Assembly (NCBI GenBank): GCA_007695365.1
Contig: REDV01000051.1
Span: forward strand, 1-42,936
Length of the DNA stretch: 42,936 nt
Reading direction: 5' to 3'
Origin: Cryomorphaceae bacterium
GTDB taxonomy: Bacteria > Bacteroidota > Bacteroidia > Flavobacteriales_D > SKUL01
The notes below the pieces were generated by a model. It saw only the letters and a program-made list of their open reading frames with translations. It was not told where the DNA came from and did no database searches. The position numbers and the translations under genes were made by a program. The first letter of the stretch is position 1. The number at the start of each line of letters is the position of its first letter. Below, piece after piece: positions 1 through 42,936 of this stretch.

Positions 1-24
1 ATTGTTCGTACATTTGCGAACAAT
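1..24 (+). promoter_or_regulatory. ArsR operator O1 overlapping the arsR promoter
   Basis: This is a perfect inverted repeat, ATTGTTCG and CGAACAAT, separated by 8 bp. The spacer (9-16) reads TACATTTG, which fits the Bacteroidota -7 promoter consensus TAnnTTTG. It lies 9 bp before the arsR start codon, so transcription would begin about 10-15 nt upstream of the ATG. A regulator bound to the two arms would cover the promoter. The -33 region lies outside the window. The same arms recur twice at 354-402, which supports a real operator. Binding by the adjacent ArsR is inferred. Confidence 0.8.
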
Positions 25-33
25 ATTCCGATT

Positions 34-339
34 ATGAAAACCCTTCAAAAAACCGTTTACTTCACCCGGGACCAAGAGCAAACCGCACGCTTTGCCAAGG
101 CGCTGGGCCATCCAGTGCGGATAGCCATTTTGCAATTGCTCAACTCACAGGCTTGCTGCTATCACGGAGATATGGCCAACGAATTGCCCATTGCCAAATC
201 CACCTTGTCGCAACACCTCAAAGAACTCAAAGATGCCGGACTCATCCAGGGAGATATTACTCCGCCATCCACGAAATACTGCATCAACCGCGAAAATTGG
301 GAACTTGCTAAGCAGTTGCTAAACAAGGTGCTGAAATAA
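34..339 (+). CDS. arsR: ArsR/SmtB-family metalloid-responsive repressor
   Basis: This 101-residue protein has the size and winged-helix pattern of the ArsR/SmtB family. The helix-turn-helix spans about residues 45-70 (GDMANELPIAKSTLSQHLKE) and is followed by the wing and a C-terminal helix. A vicinal Cys pair, C41-C42, sits just before the recognition region, and C83 lies in the wing or C-terminal part. These three thiols are candidates for As(III) or organoarsenical sensing, which family members use to leave DNA. The gene sits behind operator O1, and two more copies of the operator follow it, so it probably represses itself and the downstream genes. The ATG at 34 is the only start compatible with the promoter. 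The family call is firm, but the exact inducer is unknown. Confidence 0.93.
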   Translation: MKTLQKTVYFTRDQEQTARFAKALGHPVRIAILQLLNSQACCYHGDMANELPIAKSTLSQHLKELKDAGLIQGDITPPSTKYCINRENWELAKQLLNKVLK

Positions 340-353
340 TATTTTCAAAACAA

Positions 354-373
354 TGTTCGTATTTCTGCGAACA
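354..373 (+). promoter_or_regulatory. ArsR operator O2
   Basis: The arms TGTTCG (354-359) and CGAACA (368-373) flank an 8-bp spacer, TATTTCTG. They have the same arms and spacing as O1 and O3. The spacer is only a near match to TAnnTTTG, so this copy may serve mainly for cooperative binding. Its start is 29 bp before that of O3. Confidence 0.7.
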
Positions 374-382
374 ACGAATAAA

Positions 383-402
383 TGTTCGTAATTTTGCGAA
401 CA
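383..402 (+). promoter_or_regulatory. ArsR operator O3 overlapping an internal promoter
   Basis: The arms TGTTCG (383-388) and CGAACA (397-402) flank the spacer TAATTTTG (389-396), which fits TAnnTTTG. Transcription from this box would begin near 400. That supports a second, independently repressed promoter for the thioredoxin-rhodanese-permease genes. It also excludes the upstream ATG at 382, which lies inside the operator, as the start of the next gene. No clear -33 box is visible. Confidence 0.75.
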
Positions 403-423
403 TCAATGAAAACTGAATACATC

Positions 424-660
424 ATGAAAGACATCAAAGTACTGGGGCCCGGATGCCCGAAATGCAAAACCACCTACCAGAACGTGCTCGAAGCTGTGAA
501 AGAAACCGGGATTGAAGCAAAAGTTGAAAAGGTAGAAGACATTGCCGAGATGATTAAATACAACGTGCTTACCACACCTGTTATCATGATTGACGGCGAA
601 GCCAAAGTGCGCGGGAGGGTGGCAAATATTTCCGAGATCAAAGAGCTACTAAAAAAATAA
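424..660 (+). CDS. Small thioredoxin-fold redox protein (TM0996/MTH895 type)
   Basis: From the ATG at 424 the product is 78 residues and starts MKDIKVLGPGCPKCKTT, typical of the small redox-active disulfide protein family (Thioredoxin_3). The CPKC active site is at C11-C14 and the cis-proline is in TTPV at P52. An ATG at 406 is also possible. The ATG at 382 lies within operator O3, upstream of the likely transcript start, and is rejected. The gene overlaps the rhodanese gene by 1 nt (TAATG), so the two are probably co-translated. Family members often sit beside ArsP/DUF318 permeases and are thought to supply thiol electrons. It might fill the role of ArsE in ArsEFG-type systems, but that is inference. 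Confidence 0.85.
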   Translation: MKDIKVLGPGCPKCKTTYQNVLEAVKETGIEAKVEKVEDIAEMIKYNVLTTPVIMIDGEAKVRGRVANISEIKELLKK

Positions 661-1142
661 TGAGCACCATGAATAATCACATCGCTGTGAAAGAAATTTG
701 CCCTGATACGGTCCATACCTGGTTGCAGGAAGGTGCCTTGATCGTAGATGTGCGTGAGCAGGACGAAGTGGAAGAACTGGCTTTTGACGTGCCGGCTTTG
801 TTGCACATTCCGCTTACGGAGTTTGAAGAAAGGTATCGAGAAGTTCCTGTGGATAAGCGTGTTGTAATGGTGTGCCGCAGTGGAACCAGGAGTTTGCGCA
901 CCACAGGATTTCTTGTAAACAATGGCTACAACTCTGAGGAAGTGGTTAACATGTCGGGAGGTATCATTGACTGGGCAGGAAAAGGTTTTCCCACACGAGG
1001 TGATGCAGGCTTGAACGCAGATACCTCCGGCAACGCCTGTTGTGGAGAAACAAAGAACGCAAAACGTGAACAAACTTCCGGCTGTTGTGAACCTTCAGGC
1101 TGCTGTGAACCATCCGGCAGCCAAGGAACCGCGTGCTGCTAA
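660..1142 (+). CDS. Rhodanese-domain protein with a Cys-Cys-rich tail
   Basis: This 160-residue protein has one rhodanese domain (about residues 10-112). The active-site loop is CRSGTR with C72, and the domain ends in the usual SGGIIDWAGKGFP. Rhodaneses carry a persulfide on this Cys and transfer sulfane sulfur. The unusual part is the tail (residues 120-160). It holds four vicinal Cys pairs at 127-128, 142-143, 148-149 and 159-160, set in a Gly/Ser/Glu/Pro-rich linker, and the last pair is the C-terminus. Vicinal thiols are good ligands for trivalent arsenic. There is no signal peptide, so it is cytoplasmic. The gene lies between the thioredoxin and ArsP-type permease genes, which suggests the tail holds or hands over metalloid. 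That role is inferred. Confidence 0.85.
   Translation: MSTMNNHIAVKEICPDTVHTWLQEGALIVDVREQDEVEELAFDVPALLHIPLTEFEERYREVPVDKRVVMVCRSGTRSLRTTGFLVNNGYNSEEVVNMSGGIIDWAGKGFPTRGDAGLNADTSGNACCGETKNAKREQTSGCCEPSGCCEPSGSQGTACC
1080..1115 (+). repeat. Two 18-bp tandem repeats encoding GCCEPS
   Basis: Two adjacent 18-bp units (1080-1097 and 1098-1115) differ at only a few positions, and each encodes Gly-Cys-Cys-Glu-Pro-Ser. They lie in the tail of the rhodanese gene. The Cys-pair array therefore appears to have grown by in-frame tandem duplication. Confidence 0.8.
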
Positions 1143-1156
1143 GTGATCATCCTGGA

Positions 1157-2137
1157 ATGTTTGATTGGATACAACATTTTGCAGACTGGCTGATATACGG
1201 GGTGTTCAGCATCAGTGAAACCTCGTCGTTGGGAACGGCGCTCAACTTTTTTGTGTACGATACCATCAAGATTCTCATACTCTTGTTTGTAATCGTGGTA
1301 CTGATGGGCATTGTGAACGCCTATTTTCCTATTGAGCGCCTCAAAGAATACCTTCAAAGGAAAAAACTCTTTGGACTGGAGTACTTTTTTGCTTCCGTTT
1401 TCGGCGCCATCACACCTTTTTGCTCCTGTTCGTCGGTGCCATTGTTCATTGGTTTTGTGCAAGGTGGAATTCCGCTGGGTGTTACCTTTTCGTTTCTTAT
1501 TACCTCTCCGTTGGTGAATGAAGTGGCCATCGCCATGTTCCTCGGAATGTTCGGCTGGAAGGCCACGCTGATATACGCCGTTTCCGGAATTTTACTCGGA
1601 ACCATTGGTGGCTGGCTTCTGGGCAAGTTCAAACTTGAACATCTGCTCACTGACTGGGTCAAACAAATTCTTGAAAACACCCGGCAATCATCAGAGGATT
1701 TTGAAGGAGATAAAAGAAGCTTTTTTCAGCTCCTGCCCGGTATAACCGGAGAAGCCTGGGCCATTGTGAAAGGAGTTGTCATCTATGTGATTATTGGAAT
1801 TGGAATCGGAGCCGCTATGCACGGCTATGTACCCGAAAACTTTTTTGACCAGTATTTGGGCGGCGGGCAATGGTGGACGGTTCCGTTGGCGGTGATTGTC
1901 GCCGTGCCCATGTACGCCAATGCCGCCGGAATAGTGCCGGTAATCCAGGTTTTTGTGGCCAAAGGCGTTCCACTCGGCACAGCCATTGCCTTTATGATGG
2001 CCACTGTGGGGCTTTCCATACCCGAAGGCACCCTGCTGAAAAAGGTAATGACCCTGAAACTGATTGGAATTTACTTCGGAACGGTAACCCTGTTTATCAT
2101 TTTTTCAGGGTTCCTCTTTAACTTCTTACTCAGATAA
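1157..2137 (+). CDS. arsP: ArsP/DUF318-family permease (organoarsenical efflux)
   Basis: From the ATG at 1157 the product is 326 residues, the usual length for the PF03773 permease family. About eight hydrophobic segments are visible. The family signature PFCSCSSVP, with C89 and C91, sits before the third membrane helix and is repeated in spirit by the later VPMYANAAGIVPVI segment. ArsP proteins export trivalent organoarsenicals such as methylarsenite across the inner membrane. A GTG at 1133 would add eight residues and overlap the rhodanese gene. The ATG 14 nt after the rhodanese stop is preferred. Position after ArsR, thioredoxin and rhodanese supports metalloid efflux. Members of this broad family outside ars loci have unknown substrates, so the substrate is inferred from context. 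Confidence 0.85.
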   Translation: MFDWIQHFADWLIYGVFSISETSSLGTALNFFVYDTIKILILLFVIVVLMGIVNAYFPIERLKEYLQRKKLFGLEYFFASVFGAITPFCSCSSVPLFIGFVQGGIPLGVTFSFLITSPLVNEVAIAMFLGMFGWKATLIYAVSGILLGTIGGWLLGKFKLEHLLTDWVKQILENTRQSSEDFEGDKRSFFQLLPGITGEAWAIVKGVVIYVIIGIGIGAAMHGYVPENFFDQYLGGGQWWTVPLAVIVAVPMYANAAGIVPVIQVFVAKGVPLGTAIAFMMATVGLSIPEGTLLKKVMTLKLIGIYFGTVTLFIIFSGFLFNFLLR

Positions 2138-2149
2138 CAACGCTAACTC

Positions 2150-2605
2150 ATGACCAACCAAAAAACATATCTCATTAATCTCTGGAAAGAAGCCCGCACG
2201 CGGTTCGAGAACCAGCTCAAAACCCTGCAATCCGAAGACCTGCAAAAACGATTGGGTGATTCACCCAACTCGGTGGGTTTTCTGATCCGCCATATAGCAG
2301 ACGTGGAACTGCTCTTCGCAAAGAATGTTTTTGGTGCCGACGACGTGAAGGTATCGGCCAAAACCGTTATCGAAAAGCGCGATACGGGCCAGTGGACCGA
2401 CCTCGATGAATTGCTCGAATACGCGCAATACGCCCGGAAGTCATTGCTGGAAATTCTCGAACAACAAGCAGAAGCGGATTGGGAAGCCACGATAACCACC
2501 AATGAATTTGGTACCAAAACCAAAGTCGAAGCCATGGGGCGCATCGTGTCGCACACCGCTTATCACGCTGGTCAGATGGCCATTGTTAACAAATACGGAA
2601 AGTAA
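2150..2605 (+). CDS. DinB-fold protein
   Basis: This 151-residue protein is the usual length for the DinB/YfiT superfamily, a four-helix bundle with a three-His metal site. The expected ligands are visible: H48 in the IRHIADVE helix, and H135 and H139 in the C-terminal SHTAYHAGQ motif. Some members are thiol S-transferases that use bacillithiol or mycothiol, while others have no known reaction. It starts 12 nt after the permease stop, so it is probably in the ars transcript. No Cys is present. In a thiol-rich ars cluster, a bacillithiol-dependent transferase is a reasonable but unproven role. Confidence 0.85.
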   Translation: MTNQKTYLINLWKEARTRFENQLKTLQSEDLQKRLGDSPNSVGFLIRHIADVELLFAKNVFGADDVKVSAKTVIEKRDTGQWTDLDELLEYAQYARKSLLEILEQQAEADWEATITTNEFGTKTKVEAMGRIVSHTAYHAGQMAIVNKYGK

Positions 2606-2625
2606 TAACCCAAACAAAAATCAAA

Positions 2626-3054
2626 ATGAAAAGACTGTTTCCCCTACTCGCCTTGATAGCTGCAGCATCTTTCAGCGCCTGCAACACTACTACATCATCA
2701 AAAGAACCTGCTTTGAACGATTCGGAGACCAACTCCGCAACTCTGGCCTCAACGGAAGGCCTTGAGCTGATTCAATTTCACTCTGAGCACCGCTGCATGA
2801 CCTGCAACAAAATTGAGGCGCTCACCATCGCAACCGCTGAGTCTTTGGAGGGCATTACCTTTCGTTTGGTGAATGTGGATGACGCAGCCAACGCAGAAAT
2901 GGCACGTCAGTTTGAAGCTGCTGGAACGGCACTGTTTGTCTACAATCCCGAAACAGGTGAGAAGAAAGAACTCACAGACTTTGCGTTTATGACTGCGCAT
3001 GATGATGAAAAGTACATTGCGAAATTGCGCGAAAAGATTGTGCGCTTTGATTGA
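2626..3054 (+). CDS. arsF: ArsF-like thioredoxin-fold lipoprotein
   Basis: This 142-residue protein has a lipoprotein signal (MKRLFPLLALIAAASFSAC), with C19 as the predicted lipid-bearing Cys. A low-complexity Ser/Thr/Asn linker follows, then a thioredoxin-like domain from about residue 45. The domain begins ELIQFHSEHRCMTCNKIE, with a CMTC redox site at C57/C60. This layout matches proteins annotated as ArsF, a subunit of a nitroaryl-arsenical reductase described with ArsE and ArsG. An ArsG-like permease follows directly, which strengthens the call. It would be anchored on the periplasmic face of a membrane. Electron delivery to the organoarsenical is known only for the family, not shown here. 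Confidence 0.75.
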   Translation: MKRLFPLLALIAAASFSACNTTTSSKEPALNDSETNSATLASTEGLELIQFHSEHRCMTCNKIEALTIATAESLEGITFRLVNVDDAANAEMARQFEAAGTALFVYNPETGEKKELTDFAFMTAHDDEKYIAKLREKIVRFD

Positions 3055-3285
3055 TGATGCATCAATGAGGCAATTACTTCTATCAAATTCACGCAAGTGG
3101 GGCTCTGATGACTTATGAATCCGGGAGGAATCCGAAAAACAGCCCCTTTTATGCAGCTCTTGGAGTCCAACAGCACAAAGTACTTTCAATTCTCGCCAAA
3201 ATCACCTGGACCATAAAACAAGAAAATTCATCCATTTTGCCAACCGCCGAATTACAAAATCGAATCATTATCTAATCAGATCACA
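3055..3285. other. Intergenic gap inside the ars locus
   Basis: This 231-bp gap separates arsF from arsG. No credible ORF and no TGTTCG operator was found. A GGGGCT at 3099-3104 can pair with AGCCCC at 3141-3146, which is followed by four T, but the 36-nt loop makes it a weak terminator candidate. The arsG-FmdE pair may therefore have its own promoter. Confidence 0.4.
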
Positions 3286-3993
3286 ATGGATTGGCTCAAC
3301 GACCTTGCCCAAAACCGCGAAGCTCCACTGCTGGCTGCTTTTGCCCTCGGACTGCTCACGGCTATCGCGCCTTGCCCGCTGGCCACCAACATTTCTGCCA
3401 CGGCCTATATCGCGCGTAACATTACCAGCAAGCGCATGGTGATTTTCAGCGGTGGTATGTACACCCTGGGGAGGATGTTCAGCTACACCCTTATCGGAGC
3501 GCTCATCTTTTTCGGAGCCAGTAAATTTGAAATTGCCAGTTTGTTTCAGGGCCACGGCGAGAAGTACATTGGATTTGTTTTGGTGATTATCGGACTGGTG
3601 ATGGTAAATGTCATCAAACTGGACTTTATCAAAGGGGTGAATTTCACTGAGCGCTTGTCGGATAAATTCAAAGGTCGCGGTTTGCTCGGTTCTTTTGCGC
3701 TCGGGGCATTGTTTGCTCTGGCGTTTTGCCCCTACAGCGGTGCACTGTTTTTCGCCATGCTCATCCCGATGACGCTATCGGCCAGTGCCGGCCTGGGGCT
3801 GCCCGTATTGTTCTCAGTTGGAACCGGATTGCCGGTGATTCTCTTTGCCTTTGTCATCGCCTTCAGCATGGAAAAGCTGGGCGCCTATTTCAAAGCCATT
3901 ACGAAAATAGAAAAGGTAATGCGCGTGGTAGCCGGGGTGGTTTTTATCCTTACCGGACTGTTTTACATCAACATTTATTTCAAACTGATATGA
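3286..3993 (+). CDS. arsG: ArsG-like permease of the DsbD/CcdA fold
   Basis: This 235-residue inner-membrane protein has about six hydrophobic helices in two similar halves. Each half carries one conserved Cys next to Pro: APCPLATN (C30) in the first helix and FCPYSGALFF (C148) in the fourth. This is the DsbD/CcdA transmembrane arrangement, in which the paired Cys move electrons across the membrane. Bacteroidota proteins of this size beside ArsF-like lipoproteins are annotated as ArsG, the aromatic-arsenical efflux permease. Whether it exports arsenicals or passes electrons to the ArsF-like lipoprotein cannot be decided from sequence. The stop codon overlaps the next start by 4 nt (ATGA), so it is coupled to the FmdE-like gene. 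Confidence 0.75.
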   Translation: MDWLNDLAQNREAPLLAAFALGLLTAIAPCPLATNISATAYIARNITSKRMVIFSGGMYTLGRMFSYTLIGALIFFGASKFEIASLFQGHGEKYIGFVLVIIGLVMVNVIKLDFIKGVNFTERLSDKFKGRGLLGSFALGALFALAFCPYSGALFFAMLIPMTLSASAGLGLPVLFSVGTGLPVILFAFVIAFSMEKLGAYFKAITKIEKVMRVVAGVVFILTGLFYINIYFKLI

Positions 3994-4679
3994 GAGTTTT
4001 TGCAACGCTTTTGATCATTTCAATCGCTCTCAATTCATGTAGCGAACAGAAAGGTGATGTGCGCTTCCAGGTAATTGACACCGATTTTTCAAAAGGCAGA
4101 CTCACGCATGTGCAATCGGTCAACCTTGTTGATCTGGAACGCTTTCACGGCCACCTTTGCGACGGCCTCGTGGTGGGAGCCCTTGCGATGGAGGCAGCCA
4201 TGCGAACACTCTACCCCAATCAGCCTGTTGACCGCACCAACCTCCGCGCAGTAAGCAAGCCCTCGCCCTGCCTTACTGATGTAGCCATTTATTTATCCGG
4301 GGGGCGCTACCAGTTCAATACATTCTACGTGGATACAGCTTTTGAAGGGCTGTATATCGTTCAACGCATCGATAATGGTAAAGCGGTGTCGGTTTCGCTG
4401 AACCAAGGGGTGAAACCGGCCGCTATTGACAGTCTGGGCAATCTGGCCGTGCAGCGAAAACTTTCGCCCTGCGGCATTGATTCACTTCGCGCCCTGGAAG
4501 ATTCTTTTACCGATCAGTTATTGGCTTCCGAAGCCGGTACTATCTTCACTGTAGAGGTACTCGAGGAATTTACGTGGAATCCGGTGCTGAGCAATCAGTT
4601 TGTTAAAACCGATGTGTTGAACCGGGATGCGCCGGAGTGCAGGAACACTGGCTCCACATCCCGGGAATTGAACCCGTAG
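3990..4679 (+). CDS. FmdE-like lipoprotein
   Basis: From the ATG at 3990, which overlaps the arsG stop by 4 nt, the product is 229 residues. The open frame extends upstream to 3726 inside arsG, but the lipoprotein signal MRVFATLLIISIALNSC fixes the start. The lipid Cys is C17. Residues 51-65 carry the FmdE-type motif RFHGHLCDGLVVG (H53, H55, C57), with C94 in SPCLTD as a further candidate metal ligand. FmdE-domain proteins bind zinc or another metal and are mostly cytoplasmic, so an exported lipid-anchored form is unusual. The usual Cys-Pro-Gly is Cys-Asp-Gly here. The last 12 or so residues are polar and low in similarity to any domain. The function in the ars locus is unknown. Confidence 0.75.
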   Translation: MRVFATLLIISIALNSCSEQKGDVRFQVIDTDFSKGRLTHVQSVNLVDLERFHGHLCDGLVVGALAMEAAMRTLYPNQPVDRTNLRAVSKPSPCLTDVAIYLSGGRYQFNTFYVDTAFEGLYIVQRIDNGKAVSVSLNQGVKPAAIDSLGNLAVQRKLSPCGIDSLRALEDSFTDQLLASEAGTIFTVEVLEEFTWNPVLSNQFVKTDVLNRDAPECRNTGSTSRELNP

Positions 4680-5004
4680 GCCTTACGCAGAAAAGCACCA
4701 CCGGTCCATTCATCACACCATCCAAGGTTATGAACCATGCTTTCTAAACCACAGCCTCGTCAATGCATTCGTTCTTTCCGACCAGCCGGGATATGGCCTC
4801 TTTACCGATTCGTTCACTGACAAGCCTCGGTAATGAAGGTCTGATATGTAAACGCAGAGCTCATACCATAAATGTATTCACGCCTTTTCGTTTGAACCTG
4901 CTTTTCAATGTCAATTCGTCCAATAAAGCGACCTTCGGCCTGGCACCTTCCTCCCGCTCCAAATCCCCTCCGATTTTTACCTTTACCGCCACAAAACCGA
5001 ATAT
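4680..5004. other. 325-bp intergenic region before the paa operon
   Basis: No gene is supported here. An open frame from 4763 lacks any recognisable protein features and runs into paaG. TACCTTTA at 4978-4985 is a 7-of-8 match to TAnnTTTG and is placed to start a transcript about 15 nt before paaG, but no -33 box is evident. A short tRNA T-arm-like palindrome at 4661-4677 overlaps the upstream stop. No complete tRNA could be built around it. Confidence 0.4.
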
Positions 5005-5781
5005 ATGAGCGAAATTTTGTTTAACATAAGCAACGGTGTGGGTCGCATTACCCTGAACCGCCCCGATGTACTCAATAGTTTTAACCGCAACATGGCGCTG
5101 GCCATGCAGGACGCGCTCGACGAATGCGCTTCCAACAGCGAAGTTCGATGCATCCTTATTACCGGATCCGGACGGGCATTCTGCGCCGGACAAGACCTGC
5201 AGGAAGCCATCAGCGAAGAAGGTCCCGGTCTTTTGAACATCGTAAAGGAACACTACAACCCCATCATCCTGAAAATACGCGGTATTGAAAAGCCCGTGGT
5301 GGCTGCCGTGAATGGCGTTGCCGCAGGTGCCGGTGCCAATATTGCCCTGGCCGCCGACCTTTGTGTTGCGACCGCTTCGGCTTCATTTATACAGGCTTTC
5401 AGCAAGATAGGATTGATTCCTGACAGCGGAGGCACCTTTACCCTGCCCCGCCTTGTGGGTTTTCAACGCGCTACCGCACTGATGATGCTGGGCGACAAAG
5501 TGGGCGCAAACGATGCAGCCAACATGGGCATGATTTACCGCGCAGTGCCCGACGCCGACTTTGCCGAAGAAACGGAAAAACTCTGTGCAAAGCTGGCCCT
5601 GATGCCCACCCGCGGACTCGGCCTCACCAAACGCGCACTCAACCTCTCCATGAACAACGACCTGGGTCAGCAGCTCGACGTGGAAGAAAGTCTGCAAACA
5701 AGGGCCGGCCAATCACACGACTACCACGAAGGCGTAAACGCCTTCCTGGAAAAACGCAAACCCGAATTCAAAGGAAAATGA
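5005..5781 (+). CDS. paaG: PaaG-type ring-epoxide enoyl-CoA isomerase
   Basis: This 258-residue crotonase-fold enzyme has the typical length. SGRAFCAGQDL (residues 55-65) and GVAAGAGANIA (104-114) form the CoA and oxyanion sites. D140 in LIPDSGGT is the PaaG-type catalytic acid, where hydratases carry Glu. PaaG converts 1,2-epoxyphenylacetyl-CoA to the oxepin and also isomerises double bonds later in phenylacetate breakdown. It is the first of four genes joined by 4-nt overlaps and followed by a PaaH-type dehydrogenase, which supports the assignment over a generic enoyl-CoA hydratase. A separate PaaF is not present in the window. The ATG at 5005 gives the normal family N-terminus. It is cytoplasmic. 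Confidence 0.9.
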   Translation: MSEILFNISNGVGRITLNRPDVLNSFNRNMALAMQDALDECASNSEVRCILITGSGRAFCAGQDLQEAISEEGPGLLNIVKEHYNPIILKIRGIEKPVVAAVNGVAAGAGANIALAADLCVATASASFIQAFSKIGLIPDSGGTFTLPRLVGFQRATALMMLGDKVGANDAANMGMIYRAVPDADFAEETEKLCAKLALMPTRGLGLTKRALNLSMNNDLGQQLDVEESLQTRAGQSHDYHEGVNAFLEKRKPEFKGK

Positions 5782-6950
5782 GCAATCAAAACATGACCAT
5801 TGGTGTAGTAGGTGCGGGCACCATGGGCCGCGGTATCGCGCAGGTAGCCGCTACCACCGGACACCGCGTATTGCTGTACGACAATCAGTCTGTCGGTTTG
5901 CAGGCCGCCATGCAAAGTCTCACCGGCCTGTTTGACAAACTGGTAGCCAAAGAGAAAATAAGCCGCAACGACGCCGACGCCATTTTGCAGCGCATCGAGC
6001 CGGTTGATCATTTGGACAGTATGGAGCCTTGTAACCTGATTATTGAGGCCATCGTGGAGAACCTCGGTGTGAAGCAGCAACTCTTTTCGCAACTCGAAAC
6101 CTTTGTGGACGAAGACTGTATTCTTGCCTCCAATACCTCGTCACTCTCCATTGCCTCGTTGGCCGGTCCGTGCGACCACCCGGAGCGCTTCATCGGCATT
6201 CACTTCTTTAACCCCGCGGCCCTTATGCCGCTGGTAGAGGTGATCCCTGCCCTGCAAACTTCACCCGAGGTGCTTCAAACCGTCCAAAAACTCATTGCCG
6301 ATTGGGGCAAGGTGGTGGTAGTGACAAAAGACACCCCAGGCTTTATCGTAAATCGCGTGGCGCGTCCGTTTTACGGCGAGGCCATCCGCATTTACGAAGA
6401 AGGTATTGCCGATATGGCCACCATTGACTGGGCCATGAAAACCATCGGAGGCTTCCGTATGGGGCCTTTTGAACTGATGGATTACATTGGTAACGACATT
6501 AACTACACCGTTACCGAAACCGTGTACGAGGCCTTCTTTTACGACCCGCGCTACCGTCCGTCGTTTACGCAAAAGCGCGTGGTGGAAGCCCGTCGCCTCG
6601 GACGCAAAAGCGGTATGGGCTACTACGATTACCGCGAAGGAGCGGAGCCCCCTGCTCCTACCACAGACGAAGGTTTGGGTCATCAAATTGTAAACCGAAT
6701 CGTGGCCATGCTTATCAACGAAGCCGCTGATGCCCTTTTCTGGAACATCGCCAGCGCCCGCGATATTGACCTGGCCATGACCAAGGGCGTGAATTACCCC
6801 AAAGGACTCTTGGCCTGGGCCGATGAACTGGGCGTGCTGAATGTGTACAACCGATTGGAATCGCTCTACGAGGAGTATGCCGAAGATCGATACCGACCTT
6901 CGCCCCTGTTACGCCGTATGGCTCGTGAAAATCATCGATTTTATTCGTGA
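5778..6950 (+). CDS. paaH: 3-hydroxyacyl-CoA dehydrogenase, PaaH type
   Basis: This 390-residue NAD-dependent enzyme starts with the Rossmann fingerprint GVVGAGTMGRGIA (residues 9-21). SNTSSLSI begins at 118, and the catalytic His is in GIHFFNP (H142) with E154 in PLVEVIP. One complete C-terminal dimerisation domain is followed by a shorter second one (DIDLAMTKGVNYPKGLLAWADELG). In phenylacetate catabolism PaaH oxidises 3-hydroxyadipyl-CoA to 3-oxoadipyl-CoA. It is shorter than the E. coli protein of about 475 residues. The start overlaps the paaG stop and its stop overlaps the GTG of the thioesterase gene, so expression is tightly coupled. A 3-hydroxybutyryl-CoA dehydrogenase is the alternative, but the context favours PaaH. 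Confidence 0.88.
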   Translation: MSNQNMTIGVVGAGTMGRGIAQVAATTGHRVLLYDNQSVGLQAAMQSLTGLFDKLVAKEKISRNDADAILQRIEPVDHLDSMEPCNLIIEAIVENLGVKQQLFSQLETFVDEDCILASNTSSLSIASLAGPCDHPERFIGIHFFNPAALMPLVEVIPALQTSPEVLQTVQKLIADWGKVVVVTKDTPGFIVNRVARPFYGEAIRIYEEGIADMATIDWAMKTIGGFRMGPFELMDYIGNDINYTVTETVYEAFFYDPRYRPSFTQKRVVEARRLGRKSGMGYYDYREGAEPPAPTTDEGLGHQIVNRIVAMLINEAADALFWNIASARDIDLAMTKGVNYPKGLLAWADELGVLNVYNRLESLYEEYAEDRYRPSPLLRRMARENHRFYS

Positions 6951-7396
6951 GCGATTCACAACATAGCGCCAAAAAAATTGTAGACCGCATGTACAACCAC
7001 GACCCCTTCAGTCAGTGGCTGGGCATTGAGCGACTGGAAGACGGTCCGGGAACATCCACGCTCCGCATGACGGTGCGTGAGGAAATGCTCAACGGTTTTT
7101 CCATCGCCCACGGCGGAATTACTTATGCACTTGCCGACAGCGCACTTGCTTTTTCCGCCAACGCCCACGGCATACAATCGGTCTCCATCGAAACTTCGAT
7201 AGCTCACACCAAAGCCGTTCATTGCGGCGACGTACTGACCACGCAGGTAGAAGAAATAAGTCTTTCGCGCCGGTTGGGGATATACCAAATCAAGGTATTA
7301 AACCAACACAACGATATGGTGGCGCTGTTTAAAGGAACGGTGTACCGCACCTCCAAACCCTGGGAAATAGAAAACGAAGAAACCTCTGAATCATGA
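6947..7396 (+). CDS. paaI: PaaI-type hotdog thioesterase
   Basis: This 149-residue single-domain hotdog thioesterase starts with GTG at 6947, overlapping the paaH stop as GTGA. The family motif is LNGFSIAHGGITYALADSALAF, with N49, H55-Gly-Gly and D64 as expected active-site residues. PaaI hydrolyses hydroxyphenylacetyl-CoA and related dead-end CoA esters, which frees trapped CoA during phenylacetate degradation. Its place between paaH and the thiolase gene is typical of paa clusters. An internal ATG at M15 would cut off the conserved N-terminal helix, so GTG is preferred. It is cytoplasmic. Confidence 0.88.
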   Translation: MSDSQHSAKKIVDRMYNHDPFSQWLGIERLEDGPGTSTLRMTVREEMLNGFSIAHGGITYALADSALAFSANAHGIQSVSIETSIAHTKAVHCGDVLTTQVEEISLSRRLGIYQIKVLNQHNDMVALFKGTVYRTSKPWEIENEETSES

Positions 7397-8601
7397 ACCA
7401 AGCATACATAGTTGACGGTGTACGCACACCGATAGGAAATTTTGGCGGCACCCTTGCTCCGGTGCGCGCCGACGATCTTGCTGCCCACCCTTTGCGCGCA
7501 TTGATGGCCCGCCACCCTCATTTGGATCCGGCAGCCATTGAAGATGTGATTCTGGGCTGTGCCAACCAGGCCGGTGAAGACAACCGAAATGTGGCCCGTA
7601 TGGCACTGCTGCTGGCGGGATTACCCTGGTCGGTGCCGGGCGAAACCGTAAACAGATTGTGTTCATCAGGGATGGCTGCGGCGATGAATGCTGCCCATGC
7701 TATTGCCGTGGGAAACGGATCGGTTTTCGTAGCCGGTGGTATGGAGCACATGACACGCGGCCCATGGGTAATTTCAAAAGCCTCTGCTCCTTTTGGACGT
7801 GATTCGCAGATGTTCGACACAAGTTTCGGATGGCGCTTTATTAACCCAAGAATGCAGGAACTGTACGGCACCGACGGCATGGGCGAAACAGCCGAAAACC
7901 TGGTAGATTTATACCACATCAGCCGCCAGGATCAGGATCGTTTTGCAGCGTGGTCGCACGAAAAAGCCACTGCTGCCCGTAATAGCGGGCGCCTGGCTAA
8001 GGAAATTGCTTCTGTGGAAATTCCAAGAAGAAAACAAGACCCGCTTCTTTTTGAGCACGATGAGTTTATCAAGCCCGGCACGAGTGTGGAAGTACTCGCC
8101 AAATTGCGGCCTGCCTTTCGGCGCGAGGGCGGTACGGTCACTGCGGGAAATGCTTCGGGATTGAACGATGGAGCAGCTGCCCTTTTGCTTGCTTCAGAGC
8201 AGGGATTGAACGACCACGATTTGAAACCAATGGCGCGCATTGTTGCCTCTGCCGTGGTGGGCGTTGAACCCCGTATTATGGGAATAGGGCCGGTTGAGGC
8301 CAGCCGCAAAGCCCTGAAGCGCGCAGGACTTACGCTCGACCAGATAGACATCATTGAACTCAATGAGGCGTTTGCGGCTCAATCGCTGGCCTGTACGCGT
8401 GAACTCGGTCTGGACGATCGCGATGAGCGCATCAACCCCAACGGAGGTGCCATTGCATTGGGGCATCCACTGGGAATGACCGGAGCGCGCTTGCTGTTAA
8501 CTGCTGCTCTCCAGTTGCGCGAAACCGGCAAGCGTTACGCGCTTTGTACGCTGTGTATCGGTGTGGGCCAGGGTTATGCTGTGGTGCTGGAGCGCGCCTA
8601 A
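7393..8601 (+). CDS. paaJ: 3-oxoadipyl-CoA / 3-oxo-dehydrosuberyl-CoA thiolase
   Basis: This 402-residue thiolase has the usual length and all catalytic residues. The nucleophile is C90 in VNRLCSSGMAA, H358 is in IALGHPLGMTG, and C388 is in LCIGVGQG. Two cleavages by PaaJ release acetyl-CoA and finally succinyl-CoA from the opened phenylacetate ring. The gene overlaps the paaI stop by 4 nt and closes the operon. A general acetyl-CoA acetyltransferase would look similar, but the operon and the PcaF/PaaJ-like N-terminus (DGVRTPIGNFGGTLAPVRADDL) favour this role. A convergent gene ends 46 bp downstream and no strong terminator is visible between them. Confidence 0.9.
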   Translation: MNQAYIVDGVRTPIGNFGGTLAPVRADDLAAHPLRALMARHPHLDPAAIEDVILGCANQAGEDNRNVARMALLLAGLPWSVPGETVNRLCSSGMAAAMNAAHAIAVGNGSVFVAGGMEHMTRGPWVISKASAPFGRDSQMFDTSFGWRFINPRMQELYGTDGMGETAENLVDLYHISRQDQDRFAAWSHEKATAARNSGRLAKEIASVEIPRRKQDPLLFEHDEFIKPGTSVEVLAKLRPAFRREGGTVTAGNASGLNDGAAALLLASEQGLNDHDLKPMARIVASAVVGVEPRIMGIGPVEASRKALKRAGLTLDQIDIIELNEAFAAQSLACTRELGLDDRDERINPNGGAIALGHPLGMTGARLLLTAALQLRETGKRYALCTLCIGVGQGYAVVLERA

Positions 8602-8647
8602 GGCTGCTTGCATCTGATTTTTCCGCAGAGCCCGGTAGCATTTTGCC

Positions 8648-9619
8648 TCAGGGGAAAAAGAAATCCATCGGCGGGAAGAGCGATTCCAACAGACGCTCAT
8701 TATAATCCAGAAAATAGGTTTCCGGATTCATGCTGGAGTGAATGATAATCTGGCCCGAAGGGGCTTCATAGGCCCGAACAATCACGTCTTCCGCATTTTT
8801 AAACTGGTAAGCCACCTCAAACAAAGGCTCGGATTCAGGGCGATAGGCATCGGCAAAGTAGGAATGCTTTGTGTCGAGCATAGACACCGTGTACTGGATA
8901 CGCGGTTCTTCGGGCACCAGAGCATTTCCGTACATCCAAACTTCGGGATCTTGCACATCAAAAGTATAGATGTGCTCGGGAGAATAGCGAAACTCTATCC
9001 GCTCCAGTTCGCGAACATCCAGTTTCAGAATACGTTGGTTTCTCCACGTTGAGAAAATCTGGTTGAAATTGGGTCCGAAAAAATTCTCAGCGCTGTAAAC
9101 CTGTTCTCCGTCTGTAAGCCGCACATAGGTGATTCCACGAGAGCGGTCGCGTGGTTCATCCGGACTTTTTCCTTTGCGGTTGTCGTAATACTGAAAAGCC
9201 CCGATTTTAAAATCAATAATGACTCCCTGATTGCCGATGGCAATTACCCGCGTAGCGAGAGAATCTTCCATTTCGAGTTCAGCCCATTGTTCACGCGTGG
9301 TTCCTTTGAGCCGGCTCGGGCGAAGTTTTTCCAATTCCTCCAACAAAATCTCAATACGTCCTTCATGGAGGGGCATATTTGTTGTTCCTCGCATGACACG
9401 CCATTCGTCTCCACTTAAAAAGATCACCACTTCGGCATGATTCTCAGACCGCGCATAAATCTTAAGCGTGTGTATATCCTCTACCGGAACTTTTGGAAAC
9501 TGGTGCTGAAAGGTGTTCTCTCTGTGCTCATCCAGCCACATGGTCATGAGCCAGATTCCGGAGAGGGCAATCAGTAGGGCCAGCATCCACAACGTGGTAT
9601 TTCGCGTAGTTCGGGCCAT
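8648..9619 (-). CDS. DUF4340-domain membrane protein of the gliding ABC operon
   Basis: This 323-residue protein has a single N-terminal membrane helix (about residues 8-27) and a large extracytoplasmic domain rich in beta strands. It matches the DUF4340 pattern often found after GldG-type genes: an N-terminal anchor, LKIYARSEN with VIFLSGDEWRVM, then repeats of the fold. No catalytic motif was seen. It overlaps the gldG stop by 1 nt and is last in the gldA-gldF-gldG-DUF4340 order. That makes it a probable accessory subunit of the ABC complex. Its biochemical role is unknown. Confidence 0.8.
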   Translation of the reverse strand: MARTTRNTTLWMLALLIALSGIWLMTMWLDEHRENTFQHQFPKVPVEDIHTLKIYARSENHAEVVIFLSGDEWRVMRGTTNMPLHEGRIEILLEELEKLRPSRLKGTTREQWAELEMEDSLATRVIAIGNQGVIIDFKIGAFQYYDNRKGKSPDEPRDRSRGITYVRLTDGEQVYSAENFFGPNFNQIFSTWRNQRILKLDVRELERIEFRYSPEHIYTFDVQDPEVWMYGNALVPEEPRIQYTVSMLDTKHSYFADAYRPESEPLFEVAYQFKNAEDVIVRAYEAPSGQIIIHSSMNPETYFLDYNERLLESLFPPMDFFFP

Positions 9620-11145
9620 CAGGAATTCGAGTAATCAGCCTGCATTCGTTTTTTGCGCAATGATCTGCGCTGTTGAAAGCGAATGAGGCCTATGATTAGA
9701 ACAATCGCTACCGGAAGCAGAAAATTTAAAAATTTAAGTGTTGTACGCGTGCCATCTTCCATGGCCTCAATCGGCCTGCTCTGAACCAAACGGTTGCGCA
9801 GTTGAACCAGACCATCATCATCCAGCAACCAATCAACCGCATTCACAAAAAAGTTGATATTGTCTGGTTGCAGTTGACGGGCCTGATCGCGCGGACCGTT
9901 TACGGCAAAGTCGCCGTCGGTCATCACCACCATTCTGGTGAACTCGCCGCGCAAAGCACCCGTGAGAGAAGCAGCTACCGTGATGTGTTCGCGCTTGTAA
10001 TCGGCGAGTGTCCATTGGCGTTGCACGTCCAACACCTGCGGCAAGGGTAGCGCGTGCGCTTGCGCAGAAGTGTGAAGCACGGGTTCGAAGATAAAAGTGG
10101 TGTCTCCTTCGTATTTCAATTCAGACGGAAACTGAAACATCACTGCATCGAGGCCACCAGAAATAGGATTTCCAGAAATGCCCTGCATCAGAGGAAGGTA
10201 TGGGAACGGTACATTGCTGGCATAGGTGAAAAAACCTTGCGTTTGTTGCAGCGTCAGGGCTCCACATCGATTGTCAACAACCAGGTTACGCTCCACCACA
10301 ATACCGTAATTTCTGAGCCATTCCTTCATACCATTCTCTGCAGGAGTGGCAAGAAACTCCACAAAGTCACCTTTAACGGGATTAAAAGCCACGAGCAGAC
10401 GCCCGCCATTAGAGATATAGTCGTCCAGAAAATCAAAATGCCACTGCGGAATGGTGTCAACAGGGTTCACCCAAAGCATTGCCGGATACCTATCTACTGA
10501 CGGCACCGTTCCTCCGGCAATCCAATAGGGCTGCACGTCGTACAGCACCGACATTTCTGCCATGACCTGAGCCAGTTCCGGCAACTCAGGTTCACCGTGG
10601 CCCTGGATAAAGCCAAGGGTGGGTTTTTCCTGTACGGCAAGTTTCCTGATAGCACTCGAAAGGGCGTATTCCATCGATCCGTCGGGCGGAATAAAAGGAA
10701 TCACTTCCATTTCCTCTCCCATTTCTACCGTGGCGCCAAGGTAGGCCCGCATTTGCTTTTTGCGATCTTTCTCGCGCACTTCAATCATCACCGGCGGCAA
10801 TCCCTTTTCGCTTGCTTCCTTTTCGAGTTCTTCCGATTCGTTGGGATTGATAAACTCGTACACAAGGTTTCCGCGTGTAAGAGCTGCATACTCCACCAGC
10901 ATCTCCTTGAACTGATTGCGGGCGCGAAGAAAATCAGGCGGTAGATCCTCGCTGAAATAGGCTCTGACGGTAACCGGCTCCGGGAGGTCGCGCAAGATAC
11001 CTTTGGTAGCACTGCTCAGAGTAAACTGCTTGTTTTCACTCCAGTCGAAACGTGTGTAAAACCGCGCCGACAGCAGGTTTAACATTACGATGATGCCAAC
11101 TACCAGCAACCAATTGACTGAAAAACGAGAGCTTCTCTGACTCAT
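9619..11145 (-). CDS. gldG: GldG, auxiliary subunit of the gliding ABC transporter
   Basis: This 508-residue protein has one N-terminal membrane helix (about residues 11-27) and a long extracytoplasmic region. The region starts with FTLSSATKGILRDLPEPVTVRAYFSEDLP, typical of GldG. A second helix near the C-terminus (LNFLLPVAIVLIIGLIRF) is followed by a basic cytoplasmic tail. The middle part resembles the ABC-type uncharacterised transport domain (GFIQGHGEPEL). GldG works with GldA and GldF in gliding motility of flavobacteria, although the transported substrate is not known. It overlaps gldF by 4 nt (ATGA). Homologues also occur in non-gliding bacteria, so the name records family membership rather than proven motility. 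Confidence 0.87.
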   Translation of the reverse strand: MSQRSSRFSVNWLLVVGIIVMLNLLSARFYTRFDWSENKQFTLSSATKGILRDLPEPVTVRAYFSEDLPPDFLRARNQFKEMLVEYAALTRGNLVYEFINPNESEELEKEASEKGLPPVMIEVREKDRKKQMRAYLGATVEMGEEMEVIPFIPPDGSMEYALSSAIRKLAVQEKPTLGFIQGHGEPELPELAQVMAEMSVLYDVQPYWIAGGTVPSVDRYPAMLWVNPVDTIPQWHFDFLDDYISNGGRLLVAFNPVKGDFVEFLATPAENGMKEWLRNYGIVVERNLVVDNRCGALTLQQTQGFFTYASNVPFPYLPLMQGISGNPISGGLDAVMFQFPSELKYEGDTTFIFEPVLHTSAQAHALPLPQVLDVQRQWTLADYKREHITVAASLTGALRGEFTRMVVMTDGDFAVNGPRDQARQLQPDNINFFVNAVDWLLDDDGLVQLRNRLVQSRPIEAMEDGTRTTLKFLNFLLPVAIVLIIGLIRFQQRRSLRKKRMQADYSNS

Positions 11146-11873
11146 GATTGTCCACTGATTTTGATTCGGTTGATTTGCTGCTCGGCCAAATAAACCCCAA
11201 GGAAAGCGATGGAAACAAAATAGATAATGTTTCGGGTGTCTACCACGCCACGGGCAATTCCCTCAAAATGATTGGACATATTGAGGTAAAAGAATACCTG
11301 GCCGGCCATCCCGGTGAGGTTTTGCGACAACACACCAAACACAATGTGAAAGCAAAGTCCAATGACAAGGGCTATTAAAAATGCCACTACCTGGTTGGAT
11401 GTAAGGCTACTTGCAAAGATTCCAACTCCTATATACGAAGCGCTCATCAGCAAGAGCCCGAGATAACCGCCGATCATTTGTCCCGTATCGGGATTACCGA
11501 TGTAATACAATGTAATGATATACGGTAGGGTACAAAGTAATGCCACAGCAATCAGAAACCACGCCGCGAGGAATTTGCCCATCAACCATTGACGTTGATT
11601 GAGGGCTTTGGTAAGCATAAGTTCCAGTGTTCCGCTTTTCCGTTCTTCGGCAATAAGGCGCATGGTGAGTGCGGGGATGAAGAAGAACAGCGACCAGTAT
11701 GCAATCGCGAAGAATACGCTGAGGCTGGCTTGACCAACGAGGAAAACATCGCTCCCGTAAAACCACGTAAAAAAACCGCTGAAACCCAGAAATAGCACCA
11801 GCATTACATAGGCCACGAGCGAGTCGAAGTAGGATGCGATTTCACGGCGGGCTATGGTTAAGGTTGTTCTCAT
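11142..11873 (-). CDS. gldF: GldF, ABC transporter permease
   Basis: This 243-residue integral membrane protein has about six hydrophobic helices and the ABC2-type permease pattern. The helix after TLTIARREIASYFDSLVAYVM and the central EERKSGTLELMLTKALNQRQWLMGKFLA stretch are diagnostic of the GldF/NosY group. It pairs with the GldA ATPase encoded 9 nt upstream and the GldG subunit that overlaps it. The start MRTTLTIARRE fits the family. The function in gliding is known for flavobacterial homologues only. Confidence 0.88.
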   Translation of the reverse strand: MRTTLTIARREIASYFDSLVAYVMLVLFLGFSGFFTWFYGSDVFLVGQASLSVFFAIAYWSLFFFIPALTMRLIAEERKSGTLELMLTKALNQRQWLMGKFLAAWFLIAVALLCTLPYIITLYYIGNPDTGQMIGGYLGLLLMSASYIGVGIFASSLTSNQVVAFLIALVIGLCFHIVFGVLSQNLTGMAGQVFFYLNMSNHFEGIARGVVDTRNIIYFVSIAFLGVYLAEQQINRIKISGQS

Positions 11874-11882
11874 GATTACGAT

Positions 11883-12809
11883 TTATAGGGTTAGACCACG
11901 GAATATATCTTCGAGGCTGGTTTCTGACGGGCTCATTTCCAATATATACCAACCATTGACTGCGCATGTCCGAGTGAGTGATTGGGCAAACGCGTTGACA
12001 TCTGTCACTTCTGCTTCCCAGAGATTTGATGGAGCATCCAGGGTAGATAATCGCCCGGTTTCGGGCCAGCTTTCGAGGGTTTGTGAAACACTGCTCAAGT
12101 CATTTCCTCCCAGCCTGATGCGCACCATGTTTTTTCCGCTTGCCTGTTGCTTAAGTGATGCTGCTGTGCCATCGGCTACGATTTCACCCCGGTTGATAAT
12201 AAGGATACGATCGCAGGTGGCTTCTACTTCCGGAAGGATGTGGGTGCTTAGAATAACGGTTTTCTCGCGGCCAAGATCCTTGATGAGTTTGCGTATTTCC
12301 ACAATCTGGTTTGGATCGAGTCCGGTGGTTGGTTCATCCAGAATCAGCACTTCAGGGTTGTGAATCATGGCTTGCGCAAGGCCCACGCGCTGGCGGTAAC
12401 CTTTGGAGAGTTCGCCTATTTTTTTGTGCTTCTCACGATTCAGACCACACACGCCTACCATTTCGCGAATACGACGACTTACCTCGGCAGAGGGCACTCC
12501 CTGCACCCGCGCACAAAAATCCAGGTAATCAATTACCGGCATTTCCGTGTATAGCGGATTGTTTTCGGGTAAGTAGCCAATATGTTTTCTGATTTCAGGC
12601 CCGTCATTTAGTACCGACCACTCTCCTACCCGAATATCGCCGCTTTCCACCTCCATACATTGGGTAATCATCTTCATGGTGGTGGTTTTTCCCGCCCCGT
12701 TGGGGCCCAAAAAACCGAGTACTTCTCCGGTGCGAACTTCAAAGGACAGGTCGTTCACTGCCTTCTGTATTCCATAGGTTTTCGAAACCCCGTCTACCAC
12801 TACGTTCAT
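11883..12809 (-). CDS. gldA: GldA, ABC transporter ATPase
   Basis: This 308-residue ATP-binding subunit has a complete nucleotide-binding domain. Walker A is GPNGAGKTTT (residues 35-44), the signature is LSKGYRQRVGLAQ (134-146) and Walker B is VLILDEPTTGLD (153-164). The switch His lies in LSTHILPEVE. A C-terminal extension of about 80 residues is typical of GldA-like ATPases. It is the first gene of a four-gene minus-strand operon, so the system is ATP-driven, with GldF as permease. TACATTCG at 12841-12848 (minus strand) resembles a -7 box at a suitable distance, but it is not a perfect match. In Flavobacterium johnsoniae gldA is separate from gldFG, and here they are adjacent. Confidence 0.88.
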   Translation of the reverse strand: MNVVVDGVSKTYGIQKAVNDLSFEVRTGEVLGFLGPNGAGKTTTMKMITQCMEVESGDIRVGEWSVLNDGPEIRKHIGYLPENNPLYTEMPVIDYLDFCARVQGVPSAEVSRRIREMVGVCGLNREKHKKIGELSKGYRQRVGLAQAMIHNPEVLILDEPTTGLDPNQIVEIRKLIKDLGREKTVILSTHILPEVEATCDRILIINRGEIVADGTAASLKQQASGKNMVRIRLGGNDLSSVSQTLESWPETGRLSTLDAPSNLWEAEVTDVNAFAQSLTRTCAVNGWYILEMSPSETSLEDIFRGLTL

Positions 12810-12893
12810 GGCTTAAATGTCGGCTTTTTAAGGTTCACTGCGAATGTAAGAAGTCAGAAACTTTCGGATGAAAAATGAATGCCTGGCAAGTTG

Positions 12894-13589
12894 TTAAAAT
12901 TCATTAAGGACAGCCCCAAGCGTTCGGACATATTCTTCCACGTATAAATGCCGTGTTTTATACCTGTATTGCATGACCCAGCGTGGATGAGGGAGTGTGC
13001 CCAGTTTGCTGAAAAAGCCGTGCTCCGTGTTCTGCTTTTCCAGAAAGCGATGGTTCTGCCCCTTGCCTACGGTAAAGGCAACACTCCTTTTAATATTCAT
13101 AGTCAATTGTTTATTCATGCTTTCAAGAATAAAAGGCGTGGTGGCTTCCCGAAGCTGGGGAGTATCGTAATAATTCATATTGATTCCGTTGTGCACAAAA
13201 CCTATAGGACACACAGAGCTAAAATGAAAATGTGCAAAGAAATGCTGAGCTCCTCCAAATGCGTCAATAACATCATAAATAAAGGTGGACGAGGGCTCTG
13301 TTCTTTTGGGGTGTGGATTGGGTATTCCACAGTTTTCCTGTAAGCGAACAGGGTCGGTAAAACCTATCCCTGTTAACCCTGCACCCAATCTACCGGGATT
13401 GATACCAAAAAGCAGCACACGCGGATTGCTGTCATTGTAATAGCGCTGATAAAAAGCCGTCATTCCGTTGCGCACTTGCTCTTTACGAAAAGGTAACAGC
13501 GGTTCTACTCCACCAGGTAATGAAGGTACTGTCAAAGCGTCGTAAAAACGGAGCATTTGCTCGCCAAAGGTTTTTGTTGTGTGCATCAT
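12894..13589 (-). CDS. SMUG2-like uracil-DNA glycosylase family protein
   Basis: This 231-residue protein belongs to the uracil-DNA glycosylase superfamily. The catalytic water-binding loop is FGINPGRLGAGLTG (residues 61-74), followed by GFTDP. The second motif, which inserts into DNA, is PHPR at about 200-203. This combination resembles the SMUG2/DUF4918 group described in Bacteroidota such as Pedobacter. The expected role is removal of uracil or oxidised pyrimidines from DNA. A second ATG one codon in is equally possible. A terminator lies just upstream, so it is transcribed separately from the histone-like gene. Activity is inferred from the family. Confidence 0.8.
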   Translation of the reverse strand: MMHTTKTFGEQMLRFYDALTVPSLPGGVEPLLPFRKEQVRNGMTAFYQRYYNDSNPRVLLFGINPGRLGAGLTGIGFTDPVRLQENCGIPNPHPKRTEPSSTFIYDVIDAFGGAQHFFAHFHFSSVCPIGFVHNGINMNYYDTPQLREATTPFILESMNKQLTMNIKRSVAFTVGKGQNHRFLEKQNTEHGFFSKLGTLPHPRWVMQYRYKTRHLYVEEYVRTLGAVLNEF

Positions 13590-13610
13590 TGCAAATTACA
13601 GAAAGGATCA

Positions 13611-13641
13611 AAATAAAAAAAGCCGCGCGATGGCGGCTTTT
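13611..13641 (-). terminator. Rho-independent terminator after the histone-like gene
   Basis: A 9-bp perfect stem, AAAAGCCGC (13618-13626) with GCGGCTTTT (13633-13641), has a 6-nt loop. Read on the minus strand, the stem is followed by TTTTTTATTTT. It lies 18 bp past the stop codon of the histone-like gene and before the glycosylase start. Confidence 0.88.
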
Positions 13642-13659
13642 GTATGAAGCTAATAGAAG

Positions 13660-14478
13660 TTACTTCTTGTCTTCTGAGGCGGTTGCCTTTTTCGCAGCAG
13701 GTGCTGTTTTCACCGGTGTAACTTTGGTGCGGGTTGCAGTCTTCACGCCACTTGTTTTGTTGGCTGCTGAAGGTCCTTTGGGACGGCCAGGGCCTCTCGT
13801 CGCCGATGTTTTAGGAGTGGCGGGCTTTGCAGCTGCAGATTTTGGAGCAGCAGCCTTAGCAACTACAGGATTGGTAGGCTTCGTTACTGCTTTCTTGCGG
13901 CGGGGTTTGCGGGGCTTTTCCTTGGGTGAGGTAACTTTCTTGCCGTACTCGGCTTTGATCTTTCCAGGCGCCTCAAACCAGCTCTTCAGCGCAACAAATT
14001 TAATACGACCGCCTTTGGCGAAGGTATCAACGCGGCCACTATTCTTTCGTAGTCGGAATGCACTGTTTATAATGGCGTTGGTCACTGACTGACGACGTTC
14101 TTCTTTCAGTTTGAAATAAACCATCGCCTCTTCCACCAATTCTTCGTAAGTCAGAGGTTTGTCGAGCTGCTGCAATCTTTTAAGAATAAATGCGCCCCAA
14201 ATAGATTTGGGACCTCGTTTCTTTCCTTTACTCGCTTTTGGGGCAGCTTTACTTTCTGAGGTTGCACCGGCCTTTGCTTCGGTGGTTTTTGCTTTTGAAG
14301 CAGCAGTTGAAATAGCCTGCGCACCCCCCACAGAAATCTGAATTTGAGTTGTATTGTCGCCCAACTGATCGAGCACACCTTTAATGTGTTCCAACCGCGA
14401 CAGGGTTTTTCGAAGTTCTTCGTGGTAGAAGTCGCGCATTGTAGCTACCTCAGAATCTTTGAATTGAAAAGTTGCCAT
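13660..14478 (-). CDS. Histone-H1-like DNA-binding protein with winged-helix-like core
   Basis: From the ATG at 14478 the product is 272 residues. The open frame runs 23 codons further, but a matching promoter at 14503-14536 sits inside that stretch, so the shorter form is chosen. Residues 8-42 look like a coiled coil and 52-90 form an Ala/Lys/Ser linker. Residues 91-170 form a compact helical part ending in GGRIKFVALKSWF, like a winged helix. Residues 172-272 are a Lys/Ala/Pro/Thr-rich tail resembling eukaryotic histone H1. An AT-hook core, GPGRPKG, lies at 229-235 and KKRGPK at 86-91 is similar. It probably binds or compacts DNA. The winged-helix assignment is a guess from pattern, and the function is unknown. 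Confidence 0.75.
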   Translation of the reverse strand: MATFQFKDSEVATMRDFYHEELRKTLSRLEHIKGVLDQLGDNTTQIQISVGGAQAISTAASKAKTTEAKAGATSESKAAPKASKGKKRGPKSIWGAFILKRLQQLDKPLTYEELVEEAMVYFKLKEERRQSVTNAIINSAFRLRKNSGRVDTFAKGGRIKFVALKSWFEAPGKIKAEYGKKVTSPKEKPRKPRRKKAVTKPTNPVVAKAAAPKSAAAKPATPKTSATRGPGRPKGPSAANKTSGVKTATRTKVTPVKTAPAAKKATASEDKK

Positions 14479-14502
14479 TAGATTTAATTTTTTTAGTTTG
14501 AG

Positions 14503-14536
14503 CAAATGTACAATAATTAAAATGACATGAACAAAA
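14503..14536 (-). promoter_or_regulatory. Promoter of the histone-like gene
   Basis: On the minus strand TTTTG (14532-14536) and TACATTTG (14503-14510) are separated by 21 bp, matching the Bacteroidota TTG / TAnnTTTG promoter form. The predicted transcript start is about 20 nt before the ATG at 14478. Confidence 0.6.
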
Positions 14537-14613
14537 CCTGCAATCATAAAAATTGTTCAAATACTTTAAAAGTGGCCGTATTTATTCATGTTTGGGGCTG
14601 ATTGACCTGATTG

Positions 14614-14644
14614 TTTTGATTTAGATAATTGGTGTTTATCTTTG
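14614..14644 (+). promoter_or_regulatory. Promoter of the dehydratase gene
   Basis: TTTTG (14614-14618) and TATCTTTG (14637-14644) are separated by 18 bp, a good fit to TTTG / TAnnTTTG. The start codon lies 34 nt downstream of the -7 box. Together with the divergent histone-gene promoter it accounts for this AT-rich gap. Confidence 0.65.
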
Positions 14645-14678
14645 GGCGAAATCGAATAATTAATCGACAAAACTGAAT

Positions 14679-15641
14679 ATGCACCACACAGATTTGCCAG
14701 GAAATGCTCTACTTCACCAGGCGCAGCAGCGAATTAAGCCGTATGTAAATCGCACCCCGTTGCTGCGAAGCGACTGGCTTAATGAGTGGGCTGGGGCTGA
14801 ATTGTGGTTCAAATGCGAAAACCTTCAGCGGGTCGGAGCTTTTAAGCCACGCGGCGCATTCAATGCAACATTGCAATTATCTGCCGAAGAAAAGCACAGG
14901 GGTGTTGCCACGCACAGTTCCGGCAATCATGCGCAGGCGCTGGCCCTTGTTGCCAAAACCCTGGGAATACAGGCTCACATTGTAATGCCGGAGAACAGCC
15001 CGGCCAGTAAAATTGCCGGTGTGCGCGAATTGGGTGGAGAAATCACTTTTTGCGAGGCTACCGTGGAAGCCCGTGAAGCTGTTTTAAAAGATTTACTTGC
15101 GAAAACAGGAGCTACGTACATTCCTCCCTACGACCACATGGACATCATCATCGGGCAATCAACCGCGGCGCTTGAAATATTTGAGGATGTGCCCGGCGTA
15201 GAAAATGTTTTGGTTCCGCTGGGCGGTGGCGGCCTCTTGAGCGGAACGGCGCTGGCGGCCAAATACAACAACCCCGGTTGCAAGGTTTATGGGGCAGAAC
15301 CATTGAATGTTAATGACGGCGAGCGCTCGTTGAAAAGTGGAACTTTGTGTACCAATCCACCTGGCTCGTTTACCGTGGCCGACGGATTGCGCACCAACCT
15401 GGGCGAGCTGCCCTTTGAAGTGATGAAGTTGTTGGTTCACGACGTGTTGACCGCGCGCGAAGAAACCATTGCCATGGCCATGGAGCTGATTTGGCGGCGA
15501 CTGAAAGTGATTGTAGAGCCTTCAGGCGCGCTGGCACTGGCCGTGCTTCATGAGCACCGCGACCTGTTTAAAGGGCAAAGGGTGGCGTTGATTCTGTCGG
15601 GAGGAAATGTAGATTGGTCTGCTGTACCTTTCCTCAAATAA
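14679..15641 (+). CDS. PLP-dependent threonine/serine dehydratase
   Basis: This 320-residue fold-type II PLP enzyme carries all the expected motifs. K56 in GAFKPRGAFN forms the Schiff base, SSGNHAQA (80-87) binds the carboxylate, and the Gly-rich loop LGGGGLLSG (181-189) binds the phosphate. The Ser in LILSGGNVDW near the C-terminus contacts the pyridine nitrogen. There is no C-terminal ACT regulatory domain, so it resembles catabolic threonine dehydratase or serine racemase rather than biosynthetic IlvA. The likely reaction is deamination of Thr or Ser to the 2-oxoacid. Substrate preference cannot be read from sequence. It has its own promoter and converges on the M48 gene with a 9-bp gap. 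Confidence 0.85.
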   Translation: MHHTDLPGNALLHQAQQRIKPYVNRTPLLRSDWLNEWAGAELWFKCENLQRVGAFKPRGAFNATLQLSAEEKHRGVATHSSGNHAQALALVAKTLGIQAHIVMPENSPASKIAGVRELGGEITFCEATVEAREAVLKDLLAKTGATYIPPYDHMDIIIGQSTAALEIFEDVPGVENVLVPLGGGGLLSGTALAAKYNNPGCKVYGAEPLNVNDGERSLKSGTLCTNPPGSFTVADGLRTNLGELPFEVMKLLVHDVLTAREETIAMAMELIWRRLKVIVEPSGALALAVLHEHRDLFKGQRVALILSGGNVDWSAVPFLK

Positions 15642-15650
15642 ACAGTCTTG

Positions 15651-16451
15651 TTATGGATTGTAATACTTGAGGGCTTCAGGCATAAACGCCTCAATATCTC
15701 TGATGCGACGCTCATCGCTGGGGTGTGTACTGAGAAGTTCAGGGGGCTTTTGGCCACCTCCTAACTGGCTCATACGCGTCCAGAAATTCACAGCTTCACG
15801 AGGGTCGTAGCCGGCCATGGCCATAAACACCATTCCAAGTCTGTCGGCTTCACTTTCATGGTTTCGAGAAAAAGCAAGTGTTCCCAATCCTGAGCCAATT
15901 CCAAAGCTTTGCAGCAGAATGTCACGGGTCAACCCGGGTTTTTCACTGGTCAACACATCCAATGTCATACCGGCGCCATAAACCATCACAGCCTGGCTCA
16001 TTCGCTCATTGCCATGACGGGCCACGGCGTGAGCAATTTCATGCCCCATTACCACTGCAATGCCCGTTTCGCCTTCACAAACAGGCAAAATACCTGTGTA
16101 GAAAACCACGCGACCTCCCGGCATACACCATGCATTTACGGTTGGGTCATCCACGGTGTTGAATGTCCACTCAAAACCCTCCACTCTTTTCTTCTGGTTG
16201 ATTTTCTTCATGTATTGCTCAACCGATGCCGCAATTTTATCACCCACATCTCTCACCATCCTGGCGCGTGAGTCATGCATTCCCAACACATTTGCATCTC
16301 CCAGGAAATCCGAATAAGCCTGGAGGCTCATGGAAATCATGGTGCTTTCCGGGTAGAGATTCATTTGCCGACGGCCGCTGATGGGCACGGTGGTACAGCC
16401 CACAAACAGCGCTACGGTGAGCCATGTGGTAAATCGGTTGTATTTTTTCAT
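15651..16451 (-). CDS. M48-family metallopeptidase lipoprotein
   Basis: From the ATG at 16451 the product is 266 residues. An upstream frame extension to 16565 overlaps clpS and lacks a signal sequence, so it is rejected. The start MKKYNRFTTWLTVALFVGC is a lipoprotein signal with C19 as lipid Cys. The zinc site is GHEIAH (H137, E138, H141) with the third ligand in the ESEAD motif near residue 201. This matches the periplasmic M48C/Oma1-LoiP group, which degrades damaged or misassembled membrane proteins. It is the last gene of the long minus-strand cluster, 19 nt after clpS. The substrates are unknown. Confidence 0.88.
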   Translation of the reverse strand: MKKYNRFTTWLTVALFVGCTTVPISGRRQMNLYPESTMISMSLQAYSDFLGDANVLGMHDSRARMVRDVGDKIAASVEQYMKKINQKKRVEGFEWTFNTVDDPTVNAWCMPGGRVVFYTGILPVCEGETGIAVVMGHEIAHAVARHGNERMSQAVMVYGAGMTLDVLTSEKPGLTRDILLQSFGIGSGLGTLAFSRNHESEADRLGMVFMAMAGYDPREAVNFWTRMSQLGGGQKPPELLSTHPSDERRIRDIEAFMPEALKYYNP

Positions 16452-16470
16452 GCGGATGGGATGGTTGGTT

Positions 16471-16746
16471 TCAGGCAATTTCAGCCGTAAGGCCTCGATC
16501 GAGCAAGGCTGTACACCTAGGCTCAAGCTCATCATAAGTACCTTTTTTAACAGAGCATTTACCATTGTGATGCACTATATAGGTACATTGCTCGGCTTGA
16601 ATGGGATCATGATCGCAAATTTCAATGAGCGAGTCAATGACGTAATCAAAGGTGTGCACATCGTCGTTAAACAGAATGATTTCGTGACTGGCAACCAATT
16701 CCTCTACCAGAACCTCCTGCGCGCGTATATCCGTTTGTTGTGACAT
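16471..16746 (-). CDS. clpS: ClpS, N-end-rule adaptor for ClpAP/ClpCP
   Basis: From the ATG at 16746 the product is 91 residues, the usual length. A start at 16812 would overlap the upstream giant gene and adds a segment unlike ClpS. The conserved FNDDVHTFDYVI (N27, D28, D29) and YIVHHNGKCSVKKG (with H60) form the N-degron pocket. ClpS delivers substrates with bulky hydrophobic N-termini to the Clp ATPase. In Flavobacteriia clpS commonly sits near prmA and tpiA. Here two giant genes separate it from them. It is probably transcribed with the upstream gene, with a gap of 37 nt. Confidence 0.9.
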   Translation of the reverse strand: MSQQTDIRAQEVLVEELVASHEIILFNDDVHTFDYVIDSLIEICDHDPIQAEQCTYIVHHNGKCSVKKGTYDELEPRCTALLDRGLTAEIA

Positions 16747-16783
16747 TTCCATCAATTCTTCTGCAAAGTTACAGAAATAGCAA

Positions 16784-19700
16784 TTACTGTCCTGTAACTT
16801 CTCTCGCTTCATCCACTTTGAGCAGGAAACCCAAAGCCATTGCCCTGATGGTGCTTTCTGTAACGCCTCTTTCCATAAACGTATCTTTCAAGGCCTCGAC
16901 TTCGGCGTAGCTTTTAGTAGGACGGCTCAGGTAGTGCAACTTGCCATTGGGAAGCTGTAATCTTGAAACGCCGGCATCTGGTAGCGCAAGTATGGCATCG
17001 GCAACTTCCTGGGGCATTTCGTTTCCATAGGAACCGAGATCCAGCAAAAAACGAATGTCGCGCGGCTGAAAGTCGTAAGCGCTTTCCAGCTGAAAACCAT
17101 CCACCTGAGCTGGCGGTGTAGCAGATTCGCCAGGTGCAGGTTCGGGTTCAACCGATGTAGGCTCCACGGGCTCGGTTTGGGGCGTTTCAGCAGCTCGCGG
17201 TGTGCCTGCAAGCACATCTTCACCTTCGGCAGCGAGTAAGGCACGGGCTTCTGCCATGGTAATTCTGCGACCATCGTAGTAGGCCGTAATAAAAGCATCG
17301 CTCACTCCGGCATTCATCACCACCTGTCGCTGGCTTTGGGCAAGTTCCACACTCGGAAACATCCCTGAGGTGTAGCGGATATATCCGTTGTTGGTAAGCT
17401 CGCTGTTGAGCGGCATGATGTTGTTCAAAGCGTCGGACGATACAGGTTTGGAGTACACACCCACCTGCACGGTAAAGAACAATCCGCGGATGCGCTCAAC
17501 CTGAGTTGCAGTTGCTGCATCCGGATCGCTGTAGTAATCTGTTCGAAGATCTGTGGCAGGAGCTGTTCGCGGTGCTTCTACAGGCTGCGCCGTTCTCCCT
17601 GACTCAGGAGTTGTTGTGGAAATTGTGCCCGGAGCTTCTGAAGCCTGTGTCGTTTCTGCAGGTGCCGAAGATGACACCGCTGGTGCAGGACTTGTTGTTC
17701 CTGCCACGCGCTGTTTTCCTGTGGCCTGAGCAATCGCATCGGCTGCCTGTGACTCATCGGGAATTCGGTTCAGCGCGATGCGCTCGCCGTTCAAATAGGC
17801 CACCACAAATGCGTCGTTGTATCCGCGATTTCGGATGTAGTCTCGTGCGCTCATGGCTCTGTTAAAGTCAGGAAAAAGTCCGGCAGTGTAGCGCGTAATT
17901 CCCTCGGCAACGCGGTCTGCTCTGATGGGCGAAAAACCGCTGAAGTGATCTTGCGGAATGGGATTTCGGAAAGCGCCCACCTGCACAGCAAATACCAGCC
18001 CCTCGGGCCAGGGGTTGTCAACCGGGATGGGGTTGGCAGTGGAGTACTGGGGCTGGGCGGTGGTTTCGAAACGCTGTGTGCTCACTCCCATCTGCAACTC
18101 GGGTATGGGCGCGTAGGCAGTTCGAGTAACGGGCGATTCCAAACGAGGCTCCGGTATTTCCATAGGACGGACTTGCTGAGGAGTTTCCGGTGCAGACGTT
18201 GTTGTAGCCGGCGAAGTATCGGCAATCGTTTCTGAGGGTTCTTCGTCTGCCTCAACGCTGGTCTGAGTTGCGCGTGGCTGTGGCACTTCTTCCGCCCTGC
18301 TTTCAGGTTCTGCATCCTGAATAACTTGTGCAGAGGGCTCTTGCACATCCGTTTGATCGACGCGGGGCTCTTGTGCAGCGGCTATCATGTCGGCTTCTTC
18401 CTGCACCAGGGATACCAACTCCCGCGATTGCGAAGGCTCCATTTTAGCAAGTACTTCATCTGCTTTGCTTCGCGAATCTTCGACTTCCTTGTTCAAGCGC
18501 GCAAGTTCATCGCGCAGTTGCTGGGCTTGTAAAAACAATGCACGGGCTTCATCTTGTAAACCGGTTGCCTTGCGAGATGCCTCTTCGCGCTCAGATTCAT
18601 TATCTGCTTCATCGGCGCGGGCGGCCCACTCTTCAGACTCCACAAGTTTTCGCTCGGCATCATCCAATGCGGAGGAGGCCTCTACGGCGATGCGTTTTTT
18701 GTTCTGTTCGGCCTGGCGGGCCTGAGCCTGAAGGCTGAACCACTCCATCGCAACCGGGCTGGCTTCTACCCTTTCTATTTGCTCAGGGGTAAGACCGAAA
18801 TCCTGTTGTACCACCGATCGCACCTCAGGCTCAAATGCCAAAATGGGCTCTTGCGCTGCTATTTGAACTGACCCTGTCTCCTCCGAAACTTCGCTTTCGT
18901 CGGCCTCAGCAGTTATGGCAAGCTCTGCCAGCGTTACCGATTGAATACTTTGACGCATGGTTTCGCCTGTAACAGCAATGGGCACTACGCGACTGGCTGA
19001 TTCTTCCCATGCCATTTGACTTCCGGAATCAAGTTCATCCAAAACTGCATTCACACGGGCCAGCTTTTCGATGGCTTGGGCCTCGATGTAGAAAGCTTCT
19101 TTCATGCGCTGCATTCTCGCTGAGAAATTGCTCTCGCTGCGGGCTTCATTCCTTAATTCCGCAGCGCGTGCAAGAAGGGTTGCCGCGTCGTTCTGCTCTT
19201 GTTGCAAGCGCGAAACATCATCTTGCGTAATTCCTGACCAATTACGCGCCTCAAGTTGCTCCATCAAGTTGGAGTTCGACTCGCTGAAGTAGCTCCACTC
19301 CTGCTGATTAACCGAAGCAGCGCGCAATTGCATGGCTTCTTCGTCGCGAAGCAAATTGGTCAAGGCTTTCAGGCTTTCTTCATTCTCAATTTGGGTTCCC
19401 CGGCTTTCCACCAGTTGAATCACGCGATTGTGATGGCGCTGCAAATCTCCCGACATGCTTTCGAGTGCCAAAGAAGCTCCCAACGACTTGTATGACAAAT
19501 CTTCCACATCACCGAAAACAATCAGTTCCTGCAAAGAAGCGAGGTAAGTTTCGGATGAACCCAGCCATTGCTGCACATTGCCCGCGTTGATTTCCGAGGC
19601 ATCGGATACCTCCTCAACCGTCTCAGATTCATCGGCAACAAACTCTTCACCCGGCAATTGATCAGTGCTTTCACGACGTATTGCTTCCTCTGTAATCGGC

Positions 19701-22700
19701 ATTTCTGTTTCGGTTGTACGCTCTTCAGGCAACGCAGCATCTGCTTGCTCAGGATTCACCACAGCTACATCGGCAGGGCTTTCTTCTTTAACCATTGCAG
19801 ACGGTGTTGAGGCCCATTCTTCGTCGCTTTGCCGAAGCTGTTCTGCCGATGCAAAAAGCGATTCGTAGGCAATGGTCCGCTCTTGTTTCTGCAATTGTAA
19901 TTCCTGGATAAGCTCCTGTTTTTGTTGACGCTCTGCACCATCATTTGCAGCATCCATTTCACCAACCAATTCCTCAATACGAGCTTCAATGCGATTCGCC
20001 ACCCGCTGCTCCAATTGTGCTTTGCGAACCGTTTTGATGTACTCACTGTCCGTAGAAGTTGTAATGGCTTGATATTCATTTGCATAATCTGCATCCGCCT
20101 CGTTGATAATGATTTGGTGCTCTGCAACAAACTCTTCGTGACGAAGGGTTTGCAAGTTTTCTCTCTCGGCTTCCAACTCGTTGGCTTTGATAGCCCTTAC
20201 CTGTTCCATCTGGCTTATGGCGCGGTCTATTTTCCTTCGCCCTGATTCATCGGTTGTTGAACGCAAGGCTTCCATTTCGGCAACCTTTTCGTCAATTTTC
20301 GAGATAAACTGCTCGCCCAGTTCAATTACTGCTTCGGTGCGCTCACTTTCAGCAAGACTGGTGGTTTGAATGCGCTGAACGGCTGTTTCATATGCCGGGT
20401 CTATGTCCTCATAGCCGATGGATTCAGGGATAGCAGCGATGGGATCCTCAGGAACGGAAACAGGCTCGGCTGCCGGGGATTCTTCTGTAGTTTCGTTGGA
20501 AAGTGCAGCAGGTTCCGAAGCAGCAATACCGCTGGTTTCAGAAGGGCGGGTTTCGGAAGCTTCAGTTTCCGTGCGCTCGGCCAAACCGGCGATTTCCATC
20601 ATGATTTGGGCGCTGGTGGGTGCAGGCTGCCCAATGGCCGACGCGCGTTCTCTTTCGTAAGCAACCATCTCGTCGGTGAGTTCGCTTCTGATTTCTTTCA
20701 GTGCATCCAAACGTTGCGCCTGCTGCGGAGACATTTCCTCTTCCGGAATGGCGCGCATACTGTTGATTTCGCGCTCTACCTTCACCAGAAACCCGCGGTT
20801 TACATCTGCCATCCGAGCCATTTCCTCCGAAACATCAGAGGAGGTAGCGGCAATGTTCTCGCGTTTCTGATGGAAATCCGGGTCGAGCTCTGCATACACC
20901 GGATGCGCCTGGGCCACGGTTAAGCTGGGTCTGTCTCGTGGATCGGCAGACTGAGAAGACGCTGCCGGCTCAGCCGCGGTGATGCTGAAAGGAACAGCTT
21001 CTTCTCTTCCTATTTCAGCCAAAGATTTGCGGGCATCGTCAATTTCCTGCAGTTGTTTACCCTTGAGCTGCTGGAATTCTTCAATTTGTCTGTCAATCTC
21101 GTCGCGTTGTACACCTGCTTCGAGTGTGGCTCGCTCTTGCTCCAATTCGGCAATGTTTTGGCCAATTACCTCGATCCAGTCCTCGGCAGCCGCAATCTGC
21201 TCGCGTGCTTCCTCCTCCTTCATGGCTCTTACCGGCTCTGCACGCACCTGCGCTCCAAGATCGTAGGACGATACAAAGTCTTCGAACTCTTTGGTGCTTT
21301 CAAAAGCCTTGAGCGCAATGTTGGCATCGTCTTCCAAAATAGTTCGCACCACTTCCATGCTCAGGTCCATGTCGCTTGTCTGTTGCCGCACAGATTGAAT
21401 GCGCCGGGTAACTTCCGCCACCTGGCCGGGTTCAAAGCTGCGCACTTTGTCGGCCGGGATATAGAGATCGGTGGCCTTTTGCTCAATTTTTCGGTAGAGC
21501 TCTGCTTGTTGCGCCAAACTTTCGGCACCTTGCTGTCCATCCTTAAGACTTCCGAAGAGGTTTTCAATCTGCCCTTGTACGTCGTTGAGGTCTTGTTCAA
21601 GAATATCAATTTCGCGTTGTATGGCCGGGCGGTCTTTTACTTTGGCAGACTCCATTTGCAAGCGGCGGTTTTTGATTCGCATCATCAATGATGCTTCATC
21701 ATCGCGCAGTTCCTGGGCCATTCGCCCGGATATATCGGCAGATTTGCGCTCTTTCTGGGCTCTTTCGCGCAAGGCCAGGTATTCATCGGTTCCTTGTTTC
21801 TGTTCCTCATCCCGCGCTGTTTTGACCTCTTTCATGGCCGCTATCACAGCTTCGCGCTCACCGCTTTGCAAGGCATTTTCGAGTGCTTCGGCGCGCAACA
21901 TGGCTCTTTGTTCTTCCTGCTCTACTTCTACCATGCGCTCGTTGAGTTGCCCTGCGAGCGCCAGTGCAACCTCCGACTCATTGGCCAGTTTGTTGGCTGC
22001 ATGACGCGCGGCGGCTGCCTGCATGTAGTACCTGCTGCTCACCTCCTGGTCGCCCACTGCATCGGCGAGTCGCAGGAGATCACCTGCATCCCGTGCGGCT
22101 TTCGCTGCAGCTTCGCGTTTAGCTTCAGCAAGGGTATAAGCCACATCACGCTGGTTGCGAATGTTTTCTGTTTTAGCTTCAAGTTGCCGCTGGGCATCTC
22201 TGCTGATTTCCACTACTGCCTGATTGGATAGGCCTTCGGCAAATCCGGCCGCCTGGTAAAGGTTTTCGATTCCGGTTTCAGGCGTTTTTAAAACAGGTTT
22301 TTCTGCCACTGCCGTCGGGTCGTAGTTTACTTCGAGACCTGCACGGTACTTCAGCACATCGCGGGCAAGCGCAAACATATCTTCCTGCAAAGGACTGTCG
22401 AACAAATTCTTAATTACGAGCTGCTCATTGTTGTTCACAAGGAGTAGCTCAAGTTCTTGTCCGAAAGCAACGGCTGTGGGGTGGGCAGGCACCTCCACCA
22501 AGCCGTTGTGAGCGAGCTCACTACCCTGTGCATCCACGGTAAACCTGTACTTTCCGCTTCGAGGCAGGTCGATCATGTACTGTCCTGTGGTGGCGTCGGT
22601 TGCGAACTGCCCAACCTCACGCTGGGTAAGGGCATCGGTTACGGTTATTCGCGCCGACGGGGTGACACCGGGCACGTCGGGCTTGAAAGTTCCTTTGATG

Positions 22701-23728
22701 AATACAAGCTGTAGCGGATTGGCTGCAACCATCACCTTGTACACGTGCATCCGGCCCTGATCACTGCTTCGGGAGGATGAAAACCAAGCCATTTCGTGGT
22801 TGCGATCGGTGATATAGAGCATGTCATCGTCCGGCGTGTTGACTGCAAAATCGAGATTTTCCGGTTGCGTAAATTTATCTGTGGCCGGGTTGTAGGTACA
22901 CTTAAAAATGTCATAACCTCCCATGCTCGAATGGCCTTCTGACGCGAAGTAAAAAGTCTCACCATCAGGATGCAGAAATGGAAAGTCATCATTGTAAGGC
23001 GTATTGATGCCCGTCATGGGAATGGGCTTGCTCCAGTTTCCGTTGGGAAGTCGGGATGCCCGGTAGATGTCTCGTCCGGTATCACCCTTCTTTCCATAGC
23101 TTGAGAAAAACACCGTAGAGGTATTGCCGGGGAAGTACATCAGGAAGCGCTCGCCTGTTTTGAGGTCGTAGGTGGTGAGCAGCTCCTCCGGGCAAACCAG
23201 AATGCGGCCGCCAATGGCTTCGAGGTCGTAGTTGCGAAAGAAATCTTTTTCGCTGGTTTCAACCTTGTTCAGAACGGTGATATCCTTGATGTTGGAGAGC
23301 AGATTTTGACCATTTTGGCATTGCGCAATGGCGAGGGTTACGTCAATCTTCCCCTTTCTGCGTCTGTCGGTTTTTTGCTCGTAGATTCGATACTGTTCAA
23401 GGGCCTCGGTAAACTGGTATGTCAGGTGGTAGGCCTTTCCGAGGAAAAAGTGAATCTCCGGAGGAATGCCTTCCTTGTCCATGGCAAAACGCAGGTGTTT
23501 AAAAGCCTTGTCCTTGTCTGCCGAACCATATACCAAACAGGCACCGAAACGATAGTTGAGGTCGGGGTTCGTAGGATTGAGACTCAGAAGCTGGGAGTAA
23601 CTCGCCAGGGTTTCACCAAAGCGCTCTTGTTCGAACAATTCGTCTGCTTGTTTGCGAAGTTCTTCCGTAGGTGTTTTCTGAGCAAACAGTCCATTCCCTA
23701 CCAGCAAAAACAGCGCAATGACTATCAT
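16784..23728 (-). CDS. Giant envelope protein: TPR, PD40 repeats, coiled coils, SPOR-like tail
   Basis: From the ATG at 23728 the product is 2314 residues, with a signal peptide (MIVIALFLLVGNGLFAQ). An in-frame start at 23878 would overlap the upstream gene and hide the signal, so it is rejected. Visible regions are TPR-like helices (about 20-130), PD40/WD40-like blades with DIYRAS and GYDIFKCTYN (about 160-340), and a carboxypeptidase-regulatory-like beta domain (about 343-415). Long Glu/Ala/Arg-rich coiled coils follow in blocks (about 500-1770), broken by Ser/Pro/Glu linkers. Two SPOR-like domains sit at about 1907-1985 (FAVQVGAF) and 2078-2155 (FFTVQVGVY), and a degenerate third at 2221-2310. 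The head resembles the order in PorE of the T9SS, but the OmpA-like end is missing. SPOR domains bind peptidoglycan. Its role is unknown. Confidence 0.8.
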   Translation of the reverse strand: MIVIALFLLVGNGLFAQKTPTEELRKQADELFEQERFGETLASYSQLLSLNPTNPDLNYRFGACLVYGSADKDKAFKHLRFAMDKEGIPPEIHFFLGKAYHLTYQFTEALEQYRIYEQKTDRRRKGKIDVTLAIAQCQNGQNLLSNIKDITVLNKVETSEKDFFRNYDLEAIGGRILVCPEELLTTYDLKTGERFLMYFPGNTSTVFFSSYGKKGDTGRDIYRASRLPNGNWSKPIPMTGINTPYNDDFPFLHPDGETFYFASEGHSSMGGYDIFKCTYNPATDKFTQPENLDFAVNTPDDDMLYITDRNHEMAWFSSSRSSDQGRMHVYKVMVAANPLQLVFIKGTFKPDVPGVTPSARITVTDALTQREVGQFATDATTGQYMIDLPRSGKYRFTVDAQGSELAHNGLVEVPAHPTAVAFGQELELLLVNNNEQLVIKNLFDSPLQEDMFALARDVLKYRAGLEVNYDPTAVAEKPVLKTPETGIENLYQAAGFAEGLSNQAVVEISRDAQRQLEAKTENIRNQRDVAYTLAEAKREAAAKAARDAGDLLRLADAVGDQEVSSRYYMQAAAARHAANKLANESEVALALAGQLNERMVEVEQEEQRAMLRAEALENALQSGEREAVIAAMKEVKTARDEEQKQGTDEYLALRERAQKERKSADISGRMAQELRDDEASLMMRIKNRRLQMESAKVKDRPAIQREIDILEQDLNDVQGQIENLFGSLKDGQQGAESLAQQAELYRKIEQKATDLYIPADKVRSFEPGQVAEVTRRIQSVRQQTSDMDLSMEVVRTILEDDANIALKAFESTKEFEDFVSSYDLGAQVRAEPVRAMKEEEAREQIAAAEDWIEVIGQNIAELEQERATLEAGVQRDEIDRQIEEFQQLKGKQLQEIDDARKSLAEIGREEAVPFSITAAEPAASSQSADPRDRPSLTVAQAHPVYAELDPDFHQKRENIAATSSDVSEEMARMADVNRGFLVKVEREINSMRAIPEEEMSPQQAQRLDALKEIRSELTDEMVAYERERASAIGQPAPTSAQIMMEIAGLAERTETEASETRPSETSGIAASEPAALSNETTEESPAAEPVSVPEDPIAAIPESIGYEDIDPAYETAVQRIQTTSLAESERTEAVIELGEQFISKIDEKVAEMEALRSTTDESGRRKIDRAISQMEQVRAIKANELEAERENLQTLRHEEFVAEHQIIINEADADYANEYQAITTSTDSEYIKTVRKAQLEQRVANRIEARIEELVGEMDAANDGAERQQKQELIQELQLQKQERTIAYESLFASAEQLRQSDEEWASTPSAMVKEESPADVAVVNPEQADAALPEERTTETEMPITEEAIRRESTDQLPGEEFVADESETVEEVSDASEINAGNVQQWLGSSETYLASLQELIVFGDVEDLSYKSLGASLALESMSGDLQRHHNRVIQLVESRGTQIENEESLKALTNLLRDEEAMQLRAASVNQQEWSYFSESNSNLMEQLEARNWSGITQDDVSRLQQEQNDAATLLARAAELRNEARSESNFSARMQRMKEAFYIEAQAIEKLARVNAVLDELDSGSQMAWEESASRVVPIAVTGETMRQSIQSVTLAELAITAEADESEVSEETGSVQIAAQEPILAFEPEVRSVVQQDFGLTPEQIERVEASPVAMEWFSLQAQARQAEQNKKRIAVEASSALDDAERKLVESEEWAARADEADNESEREEASRKATGLQDEARALFLQAQQLRDELARLNKEVEDSRSKADEVLAKMEPSQSRELVSLVQEEADMIAAAQEPRVDQTDVQEPSAQVIQDAEPESRAEEVPQPRATQTSVEADEEPSETIADTSPATTTSAPETPQQVRPMEIPEPRLESPVTRTAYAPIPELQMGVSTQRFETTAQPQYSTANPIPVDNPWPEGLVFAVQVGAFRNPIPQDHFSGFSPIRADRVAEGITRYTAGLFPDFNRAMSARDYIRNRGYNDAFVVAYLNGERIALNRIPDESQAADAIAQATGKQRVAGTTSPAPAVSSSAPAETTQASEAPGTISTTTPESGRTAQPVEAPRTAPATDLRTDYYSDPDAATATQVERIRGLFFTVQVGVYSKPVSSDALNNIMPLNSELTNNGYIRYTSGMFPSVELAQSQRQVVMNAGVSDAFITAYYDGRRITMAEARALLAAEGEDVLAGTPRAAETPQTEPVEPTSVEPEPAPGESATPPAQVDGFQLESAYDFQPRDIRFLLDLGSYGNEMPQEVADAILALPDAGVSRLQLPNGKLHYLSRPTKSYAEVEALKDTFMERGVTESTIRAMALGFLLKVDEAREVTGQ

Positions 23729-23798
23729 TCTGCTTAGGTTGGCTGCAGTTTTCCGGCCCAATACCGAACGCCTTTCGCTTTGCCTTCTTTCCGGGTTT

Positions 23799-26700
23799 CT
23801 AGTCAAATCGTCGGATAAAATCGTTGCGGAGTTTCTTGGTTCCCAGCATGTAGGTGTAAGGATCTTTGCCTTTGCCACCTTCAGCTTTGCGTTTATCGTC
23901 CTTCACTTCTACAAGCATATTGTTAAAGTCATTGTCTGAGGAGAACACGCGCATCATGCCACGCTTGTAGGTAAAGAAGTACCAGTTGGCGTCGTCCAGT
24001 TCCAGGTAAATATGCAACTCATCGCCACCGCGTTTCTTCTCTATTTCTATGCGCCCTTTTACCTGGCGGAACACGTCTTTCTTGCCAATGTGGGCAATGC
24101 TGATAGGGCCTTCGCTTTGAAAAGCGCTCTCCAGATCGTTCCACTTCATTTTTACATTGGCGAGGTACAGTGTATGGGTCATTTCCTGGGGTAGTCGCTT
24201 GATTCCACCGCTGAGACTCAATTCAGTGATAATCTTATCAGATTTTTCCAATCCCATTACCTCACGAATGGATTTTTCGTAGTGGGTTTCGGCAATGTTT
24301 ACCGGTTTTAAATCGGGGTAGCTGTTGATTTTCTCCTCCATCTTCTTCAAGGCATCCTCCAGAAAGTGGAAATTGATAATTAGCGTGGCCTCCATGCTGA
24401 AAGATTCGTCCTCCATGCTGTGACGGGCCTCACCCACGGGCTGGAAATGTACCTGACCGAAATCATTACCGAGATTGATGTTTCCATCGCCCACTACTGT
24501 GCACTTATCCACATTAAGGGCCACAAAGTTGCCCGGCAGTTTCCGCTCGCGCAGCTTTTCGCGGGAGCCCACCTGGTACTCACGTGCGTTTTTGTCGAAG
24601 AACAGAAATCCGCGCGCCGAAAGCACTTCCTCGTCGTCCATATCGTCTTTCACCGACAGGAAGGTAGAGTACAATCTGTAGGGCTGCGCGTTGACCATGG
24701 TTCCCACCCCTACCGGTTTTCCGGAGTAATCTACCAGCATGGTATCTACGGGAATCATTACCTCTTCCGGATTGATTTCGGACTCAAAATTCATATAGTT
24801 TCGCTCAATACCGGGGCAATTGTGCGAAATGCGGGTACTTCCTTTAAAGGTAAGGAACTTGTTGTTGGCCTCCATTCTGGTGCGGCCAATAAACTCAAAA
24901 TTGGGGCTGAGCATAAACTGTGCATCCTCCAGCACCTGCCCTTCGGCAATGGTTTGCAGGGAGGTATCCACCTTCACCGAATGAAAGGCAATGACTTGCT
25001 CACGTTTGTTCTCATCCACGTAGGTGTATTCTGCATTACCCTTGTAGTCCCATCGGGATTTGATTTCAATCTTTGCATTGAACATGCGATGGTATTCTGT
25101 AATGTAGTTGGCCACGATACCAGCATTTTCAAGGGGCTCAATATGAGCCTTCTTAAAGATGCGCAGCTCGCCTCTATCGGGAATAATCTTGGCATCTGCT
25201 ACACGGATGTGATCAATTTCCTTACAGTCAATAATGTTTTGCTTCAGGTCGTACACTGCCTTGGGGGCCATAAAGTTGAGTGAATCCTGATCGGGATGGG
25301 TGCTGTAAAAATTTGAGCGGCCGATGTCGAGTTCTGTATCAATCACAAAATCGGCTGCAACGGCTGAGCTCGAAGAGAGTTCAATACTGTTTTCATCCAT
25401 AAACCACTTGAACTTGTCCATGTAGCATACGTACTGGTTAATGGGAAACTCTACAAAGGTATCGTCGCCGTTCGACTCAAATTCTGCCACCCGCTTATCA
25501 AACTGTACATCTGCCTTTACATTTTCGGTTCTGAAGGCCATTTCTGCGTCGTTCATTGCAGCCAGGCGGAAGTCGGCAGTATCTGAGGTAAACGAAATCT
25601 GGTTGAGATCCATTCGCTCTGATTCCAACTCTGCACCAGCAAAATCCATTTGTCCGCTGGCAGTCATTCCGGAGGGAGTAAGTTCGGTATAGCCCCGCAC
25701 CAAATCTGATTGTTCATCAAAGAAGGTAATAGGCTCTTTCATGACGTCCAACCGCAACAGGTTTTTACCAGGGCTGTAAAACAGATCTGCTTCGGTGGCA
25801 TGTGCTTCCGGCACCTGGGGTGGGCCTGCCTGAGCGAGGTTTTTAAAGTGCTTGGTGGTACCGCGGGTAGAATCCGGAAAAAAGATGAAGTTTTCAGAAC
25901 TGGCTGTTGCGGTGAGGTACTCCATCTCACCTTCTCCTTGCAGTCCGCTGTAATTCAGTGTTATATTATCCTTGTATTTTCCTCTCGCACCGTAAAGCGG
26001 CAATCCGGCAGAGCCTGTTTGACGCACAAATCCCAGTGAGTAGTCGGGTTGTACACGCAATTGCTCTTCAATGTCGGGGAAAATATCAGCCGAAACAAGC
26101 GTTCCGTCAAAGAAAACCTGATCGGTATTGAAGTCATTCAGGCTGTCAATCACAAAAGGCTCTACCTGGAAGTAAAAGCGATCGCGGTTATATACTCCCT
26201 TCTGAATCTGTTTGTTATCGTAATAGACAAAGGGCTTTTTGGTGCAGTCGAAAATGGGATATTGCGGATAATCCGGTTGCACTCCACTCTTGTTGTAGGG
26301 GTTATCGATGGAGATCGTACCCTGTATTCCTTCGAGCACGTTTTTAACACGAACCAATCGCGGGCGCCCTCTGCGGGTGGTACTTTCGCGGTCCTCGAAA
26401 CGCTCTACGTAAAAGCGGCATGAATCCACATTAATCAGGTCAATTTTAAAGTCGTCGTAAGTAAACTTGTACTCCTTTCCGAAGAATTCAAACTTTCCGG
26501 CGCGAATCATCCCTGCAAAATCAAAGTCGCGGTTTTTCTTGAGTAGCAATTCACCATTTTGCGGATAAATCACCACGTTTTGGCTGTCGCTCAAAAAGAT
26601 GCGTTCTACACCTCTCAGGAGCATATCGTAGTTGAGAAGGTTGATGGATGCGTTATCCTCGCGTTCTGTCTGGGAGTTGAATACAATCACGTCGTAGTCC

Positions 26701-28262
26701 GTTCTGCCGCCACTGGCCAGGATGTAATTGTACAATCTTTCCTTCACTTTGATGTGTCGCCTTTCAATATCGTAATCAATAAATCCTTTGTTTCCGAGGT
26801 CAATAAGCAGAGGGATGATTTGCTCAGGGGGGAAGCGCATATCTGCGGCCAATCCCTCGATGTAGAACTCATTGGAATTGATAGACTGCGCGTATTTGCG
26901 GATACTAAACAAAGGGTGCATGGCCGACAATCCTGCCAGTGCGTCGTAGCGCTGCATCTGAAAGTAATTGTTTGATTCGAAAGCTGCGCGGTTTTGGGTA
27001 GATCCGGGCAGGTTTCCGAGGCGAATCAAAGGGTCGTCAATTTTCCAGTACAAGGCCTCAAAGTACATATCCACCTCGTGAAAACTATTGAAATACGGGC
27101 TTTTGCTTTGCCCTTCGTCCATGCGAATAAGACTCAGCATGCGCGTGTCTTTGATGAATTTGAAATTGAGCGAAGGGTGTGTAATGGAATCTTGATCGAG
27201 GAAGATGGTTACGGCAACGCGATCAGACACTATACGGTCGGGGCGAATGGTGAAATTGAGTGCGCGACTCTGCAGAAAAGCATATCCATCGCGGTAGATG
27301 GTGAGACTTGCCGGCTGATCGGGCGTACCGTAGCCCTGTAGTTTGCTGCCACGCATGGAAAAACCGCCTTCGTAATCTATATCCTTAGCTATATCGCGAA
27401 TTTTCAGGCGCTTGTTATACGACTCGAAGGCGGGATAACTCGCCGTTTCTTCCTTTACACCTCCCAGCACTTTGTCTGACACAACGCCTTGCAGCGGGTA
27501 ATCGAAAAAGGCATTGAAAAAGAGCACCGAATCCACGGAATAGGAAGATCCCTTGGTTCGTATTTCGTAACTACCCTCAATGATTCCGTAGGTTTCGTTG
27601 GGGTCGAGACCGGCACGCTCCCAGGTGATACGCCCGCCTTTGCCCACAAATTTATCCTGTGTTGGATAATAGACTCCGCTGGTTGCGTAAATCACCGAGC
27701 TGTCGTTTTTGGCGAGGCATCGCAAATCCATGGAGCGAAAAACCACTTTTGGGATGGAGTCAAATTCAAAGGTGTATCGGTCGTTACTGGCCTGCCAGGC
27801 GGTGGTAGTTGAGCGGTAAAAGGTATTGTCTTTGAAGATAGAAGCCGAATTTTCAACAAACTTCACCAGGTTCGATTTGCGGCGGTCTGAAACCAATTCT
27901 TCCATGATGGTGAGCCAGCCGTTAAAGCTTTCATCGCTTTGCCGGCTTTGGGTAAAGGCCACGAGTGAACTGAAGAAATCGCGGAATTCAGGATAGGCTC
28001 TCAATCGTTTTTTGAGCATCTCATCGCTGATTTTGTAGATGCGTTTCCGCGACGCGTCTGTAAACCGCTCGCTGTTCCATGCCGGGCCAAACTCCTCTTC
28101 AACAAAGGCTTTAGCGTCTTTTTTATTGGCCGCAGAGAGCAGGTTGTTCACATCTTGCAAGTAGCCTTCCTGCGTTGGTGTAAAATTGCGCATGGTTTGG
28201 GCGTGCAACTGAAGAATACATCCAGTTAGCAGCAACAACCCGGTCAGTCCCCACTTTTTCAT
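23799..28262 (-). CDS. Giant exported beta-rich protein of unknown function
   Basis: From the ATG at 28262 the product is 1487 residues. This start overlaps the prmA stop as ATGA and opens with MKKWGLTGLLLLTGCILQLHAQ. That can be read as a signal peptide ending in AQ or as a lipoprotein signal with Cys at 15. No catalytic motif was found. After a helical N-terminal part (about 30-150) the sequence is dominated by short alternating strands. Several stretches resemble OstA/LptA-type beta-jellyroll or long beta-helix proteins, for example FDFAGMIRAGKFEFFGKEYKFTY rewritten as strand-turn-strand units. The C-terminus is basic (KKLRNDFIRRFD). Co-translation with prmA and linkage to the 2314-residue protein suggest an envelope role. 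The fold comparison is weak inference. Confidence 0.75.
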   Translation of the reverse strand: MKKWGLTGLLLLTGCILQLHAQTMRNFTPTQEGYLQDVNNLLSAANKKDAKAFVEEEFGPAWNSERFTDASRKRIYKISDEMLKKRLRAYPEFRDFFSSLVAFTQSRQSDESFNGWLTIMEELVSDRRKSNLVKFVENSASIFKDNTFYRSTTTAWQASNDRYTFEFDSIPKVVFRSMDLRCLAKNDSSVIYATSGVYYPTQDKFVGKGGRITWERAGLDPNETYGIIEGSYEIRTKGSSYSVDSVLFFNAFFDYPLQGVVSDKVLGGVKEETASYPAFESYNKRLKIRDIAKDIDYEGGFSMRGSKLQGYGTPDQPASLTIYRDGYAFLQSRALNFTIRPDRIVSDRVAVTIFLDQDSITHPSLNFKFIKDTRMLSLIRMDEGQSKSPYFNSFHEVDMYFEALYWKIDDPLIRLGNLPGSTQNRAAFESNNYFQMQRYDALAGLSAMHPLFSIRKYAQSINSNEFYIEGLAADMRFPPEQIIPLLIDLGNKGFIDYDIERRHIKVKERLYNYILASGGRTDYDVIVFNSQTEREDNASINLLNYDMLLRGVERIFLSDSQNVVIYPQNGELLLKKNRDFDFAGMIRAGKFEFFGKEYKFTYDDFKIDLINVDSCRFYVERFEDRESTTRRGRPRLVRVKNVLEGIQGTISIDNPYNKSGVQPDYPQYPIFDCTKKPFVYYDNKQIQKGVYNRDRFYFQVEPFVIDSLNDFNTDQVFFDGTLVSADIFPDIEEQLRVQPDYSLGFVRQTGSAGLPLYGARGKYKDNITLNYSGLQGEGEMEYLTATASSENFIFFPDSTRGTTKHFKNLAQAGPPQVPEAHATEADLFYSPGKNLLRLDVMKEPITFFDEQSDLVRGYTELTPSGMTASGQMDFAGAELESERMDLNQISFTSDTADFRLAAMNDAEMAFRTENVKADVQFDKRVAEFESNGDDTFVEFPINQYVCYMDKFKWFMDENSIELSSSSAVAADFVIDTELDIGRSNFYSTHPDQDSLNFMAPKAVYDLKQNIIDCKEIDHIRVADAKIIPDRGELRIFKKAHIEPLENAGIVANYITEYHRMFNAKIEIKSRWDYKGNAEYTYVDENKREQVIAFHSVKVDTSLQTIAEGQVLEDAQFMLSPNFEFIGRTRMEANNKFLTFKGSTRISHNCPGIERNYMNFESEINPEEVMIPVDTMLVDYSGKPVGVGTMVNAQPYRLYSTFLSVKDDMDDEEVLSARGFLFFDKNAREYQVGSREKLRERKLPGNFVALNVDKCTVVGDGNINLGNDFGQVHFQPVGEARHSMEDESFSMEATLIINFHFLEDALKKMEEKINSYPDLKPVNIAETHYEKSIREVMGLEKSDKIITELSLSGGIKRLPQEMTHTLYLANVKMKWNDLESAFQSEGPISIAHIGKKDVFRQVKGRIEIEKKRGGDELHIYLELDDANWYFFTYKRGMMRVFSSDNDFNNMLVEVKDDKRKAEGGKGKDPYTYMLGTKKLRNDFIRRFD

Positions 28263-29092
28263 ACTTGCTTTTCGAATTGAAGCATGGCCCATTGGTTTCG
28301 CGAAGCCACGAGTGTTTGCCGCATCCCTGCAGAGGCAGCTTTGCGCACCAAATCAGGCACATCTGCCTCGTAAAACCCACTGATGATGAGTCTTCCACCG
28401 AGCTTCAAGTGCTTCGCATACTGTGCCATATCCTGCATGAGTACGTTTTTGTTGATATTCGCCAAGATAAAATGAAATGAGCGGTCTCCTATGCGGCGTA
28501 CATCGCCTTTTTCAACAGTTATATTCACAGCTCCGTTCAGTTCAACATTTTCAAGTGCGTTTTCGTAGCACCAGTCGTCTATGTCAATGGCCACCACACT
28601 TGCAGCGCCCATTTTTGACGCGAGGATGGCCAGCACACCGGTTCCTGAGCCCATATCGAGCACATCCAAACCGCCAAGCTCCATACCGCGAAGGTTTTTC
28701 AGAATAAGCCATGTGGTTTCGTGATGCCCCGTACCAAACGACATTTTGGGCTGAATAATGAGCTCGAAAGGCAAATGAGCCGGTTCGTGAAATGGAGCTC
28801 TCACCCTGCAATCTTCGGTAACTTCAATGGGCTTGAAGTCAGATTCCCATACTGCATTCCAGTTTTGAGCAGGTATGTTTTCACTGCGGATACTGAAGCT
28901 AAAATCGCTACCGAGTTGTTTGATTAACAATTTCGTTTCCTGATCATTGTATTCTGCTTCCTGAATATATGCTTCAAGTCCGGCTTCGGTTTCAACGAAA
29001 CTCTCAAAACCTGCTTCGGCAAGTTGTGCCATTACCAGTTCGCGGAAGGGCTCAACGGGATTCAGGGTGATATGCAGTGCAAGGTAGTCCAT
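28259..29092 (-). CDS. prmA: Ribosomal protein L11 methyltransferase
   Basis: This 277-residue protein has the full PrmA pattern. The N-terminal substrate domain is followed by SFGTGHHETT (118-127), the S-adenosylmethionine motif LDMGSGTGVLAI (145-156), AIDIDDWCYENA, and the motif IV region ANINKNVL. PrmA methylates lysines and the N-terminus of ribosomal protein L11 in the cytoplasm. It overlaps the tpiA stop by 1 nt and the following giant gene by 4 nt, so it is translationally linked to both. Adjacency to tpiA is common in Bacteroidota. Confidence 0.93.
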   Translation of the reverse strand: MDYLALHITLNPVEPFRELVMAQLAEAGFESFVETEAGLEAYIQEAEYNDQETKLLIKQLGSDFSFSIRSENIPAQNWNAVWESDFKPIEVTEDCRVRAPFHEPAHLPFELIIQPKMSFGTGHHETTWLILKNLRGMELGGLDVLDMGSGTGVLAILASKMGAASVVAIDIDDWCYENALENVELNGAVNITVEKGDVRRIGDRSFHFILANINKNVLMQDMAQYAKHLKLGGRLIISGFYEADVPDLVRKAASAGMRQTLVASRNQWAMLQFEKQV

Positions 29093-29859
29093 CAGTGTTG
29101 AAAAGAGTTTGCAATGGCCAAAAAATCAGGTGCATTCAACGAGGCGCCGCCGATTAGTCCACCGTCCACATCCTCACAGGCAAAGAGCTCTGCAGCGTTT
29201 TCGGGCTTGCAGGAACCACCGTAGAGAATGGAGGTGTTTTGCGCTGTTTCACTACCGAAAAGTTCTGCTAGCACCGAGCGGATAAAGGCGTGCATTTCCT
29301 GTGCCTGCGCGGTTGTGGCTGTTTTTCCTGTTCCGATGGCCCACACGGGCTCGTACGCGATAACAATCTGTTTCATCTGTTCATTGGACATTCCCCGAAG
29401 TGCTTCACGCAATTGTCGGGCCACGACTGCCTTTTCCTGACCTTTTTCGCGCTCATCCAAAGTCTCACCACAACACACAATGGCAGTCATTTCCTGTGCA
29501 ACAACGGCCTCCGTTTTTCGGCGCACCACTTCATCGGTTTCGCCGAAAAGGCTTCTGCGCTCCGAATGACCTACAATGCAGTAGCCCACACCAAGGTTGG
29601 CCAGCATAGCTGCGCTCACCTCTCCGGTGTAAGCGCCGGAAGCTTCATGGTAGCAGTTTTGAGCGCCAACTTCTATTCTGCCCTCTCTCTGCCAGTCTGA
29701 GAGCGCCCACGCCGTGTAAATCAGCGGTGGACAAACAATCAGTGTAACACCCGAATGCTGCAATGTTTCTGTTTGCGGGCACAATTCCTGCACCAAAGCA
29801 GCTCCTTCTGCCGGCTGCAGGTTCATCTTCCAGTTTCCGGCTACAATATTTTTTCGCAT
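29092..29859 (-). CDS. tpiA: Triosephosphate isomerase
   Basis: From the ATG at 29859 the product is 255 residues, the normal TpiA length. The open frame extends to 30078 across the permease gene, but only this start gives MRKNIVAGNWKMN. Catalytic residues are all present: N9 and K11, H98 in IVGHSERR, and E170 in AYEPVWAIGTG. It interconverts dihydroxyacetone phosphate and glyceraldehyde-3-phosphate in glycolysis and gluconeogenesis. It starts 8 nt after the permease stop and overlaps prmA by 1 nt. Confidence 0.96.
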   Translation of the reverse strand: MRKNIVAGNWKMNLQPAEGAALVQELCPQTETLQHSGVTLIVCPPLIYTAWALSDWQREGRIEVGAQNCYHEASGAYTGEVSAAMLANLGVGYCIVGHSERRSLFGETDEVVRRKTEAVVAQEMTAIVCCGETLDEREKGQEKAVVARQLREALRGMSNEQMKQIVIAYEPVWAIGTGKTATTAQAQEMHAFIRSVLAELFGSETAQNTSILYGGSCKPENAAELFACEDVDGGLIGGASLNAPDFLAIANSFQH

Positions 29860-29867
29860 GGTTTCGA

Positions 29868-31181
29868 TTATTGAATTCTGACACGTGGGTCTAACCATCC
29901 GTAGATGATATCCACCACAATATTGATGACCACAAAGGTAGTGGCAATCACGATAACGCTTCCCATCACCACGGGCAGGTCTTCCTTGATCAATGCGTCG
30001 TAAATACGATATCCAAGTCCTTTCCAGGTGAATACAAATTCGATGAACACGGCTCCTGCCAGCAAATAGGCAAACCATCCCGATATGGCGGTAATCACAG
30101 GGTTCAGGGCGTTGCGCAAGGCGTGACCTACCACCACAGCATAGAAGGAAAGACCTTTGGAACGGGCCGTTCGCACAAAGTCTGCCGACAGCACCTCGAG
30201 CATAGAGCTGCGCGTAAGCTGCATAAAGATGGCCAGCGGACGAATGCCTAGAGTAAGGGCGGGTAGAATGAGGTTTTTGAGGTCGAGGTATTGCTCACCG
30301 GTGTAATCGTCGTAGGAATACAGCGAACCCGAGGCATTGAGGCCTGTGCCCGGCAACTGGATGTAGGCTTCGATCATCGGTACGAAATCACCACCGGCCA
30401 GCGCATTGAGCGTTTTACCCAGGAACCAGAGTGCAGCACCGGCAAAAAGCCCTTTGGCACCCCAGCGCCCAGCCACAAGCCAGGTCTGGTCTTTGTTGGG
30501 CAATAGTTTACGCCATGCTGCGATGCCTCCGACGAGCAATCCAATCAGCATGAGCAACACGGGCAAGGCCGGCAGCGACGTGGTGGTGTACCACAGCGTG
30601 GCGCCAATCCACGAAACGATGATGGCCATGAAAAACGATGGCCCTGACATTCCCAGCACGGCCAGCACAAAGAGCGACTGATCGAGGAATCCATCCTTCC
30701 GAACGGCTGCCAAAATCCCGATACCAATTCCCAGGATGATGGCCAGGGTAATGGCCGTAACCGCCAGCACCACAGTTCCGGGCATGGCCTCTGCAATGAT
30801 ATCGGCAACGGGCTGCTTGGTTTGATACGATCTGCGCAAATAAGGTGCTTTTAGAACGAGCGCGCGGTTTTCACCAAAAGTCACCAGGCGCGTGTAGCTG
30901 TATTTCTCATCACTGAGGTAAATGTGCGACTCCGGTCGGCTTGGGTTATGCAGCGACAAAGGCAGCAAATCGTTGATGTACAGCAAATACTGCTTACTTT
31001 TGGGTAAATCAAGACCCAGTTCTTTTTGAATGGCTGCGATGGATTCGGCCGTGGCGCGCTGCCCCAGCATCATGCGAGCAGGATCTCCAGGGGCGAGGTT
31101 GAAAATCACAAACACCAGCGAAACTACTCCGAAGAGCACCAGCAAGCCGTAGCCTAGTTTCCTGATGATGTATTGAAACAC
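29868..31181 (-). CDS. DppB-like ABC transporter permease with an extra two-helix insert
   Basis: This 437-residue permease begins with the DppB-type N-terminus (MFQYIIRKLGYGLLVLFGVVSLVFVIFNLAPGDPARMMLG). It ends with the EAA-loop region (ARSKGLSFYAVVVGHALRNALNPVITAIS) that contacts the ATPase. It is about 100 residues longer than usual. The extra length includes a periplasmic segment (about 65-115) and an insert with two likely membrane helices (about 205-275). DppB/OppB proteins import peptides or nickel. No partner permease, ATPase or binding protein is nearby, so it is an orphan here. It lies 3 nt after the BT_3928-like gene, inside a housekeeping cluster. The substrate is unknown. Confidence 0.85.
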   Translation of the reverse strand: MFQYIIRKLGYGLLVLFGVVSLVFVIFNLAPGDPARMMLGQRATAESIAAIQKELGLDLPKSKQYLLYINDLLPLSLHNPSRPESHIYLSDEKYSYTRLVTFGENRALVLKAPYLRRSYQTKQPVADIIAEAMPGTVVLAVTAITLAIILGIGIGILAAVRKDGFLDQSLFVLAVLGMSGPSFFMAIIVSWIGATLWYTTTSLPALPVLLMLIGLLVGGIAAWRKLLPNKDQTWLVAGRWGAKGLFAGAALWFLGKTLNALAGGDFVPMIEAYIQLPGTGLNASGSLYSYDDYTGEQYLDLKNLILPALTLGIRPLAIFMQLTRSSMLEVLSADFVRTARSKGLSFYAVVVGHALRNALNPVITAISGWFAYLLAGAVFIEFVFTWKGLGYRIYDALIKEDLPVVMGSVIVIATTFVVINIVVDIIYGWLDPRVRIQ

Positions 31182-31184
31182 GTA

Positions 31185-32723
31185 TTAGTTAATCAGGTAG
31201 TTGGCTTTAATATCGCGGTACTCGGGAAAATTGTTGTGGTGCCATTTACCCAAAATGGTTCCGTCTTTCATCAGCAACAAACCCGGATTGGAACGAATAA
31301 TGGTCTTGAGGAAAATCTCATCTGCATTGTAATAAGGAAAAGGCGTTTGGTGCTCGTGCCTGAAATCATTCACCTTCGCCTCGCCGCTGGATGTAATTCC
31401 GAAGAAAGGAATACCGTCTGCATCGGACTGTTCCGCAAAAGCGTTGATGGTCTTTTGCACTTTGGCGTTGGAACCTTCCAGTTGGTAGGCAATCAGCAAG
31501 AATGAAAAGCCTTCTCGCTGAATAATTTCATCGCCAATATCAAAACCATCCTCGTCCATCACATTAAACACCGGAATGGGTGGTTCATAGCCTCTCTGCA
31601 CCACAATTGATTCATCACTGGCCGATTGTACATCCCACTCATCCCACATTTTCTTTTCGAGGTATTCGGTGCTGAGGGCAGTGCGCGTTTCGCCGGTTTG
31701 CTTGTGCTTCAGGGTGTACACATTGGCGTACACAGTGGGCTTCAGTCCGAGCTCTTCGGCCGATTTCATTTGTTCCGGAATATTGTTGCCCACGGCGTAA
31801 GGGCGGTAATCCTTTACAGGAAGGTTTCGGTAGGTGTACATGGCAAAACCGAGCGCAAAGGCAACCATCACAGCGCCCATCACCCACTCCTTGTGAGGAG
31901 TTTTAAGGGCCTGCTTCATCACAACATAGGCCGCCATGCTGATCAAGGTGAACACCAGCGGGAACCACCATCCAAAAAGCCATCCACCAAAGAGCACCAC
32001 AACCACAATGGAGGCCGCAAAGATACCTCCGTCTTCTCGCAGGTTGTTGAGCCGAATACGTCCGCTTTCAATAACCAGCACGATCACGAAAAAGAAGAGT
32101 GTGAGGTCTTTGTAGAACGACTCCCAGGGAGTGAGCGAGCGCCCCACAGAGCCGCGAAGTGCATCGCCAAAACAGCCGCAATCCGTTACACAGATCCTGT
32201 CGAAAGAGGCTCCTGCGTTGAGGGCTGCCGTTTGCGCATCGTTACAGGTTGCGGTGTACCACGTAAGCCATCCAAAGAAAACGGTCATCAGCAGGAGGGT
32301 AATATTTACCAGACGGGCTTTTGCGCCAAAGAGCACGGCCAGCCCCAACACCACCTCCACCACTGTAACGAGAATGGCCATGGGCAAGGCCCAATCGTGA
32401 AAAAGAGCCCAGAAACTTCCCAATGCCTGCTCGTCGAAGTACTCCTCAAGCTTGTAACTAAAACCCAGTGTATCATTGGCTTTGATAAGTCCGCTTACTA
32501 CAAAGATGGAGCCTACCACTACCCTGCTCACATACACAGACCACGCAACGCCCTGGGGGCCAATCAGCATCAAACCACCGCCCAAAAGCGCGGCCACGGT
32601 AGCCATCCAGTACACGTTGAATTCATCGGGAGCGCTGGTGGTGAAACCCAGAATGAGCATCAGCAAACCGGCCAGCACCAAACCGAGCGAAGTGATTTTT
32701 TGAGTAAGCGTCAGGTTTTTCAT
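31185..32723 (-). CDS. BT_3928-like DoxX/MauE membrane protein with thioredoxin-like C-terminus
   Basis: This 512-residue protein has two parts. The N-terminal 300 residues are membrane-spanning and carry a DoxX/MauE-like core, with Cys in the DCGCFGDAL loop (C178, C182, C184) and C160. The C-terminal part (about 375-505) looks like a thioredoxin/AhpC-type fold ending GLLLMKDGTILGKWHHNNFP, but without a CxxC pair. It matches the family typified by BT_3928 of Bacteroides thetaiotaomicron, which also lies beside tpiA. A role in membrane thiol or quinone redox chemistry is plausible but not shown. It is expressed with the downstream permease and tpiA. Confidence 0.85.
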   Translation of the reverse strand: MKNLTLTQKITSLGLVLAGLLMLILGFTTSAPDEFNVYWMATVAALLGGGLMLIGPQGVAWSVYVSRVVVGSIFVVSGLIKANDTLGFSYKLEEYFDEQALGSFWALFHDWALPMAILVTVVEVVLGLAVLFGAKARLVNITLLLMTVFFGWLTWYTATCNDAQTAALNAGASFDRICVTDCGCFGDALRGSVGRSLTPWESFYKDLTLFFFVIVLVIESGRIRLNNLREDGGIFAASIVVVVLFGGWLFGWWFPLVFTLISMAAYVVMKQALKTPHKEWVMGAVMVAFALGFAMYTYRNLPVKDYRPYAVGNNIPEQMKSAEELGLKPTVYANVYTLKHKQTGETRTALSTEYLEKKMWDEWDVQSASDESIVVQRGYEPPIPVFNVMDEDGFDIGDEIIQREGFSFLLIAYQLEGSNAKVQKTINAFAEQSDADGIPFFGITSSGEAKVNDFRHEHQTPFPYYNADEIFLKTIIRSNPGLLLMKDGTILGKWHHNNFPEYRDIKANYLIN

Positions 32724-32789
32724 GTCGTTTAGCTTTGTTGCACCGAAGTTAGGCAGGGTCAGGCAGAGGTGGCCCGAATTAACATTGTA

Positions 32790-33335
32790 TTAACGTCCCT
32801 CTTCGGCTTCCATAATCATTGCAAATACTGCGTAATTCAGGATGTCGAGATAGTTGGCTTCGAGCCCTTCAGACACGATGGTTTTTCCGTCGTTGTCTTC
32901 AATTTGCTTTACGCGCAGCAACTTCATAAGAATCAAATCGGTGATGGACGATACGCGCATGGAGCGCCATGCTTCGCCGTAATCGTGGTTTTTTTGCTGC
33001 ATCAAATCATGCGCATCCTCAATGATCACATTGTAAAATGTTTCGGCCTCTTCGGGCGATATTTTGAGGGGTTTGGATTCACCCACGCGCAGCTGAATCA
33101 CTGCCATCACGCAGTAGTTGATGATTCCGATAAACTCATCGCGGATTCCCTCCTGCACCTTGCTCTTTCCTTTGAGCTGAATGGTGCGGATGCGGTTGGC
33201 TTTGATGTAGAGCTGATCGGTAAGTGAACTGGTTCGCAAAATGCGCCAGGCACTGCCGTAGTCTTTCATTTTCTGGAGAAAAAGCGAACGGCATTCGGCA
33301 ACAACCTCGCGAAACTGCTCCGAAGTATTACTCAT
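32790..33335 (-). CDS. DUF1599 protein with an internal duplication
   Basis: From the ATG at 33335 the product is 181 residues. Two halves repeat the same motif: KMKDYGSAWRILRTSSLTDQ (from about 22) and KNHDYGEAWRSMRVSSITDL (from about 115). Each is followed by a similar helix ending in INYCVMAV or LNYAVFAM. DUF1599 proteins have been linked to nucleotide modification, but their reaction is not established. Upstream in-frame starts overlap the folP region and are less likely. The gene diverges from folP with a 34-bp gap, a neighbourhood common in Bacteroidota. Confidence 0.85.
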   Translation of the reverse strand: MSNTSEQFREVVAECRSLFLQKMKDYGSAWRILRTSSLTDQLYIKANRIRTIQLKGKSKVQEGIRDEFIGIINYCVMAVIQLRVGESKPLKISPEEAETFYNVIIEDAHDLMQQKNHDYGEAWRSMRVSSITDLILMKLLRVKQIEDNDGKTIVSEGLEANYLDILNYAVFAMIMEAEEGR

Positions 33336-33369
33336 TATCTTTACGCTTGAATTCTGTGACATTTTCGCC

Positions 33370-34224
33370 GTGAAAGATACATCTTTTGACCCTCCACCGT
33401 CGGTATGTATTGAGGGGGTTCTCCTTGACTTTTCAACACCCCGCGTGATGGGCATTCTCAATGCCACACCCGACTCGTTTTACGAAGGAAGCCGCACACA
33501 GAGCCTGAACCATGCGGTGGAGAGAGCAGGAAGAATGTGGGAGCTGGGAGCTGATTTTATTGATATTGGAGGATATTCCACACGCCCGGGAGCGGAAGTT
33601 GTTCAGGAGGCCGAGGAACATCAACGGGTCATTCCATTGGTACGAAGCCTAAAGGACGCTTTTCCCGATATCCGGATATCTGTTGATACGTTCCGTGCTT
33701 CGGTTGCCGAAGCCGCTGTGGAAGCCGGCGCGGCGATGATCAACGATGTAAGCGGCGGTACACTCGACCACAAGATGTTTGAAACCGTAGCTCGACTGGG
33801 TGTTCCGTACGTACTCACCCATATGCGCGGCACGCCCCAAACCATGACAGGCCTCACAGAATACAAAGACCTGGGCGCTGACATCATACGCGATTTGTCG
33901 GCCAAGCTGCAGCAGCTTCGCGAATTGGGCGTGCACGACGTGCTGATTGACCCGGGGTTTGGGTTTGCCAAAACAGCCGCCCAGGGCTTCTACCTGCTTA
34001 AAAACCTGCATATCTTCAAGGTGTTGAAGTGCCCCTTGCTGGTTGGCGTTTCGAGGAAGTCTATGATCTGGCGCACCTTGGGCATCACACCGGAAGAATC
34101 TCTGAACGGTACCACTGTGCTGCATACGGTGGCGTTGATGCACGGGGCGCATGTGCTGCGTGTACACGATGCGAAGGAAGCGGCTGAAGCCATTCGGTTG
34201 CTTGCCGCATTGAATGAACAATGA
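33370..34224 (+). CDS. folP: Dihydropteroate synthase
   Basis: This 284-residue protein carries the folP motifs MGILNATPDSFYEG (27-40), DIGGYSTRPGA, ISVDTF, INDVSGG, and LVGVSRKSMI. It joins p-aminobenzoate to the pterin diphosphate in folate synthesis and is the sulfonamide target. The start is GTG at 33370. The next in-frame ATG (M27) begins inside the first motif and is too late. A TAnnTTTG-like box (TATCTTTA, 33336-33343) could drive it. The alpha/beta hydrolase gene follows with a 4-nt overlap. Confidence 0.93.
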   Translation: MKDTSFDPPPSVCIEGVLLDFSTPRVMGILNATPDSFYEGSRTQSLNHAVERAGRMWELGADFIDIGGYSTRPGAEVVQEAEEHQRVIPLVRSLKDAFPDIRISVDTFRASVAEAAVEAGAAMINDVSGGTLDHKMFETVARLGVPYVLTHMRGTPQTMTGLTEYKDLGADIIRDLSAKLQQLRELGVHDVLIDPGFGFAKTAAQGFYLLKNLHIFKVLKCPLLVGVSRKSMIWRTLGITPEESLNGTTVLHTVALMHGAHVLRVHDAKEAAEAIRLLAALNEQ

Positions 34225-35096
34225 AAAATCCGGCGATGCATCAACGCACAAATCTCGTTTCGCAGCATGGGGTCTATCATGGCGCAAATAACAGACCTTC
34301 GCCCTATGATTTAATAAGCGGCTCTGAACCATCATCGAAACTGGTGGTTTTTGCGCACGGCTACAAAGGTTTTAAGGATTGGGGGCCGTGGCATTTGCTG
34401 GCTCCCTTTTTTGTGGAGCATGGCTACGACTGGCTGGCTTTTAACTTTTCGCACAACGGTGGAACGGTGCAAAACCCCATTGACTTCCCGGATCTGGATG
34501 CATTTGCCGCCAATACCTACAGCAAGGAAGTGCTTGATTTGAGCTTACTGCTGGAAAAAGTCTTTTCCGGTGACATTTCGGGCCGGGCAAACCACCGTTG
34601 GAAGGAGGTGTATCTTATCGGACACAGTCGCGGCGGTGGAATCGTGACGCTGGTTGCGGGCCAGCTCCAGGACAAAATTGCGGGCATGGCAACCTGGGCA
34701 GCAGTGGCCGATTTCGGAGAGCGTTTCCCGGCAGATGTTTCCGCGTGGAAGGCTGAGGGCGTAATGTACGTTGCCAATGCGCGTACCGGCCAGCAATTGC
34801 CGCATCTCTTTTCCTTCTGGGAAGACTACCGGAAAAACCGCGTAAAACTGCACATCCTGAATGCCGCAAAGCGTTTCAACGGGCCGGTACTCGTTGCACA
34901 TGGCTCCAAAGATGAAGCCGTGGATTTCAACAACGCCGCACGTTTGCACGCTGCCTTTCCGAATAGCTCACTATTACAGGTAGAGGGAGCCGGGCACACC
35001 TTTGGGGGGAAGCACCCCTGGGATTCGGGAGCATTGCCTGCTCCAATGCGGTTTATCGCTGAAGAGAGCGTGCGCTGCTGGAAGCAAAACGCCTAA
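34221..35096 (+). CDS. Alpha/beta-hydrolase, dienelactone-hydrolase-like
   Basis: This 291-residue protein has the alpha/beta-hydrolase layout. HGYKGFKDWG forms the oxyanion region and GHSRGGG holds the nucleophile S136. D231 in HGSKDEAVDF and H259 in GAGHTFGG complete the triad. No signal peptide is visible. The 4-nt overlap with folP suggests co-expression, but no folate-related role is evident. The substrate, probably an ester, is unknown. Confidence 0.85.
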   Translation: MKNPAMHQRTNLVSQHGVYHGANNRPSPYDLISGSEPSSKLVVFAHGYKGFKDWGPWHLLAPFFVEHGYDWLAFNFSHNGGTVQNPIDFPDLDAFAANTYSKEVLDLSLLLEKVFSGDISGRANHRWKEVYLIGHSRGGGIVTLVAGQLQDKIAGMATWAAVADFGERFPADVSAWKAEGVMYVANARTGQQLPHLFSFWEDYRKNRVKLHILNAAKRFNGPVLVAHGSKDEAVDFNNAARLHAAFPNSSLLQVEGAGHTFGGKHPWDSGALPAPMRFIAEESVRCWKQNA

Positions 35097-35150
35097 AAAT
35101 AAGCCGTTGGCCCATCGAGGTATCGCTTATCCGAGCCGAAAAGAGCCGCT

Positions 35151-37106
35151 CTACTGACGCACTACCCGCGTGGTGTACACCGCCCTTTGTGATTCAATCC
35201 TGATCAGGTACACTCCGGCTTTATCGGGCACCACAAAGGGGAAACGCCGGTTCACAATCATGGATTCGTTAAAGAGCATACGGCCCGATACATCGAACAT
35301 GGTTACCTGCATGCGGTCGCTTTCCGGTACTTCGATGGTGATGAAACCATCGCTGGTGGGCGACGGAAATGCCTTCAATCGCTCTGTGGGCCTCGGTTGG
35401 CGGACGCTTGTTACGAAATCCACGATGGATGCCTCGTTGATCAGCTCGGGAGTGTGATCGGCACCTTCGAACATGTCGCGGAAAAGGTCAATCTCATCAG
35501 ACTCAAAGTCGAACATCTCGTCCAGCCATTTTCTCGGCACCGCCTGGTAATATACCTTGGCCGACACATTGAGCGGGCCATCATAACCATTCAGCGGAAT
35601 GTGGTAGTGAACATCATCCGTACCGCTGCCTTCTACCCCATCTATGTGGTTGAAGTTCTCATCGGTTAAAGCCAGACCGGCAATAAGAGTGGTATCGTAG
35701 GCGAAATGCGAAGTGGAGAAACCCACAGGCGTGAGCCGGTTGTCTTTGATGGGGAACGCGGCCCTGAGCAGCACGGTGGTCGGGTCGCCATTCACGTCGC
35801 CCATCACCATTTCGTAGATCTGCACTTTCGAAGGATGATTGATTACATCGTAATGCGGCTCGTAGTCTTCATCACGATCAATGATGTTGTAATCTTCGTC
35901 GAGCAAGCCCGAGGCGAAAAGTGTATCGCCCACTGCATCGGTCACCACAAATTCTATAAAGGCGAGCCTTGCCGGGTAACCCGACGGGAATTTATGTCCT
36001 GCTTTGTTGAAGAGGCGCACCCGGTACCGGGCGGTATCTGCCTCGATGCCCTCTGCGGTCAATTCCATATCGAGGGTGTGGTTCTGCAATAAATCGCGTG
36101 TGCGGGCAATCACCGTGTCGAAATGCGTTTCGTTGGCGGTGAGCATCAATTCGCTGATGTTATCTTTCAGCAGCTTGAGTATGAATGTATTTCCACCCAC
36201 CATGTAGTGTAATCCGTATGGGCTCCGGCCTTCCAGAAAGCTGTATCCGGTTGAAAGGACAACATCATCTTCGATGCGCGGCAGGTGGCAGCTTTGGCAG
36301 CTTTGGTCATCAACGTAAATGGAGTTCACCCACTCGTGGTAGGTGGCTTGTTCAACAAAGTGATTACCGGTAAGCACGCCATTCAAATCAATGGTTTCGG
36401 TGACCAGCGTATGGCAACCCGCGCAGAAATCGCCGGTTTCCACATGCGGGCCGTACTGTGCATCGAAGCCTACCCAGGCCATCATGGGACTTCCAAAAAT
36501 GGGCGGTGGCGCATCGTACGGACCGTAAAGCACATCGGTGGTGTACTTGAGTTTTCCTGAGAAAAGCAGGCCAATACTGTCCTGGCTTTGCTGGTGGCAG
36601 GCGGCACAACCCACCCCATCCATGGCCACCGGATCGAGCAGCATGTCGGAAATGCTGTAGTGGCTTTCGCCCATAAATTTGGAAGCATAGTGACCCTGGG
36701 GTGCGTGGCAGGAAGTGCACTTGTCTTCTATGGCGGCCTTGTGCATGGGGTTTACCATGATTTCGTGGCTCACCTTGGCGCGCCAAAATGGGTCGCGGGC
36801 GGAGTTGGCCATCATGGTTGCCCGCCAATCGTCCACTACGTTTACATCGTTTCCGTTTGCATCCACAGAGGCGAAACCTATTTCGTCAAACCCGTGACAA
36901 CCTGCGCATTCTCCGGATGCTTTAAACAGACCATTTCCCCCGATGGGCAGGTCCATATTGGAGCGCAAGGCAAAATAGTCGAGCTCGTCTTTGGTGTGAA
37001 AGGCCTCAGCTTTTCCGGATGGCTGAATGTAGGTCATGGCAAGCACCACCACAACGATGGCGAAAAGCAGAACCGGAAAGCGGTGTTGATGAATAAAATG
37101 GCTCAT
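35151..37106 (-). CDS. Five-heme cytochrome c with a T9SS type A sorting domain
   Basis: This 651-residue protein has an N-terminal signal or anchor (residues 12-28) and five CxxCH heme sites at 67-71, 130-134, 167-171, 228-232 and 270-274. Additional His residues could serve as distal ligands. Residues 330-560 are beta-rich and lack heme sites. The last 75 or so residues (FPSPTSDGFITIEVP through VYLIRIESQRAVYTTRVVRQ) match a T9SS type A C-terminal sorting domain. The cytochrome would be matured in the periplasm and moved to the cell surface. It may accept or deliver electrons outside the cell. A TACCTTTG box lies 20 nt upstream. The reaction is unknown. Confidence 0.85.
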   Translation of the reverse strand: MSHFIHQHRFPVLLFAIVVVVLAMTYIQPSGKAEAFHTKDELDYFALRSNMDLPIGGNGLFKASGECAGCHGFDEIGFASVDANGNDVNVVDDWRATMMANSARDPFWRAKVSHEIMVNPMHKAAIEDKCTSCHAPQGHYASKFMGESHYSISDMLLDPVAMDGVGCAACHQQSQDSIGLLFSGKLKYTTDVLYGPYDAPPPIFGSPMMAWVGFDAQYGPHVETGDFCAGCHTLVTETIDLNGVLTGNHFVEQATYHEWVNSIYVDDQSCQSCHLPRIEDDVVLSTGYSFLEGRSPYGLHYMVGGNTFILKLLKDNISELMLTANETHFDTVIARTRDLLQNHTLDMELTAEGIEADTARYRVRLFNKAGHKFPSGYPARLAFIEFVVTDAVGDTLFASGLLDEDYNIIDRDEDYEPHYDVINHPSKVQIYEMVMGDVNGDPTTVLLRAAFPIKDNRLTPVGFSTSHFAYDTTLIAGLALTDENFNHIDGVEGSGTDDVHYHIPLNGYDGPLNVSAKVYYQAVPRKWLDEMFDFESDEIDLFRDMFEGADHTPELINEASIVDFVTSVRQPRPTERLKAFPSPTSDGFITIEVPESDRMQVTMFDVSGRMLFNESMIVNRRFPFVVPDKAGVYLIRIESQRAVYTTRVVRQ

Positions 37107-37126
37107 ACGCAGGATGGTTTCAAAAC

Positions 37127-37134
37127 CAAAGGTA
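37127..37134 (-). promoter_or_regulatory. -7 box of the cytochrome gene
   Basis: The minus strand reads TACCTTTG, an exact fit to TAnnTTTG, placed 20 nt before the cytochrome ATG. No convincing -33 TTG lies at the usual distance, so the promoter call is moderate. Confidence 0.45.
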
Positions 37135-37208
37135 CAAAACCCATAGCTGCCATGAACGATTCGGAAGACTGTATGCGAACAAAAATTCGCAGACGAATGG
37201 AATCCCGA

Positions 37209-37607
37209 CTAATCGAAAAAGAAGAAGAAATACAATGCCGCGTGCGAAGGCTTCATGCTGTCGTAGAACCCGATGGTTGAGCGGGAGCTGTTCATCACCC
37301 TTCCGTCTTCGGCAAATCCGATGGTGGAGCGCGAGGAGTTCATCACACGCCCGTCTTCAATAAACCCAATGGTTGAGCGGGAGGAGTTCATCACGCGGCC
37401 GTTTTCAATAAAACCGATGGTTGAGCGCGAGGAATTCATTACGCGGCCATCCTCAATAAAGCCGATGGTTGACCGGGAGCTGTTCATCACCCGTCCGTTT
37501 TCGATAAAGCCTACGGTGGTGCGCGTGGAACCCATCAGGCGCTGTGCTTCAGCAGAAAAAGTAAACATACACAGAAAGGCGGCGAGAAAAAAGAGGCGGT
37601 ATTTCAT
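37209..37607 (-). CDS. Secreted 16-residue-repeat protein (beta-flower-like)
   Basis: From the ATG at 37607 the product is 132 residues. A cleavable signal peptide (MKYRLFFLAAFLCMFTFSAEAQ) is followed by six units of 16 residues (23-118) of the type RVMNSSRSTIGFIEDG. A short end, SHAALYFFFFFD, follows. The Gly-Phe-Ile / Asp-Gly-Arg-Val-Met-Asn pattern resembles proteins annotated as 5-fold beta-flower in Bacteroidota, where each unit adds a strand pair to a closed ring. Six units rather than five are present, so the ring count is uncertain. The hydrophobic end is odd for a secreted protein. No enzyme motif is visible and the function is unknown. Confidence 0.75.
   Translation of the reverse strand: MKYRLFFLAAFLCMFTFSAEAQRLMGSTRTTVGFIENGRVMNSSRSTIGFIEDGRVMNSSRSTIGFIENGRVMNSSRSTIGFIEDGRVMNSSRSTIGFAEDGRVMNSSRSTIGFYDSMKPSHAALYFFFFFD
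37254..37541. repeat. Six 48-bp tandem repeats in the beta-flower-like gene
   Basis: Six in-frame 48-bp units lie head to tail. The first four alternate between units ending Glu-Asn-Gly and Glu-Asp-Gly. That suggests growth by duplication of a 96-bp pair. The outermost units are the most divergent. Confidence 0.85.
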
Positions 37608-37644
37608 GGGGCGGAATTTGTGCTTTCGGAGGCATAATTTGTGC

Positions 37645-37652
37645 CAAAAATA
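37645..37652 (-). promoter_or_regulatory. -7 box of the repeat-protein gene
   Basis: The minus strand reads TATTTTTG, an exact fit to TAnnTTTG, 37 nt before the ATG at 37607. No good -33 box was seen, so confidence is limited. Confidence 0.4.
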
Positions 37653-37788
37653 GTGAGATTTAATGCTTGAGAAGCACATCGAAATCCATTGATTCGCATG
37701 CGTAATGTTGGCAGGTTGAAGGGTGAACGACAGCCCGGTTCATCGCACTTTTCAAAATAGATACCTTTATCCCCTTCCTATCATACCG

Positions 37789-38907
37789 ATGCAAGACTAT
37801 TCTTTTTTGTACGACAAAAGCATCATTCAAACCATAAGCCTTGTGGGAGGCATACAGGGCTTGATTCTCAGCGCCGTAGTACTCTTTTTTTATCCGCGTA
37901 TTCACCGAAATTCCAACATACTCTTAAGTCTTTTTATTCTGTCGGTGTCGCTGGTACTGCTCGGCCCGCGGCTCAAAGGTCTTCATATCATCTGGCTGGT
38001 GAATGGGTTGCGCTTTACAACGCTCATGTTGCTTTACCTGTACATTCGAAGTCTCTATCGCTACATCAGTTGGAAATCCGAATGGTGGAATATACTGGTT
38101 CTCCTGCTTCACCTCGGACTGAGTTACCTTGAATGGCGCATAGGTTCACCCGGTTATCGTTTGGATTCCATCTATTCGGTGGCGATGACCAGTGCCGACC
38201 TGGCCACGATATTGTTCTATTTCATACTGTTGTTTAAAAACCTTGGGCAGTATAGAGCCAAAATAGAGAAACATTTCTCCACGATGCACCACATAGGGTA
38301 CCACTTCTCTTATCAACTGGTTATCGGTTTTTTGGCTATCACAAGCTATCAACTTATGGTGTTTGTGTATTTCACCATCACGGCAAATTTCCAACATGGA
38401 CCTGTGCTGGCTCTCGTGAACAACGGCCTGTTTATGGTCTTTTTGTACTTTATCACCATCCGTGGTAAGTTGTCGCCACTGATCTACAAATTGCGACGCA
38501 TCGCAGACAACCGCACGCAGGCCCCGCAGTCTGACCCTGCCCTGGAACCTGTCATATCCAATGATTTGCAAGCCATTGCTGAAAGAGTAACCTTTTTGTT
38601 GAAAGAAGAGAAGGTATTCCTGAATCCTGAACTTACCCTTCGGGGTCTTGCGGAAAAATGTGACGAAAAATCTTACCTCGTGTCGCAGGCCATCAATCAA
38701 TGTTTGGGAAAATCCTTTTTCGAGCTCATCAATTCTTACCGCGTGGAGGAAGCCCAGAGGCTGATGCTCGATTCGAAGCATGACCACTTGTCGCTATTGG
38801 GAGTGGGTTTTGAAGCAGGTTTCAACTCCAAAACCACGTTCAACACTACTTTTAAGCGAATCACAGGAATGACACCCAACGAGTTTAAAAAACAGCACCT
38901 TGGTTAA
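37789..38907 (+). CDS. Membrane-anchored AraC-family transcription regulator
   Basis: From the ATG at 37789 the product is 372 residues. Seven hydrophobic helices occupy residues 10-230. A cytoplasmic AraC-type double helix-turn-helix covers about 270-372, with LRGLAEKCDEKSYLVSQAINQ and the family end VGFEAGFNSKTTFNTTFKRITGMTPNEFKKQ. Proteins of this form probably sense a membrane-soluble or extracellular signal and act on nearby genes. The two serine hydrolase genes downstream are the obvious targets, and a palindrome lies between. The upstream start at 37723 adds a segment without features. The ligand is unknown. Confidence 0.88.
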   Translation: MQDYSFLYDKSIIQTISLVGGIQGLILSAVVLFFYPRIHRNSNILLSLFILSVSLVLLGPRLKGLHIIWLVNGLRFTTLMLLYLYIRSLYRYISWKSEWWNILVLLLHLGLSYLEWRIGSPGYRLDSIYSVAMTSADLATILFYFILLFKNLGQYRAKIEKHFSTMHHIGYHFSYQLVIGFLAITSYQLMVFVYFTITANFQHGPVLALVNNGLFMVFLYFITIRGKLSPLIYKLRRIADNRTQAPQSDPALEPVISNDLQAIAERVTFLLKEEKVFLNPELTLRGLAEKCDEKSYLVSQAINQCLGKSFFELINSYRVEEAQRLMLDSKHDHLSLLGVGFEAGFNSKTTFNTTFKRITGMTPNEFKKQHLG

Positions 38908-38938
38908 AGTAGAACCTTAGGTCGAACTTCTCAAACAG

Positions 38939-38960
38939 GTTCGGTTTTGCAAATCCGAAC
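38939..38960. promoter_or_regulatory. Near-perfect 22-bp palindrome upstream of the serine hydrolases
   Basis: GTTCGG (38939-38944) and CCGAAC (38955-38960) flank a core containing the self-complementary TTTGCAAA (38946-38953). Only one base pair of the 22 breaks symmetry. No T-run follows, so an operator is more likely than a terminator. It lies 31 bp after the AraC gene and 54 bp before the first hydrolase. The binding protein is unknown. Confidence 0.6.
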
Positions 38961-39014
38961 ACGGGCGGCAATGCACCGTTGCACTTTTGTGGCGAATCTC
39001 AAAAATCGTTCGTT

Positions 39015-40361
39015 ATGAAAAATGCAAACACATGGCTTTTCGCAGCCCTGGTAATTTTTACTCCGGTGTACCTGGCTGCCCAAGCCAACACCTTTCAAAA
39101 TCTCCACGCATACCTTGAAGCACTTACTGAACAGGAAAAATTTTCAGGGGTAGTTCTGGTTCACAAAAATGAGGAGAATGTTTTTCACCGAAGCTATGGA
39201 CTGGCCGACAGGGAGCGCGTATCACCCATGCAAACCGACCATGCTTTCCGTATCGGTTCGGTAACCAAGTCATTTACCGCATTGTTGATTGCACGGGAGG
39301 TAGAAAAGGGCAAACTGAGTTTGGAAACCACCGTGGCCGATTTCATTCCTGACTATCCGAGGGGCGATGAAATCAATCTGGTTCATTTACTTTCGCACAC
39401 ATCCGGAATAGCAAACTACTTTGCCATGCTAAACGAGGAGCTCTACGAGTCGCATCAACCATCGAACCTCATAGATTACAGCCGCAGCCACGACCTGCTT
39501 TTTGAACCCGGCGAAGGTTGGGATTACAGCAATACCAACTACGCCATACTGGGGTACATGCTGGAGCGCTTGCACAACAAACCGTACGACACCATTCTCA
39601 AGGAGCAGATTTTCACCCCCTGCAACATGCACAACTCAGGCATTGATGAGTCTGAAGTATCCGGAATGGCCAGGGGCTATGAAACGGGTAAAACGGGCGA
39701 ATTGGAGCTCTCAGAGTTGGTACATCACAGCGTGTCGTACGCTGCCGGAAATATCATTTCCAATACAGAGGATATGCTCAGGTTTAGCAAGGCACTTGCA
39801 AATGACAAACTCATCAGCAAGGAATCATTCGCGACTTTTACCACACCGGTAAAAAACGGTTATGCCCTGGGGTTTATGTCGCATCACAACCACGGCCATC
39901 CATATATCGGTCACAATGGAGGCAACCACGGCTATCAGGCCAACTGGAAGTATTTTCCGAATGAGAACATGCACGTTGTTATTCTATGCAACTCATATTC
40001 TGCACCTTTCGGAGATATTGTGGCCACTGTGGCCGATATACTTTTTGACCAACCTTTTGAAATACCTGTTGCCCGACATGAGATTATTCTCTCACCGGAG
40101 CAACTGGCAGCATTTGAAGGCGCCTATCGCGTGTCGGACGACATGATTTTTGAAGTGAAAATCCGGGACAATCAACTCACTTTTCAGGCTACGGGCCAGG
40201 ATGCCTACCCGATCTTTCCCTATGATCAACGCCATTTTTTTATCAAGGGCACTGATATAACAGTAGCATTTGAAGAAAACGGCAACAAGGAAATCACCGC
40301 CCTTGTGTGGACTCAAAGCGGTAACGCAAGTCGATTTGAAAAACTGGATAGCACAGAATAA
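39015..40361 (+). CDS. Exported serine hydrolase of the beta-lactamase/DD-peptidase fold
   Basis: From the ATG at 39015 the product is 448 residues. A signal peptide (MKNANTWLFAALVIFTPVYLAAQ) precedes the class C-like catalytic domain. Its motifs are S82-Val-Thr-K85 and Y171-Ser-N173 in YSNTNY, with HNGGNHGY as the third element (about residue 304). A C-terminal region of about 100 residues (from LSPEQLAAFEGAY) looks like the lipocalin-like domain often fused to these enzymes. Such enzymes act on D-amino peptides, esters or beta-lactams. The substrate is unknown. It pairs with the next gene. Confidence 0.87.
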   Translation: MKNANTWLFAALVIFTPVYLAAQANTFQNLHAYLEALTEQEKFSGVVLVHKNEENVFHRSYGLADRERVSPMQTDHAFRIGSVTKSFTALLIAREVEKGKLSLETTVADFIPDYPRGDEINLVHLLSHTSGIANYFAMLNEELYESHQPSNLIDYSRSHDLLFEPGEGWDYSNTNYAILGYMLERLHNKPYDTILKEQIFTPCNMHNSGIDESEVSGMARGYETGKTGELELSELVHHSVSYAAGNIISNTEDMLRFSKALANDKLISKESFATFTTPVKNGYALGFMSHHNHGHPYIGHNGGNHGYQANWKYFPNENMHVVILCNSYSAPFGDIVATVADILFDQPFEIPVARHEIILSPEQLAAFEGAYRVSDDMIFEVKIRDNQLTFQATGQDAYPIFPYDQRHFFIKGTDITVAFEENGNKEITALVWTQSGNASRFEKLDSTE

Positions 40362-40382
40362 CCTCAAAACATTTTAATTGAA

Positions 40383-41426
40383 ATGAAGAGCAAGGAGCAA
40401 AAACTACGGCAAATAGTACAGAACCTCACCTATCACAAGTTTGTACACGAGGCTTGTTTGCATCTCGAAAAGCTGGATGGCACGTCGTCACTTCGGTCAT
40501 GTTTTGGCGATTTACCGGAGCATCGACCCTTTTATGTGGCAAGTATCAACAAGCTCTTTGTAGCCGCCTTGATTTTTAAACTGGTGGAAGAAGAAAAAAT
40601 TCACCTTCACACTCCTATTCACCATGTGTTGCCCTCTGCCTTAACAGACGGCCTTCATGTGTACAACGGCACCGACTACAGCGATACCATTACCGTGAAG
40701 CAGCTGCTGTCGCACACCTCCGGACTTCGATGCTACCTGATTGATCGTCATCCCGATGGCACCACCATGATGAATCGGCTGCAACGAGGTGAAAACACAG
40801 CGTTGACCCTTGAAACGGCCGTAAAAAGAGTTCGGGCTATGCGTCCGGCTTTTGAACCCGGCAAATCAGGTAAGGCGCATTATAGCAATACCAACTATCA
40901 CTTGCTGGCGGGGATTGCCGAAACGGTTACGGGTGTACCCATCGAAAAGCAAATGCAGGAAATGTTTGTGAAGCTGGGAATGCGCAGCACTTTTGTGATT
41001 GCTCCCAATGAAAAGCGCGACTATCACCCAGTGCGATTCAAAAACACCCGCCCTCCGCTTGACGCATTTTTTGGGGCATCACGCTACGATGTGGCTTCTA
41101 CAACTCCCGATTTGATTCGTTTTTTGAGGGCCTATATCACCGGCGAGCTTTTTCCTGCGGACAAGGTGATGGAGGGGCAACAATGGAATCGGATTTTCTT
41201 TCCGTTTCACTACGGCACAGGATTACAGCGCTTCAGTATTCCGCGCTTTCTGTCTCCTTTCCAGGCAGTACCCGAAATGTGGGGGCACAGCGGTTCGGTA
41301 GGTTCGGCGTTGTTCTTTTTACCCCGGCACAACATTCTTGTGGCAGGAACCACCAACCAGCTTGCCACCCCGCAACGCATTTACAGAGGCATTATACAGG
41401 CTGTAAAGGTTTTTGAAGGCCCATAG
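40383..41426 (+). CDS. Second serine hydrolase of the beta-lactamase fold
   Basis: This 347-residue protein starts 21 nt after the preceding hydrolase. It has S54-Ile-Asn-K57, Y167-Ser-N169 in YSNTNY and the third motif GHSGSVGS. There is no signal peptide, so it is probably cytoplasmic, unlike its neighbour. The two are related in core motifs but differ elsewhere, so a recent tandem duplication is unlikely. Its function is probably hydrolysis of a small peptide or ester and is not known further. Confidence 0.86.
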   Translation: MKSKEQKLRQIVQNLTYHKFVHEACLHLEKLDGTSSLRSCFGDLPEHRPFYVASINKLFVAALIFKLVEEEKIHLHTPIHHVLPSALTDGLHVYNGTDYSDTITVKQLLSHTSGLRCYLIDRHPDGTTMMNRLQRGENTALTLETAVKRVRAMRPAFEPGKSGKAHYSNTNYHLLAGIAETVTGVPIEKQMQEMFVKLGMRSTFVIAPNEKRDYHPVRFKNTRPPLDAFFGASRYDVASTTPDLIRFLRAYITGELFPADKVMEGQQWNRIFFPFHYGTGLQRFSIPRFLSPFQAVPEMWGHSGSVGSALFFLPRHNILVAGTTNQLATPQRIYRGIIQAVKVFEGP

Positions 41427-41531
41427 TGCTGTTCTGCAAGGCGATTTTGTCCGTGAGTCAGAGACATCCGGGTTCAACAGGAATGCCAGACGTATTGGTG
41501 CAGTAAACGCTCTGCTCTTAAGCCCTCCCCC

Positions 41532-42494
41532 TCACTGTTTCACCCATTGCAAGGTATGGCGCTCACCGCCGGCATCATAAACTTCCAACAGGTACCAACC
41601 CGGACTCAGGGCAGAAACATCGAGATCTATTGCGGTTTGCGTGTTGCCGTTCTGTGTGTAAAGCTGTTGGCCCGATACGTTAAAGATGCGGTAGTGGCGT
41701 ATTCCCTGCTCGTACTCCAGCCGCAGACTGTGTGTGGCGGGGTTTGGAAAGGCTTTGGGGCGGGGTGTTTGGATTTCTGCCACCGCTGTAAGTGCATCCA
41801 TGTCAATCATCAACTCGCGGAAGGTTGAGCCGATGACTTGCTCGTTGCGGATTTCATCTACCCGGATCACCACCGTCCAGCGGCCCGGCAACACAGGCAT
41901 GGTAAGCAATCCGGTTTGGGGATCTACAGAAACTCCAATGGGCAATACGCCACCGGGAGTAACGGCTGCCAGGCTGTACTCCAGCAAATCATCATCGGGA
42001 TCAATGGCGGCAGCGTTGTGCGAAACCGTGTTGTTCTGTACACTGATGTCTCCGGGCCAGGCCTGGATAACAGCAGCGCTGTTCGGCCCGGCAACCGGCG
42101 AAAGGGTTAACTCAGCCATCAGCAATACTACGGTGTTTTGGGATTGCGGAATATTTTCAATTCCGGCCACGCGAAAGCTATCCACCACCTGAATCACGTA
42201 GGATCCGGGGCTCGGGTAGGTATAGCGCGCAGCGTAGGTCCAGCGCTTTACGCCGTTGGCAGACTCCCCTTCTACTCCATTGAGCCACATTTCCGGGACC
42301 TCCGAGCCGGGGTTCCACTGAATAGATGAGCGGTCTGTTTGTGAATCGGCCATCACATCCAGGTGAATTTCAAAGTCGTAGGTATTGCCGCTTACATGGC
42401 TGTAGTGAATTTCGCCGCCGCGGATATCCTGTGCCACAGCACCGGGTGCAAGCAAAACAACCAGCAGGCCCAGCAAATAGGTGCGTGTTTTCAT
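41532..42494 (-). CDS. T9SS-sorted surface protein
   Basis: From the ATG at 42494 the product is 320 residues. A signal peptide (MKTRTYLLGLLVVLLAPGAVAQ) precedes two beta-sandwich-like regions (GGEIHYSHVSGNTYDFEIHLDV and the Ig-like DPDDDLLEYSLAAVTPGG part). The last 80 or so residues (FPNPATHSLRLEYEQG through GWYLLEVYDAGGE) form a T9SS type A sorting domain. It would be exported across the outer membrane and probably attached to the surface. No enzyme motif was seen. Gene end converges on the second serine hydrolase. Confidence 0.86.
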   Translation of the reverse strand: MKTRTYLLGLLVVLLAPGAVAQDIRGGEIHYSHVSGNTYDFEIHLDVMADSQTDRSSIQWNPGSEVPEMWLNGVEGESANGVKRWTYAARYTYPSPGSYVIQVVDSFRVAGIENIPQSQNTVVLLMAELTLSPVAGPNSAAVIQAWPGDISVQNNTVSHNAAAIDPDDDLLEYSLAAVTPGGVLPIGVSVDPQTGLLTMPVLPGRWTVVIRVDEIRNEQVIGSTFRELMIDMDALTAVAEIQTPRPKAFPNPATHSLRLEYEQGIRHYRIFNVSGQQLYTQNGNTQTAIDLDVSALSPGWYLLEVYDAGGERHTLQWVKQ

Positions 42495-42636
42495 AGGGTT
42501 GAAGATACAGAGAAAAAACAATCAGCGCTGCATGTAGGTCAACTCCTTCTAAATTGAGCCGCAAAGGTTATTACATCAATATGAACCGCGAATGGAATAT
42601 GCAGAGCATACTTTCCGCGTTGACCAGGCAATTTGG

Positions 42637-42936
42637 CTATCCGTAGTAAAAGTGGAAATCGTAATTCCATTGGCCATCCAATTTTTCGATGTCGAAGCGA
42701 TACCAAACAGCCTGGCTGATATTGATCATGATGTTGTGCTTCTTTGATCCGGACCCATGATAGAGCTCAAGAAAATAAGGCACGCCACTTTGCACCACTA
42801 CATTACCACTTGTAAAGTCTAAGTTGGTAAAGACTTTTTCTGAGCCATCGGCCAGGTGCAGTGTGTAGGTTACCCCACAAGAGTTGCATTTGATAGAGCT
42901 TTGTAATTCGCGCAGAAAATCACCTGCAAACACAAA
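42637..42936 (-). CDS. 3' end of an unknown gene cut by the window edge
   Basis: An open frame on the minus strand reaches the window edge, so only the last 99 or so codons are seen. A GTG near the edge (42933) is probably internal. The visible part contains CNSCGVTYTLHLADGSEKVF and ends NYDFHFYYG, a strand-rich sequence with a single CxxC pair. It was not recognised. Whether it belongs with the T9SS protein gene is unclear, as the 142-bp gap holds no obvious gene. Confidence 0.5.
   Translation of the reverse strand, partial: FVFAGDFLRELQSSIKCNSCGVTYTLHLADGSEKVFTNLDFTSGNVVVQSGVPYFLELYHGSGSKKHNIMINISQAVWYRFDIEKLDGQWNYDFHFYYG

Follow-up and report, generated by a model that had tools for sequence, protein, structure and literature searches.

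The locus described here raises the question of what is done in the cell envelope by a very large protein that begins like PorE, a component of the type IX secretion system (T9SS), and ends in a different way. The window, meaning the whole stretch of DNA that was analysed, was 42,936 nucleotides of contig REDV01000051.1 from a Cryomorphaceae bacterium, and the features discussed are located in Table 1.

Architecture and distribution of the giant protein

The gene product, referred to here as the giant, reads as a huge exported protein of ~2314 aa. An in-frame TTG at 23761 offers an alternative start that gives the signal peptide a more basic n-region (MGRKTAANLSRMIVIALFLLVGNGLFA|Q) and may be the true one; no lipobox Cys was seen near the signal-peptide end when the sequence was read. 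The TPR comes first, then the PD40 beta-propeller and a carboxypeptidase-regulatory-like domain (CRD); ~1300 helical residues follow, and three SPOR units close the protein. The open frame and domain order, first described in a sequence-only reading of this DNA, were upheld and the whole architecture was seen again in relatives, and is therefore far beyond chance.

Table 1. Locations of the features of the giant gene and its neighbours in the window
Feature	Positions	Strand	Basis
Giant gene, 2314 aa from ATG 23728	16784-23728	(-)	one open frame
Signal peptide MIVIALFLLVGNGLFA|Q	23681-23728	(-)	sequence reading; reaches 23761 with the TTG start
TPR domain, residues 17-143	23300-23680	(-)	AlphaFold2 model; Foldseek/VIA, TPR structures at Z about 13
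PD40 beta-propeller region, residues about 151-333	22730-23278	(-)	Pfam PD40 2.9e-6; NCBIfam PorE/CHU_0125; mostly beta in model
CRD, residues about 342-442	22403-22705	(-)	Pfam CarboxypepD_reg 0.004; model strands; PorE profile alignment
Helical spacer, residues about 487-1790	18359-22270	(-)	AlphaFold2 of residues 441-1640; beyond 1640 composition only
Helical-hairpin repeat 1 (837-896)	21041-21220	(-)	E 2.6e-4
Helical-hairpin repeat 2 (947-1021)	20666-20890	(-)	E 1.5e-15
Helical-hairpin repeat 3 (1108-1185)	20174-20407	(-)	E 6.8e-21
Helical-hairpin repeat 4 (1209-1287)	19868-20104	(-)	E 1.7e-13
SPOR unit 1 (1908-1985), glycan-binding Gln and Arg	17774-18007	(-)	profile searches; ligand-residue comparison
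SPOR unit 2 (2081-2157), glycan-binding Gln and Arg	17258-17488	(-)	profile searches; ligand-residue comparison
SPOR unit 3 (2222-2300), degenerate, Gln to Asp, Arg to His	16829-17065	(-)	profile of distant third units
Upstream neighbour, exported 1497-aa protein, gene order with giant conserved	23799-28292	(-)	signal peptide; profile searches
Downstream neighbour, M48 metalloprotease	15651-16565	(-)	Pfam; near giant in 16/40 relative loci

Of the 295 Bacteroidia genomes sampled, 140 had a match to the head of the giant. The named loci were mostly from Flavobacteriales (Crocinitomicaceae, Cryomorphaceae, Salibacter, Fluviicola and Brumimicrobium), and SPOR was present in 58 of the 62 complete open frames at these loci; it was missing or weak in several members, being undetectable in L207 (1676 aa) and weak in L202. 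In a separate set, 49 of 60 relatives matched the giant at 1e-30, mostly with open frames of 1700-2940 aa; this threshold also lets in some shorter PD40 relatives. These comparisons indicate that the giant is a real family. Approximately half of the sampled Bacteroidia genomes would thus encode such an exported protein, mostly of ~2000 residues, of which no description was found in the literature searched: searches on SPOR with gliding and on SPOR with FtsN in Bacteroidetes yielded no paper, and these together with searches on PD40/TPR yielded nothing on this protein.

An AlphaFold2 model of the head, made with 40 relatives, had a pLDDT of 90.4 and contained the TPR helices followed by strands. 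The fold search returned mainly TPR proteins. Foldseek placed propeller proteins high in the ranking, though at low TM-scores, and the results included no solved PorE head; the TPR was therefore matched by fold and the propeller to PorE by sequence. PD40 passed its Pfam cut-off, whereas TPR and CRD scored under theirs; the NCBIfam models CHU_0125_OmpA and PorE matched 40/40 heads, far below their cut-offs. The head is a scaffold fold related to secretion-system scaffolds and belongs to the broad TPR-PD40-CRD superfamily. Flavobacterium johnsoniae has more than twenty PorE homologues (PMC7192894), hence such heads are common. Some families also encode second copies of ~976 aa (L204:7242-10172 and L205:8729-11656), in which the TPR-PD40-CRD head is apparently duplicated in tandem, with neither the long spacer nor SPOR.

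The region between the head and the tail had been described as a coiled-coil stalk of ~1300 residues. A long helical spacer is indeed predicted, but not one continuous coiled coil. AlphaFold2 gave an all-helical model of residues 441-1640 (pLDDT 74.5, pTM 0.42), in which no helix is longer than 63 residues, or about 9.5 nm, and disordered linkers interrupt the helices near 911-940, 1060-1092, 1307-1380 and 1585-1640. A helical-hairpin repeat of ~80 residues was present in four copies in this giant and in eight copies each in L046 and L049, and was absent from shuffled spacers. The short helices, linkers and repeats therefore suggest a jointed chain of helical bundles with disordered linkers between them, and a single giant coiled coil or one long rigid tether was rejected from the helix lengths and the several long linkers in this model. 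The sequence of residues about 480-1880 was poorly conserved, with a mean column identity of 18%, and was free to change while both ends were conserved, as expected for a spacer. A fold search with the spacer returned nothing significant.

The three SPOR-like units proposed for the C-terminus were confirmed by profile searches. Pfam SPOR (PF05036) matched 27/40 family units (best 1.1e-6), the giant's own unit 1 alone falling below the cut-off at 17.4 of 21 bits; a profile built from the units found the CwlC SPOR structure 1x60 at 6.5e-4; and a profile built on the third units of distant relatives recovered unit 3 at 9e-7 in a database of 41 sequences. Units 1 and 2 were strongly conserved. In RlpA, Q270 and R309 are glycan-ligand residues, with Q270 contacting the glycan (PMC6895207); by our motif reading of the equivalent positions, with the roles taken from that study, the former was Gln in 32/32 sequences in both units, and the latter was Arg in 30/32 in unit 1 and Arg or Lys in 32/32 in unit 2. 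The tail is therefore predicted to bind denuded glycan. Both ligand residues were lost from unit 3 of this giant; most distant relatives still have the Gln, thus unit 3 has probably decayed in this lineage. Extra C-terminal SPOR-like units were observed in two giants of ~2940 aa (L046:14943-16769 and L053:3210-5219). Elsewhere in the same genome (contig 66, L007:1489-2649, minus strand), a small relative of 387 aa is exported and helical; its single SPOR-like unit is 39% identical to unit 1 of the giant. Pfam gave no match for it at 0.001.

A proposed role at the cell wall, and the neighbouring genes

The export signal, the scaffold-type head, the identity of the SPOR units, the kept ligand residues and the recurrence of head, spacer and SPOR across the class are the grounds on which we propose that the giant is a soluble scaffold of the periplasm, with a head that docks a partner in the envelope and a tail that binds peptidoglycan in its denuded form, mainly at the septum; we give this reading a probability of about 0.5. 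The giant would be exported by Sec to the periplasm, where the TPR-propeller-CRD head would dock a protein partner at the envelope and the flexible chain of helical bundles would act as the spacer. Two functional SPOR domains, with the degenerate third here, would bind glycan strands from which amidases, acting mainly at the division septum, would have removed the stem peptides. The partner of the head would in this way be reversibly attached, and enriched where the wall is remodelled or the cell constricts. The SPOR ends would tie the giant directly, and in a testable way, to wall remodelling or to division in this phylum.

A tether between an envelope complex and peptidoglycan had been suggested for this protein. 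A head in PorE order, a long spacer and a SPOR tail make it likely that the giant connects an envelope partner with peptidoglycan; the single long stalk, judging by the model, was not retained. Weighing against the scaffold reading are the several members with no detectable SPOR and the length of the spacer, which as one fully stretched helix would measure ~195 nm by arithmetic. This is far more than the few tens of nm of a periplasm, into which the chain can fit only by folding back or by running along the wall.

A general stabiliser of the outer membrane, comparable to Pal, in which the head would hold a protein of the outer membrane and the SPOR tail the wall, all round the cell, is unlikely. 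All 40 heads match CHU_0125, deletion of which harms outer-membrane integrity, and the adjacent M48 protease resembles envelope quality-control proteases; however, SPOR domains recognise denuded glycan and not the bulk stem peptide, and the giant has neither a lipid anchor nor a barrel that would hold it in the outer membrane.

The 1497-aa neighbour upstream, for which no Pfam, NCBIfam or solved-structure relative was found, is a candidate partner of the giant. The order tpiA-prmA-1497-aa protein-giant was common to many relatives, often with a gene for a PlsY-like acyltransferase (named from sequence) just before the giant, and the two large genes, with or without plsY, were together in 30/40 relative loci and in several other families. 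The neighbour was found in 136 of the 140 genomes with the giant (p 7e-11, a value inflated by shared ancestry). That the giant is wholly dedicated to this protein, in one envelope complex where wall binding serves placement only, seems distinctly unlikely, since the neighbour is far more widespread (244/295 genomes) and so works without the giant, and some genomes keep both genes on separate stretches. A tandem array lies further from these genes, at positions 37267-37537 of the window, and has periods of 48 bp and 96 bp.

The scaffold reading could be extended to a constriction part specific to Bacteroidota, which with the ~1500-aa neighbour would link the outer membrane with denuded peptidoglycan at the septum, as is done in other phyla by Tol-Pal and FtsN-type proteins. 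We regard this extension as improbable.

Relationship to PorE and the T9SS

The TPR-PD40-CRD order of PorE was recovered in the giant by Pfam, the PorE profile and the AlphaFold2 model. The PorE profile (NF052230) matched the head at 3.2e-22, and matched all 40 members; the scores were 71.9 bits for the whole protein and 78.6 bits for the head against a curated cut-off of 600 bits, below which the order's own PorE-like proteins also fall (up to 534 bits). No Pfam match to OmpA or OmpA_C was found in the giant, in agreement with the claim that a SPOR tail stands where PorE has OmpA. The same genome encodes a separate full-length TPR-PD40-CRD-OmpA protein (G000:C87), which scores 529 bits with the PorE model, and some nine other TPR-PD40 relatives. 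When a tree was built from the PD40-CRD stretch that the proteins share, the giant heads fell in one clade (98/93) that excluded the full-length PorE-like proteins. Ahead of the CRD, the beta region spans ~190 residues, ~80 fewer than the propeller of PorE, which spans 269 residues (PMC7192894). The description of the head as PorE-like thus holds for the domain order, but the giant is not a modified PorE, and a PorE with a swapped end was rejected from the tree, the separate PorE-like protein and the distribution.

SprA was detected in 282/295 Bacteroidia genomes, including 136/140 with the giant, and 146 of the 282 SprA-positive genomes were without the giant (Fisher p 0.26); among the 60 relatives, SprA was present in 10/11 that had no giant match. 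The presence of the giant does not follow the T9SS, and the suggested link to this system, with roles in gliding or secretion, is unsupported. A T9SS or gliding component, acting as a long PorE-type tether from the secretion system to peptidoglycan, would fit the head profile and the near-ubiquity of SprA but is very unlikely given the separate PorE-like protein, the distinct clade, the genomes with SprA alone and an absence of T9SS genes among the identified immediate neighbours.

Comparison with known systems

FtsN, DedD, DamX, RlpA and CwlC resemble the giant in having C-terminal SPOR units with conserved Gln and Arg/Lys; they are short, and are membrane-anchored or enzymes. To our knowledge, no SPOR-domain protein has a head of the TPR-PD40-CRD type or places its SPOR units in tandem on a spacer of this kind. 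The best NCBIfam match of the head was the CHU_0125 family OmpA-like outer-membrane integrity protein (NF053607, 2.1e-28), with which it shares TPR and PD40; CHU_0125 is 656 aa long with an OmpA_C end, and the head scored 99 bits, where the cut-off is 620. PorE (PG1058) has the same three head domains in the same order and a peptidoglycan-binding C-terminus, but is a ~670-aa lipoprotein with an OmpA_C end (PMC7192894), whereas the giant has no lipobox, a shorter propeller region, the ~1300-residue helical spacer, SPOR units and a clade of its own. The giant also serves as a warning that a PorE-like head need not mean a part of the T9SS.
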